Program-made: the position numbers and the translations under genes
Part shown: in pieces, positions 1 through 10,358 of the stretch
Position numbering within the stretch: the first letter of the stretch is position 1
Layout of the letters: each line of letters starts with the position of its first letter
The notes under the pieces: generated by a model
Database searches by the model: none
The model's input: the letters and a program-made list of their open reading frames with translations, nothing else
What the model was told of the DNA's origin: nothing
Assembly: GCA_011620245.1 (NCBI GenBank)
Contig: WOZN01000016.1
Coordinates: 1-10,358, forward strand
DNA from: Acidovorax sp.
Lineage (GTDB): Bacteria; Pseudomonadota; Gammaproteobacteria; Burkholderiales; Burkholderiaceae_C
DNA length: 10,358 nt
Direction of reading: 5' to 3'

Positions 1-24
1 TAACTGAGGAAAACAGCTTCAATG

Positions 25-1785
25 TCAGTGGGTTGCCATGCGCCCCAACAAGTCGATGCCAACCGGCTCCTGCGCCTGTAATGGAACCACTGCGAAACGC
101 TTGGCATACCGGTCCCGCACCTCGGCGATCAGCGGCAATTCGCGGTTGGCGCGCGTCACCAGGAAAGGCGATGCCGGACGAGCGGCGGCCAGGCTGCCGT
201 TTATCACCCAGGCCCACGGCTCGATGCCCGCGCGGCGCAAGTCGTCTTGCAGGTTGGCCGCTTCCAGCACGGGGGTGGTTTCGGCCAGCGTCACGATGAT
301 CACCTTGGTCTTTTCGGGGTCCTGCAATTGCGTCATCGGGGTGATGACCTGCTCGCCGGGCTTGCCCATCTGCCGCACCATGTCGCGGTGGTAGGCACCC
401 GTGGCATCGAGCAGCAACAAGGTGTGCCCGGTGGGCGCCGTGTCCATGATGACGAAATGCTCATCGGCTTCCTTGATGATGCGCGAGAACGCCTGGAATA
501 CCGCGATCTCTTCGGTGCAGGGTGAGCGCAGATCTTCTTCAAGCACAGCCAACCCTTCCGCATCCAGCCCCTTGCCATGGTTTTCCAGCACGAATTGGCG
601 GTATTTCCCGGTTTCGACCTTTGGGTCGATACGGCTGACCGACAGGTTTTTCAAAGTGCCATCGAGCGTGTAAGAGAGATGAGCGGCAGGATCGGAAGTG
701 CTCAGATGCACCTGATGGCCGCGCTGGGCCAAGGCAACCGCAACGGCCGCCGCGACCGTGGTTTTGCCCACGCCCCCTTTGCCCATCATCATGACCAAGC
801 CACGCCCCTGCGCGCTCAACCCATCGATCAGTTCCGACAAGGTCGGGAAGGTGGTCTCGGGCAGATCGTGCAGGGTCTCCAGCGGCCCGTCCGATTGCTC
901 GCCCAATAACATGCGCAGGGCTTGCACCCCCATCAAATTGAAAGGCTTGAGCGGCAAACGATCCTGCGGCAAGGTGGCGAGCTTGGCTGGAAGCTGGGCC
1001 AGCGCACGCTGTTCCCTTTCAAAGATCGCGGTGGCCAGCGGATCGCCCTCGGCGGCCTTTTGGGGAAGAACACCATTGATGACCAGGTACTGGGATCTCA
1101 GTCCAATGGTATAAAGTTCGTCATGGGTATGGGCGGCTTCCTCGAGCGTGGAGAGTTGCGCTCGCGCGACCAGTACCAGGCGGGTTTGCGCCGGGTCGGC
1201 CAGGGCCTTGACCGCATCGGCATACTGACTCTGCTTTTTTTCCAGTCCAACCAGCGGCCCCAGGTTGGCGGCGGCATCGGGATTGTTTTTGAGATAGCCA
1301 GACCACGCGCCAGGCAACTCCAGCATGCGGATGGTGTGTCCGGTGGGCGCGGTGTCGAAGACGATATGGTCGAAGTCGCTGCGCAAGGCCGGATTCGTCA
1401 ATAAGCCGGTGAACTCATCGAATGCCGCAATTTCGGTGGTGCAGGAGCCGGACAACTGCTCCTCGATGCTTTGAACGATCTCGGCTGGCATCGAATCGCG
1501 GACTGGATCAAGGACACGATCCCGATAGGCTTGTGCGGCGGCCATCGGATCAACCTCCAGCGCCGACAGACGCGGCACCTGAACGATGGCGACGATCTGA
1601 TGGCCTATCGGCTGGTCGAAGACCTGGCCGACATTGGAAGCCGGATCGGTACTGACCAGCAGCACTTTTTTTCCGGCATCCGCCAGACGCACGGCGGTGG
1701 CGCAGGCCAACGAGGTTTTCCCTACCCCGCCCTTGCCGGTGAAGAACAAGAAGGGCGGTGCATCGTGTAGAAATTTGAACGACAT
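25..1785 (-). CDS. arsA: ArsA, arsenite/antimonite-stimulated pump ATPase
   Basis: Catalytic subunit of the As(III)/Sb(III) efflux pump: a soluble ATPase that docks on a membrane carrier (ArsB or Acr3) and receives metalloid from ArsD. The 586-residue protein has the usual two tandem ATPase halves. P-loops GKGGVGKT lie at residues 17-24 and 335-342, and the DTAPTGHT signature lies at 144-151 and 448-455. Metalloid-site cysteines matching E. coli Cys113 and Cys422 are C115 (in SGSCTTEI) and C423 (in SPCTEEI). The position matching Cys172 is Asn174 (AAANLGP). I chose the ATG at 1785 because MSFKFLHDAPPFLFFTGKGG aligns with the start of E. coli ArsA. It has no clear ribosome binding site. An ATG at 1821, or a TTG at 1830 overlapping the arsD stop, would add 12 or 15 residues and fit translational coupling. 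It is the last operon gene in the window; the pump gene should follow beyond the left edge. Confidence 0.95.
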   Translation of the reverse strand: MSFKFLHDAPPFLFFTGKGGVGKTSLACATAVRLADAGKKVLLVSTDPASNVGQVFDQPIGHQIVAIVQVPRLSALEVDPMAAAQAYRDRVLDPVRDSMPAEIVQSIEEQLSGSCTTEIAAFDEFTGLLTNPALRSDFDHIVFDTAPTGHTIRMLELPGAWSGYLKNNPDAAANLGPLVGLEKKQSQYADAVKALADPAQTRLVLVARAQLSTLEEAAHTHDELYTIGLRSQYLVINGVLPQKAAEGDPLATAIFEREQRALAQLPAKLATLPQDRLPLKPFNLMGVQALRMLLGEQSDGPLETLHDLPETTFPTLSELIDGLSAQGRGLVMMMGKGGVGKTTVAAAVAVALAQRGHQVHLSTSDPAAHLSYTLDGTLKNLSVSRIDPKVETGKYRQFVLENHGKGLDAEGLAVLEEDLRSPCTEEIAVFQAFSRIIKEADEHFVIMDTAPTGHTLLLLDATGAYHRDMVRQMGKPGEQVITPMTQLQDPEKTKVIIVTLAETTPVLEAANLQDDLRRAGIEPWAWVINGSLAAARPASPFLVTRANRELPLIAEVRDRYAKRFAVVPLQAQEPVGIDLLGRMATH

Positions 1786-1826
1786 GTGGTGCTCGGCAAT
1801 CCGGGGAGAGCGTTCCTGCATGGCGC

Positions 1827-2198
1827 TCAAGCGCGCGCCGCGGGTGGGCAGCAGGACGTTGATGCCGTGCCGGCCGTGCCGGCCGTGCTGGCCGGGGTGA
1901 GTTCCACGCCGAACCAGCGGGCCAGTTCCTCGCGATTGGGAAGCCGGCCCGTCAACACCACCTCGCCATTGACCAACGTGACCGGCAAGGCCTGCGTTCC
2001 CGAGGCGTCAAGGAGTTCCTTGATACGCGGATTGCTGATAAAGCTCTGCGGGTTCTTCAACAGGTTGTGGCGCTTGACCTCGAATCCCTGCTGCTTGCAC
2101 CAATCCATGTCGGCGTTGAAATGCAGCGTGTTCTGGTCGATGGCGACGCTGCTGGTGGCGCAGCATCCTGCGGGTTCAAAGATTTCAATGGTGGGCAT
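1827..2198 (-). CDS. arsD: ArsD, arsenic metallochaperone
   Basis: Small cytosolic metallochaperone (123 residues; E. coli ArsD is 120) that binds As(III)/Sb(III) and transfers it to ArsA. Family features visible are the N-terminal IEIFEPAGCC with C12 and C13, the ELARWFGVEL motif near residues 92-101, and a C-terminal Cys-Cys pair (TSCC). The third essential cysteine of the E. coli protein, Cys18, is missing. The loop after C12-C13 reads ATSSVAID and is about two residues shorter than the E. coli STGVCGTDVD, with no cysteine until C33 or so. The hinge before the terminal CC is a TAG-rich repeat. The start at 2198 is set by a strong Shine-Dalgarno; the open frame continues upstream without family similarity. 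Its stop overlaps the possible TTG start of arsA, so the two genes are coupled. Confidence 0.93.
   Translation of the reverse strand: MPTIEIFEPAGCCATSSVAIDQNTLHFNADMDWCKQQGFEVKRHNLLKNPQSFISNPRIKELLDASGTQALPVTLVNGEVVLTGRLPNREELARWFGVELTPASTAGTAGTASTSCCPPAARA
1864..1890 (-). repeat. Three tandem 9-bp units in the arsD 3' end
   Basis: On the plus strand the unit GCCGTGCCG occurs at 1864-1872 and 1873-1881, with GCCGTGCTG at 1882-1890. Because the unit is three codons, copy-number changes keep the arsD frame. The units encode the Thr-Ala-Gly hinge between the ArsD fold and its terminal Cys-Cys pair. Confidence 0.8.
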
Positions 2199-2204
2199 GA
2201 AGTG

Positions 2205-2211
2205 CTCCTTT
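2205..2211 (-). promoter_or_regulatory. Ribosome binding site of arsD
   Basis: On the minus strand AAAGGAG ends six bases before the ATG at 2198. It fixes the arsD start at the residue where ArsD family similarity begins. Confidence 0.8.
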
Positions 2212-2217
2212 CGTGAG

Positions 2218-2256
2218 CTGGGTGAAAGTGGTGGGTAAAAGTGGCGGGTAAAAGTG
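2218..2256 (-). repeat. Three tandem 13-bp repeats upstream of arsD
   Basis: On the plus strand three head-to-tail 13-bp units occupy 2218-2230, 2231-2243 and 2244-2256, sharing the core GGGT(A/G)AAAGTG. On the minus strand each reads CACTTT(T/C)ACCC plus two variable bases. They sit just upstream of the arsD Shine-Dalgarno, in the 147-base gap after the regulator gene. They could be protein binding sites or part of the arsD leader; the sequence does not decide. Confidence 0.8.
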
Positions 2257-2304
2257 AAAAAACGTCGTTGCAAACCCATGCATCAATGTCCAATAGGTTG
2301 TTCG

Positions 2305-2316
2305 TCTATCCATAGA
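2305..2316. promoter_or_regulatory. Short inverted repeat between padR-like gene and arsD
   Basis: Perfect inverted repeat TCTAT-CC-ATAGA in the padR-arsD gap. On the minus strand a weak promoter candidate overlaps it: TTGAAC, 16-base spacer, then TAGACG with only 3 of 6 consensus bases. It could be an operator for a second arsDA promoter, but an IR this short can arise by chance. Confidence 0.3.
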
Positions 2317-2335
2317 TGGGCAATGTTCAAGCCCC

Positions 2336-2365
2336 AAAAAAAACATCACTGTTGTCGACTGATGT
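2336..2365 (-). terminator. Weak intrinsic terminator candidate after padR-like gene
   Basis: On the minus strand ACATCA (2365-2360), an 11-base loop, and TGATGT (2348-2343) form a 6-bp stem followed immediately by a run of T ending at 2336. The stem is AT-rich and overlaps the regulator stop codon, so it would give at most partial termination. If active it would lower arsDA expression relative to the regulator. Confidence 0.35.
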
Positions 2366-2726
2366 GGGCGGCCACCTCCATCCAGGCATCCACTGCCACC
2401 GTGAAGGCTTCACGTCCCTTGTCCGTCAGGGTATAAACCTTGCGTCCGCGACCCGCGACCGTTTCAGTATGCGCGGTGACATAGCCGCCTTGCTCGAACT
2501 CCCGCAGCACTGGATAGAGCGTGCCCTCCGTGGGGGCGCAGCAGCCTTGGGTTGAGCATTCCACTTCACGGGCGATTTCATAGCCGTGCATGGGCCGCGC
2601 CTTCAAGACACTGAGAATGAAAAACTTGGACAGGCTCATCTTGATGATGCCATTCCAGTACAAGCGGTCGGTGTAGTCCACCGGCGCGCGCTCCACGTTT
2701 TTCAGGGAAGCCGTCGATTTAGTCAT
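2346..2726 (-). CDS. PadR-family transcriptional regulator with cysteine triad
   Basis: 126-residue DNA-binding regulator of the PadR winged-helix family. Visible features are the helix around SLSKFFILSVLKARPMHGYE (31-50), then TEGTLYPVLREFEQGGYV (66-83) as recognition helix and start of the wing, the wing RGRKVYTLTDKG (93-104), and a short C-terminal helix for dimerisation. PadR proteins usually have a P-x-x-GTLYP approach to the recognition helix. Here that approach carries C57, C62 and C63 (ECSTQGCCAPTEGTLYP), a likely thiol site for As(III) or another soft metal. It is the first gene of the arsDA operon, where an ArsR would normally be, so I infer it is the arsenic-responsive repressor. 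The start at 2726 keeps an N-terminal extension (YWNGIIK) that looks like part of the family. An ATG at 2639 is the alternative; neither has a good ribosome binding site. Confidence 0.88.
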   Translation of the reverse strand: MTKSTASLKNVERAPVDYTDRLYWNGIIKMSLSKFFILSVLKARPMHGYEIAREVECSTQGCCAPTEGTLYPVLREFEQGGYVTAHTETVAGRGRKVYTLTDKGREAFTVAVDAWMEVAAHISRQQ

Positions 2727-2729
2727 CCG

Positions 2730-2755
2730 GGCATTCTATGCCTTGCCCATCAAGG
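2730..2755. promoter_or_regulatory. Two inverted repeats inside the promoter, candidate operators
   Basis: Within the promoter there are two perfect inverted repeats with 5-bp arms: GGCAT-TCT-ATGCC (2730-2742) covering the -10 box, and CCTTG-CCCAT-CAAGG (2741-2755) filling the spacer. A repressor bound here would block RNA polymerase, consistent with autoregulation by the PadR-like protein. That the PadR protein binds here is an inference. Confidence 0.45.
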
Positions 2756-2761
2756 TATCAA
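2733..2761 (-). promoter_or_regulatory. Sigma-70-type promoter of the padR-arsDA operon
   Basis: On the minus strand TTGATA (2761-2756) is separated by 17 bases from TAGAAT (2738-2733). Each hexamer has 5 of 6 consensus bases and the spacing is ideal. Only six bases (GCCCGG) lie between the -10 box and the ATG at 2726, so transcription should begin at or next to the start codon, giving a leaderless message. Confidence 0.65.
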
Positions 2762-3205
2762 GCGGGCTGGGAGTGCGCGCCGCTGGGGTGCAACACGCAC
2801 GACGAGTTGGAGAACATCGGGCCGTTGTACCGCGACGGCGCCGACTGCGTGGACTCGGGGTTTTGCCAGAACGGCCTGGACGAGCTCAGGAACCGGATCA
2901 AGAACCGAATCAAGAACCCATGGGGCCGGGGCGGCGACCGCAGGCATGACATCGAGCCGCGCCTGGTGTCCGTGCCGCCCCAAATGGCTCAGCCCGGTGG
3001 GGTGGGCCGCATGACCCGTCATGCCGGCCAGAACAAGATATGGCTGACCATCACTCACGAAGCGGCGGCATGGATCAAACGGCTCGTCGCCAATGGCCGT
3101 GCCGGTTTGCGCCATATCCAGCAAACCGCGCCGCAGTGGCACAAAGCATGCGCATTGTCCTTCAGACACTGGGGGAACAGCGCTTGGATAGACTACCCGC
3201 CCCAC
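2762..3205. other. Unassigned junction region between arsenic block and apbC
   Basis: About 440 bases with no gene I can name. Several frames stay open through it on both strands. The plus-strand frame between roughly 2738 and 2950 has the most protein-like composition (for example THDELENIGPLYRDGADCV and SGFCQNGLDEL) but no family I recognise. It runs into apbC in the wrong frame, so it could be the remnant of a truncated gene. I saw no tRNA, rRNA, CRISPR or IS end in it. It would also contain the apbC promoter, which I could not define. Confidence 0.5.
2891..2914 (+). repeat. Tandem 12-bp direct repeat
   Basis: AACCGGATCAAG at 2891-2902 is followed directly by AACCGAATCAAG at 2903-2914, matching at 11 of 12 bases. 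In the plus-strand open frame it would encode a repeated Arg-Ile-Lys-Asn. It lies inside the unassigned junction region. Confidence 0.6.
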
Positions 3206-3210
3206 AGGAG
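3206..3210 (+). promoter_or_regulatory. Ribosome binding site of apbC
   Basis: AGGAG ends eight bases before the ATG at 3219. It supports that start over any upstream alternative. Confidence 0.75.
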
Positions 3211-3218
3211 TTATTTGC

Positions 3219-4310
3219 ATGTCAGTCACCGAACAGGGCCTCTTGGCCGCAATTTCCAGCGTGCTGGACCCCCATACCGGCCAGGATTTCGTCAGCACCC
3301 GCGCGCTGCGCAATGTGCAGATCACTGGCGGCGACGTGGCCTTTGATGTGGAGCTGGGTTACCCCGCCAAGAGCCTGGTGCCCGAGCTGCGCCGCAGCCT
3401 GGTGGCCGCGGCGAAGGGCGTGGCCGGGGTGGACAATGTGTCGGTCAACATCACCACCAAGGTGGTGGCGCATGCCGTGCAGCGCGGCGTGCAGCTCTTG
3501 CCGCAGGTCAAGAACATCATTGCCGTGGCCTCGGGCAAGGGCGGCGTGGGCAAAAGCACCACTGCCGCCAACCTGGCGCTGGCGCTGGCCGCCGAGGGTG
3601 CCAGCGTGGGCGTGCTGGATGCCGACATCTACGGCCCCAGCCAGCCCATGATGCTGGGCATCAACCGCCGCCCCGAAAGCGACGATGGCAAGACCATGGA
3701 GCCGCTGGAGAACTACGGCGTGCAGGTCATGTCCATCGGTTTCCTGGTGGACCAGGACGAAGCCATGATCTGGCGCGGCCCCATGGCCACGCAGGCGCTC
3801 GAGCAGCTCTTGCGCCAGACCAACTGGAAAGACCTCGACTACCTCATCATCGACATGCCGCCCGGCACCGGCGACATCCAGCTCACGCTGTCCCAGCGCG
3901 TGCCCATGACCGGCGCCGTGATCGTCACCACGCCGCAGGACATCGCGCTGCTCGACGCCAAGAAGGGCATCAAGATGTTTGAGAAGGTGGGCGTGCCCAT
4001 CCTGGGCATCGTCGAGAACATGGCCGTGCATGTGTGCAGCAACTGTGGCCATGTGGAGCATATCTTTGGCGCCGATGGCGGCAAGAAGATGGCGGCGCAA
4101 TACCACATGGACTACCTGGGCGCGCTGCCGCTGGACATGCAGATCCGCCTGCAGGCCGACAGCGGCAAGCCCACCGTGGTGGCCGACCCCGACGGGGAGG
4201 TGGCGCAGATCTACAAAAAGGTGGCGCGCGATGTGGCGGTAAAAATCGCCCAGAAGGCCAAGGACTTCTCCAGCAAGTTCCCCACCATCTCGATCAGCAA
4301 GAACACCTGA
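3219..4310 (+). CDS. apbC: ApbC/Mrp, iron-sulfur cluster carrier ATPase
   Basis: Cytosolic P-loop ATPase of the Mrp/NBP35 family that binds a [4Fe-4S] cluster and delivers it to target proteins. The 363 residues are typical for bacterial ApbC. An N-terminal MIP18/DUF59 domain spans about residues 1-85. The deviant Walker A GKGGVGKS is at 106-113, the ADIYGPSQP motif at 135-143, and DMPPGTGD, the Walker B/switch region, at 212-219. The cluster-binding CSNC motif (C273, C276) bridges the dimer. The start is supported by a Shine-Dalgarno eight bases upstream. It is followed after 74 bases by the formate dehydrogenase genes on the same strand. Co-transcription with an enzyme needing many Fe-S clusters would make sense, but ApbC also serves general Fe-S assembly. 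Confidence 0.96.
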   Translation: MSVTEQGLLAAISSVLDPHTGQDFVSTRALRNVQITGGDVAFDVELGYPAKSLVPELRRSLVAAAKGVAGVDNVSVNITTKVVAHAVQRGVQLLPQVKNIIAVASGKGGVGKSTTAANLALALAAEGASVGVLDADIYGPSQPMMLGINRRPESDDGKTMEPLENYGVQVMSIGFLVDQDEAMIWRGPMATQALEQLLRQTNWKDLDYLIIDMPPGTGDIQLTLSQRVPMTGAVIVTTPQDIALLDAKKGIKMFEKVGVPILGIVENMAVHVCSNCGHVEHIFGADGGKKMAAQYHMDYLGALPLDMQIRLQADSGKPTVVADPDGEVAQIYKKVARDVAVKIAQKAKDFSSKFPTISISKNT

Positions 4311-4384
4311 GCGGGTGGCGGCACCGGGGCCGGGGGATGCATGCAAAATCTTCGCAGTACATCGCCAACACGATTGCGGACCCC

Positions 4385-6319
4385 ATGACATCCAATCCCC
4401 CACCAGCCGCCGTGCCCCTGGCCACACCGGACGACATGCGTGCGCTCATCCGCAGCAAAAGCCGTCTCAAGGGCCGCCAGCCCGAATATGCTGCCATGGC
4501 CGAGGTGGCGCAGCTGCTGGGGCCGCGCCTGGCTGGCGGGTTCCGGCGTGACTTGTTGATTGAATACCTGCACCGCCTGAACGACCATTTCGGCGTGCTG
4601 CACGACCGCCACCTGGTGGCGCTGGCAAAGCAGATGAACCTGCCCATGGCCGAGGTGTACGAGGTGGCCAGCTTCTACCACCATTTCGAGATCGTGCGCG
4701 GCGAGGACGCCCAGGCCCCGCGCCTGGTGCTGCGCGTGTGCGACAGCCTCAGCTGCAGCATGGCCGGCGCGCGCGAGCTGCTGGCCGCGCTGCCCGGCCG
4801 CCTGCGCGCTGCCGGGCAGGGCGATGTGCAGGTGCAGGCCGTGCCCTGCTTGGGGCGCTGCGAGCAGGCCCCGGTGGCTGTGGTGCACCAGTGCCCGGTG
4901 CCGCACGCCACGGTCGATGCCGTGCTGGAAACGGTGAGATGCAAGCCCAATCGGGCGCTGGCGCTTCATCCACAAGCGCTGGCAGCTATCAATTTTGATG
5001 TTGCCGGGCTGGTGGAGCAAAGCGTGCCTGCGCAGCCGGATGCGATCAGCCCCGCCCACACCGACCTGGCCACCTACCGCGCCCACGGCGGCTACCAGCT
5101 GGCCGCCGCGCTGGTCAATGGCGAGATGGATGCCGAGGCCGTGCTCACGGCCGTGGAAGATTCGGGCCTGCGCGGCCTGGGTGGCGCGGGGTTTCCGGCG
5201 GGGCGCAAGTGGCGCATCGTGCGCGAACAGTCCGCCCTCGCCGAGGGCCGGGCCGCCCCAGGCGAGGCGCCGGCCCCGGTCCCCGGAGCATACGGGGGCC
5301 CTCTCCCGTCTGGGAGCAGCGCACCACGCGAAGCGGGGGAGCGTGGGGGCACAGCCCTCATGGCCGTCAACATCGACGAGGGCGAGCCCGGCACCTTCAA
5401 AGACCGCACCTACCTCGAACGCGACCCGCACCGCTTCCTTGAAGGCGTGCTCATAGCTGCCCAGGTGGTGGGCACCGAGGCCGTCTATATCTACCTGCGC
5501 GACGAATACCATGGCTGCCGCGCGCTGCTGCAGGCCGCGCTCGACGACCTGCATGCCGAGCCCCCATGCCCGCTGCCGCATATCGAGCTGCGGCGCGGCG
5601 CGGGCGCCTATATCTGCGGCGAAGAGTCGGCCATGATCGAGAGCATCGAAGGCAGGCGCGGCGAGCCGCGCCTGCGCCCGCCTTTCATTGCACAGGTGGG
5701 CCTGTTCGGCCGCCCGACGCTGGCGCACAACTTCGAGACGCTGTACTGGGTGCGCGACATCGTCGAACGCGGCCCGCAGTGGTTTGCCGGCTTTGGCCGC
5801 CACGGGCGCCGGGGGCTGCGCAGTTTCAGCGTGAGCGGGCGCGTGCGGCAGCCGGGCGTCAAGCTCGCGCCTGCGGGCATCACGGTGCAGGAACTCATCG
5901 ACGAATACTGCGGCGGCATGCCGGACGGCCACCAGCTCTATGCCTACCTGCCCGGCGGCGCCTCGGGCGGCATATTGCCTGCGCGCCTGAACCAGGTTCC
6001 GCTCGACTTCGACACGCTGCAGCCCTACGGCTGCTTCATCGGCTCGGCCGCCGTCATCGTGCTCAGCCAGCACGACCGGGCGCGCGATGCGGCGCTGAAC
6101 GTGATGCGTTTTTTCGAGCATGAAAGCTGTGGCCAGTGCACGCCCTGCCGCGTGGGCACGGCCAAGGCCGCCGCGCTGATGGCGGCGCCGCAATGGGATG
6201 CCAACCTGCTCGATGACCTGGCGCAGGTGATGGCCGATGCCTCCATCTGCGGGCTGGGGCAGGCGGCGCCCAACCCCATCCGCTGCATCCGGAAATATTT
6301 TGCGCACGAGGTGGCTTGA
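4385..6319 (+). CDS. fdsB: NAD-dependent formate dehydrogenase diaphorase subunit, FdsG-FdsB fusion
   Basis: 644-residue NADH-reducing subunit of a cytoplasmic formate dehydrogenase, combining two proteins that are separate (FdsG and FdsB) in Cupriavidus. Residues ~20-185 are a NuoE/FdsG-like thioredoxin-fold domain with a [2Fe-2S] site at C119, C124, C155 and C159. Residues ~225-644 are a NuoF/FdsB-like domain. Its FMN/NADH motifs are GLRGLGGAGFPAGRKW (261-276), DEGEPGTFKDR (331-341) and GAYICGEESAMIESIEG (407-423), and its [4Fe-4S] ligands are C582, C585, C588 (SCGQCTPC) and C622. The order resembles HoxF of NAD-reducing hydrogenases, but the adjacent FdsA sets formate as substrate. Two repeat-like DNA insertions are translated: one in the inter-domain linker (~188-205) and one of about 40 residues (~283-322) between FMN/NADH motifs. 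The start is uncertain: an in-frame ATG at 4337 adds 16 residues, and neither start has a good ribosome binding site. Confidence 0.93.
   Translation: MTSNPPPAAVPLATPDDMRALIRSKSRLKGRQPEYAAMAEVAQLLGPRLAGGFRRDLLIEYLHRLNDHFGVLHDRHLVALAKQMNLPMAEVYEVASFYHHFEIVRGEDAQAPRLVLRVCDSLSCSMAGARELLAALPGRLRAAGQGDVQVQAVPCLGRCEQAPVAVVHQCPVPHATVDAVLETVRCKPNRALALHPQALAAINFDVAGLVEQSVPAQPDAISPAHTDLATYRAHGGYQLAAALVNGEMDAEAVLTAVEDSGLRGLGGAGFPAGRKWRIVREQSALAEGRAAPGEAPAPVPGAYGGPLPSGSSAPREAGERGGTALMAVNIDEGEPGTFKDRTYLERDPHRFLEGVLIAAQVVGTEAVYIYLRDEYHGCRALLQAALDDLHAEPPCPLPHIELRRGAGAYICGEESAMIESIEGRRGEPRLRPPFIAQVGLFGRPTLAHNFETLYWVRDIVERGPQWFAGFGRHGRRGLRSFSVSGRVRQPGVKLAPAGITVQELIDEYCGGMPDGHQLYAYLPGGASGGILPARLNQVPLDFDTLQPYGCFIGSAAVIVLSQHDRARDAALNVMRFFEHESCGQCTPCRVGTAKAAALMAAPQWDANLLDDLAQVMADASICGLGQAAPNPIRCIRKYFAHEVA
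4958..4999 (-). repeat. Palindromic repeat element copy 1, in frame within fdsGB
   Basis: On the minus strand the order is AATTGATAGCTG (4994-4983), 2 bases, AGCGCTTG (4980-4973), 6 bases, AAGCGC (4966-4961), then CAG. The same arrangement occurs on the plus strand in fdsA at 6680-6716; by hand alignment the two 37-bp cores match at 29 positions. The GCGCTT/AAGCGC arms form a hairpin, and ATCAA-TT-TTGAT (4988-4999) is a second inverted repeat at the edge. The element is read through as part of the FdsG-FdsB linker (ALALHPQALAAINFD). I recall similar sequences as common interspersed repeats in Comamonadaceae, unverified here. Confidence 0.75.
5231..5350. repeat. GC-rich repeat-like insertion translated within the FdsB domain
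   Basis: About 120 bases encoding a Pro/Ala/Gly-rich stretch (residues ~283-322) that interrupts the NuoF fold. The gap from GRKW to DEGEPGTF is about 54 residues, whereas E. coli NuoF has roughly 18. The DNA contains small inverted repeats, GCCCTC-GCC-GAGGGC (5234-5248) and CTCCC-GTCT-GGGAG (5303-5316). Its end (CACGCGAAGCGGGGGAGCGT, about 5325-5344) looks to me like a common intergenic repeat of Comamonadaceae; this is recollection, not a search result. Boundaries are approximate. Confidence 0.55.
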
Positions 6320-9228
6320 TGAATGCGCACACCTTTTCCGCCGCCGGGCCGCTGGTGCCTTTTGAACTGGACGGCCAGAGCATCACGGCCCGCCCGGGCG
6401 AATCCATCCTGCAGGCCGCGCAGCGCCACGGCGTGGCAATCCCCCACCTTTGCCACCAGGACGGCCTGCGCCCCGATGGCAACTGCCGCGCCTGCGTGGT
6501 CGAGATCGCGGGCGAGCGCACGCTCGCCCCCAGCTGCTGCCGCGCCCCCACGGCGGGCATGCAGGTGCAGGCTGCCAGCGCGCGCGCCCGCAAAAGCCAG
6601 CAGATGGTGCTGGAGATGCTGCTGTCGGACATGCCCGATGCAGGCTACCGGTGGAACGACGGGGAGGTGAATACTCCTGAATTGATAGCTGGTAGCGCTT
6701 GCTCAGCAAGCGCTAGAGGCCAATTTGACTCAAATTTTTCTGGCATTTCAGAAGCGGTCGGCCAGCATGGCGAGCTGAGCGCCTGGGCCACGCGCCTGGG
6801 CGTGGCGGTGCGCCCGGCACTCAAGGCCCTGCGCCGCCAGCAGCCCGCGCCCGACCTGAGCCACCCGGCCATGGCCGTCCACCTGGATGCCTGCATCCAG
6901 TGCAACCGCTGCGTGCGCGCCTGCCGCGAGGAACAGGTCAACGACGTGATCGGCCATGCGCTGCGCGGCGCACACAGCAAGATCGTGTTCGACCTCGACG
7001 ACCCCATGGCCGAAAGCACCTGCGTGGCCTGCGGCGAATGCGTGCAGGCCTGCCCCACGGGCGCGCTCAGCCCCGGGACGCATATCGGCTCGCAAAAGGT
7101 GGACCGCAAGGTCGATTCGGTGTGCCCGTTCTGCGGCGTGGGCTGCCTCATCACCTACAACGTGCGCGATGAAAAGATCGTCAGCGTCGAAGGCCGCGAC
7201 GGTCCGGCCAACCATGGCCGTCTGTGTGTGAAAGGGCGCTTTGGTTTCGACTACGCCCACCACCCCGACCGGCTCACGGTGCCCCTGATCCGCAAGCCGG
7301 GCGTGCCCAAGGAGGTGCGGCCCCATGGCGCCGACTGGCGTGACACCTTCCGCGAAGCAACCTGGGACGAGGCACTGGATCTCGCGGCCGGCACGCTCAA
7401 GTCGCTGCGCGACACGCACGGCCTCAAGGCGCTGGCGGGCTTTGGCTCGGCCAAGGGCAGCAACGAAGAGGCCTACCTCTTCCAGAAGCTGGTGCGCACC
7501 GGCTTTGGCAGCAACAACGTGGACCATTGCACGCGGCTGTGCCATGCCTCCAGCGTGGCCGCGCTGCTCGAAGGCGTGGGCTCGGGCGCGGTGAGCAACC
7601 CGGTTCATGGTGTGGAGCACGCCGAGATCATTTTCGTGATCGGCTCCAATCCCACGGCCAACCACCCCGTGGCCGCCACCTGGATGAAGAACGCCGCAAA
7701 ACGGGGCGCGAAGATCGTGCTGGCCGACCCGCGCGTCACCGATATCGGCCGCCACGCCTGGCGCACGCTGCAGTTCAAGGCCGACACCGACGTGGCCATG
7801 CTCAATGCGCTGATCCACACGGTGATCGACGAGGGCCTGGTGGATGAGGCCTTCGTCCGCGACCGCACCAGCGGCTTCGAGGCGCTCAAGGCCAACGTGA
7901 TCGGCTGCAGCCCCGAGGCCATGGCGCCGGTGTGCGGCGTTCCGGCCGAGACGCTGCGCGAGGTGGCGCGGGCGTTCGCGCAGGCCAGGGCATCGATGAT
8001 CCTCTGGGGCATGGGCGTGAGCCAGCATGTGCATGGCACCGACAACGCGCGCTGCCTGATCGCGCTGTGCGCTGTCACCGGCCAGATCGGCAAGCCCGGC
8101 GCGGGCCTGCACCCGCTGCGCGGCCAGAACAACGTGCAGGGCGCCAGCGACGCGGGGCTGATCCCCATGATGTTCCCCGACTACCAGCGCGTGGACAACC
8201 CGCAGGCACATGCCTGGTTCGAAGACTTCTGGGGTACCAGGCTGGATGAGGCACCGGGCTACACGGTGGTCGAGATCATGCACAAGGCGCTGGCGCCCGA
8301 CAGCGACCCGCACAAGGTGCGCGGCATGTACATCATGGGCGAGAACCCCGCCATGAGCGACCCCGACCTGAACCACGCACGCCATGCGCTGGCCAGCCTC
8401 TCGCACCTGGTGGTGCAGGACATCTTCCTGACCGAAACCGCCTGGCTGGCCGACCTGGTGCTGCCCGCCAGCGCCTGGCCCGAGAAGACGGGCACGGCCA
8501 GCAACACCGACCGCATGGTGCAGATGGGCCGCCGCGCTTTGAAGCCGCCGGGCGATGCGCGCCCCGACCTGTGGATCATCCAGCAGATCGCACAACGCAT
8601 GGGCCTGCGCTGGAACTACGAAGGCGAAGAGTCGGGCGTGGCCGCCGTGTACGAAGAGATGCGCCAGGCCATGCACGCCAGCATCCACGGCATCCGCTGG
8701 GCGCGGCTGGAGCGCGATTCGAGCGTGACCTATCCTTGTCTCACCGAAGACGACCCGGGCCAGCCCATCGTCTTCACCGAGAAATTCCCCACGCCCACGG
8801 GGCGCCTGAAGCTGGTGCCCGCCAGCGTGATCCCGGCGGCGGAGACGCCCGATGCCACCTACCCGCTGGTGCTCATCACCGGGCGCCAGCTGGAGCATTG
8901 GCACACGGGCAGCATGACGCGGCGCAGCGCGGTGCTGGACGCCATCGAGCCCATGGCCACGGCGTCGATGCATGGCGACGAGCTGGCGCGGCTGGGCGTG
9001 GCGCCCGGTGCGCTGGTGGGCATCCGCTCACGGCGCGGCATGGTGCAGGTGCGGCTGCGGCGCGACGACGGCATGCCGCGCGGCACGGTGTTCATGCCCT
9101 TTGCCTACGTGGAGGCGGCGGCCAACCTGCTGACCAATGCCGCGCTCGATCCGTTTGGCAAGATCCCCGAGTTCAAATACTGCGCGGTGGCGGTGGAGGT
9201 GTTGCAGGGCAATGGCGAGGTCGCCTGA
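6319..9228 (+). CDS. fdsA: Formate dehydrogenase catalytic subunit FdsA (Mo-bisMGD)
   Basis: 969-residue catalytic subunit that oxidises formate to CO2 at a molybdenum-bis(MGD) centre and passes electrons through Fe-S clusters to FdsGB and NAD+. It has no Tat signal, consistent with a cytoplasmic enzyme. In order: a NuoG/HoxU-like [2Fe-2S] domain (C45, C56, C59 and C73 or C74); two ferredoxin-type [4Fe-4S] motifs (C192/195/198/202 and C235/238/241/245); the catalytic-domain [4Fe-4S] (C269, C272, C276, C303); then the molybdopterin domains. The Mo ligand is C408 with H409 (HCTRLCHAS), and R601 (LRGQNNVQ) matches the conserved active-site arginine, at the same 193-residue spacing as U140-R333 in E. 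coli FdhF. An extra ~30-residue insertion (~116-149) contains a palindromic repeat. The ATG at 6319 overlaps the fdsGB stop by one base and has GAGGTGG upstream. fdsC and fdsD are not seen in the window. Confidence 0.96.
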   Translation: MNAHTFSAAGPLVPFELDGQSITARPGESILQAAQRHGVAIPHLCHQDGLRPDGNCRACVVEIAGERTLAPSCCRAPTAGMQVQAASARARKSQQMVLEMLLSDMPDAGYRWNDGEVNTPELIAGSACSASARGQFDSNFSGISEAVGQHGELSAWATRLGVAVRPALKALRRQQPAPDLSHPAMAVHLDACIQCNRCVRACREEQVNDVIGHALRGAHSKIVFDLDDPMAESTCVACGECVQACPTGALSPGTHIGSQKVDRKVDSVCPFCGVGCLITYNVRDEKIVSVEGRDGPANHGRLCVKGRFGFDYAHHPDRLTVPLIRKPGVPKEVRPHGADWRDTFREATWDEALDLAAGTLKSLRDTHGLKALAGFGSAKGSNEEAYLFQKLVRTGFGSNNVDHCTRLCHASSVAALLEGVGSGAVSNPVHGVEHAEIIFVIGSNPTANHPVAATWMKNAAKRGAKIVLADPRVTDIGRHAWRTLQFKADTDVAMLNALIHTVIDEGLVDEAFVRDRTSGFEALKANVIGCSPEAMAPVCGVPAETLREVARAFAQARASMILWGMGVSQHVHGTDNARCLIALCAVTGQIGKPGAGLHPLRGQNNVQGASDAGLIPMMFPDYQRVDNPQAHAWFEDFWGTRLDEAPGYTVVEIMHKALAPDSDPHKVRGMYIMGENPAMSDPDLNHARHALASLSHLVVQDIFLTETAWLADLVLPASAWPEKTGTASNTDRMVQMGRRALKPPGDARPDLWIIQQIAQRMGLRWNYEGEESGVAAVYEEMRQAMHASIHGIRWARLERDSSVTYPCLTEDDPGQPIVFTEKFPTPTGRLKLVPASVIPAAETPDATYPLVLITGRQLEHWHTGSMTRRSAVLDAIEPMATASMHGDELARLGVAPGALVGIRSRRGMVQVRLRRDDGMPRGTVFMPFAYVEAAANLLTNAALDPFGKIPEFKYCAVAVEVLQGNGEVA
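6680..6736 (+). repeat. Palindromic repeat element copy 2, in frame within fdsA
   Basis: Contains AATTGATAGCTG (6680-6691), then a perfect hairpin TAGCGCTTGC-TCA-GCAAGCGCTA (6693-6715), then a second perfect inverted repeat AATTTGA-C-TCAAATT (6722-6736). The core 6680-6716 matches the inverted copy inside fdsGB. It is AT-richer than the surrounding gene and is translated as LIAGSACSASARGQFDSNF, between the N-terminal [2Fe-2S] domain and the ferredoxin-type domain of FdsA. Confidence 0.85.
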
Positions 9229-9310
9229 CGCCGCGTGATCCGCACGCTGGCGGCAGGGCTTTGCGGGCATTGCTGTCTGTGGGGGCTGCTCCGGGGTAAA
9301 GTCTGCGCCC

Positions 9311-9886
9311 ATGACCGAGCGCCCCTACACCGACGTTGCCGTGATCATGCGGTGCGAGCATATCGACAACCGCTGGCAACCCTGGCGCTGGTCGCTGGCC
9401 GAGGTGGTGATCGATGCCCCTGCCTTCGGCACCGGGCCGCGCCAGCTTGTCAACGACGAGCGCGAGCAGCGCTGGCTGTTCCCGGGGTTCCGGGTCGAGC
9501 TGTTTCGGGATGATGCCGAGGGCTACCACCTCAACCTCACCTCGCCCGCCCCTTGCTGGTTTGTGATGTGGCGCCGCGATGAAGACCCCGGCACCGGCGC
9601 AATCGCGCTGGCCCGCCCGGTCGAAGTGAGCCTGAGCTACCACGACGCGGGCCGCTGGCTGGATGCGCAGGAAACCGTGGAACAGGTGCCTGCGGCGCCC
9701 GAGGTGGTGGAGGCCCTGCGCGCCTTTGTGGCCGGGCATTACCAGCCCGAGCCCAAGCGCCGCAAGCGCCCCGACAGCTTCCGTCCCCTGCAGGACCGGT
9801 TTGGCAATCCGGCCTCCGTGTCCACCGAAAAGCAGCGTGGCACAGGAGGAGGGGCAGGAGGGGCAGGAGGGGCAGGCCATGGCTGA
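9311..9886 (+). CDS. DUF3305 domain protein, formate dehydrogenase-associated
   Basis: 191-residue soluble protein that I recognise as DUF3305, a family of unknown function usually encoded with formate dehydrogenase genes and DUF3306. Characteristic stretches are NRWQPWRWSLAEVV (20-33), LFPGFRVELFRDDAEGYHLN (56-75) and SPAPCWFVMWRRDED (78-92). The C-terminus is different: a basic segment (PKRRKRP, 148-154) and a Gly/Ala tail encoded by a 9-bp tandem repeat. No signal peptide or membrane segment is apparent. It starts 82 bases after fdsA with only a weak ribosome binding site and overlaps the next gene by eight bases. I infer a role in assembly or activation of the formate dehydrogenase; the exact activity is unknown. 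Confidence 0.85.
   Translation: MTERPYTDVAVIMRCEHIDNRWQPWRWSLAEVVIDAPAFGTGPRQLVNDEREQRWLFPGFRVELFRDDAEGYHLNLTSPAPCWFVMWRRDEDPGTGAIALARPVEVSLSYHDAGRWLDAQETVEQVPAAPEVVEALRAFVAGHYQPEPKRRKRPDSFRPLQDRFGNPASVSTEKQRGTGGGAGGAGGAGHG
9847..9876 (+). repeat. Tandem 9-bp repeats doubling as ribosome binding sites
   Basis: Three exact copies of AGGAGGGGC lie at 9847-9855, 9856-9864 and 9865-9873, plus a partial fourth. They are in frame in the DUF3305 gene and encode its Gly-Gly-Ala tail. Each holds a Shine-Dalgarno-like AGGAGG; the last ends eight bases before the DUF3306 start at 9879, so the repeat also serves the next gene. Confidence 0.85.
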
Positions 9887-10358
9887 CGGATTTCTCGGGC
9901 GCTGGTCGCGCCGCAAGCAGGATATGTTGGCGGGCAAGCCGGTCGAAGAGCCGCCCGTTCCGGCCGCACAGGCCCCGGTAGCGGCGCCGAGCCAGGCAGT
10001 GGCTGCGCCTTTGGCTGCGGCGCGCATGCCAGGTGCCAATCAGCCTGCCGCCCCGGGGGCCGAGACACCGCCCCCGCCCACCTTGTCGGATGCCGAGGCC
10101 CTCACCCCCGCCTCCGACTTCAAGCCCTTTGTGGCCCGTGCCGTGTCGCCCGAGGTGCGCAACCTGGCCATGAAGAAGCTGTTTGCCGACCCGCATTTCA
10201 ACGTGATGGACGGCCTCGATATCTATGTGGGCGACTACACCCGGCCCGACCCGCTGCCCGCCGGCATGCTGCGCAAGATGGCCAGCGCCCACGCGATGGG
10301 TTTTTTTGACCATGAGAAGAACGCCGACGCCGAGACACCGCCTGATGCGCTGGCGGGC
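9879..10358 (+). CDS. DUF3306 domain protein, cut by right edge
   Basis: The first 160 codons of a gene that runs off the window without a stop. I recognise DUF3306 from the N-terminal FLGRWSRRKQ and the conserved block DFKPFVARAVSPEVRNLAMK (~90-109), then LFADPHFNVMDGLDIYVGDY (~111-130) and TRPDPLPAGMLRKM. A Pro/Ala-rich, probably disordered linker (~23-82) separates the two. The family is of unknown function and is typically encoded beside DUF3305 and formate dehydrogenase genes. The start is supported by the AGGAGG repeats eight bases upstream and by the family N-terminus. It overlaps the DUF3305 stop by eight bases, indicating coupled translation. Confidence 0.88.
   Translation, partial: MADGFLGRWSRRKQDMLAGKPVEEPPVPAAQAPVAAPSQAVAAPLAAARMPGANQPAAPGAETPPPPTLSDAEALTPASDFKPFVARAVSPEVRNLAMKKLFADPHFNVMDGLDIYVGDYTRPDPLPAGMLRKMASAHAMGFFDHEKNADAETPPDALAG

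Follow-up and report, generated by a model that had tools for sequence, protein, structure and literature searches.

We find that the two formate dehydrogenase genes fdsA and fdsGB in the window (the whole 10,358-nucleotide stretch of Acidovorax sp. DNA that was analysed) each carry an in-frame copy of a dispersed repeat of about 66 bp, and that the same repeat lies in frame in at least nine protein families, with more than 100 orthologous copies, fresh or decayed. The reading that we consider probable is that this Comamonadaceae repeat spread long ago and that its in-frame copies were kept as near-neutral linkers, with the left arm perhaps retained as DNA.

The initial annotation had placed a shared core once on each strand of the window, and the match is exact at both places (Table 1). 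When the window was searched with this pattern (N at the variable places) and up to three mismatches were allowed, two matches were returned, versus none in 200 dinucleotide-preserving shuffles. Both copies lie in long open frames, and the two genes translate opposite strands of the repeat, in agreement with the proposal that both are translated, in different frames of the element. The fdsA copy, whose right part holds a second inverted repeat (AATTTGACTCAAATTT), yields a peptide of approximately NTPELIAGSACSASARGQFDSNF and has a DNA fold stronger than that of shuffles (z -3.43); the fold of the fdsGB copy is only slightly above shuffles (z -1.35, with 16 of 200 shuffles folding as well). Insertion at domain borders had also been claimed, and Pfam indeed places both inserts between domains. 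In FdsA, the repeat (residues ~118-140) follows Fer2_4 (13-86) and precedes 4Fe-4S matches that begin at 183 at the earliest, in the linker between the 2Fe-2S and 4Fe-4S domains and within the residues (109-176) that are unaligned to 7vw6. In FdsGB, it sits at ~302-323, between the 2Fe-2S thioredoxin-like domain (2Fe-2S_thioredx, 171-299) and the FMN-binding domain (Complex1_51K, 418-573).

Table 1. Features of the window, numbered from its first base
Feature	Positions	Strand	Remarks
fdsG-fdsB fusion, open frame	4034..6319	+	True start probably downstream
66-bp repeat copy in fdsGB	4937..5002	-	Gene reads the opposite strand of the repeat, approximately CKPNRALALHPQALAAINFDV
Core of the fdsGB copy	4994-4958	-	AATTGATAGCTG-N2-AGCGCTTG-N6-AAGCGC-YAG, exact
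GC-rich in-frame insert in the FdsB part	5240..5360	+	Second insert, different from the 66-bp repeat
fdsA, formate dehydrogenase alpha subunit	6319..9228	+	
66-bp repeat copy in fdsA	6672..6737	+	Left arm TACTCCTGAATTGATAGCTG, hairpin TAGCGCTTG..CAAGCGCTA
Core of the fdsA copy	6680-6716	+	Same pattern, exact

We considered whether the repeat had created the FdsG-FdsB fusion and rejected this, as every locus with both parts has them fused, including five of five loci from other families, and the fusion is found also in families without the repeat. The second, GC-rich insert of fdsGB is present in the window's genome and in G006 (88% identical), partly in G007 and as a 46-base partial match in one locus of G003; most other aligned Acidovorax FdsB sequences lack it, and G004 has a shorter extra stretch at that place.

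The repeat itself was defined from 76 copies drawn from four genomes, namely all 10 exact copies of the window's genome, all 24 of G003, 12 of the 24 in G011 and 30 of the 89 in G035. Its consensus runs from about -12 to about +54 around GATAGCTG, about 66 bp with sharp borders and a T-rich tail. The unit reads ACTaCaaaTTTGATAGCTGCTAGCGCTT-N7-AAGCGCTAGaGGCCAATTTGACTCaaATTTT and contains a strong hairpin as well as a small second inverted repeat. The loop measures 7 nt in all 119 distinct copies (5-9 allowed), although other loop lengths do exist in a few 28- and 31-base matches elsewhere, and the loop consensus is found either way round with respect to the arms, in 28 and 17 of the 119 copies (at most one mismatch; shuffled-column means 6.9 and 1.4). 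Stem pair 9-31 covaries, being paired in 95 of 119 copies versus a mean of 84.6, a count reached in none of 2,000 shuffles. The GC content averages 43% and ranges from 33 to 68% (118 copies).

That further genomic copies would exist had been predicted, and the exact core is found 10 times in the window's own genome and in 39 of 47 Acidovorax genomes (0 to 89 copies each). A slightly wider pattern, searched for within the family, matches 56 of the 399 genomes and 22 of the 141 genera sampled, with up to 149 copies in one genome; a reversed control pattern gave no match in family genomes among the results listed. The repeat is placed mostly at the 3' ends of genes: of 118 copies, 27 lie between convergent genes, 2 between divergent genes and 50 between genes in the same direction, with 39 unclear or short. 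In L363 (G020) and L421 (G009) it supplies the last residues and the TAG stop of the upstream gene, which by eye we take to be a cobalamin adenosyltransferase, and in L121 (G016) and L122 (G035) genes that by eye we presume to be sigma-factor-like end in the TAG of a repeat copy. A DNA-uptake-like single motif was also considered and is weakened by the occurrence of GATAGCTG 19 times without the hairpin arm versus 200 times with it, a count biased by its source (1.3 Mb of redundant loci, mostly picked for holding the repeat).

Most copies lie outside genes, as the initial annotation had supposed: a codon-bias test finds a coding frame running through 6 of the 76, namely the two copies in the window, fdsA of G035, dsbD, thiL and a patatin-like gene. 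A peptide-profile search of eight genomes added an error-prone DNA polymerase (G011, G016 and G035), a biotin carboxylase/carboxyltransferase (G011 and G012), EarP (G035) and an acyl-CoA dehydrogenase (G027). Because the long open frames in that search (142-150 matches per genome among the best 150 scored, listed in part) include upstream and non-coding ones, a match was kept if its flanks looked coding or matched a family; FdsA, ThiL, patatin, DsbD, the polymerase, the carboxylase, EarP and the dehydrogenase were kept, with family names checked on one locus per gene. A kinase in G009 (L424), presumably SrkA-like as judged by eye, also carries the repeat.

The in-gene copies are stop-free, as claimed. 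One frame in the plus direction is open in 70 of 118 copies, and which strand is open is largely set by the orientation of the loop, so that the repeat is translatable from either strand: with ATCCATC-like loops 14 of 17 copies have an open plus frame and 1 of 17 an open minus frame, and with GATGGAT-like loops the counts are 9 of 28 and 23 of 28, respectively. Five of the six in-gene copies of the 76-copy sample use the plus frame (..LIAxSAYPSSAxGQFDS..) and FdsGB uses the other strand; the excess of the plus frame among all in-gene copies is partly by design, the peptide search having targeted that frame. A minus-frame peptide search of eight genomes gave strong matches only to FdsGB (in seven of them), and no second strand-opposite in-gene copy.

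Comparison of orthologues shows, from the distribution of the sequences, that the in-gene copies are old and common to most of the genus by descent rather than recent; the genomes are related, and the counts that follow are thus not independent. For FdsA, 36 of the 47 genus genomes were searched and 25 gave loci used; all 25 hold the repeat or a decayed form, and five of five loci from other families lack it. Among 80 named FdsA loci, 78 of which were readable, the repeat occurs in three, all Acidovorax (L171, decayed, L172 and L216), and one Acidovorax record (L178, Acidovorax sp. SRB_14) is without it; the linker in Variovorax, Curvibacter, Polaromonas and others is either short (GYKW...QHGELS) or has other insertions. 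Orthologues with and without the insert exist, as the initial annotation had anticipated, the residues being absent from FdsA of other genera and families. FdsGB has the in-frame repeat, decayed forms included, in 22 of 22 readable genus loci. Its linker also holds weak relics (4 to 6 mismatches) in Polaromonas, Rhodoferax and two further records (4 of 80 loci), which suggests that the FdsGB copy predates the genus, although equally weak matches also arise by chance elsewhere in those loci.

Loss of the repeat from a genome and decay of its in-gene copies are imperfectly linked. No exact copy is present in six genomes (G001, G008, G014, G017, G021 and G044). ThiL has the long form in 40 of 44 genomes and is 18 nt shorter in G014, G017, G021 and G044, where the short form could be either an empty site or what is left of a shortened copy; ThiL of G001 and G008 holds GC-rich relics of the repeat. 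(In a protein search for outgroup ThiL, the best 120 matches listed were all at least 85% identical, and nearly all the named ones were Acidovorax.) The acyl-CoA dehydrogenase has the repeat in 29 of 30 genomes (absent in G017), and of four more it is absent in G014, G021 and G044 and a relic in G008; the patatin-like gene has it in 27 of 30 (absent in G014, G017 and G044), and of two more it is present in G020 and absent in G021. G022 and G032 also have no exact copies, yet they carry recognisable in-gene copies in FdsA and ThiL.

The initial annotation had pictured a linker that is tolerated when it adds 3n bases. A gain of about the repeat's length occurs in FdsA (about 75 nt relative to a Variovorax) and in the patatin-like gene (36 to 84 nt relative to three genomes without the repeat). 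ThiL (18 nt within the genus, or 7 residues relative to a solved ThiL), the acyl-CoA dehydrogenase (12, 21 or 30 nt) and FdsGB (about 18 nt relative to one Variovorax) gain far less than 66 nt, and native residues were therefore removed too, with or after the arrival of the repeat. Residues 22-392 of the repeat-bearing EarP match a 371-residue family model over its whole length, so that no net gain is seen there. None of the sites compared offered an unambiguous empty version showing a target duplication, and of the features of MITEs neither is a target duplication readable there nor do the arms beyond the stem form inverted repeats by eye. At a site upstream of a gene that by eye we take to be uppP, G001 lacks the repeat and its left flank is too diverged for the borders to be read. 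A different palindrome, coding for a PHPxPxPxGEG-type peptide, occupies the FdsA linker of L173 (Variovorax) and L209 (another Comamonadaceae), indicating that the site accepts unrelated inserts.

At the protein level the FdsA insert looks nearly neutral and is probably a disordered linker: its pN/pS is 0.904, compared with 0.15 upstream and 0.108 downstream (25 genomes; uncorrected proportions), and an AlphaFold model (alignment of 30 sequences) has pLDDT below 50 at residues 110-148. Part of the repeat DNA nevertheless appears to be kept fixed while the protein seems not to need it. Within the FdsA insert, Ile is encoded by ATA in 24 of 25 genomes and Ala by GCT in 25 of 25, codons that make up 0.8% of Ile codons and 3.6% of Ala codons, respectively, in the rest of FdsA. 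A rare codon persists in 90% or more of the genomes (20 compared) in 4 of 21 insert columns and in 0 of 925 columns elsewhere, a thin comparison because a rare majority codon occurs in only 2 of the 925 other FdsA columns; the left-arm rare codons ATA and GCT are present in all 20 genomes. Of 37 ThiL sequences from repeat-bearing or other genomes, G022 and G032 among them, 36 retain ATA, and the codon is replaced (five ATG, one ATC) in G001, G008, G014, G017, G021 and G044, the six genomes set apart as poor in the repeat. This retention of left-arm rare codons means that tolerance, as originally claimed, may not be the whole story.

Synonymous differences point in the same direction in some of the genes. 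The value for FdsA (22 genomes) is 0.074 in the left arm, 0.27 in the hairpin and 0.22 in the right part, with 0.76 and 0.53 in the adjoining codons; the left arm also lies below its flanks in the dehydrogenase (0.122 versus 0.627 and 0.239; 18 genomes) and in FdsGB (0.15 versus 0.317 and 0.312; 22 genomes), and is not below them in ThiL (0.386 versus 0.315 and 0.504; 19 of 44 genomes). The effect is moderate, since six-codon windows as low as or lower than the left arm number 25 of 891 in FdsA and 32 of 405 in FdsGB. Upstream of uppP, 21 nt of the left arm (ATACTCCTGTTTTGATAGCTG) are identical in 16 genomes (L454-L469) and the loop and right arm vary; an alternative reading of this identity is the leader of a divergent gene. 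The opposite strand there resembles a ribosome-binding site and start for a divergent gene.

These observations can be read in several ways. A plain, mostly inactive non-autonomous mobile repeat, with in-gene copies as neutral relics and with codon retention owing to short amelioration time and shared ancestry, is a possibility that we hold only tentatively: the FdsA insert has a pN/pS near 1, left-arm windows are not extreme among all windows, and relics become GC-rich in some genomes, but other codons of the same insert have strongly diverged and ATA and GCT have not, the left arm at uppP is identical while its loop and right arm are not, and each site has its own left-arm variant across species, which argues that recent copying is not the reason. 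The same site-specific variants, together with loops and right arms that are not homogenised, make it very improbable that gene conversion among copies homogenises the repeat, in-gene copies included, even though in-gene copies can be near the consensus and the window's fdsA copy ranks first among the copies scored.

An element acting in RNA, a hairpin at transcript 3' ends or in attenuators that stabilises or ends messages and leaves in-gene copies as by-products, would account for the bias towards gene 3' ends (27 convergent versus 2 divergent of 118), the stem covariation, the T-rich tail and the stop codons given to upstream genes. We think it improbable, because at orthologous sites the left arm, not the hairpin, is most conserved and the right arm is often broken, because in-gene copies would attenuate their own genes, and because an Rfam scan of the window gave no family at threshold. 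It is doubtful, too, that the left arm is the predicted recognition site of a conserved, dispersed Comamonadaceae DNA-binding system, with in-gene sites retained for that DNA role, with translation as a side effect that shaped linkers in metabolic and repair enzymes, and with lineages that lose the system letting their sites decay; this reading is weakened by G022 and G032, which keep the left arm without having exact copies. For such a candidate system, chromosome organisation, repair or a domesticated transposase might be considered, with as little confidence.

In the reading that we favour, of an old dispersed repeat kept as near-neutral linkers, spread would have taken place long ago through a mobilising enzyme acting in trans, by analogy with REP-like and MITE-like elements. 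Where a copy landed stop-free in a linker or loop, selection would have preserved the reading frame and shortened the insert in several genes, so that the in-gene repeat would now act as a flexible stretch of peptide that is nearly neutral. The DNA of the left arm, around AATTGATAGCT, appears to be retained for a non-protein reason, perhaps as a candidate binding site, which is the least certain step.

Rickettsia is the best-known source of translated palindromic repeats, and the parallel drawn by the initial annotation is a fair one. In excerpts of their published description, the Rickettsia palindromic elements are about 150 bp long, form ten families and lie in frame in many unrelated genes, each with an open frame of its own (PMC10969869). 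The repeat shares with them its palindromic form and its in-frame, stop-free placement in many unrelated genes (at least nine protein families here); it differs, as compared by description, in being a single family, about 66 bp long, whose hosts are free-living betaproteobacteria. The GTAG/CGTC REPs, in the sections of their description drawn on here, are short hairpins mostly at gene 3' ends, some wholly intragenic (DnaE2 being one host), that sometimes supply a stop codon (PMC3733652). The hairpin, the 3'-end bias, the supply of stop codons and the intragenic copies, including those in a polymerase, are all shared. The GTAG/CGTC tag is absent from the hairpin end in the 76-copy consensus, where GATAGCTG and GGCC stand beside the stem; the nearest to a tag is ACT(A/C)C, which stands only at the outer left edge of the repeat, 12 nt away. 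Among 30 Y1_Tnp loci, one has a copy within 1.5 kb; a Y1_Tnp gene is present in 44 of 47 Acidovorax genomes, and action in trans could thus still apply. G046 has 37 Y1_Tnp matches, mostly of the same score, versus 0 to 3 elsewhere, which looks like a recent burst of an insertion sequence.

The initial annotation had named no counterpart in Comamonadaceae. An open-access literature search, including two 15-mers of the repeat, found no earlier description of it. According to extracts from its description, however, the dispersed beta-proteobacterial repeat element (BRE) occurs in several Comamonadaceae with some copies entirely within coding sequences, and full-length Bordetella BRE has 75-91 bp, 63.7-78.9% GC and possible tandem arrays (PMC3110155). 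The present repeat is set apart from BRE by published length and composition (about 66 bp, mean 43% GC). We would file it neither as a REP, given the missing tag and a Y1 transposase beside a copy at 1 of the 30 loci, nor as BRE, whose length and GC content are different. It works as the Rickettsia elements and intragenic REPs do, as a dispersed palindrome taken into proteins.

For Rickettsia, weak selection in intracellular life is, in our view, a natural explanation for the uptake of such segments. Here a similar process took place in free-living bacteria, and thiamine-phosphate kinase is one of the enzymes in which the resulting segments became fixed throughout a genus. The many orthologous sites with and without the repeat may serve as a gauge of how proteins absorb foreign segments, and they provide a way to ask whether coding sequence can retain a DNA signal regardless of the protein that it encodes.
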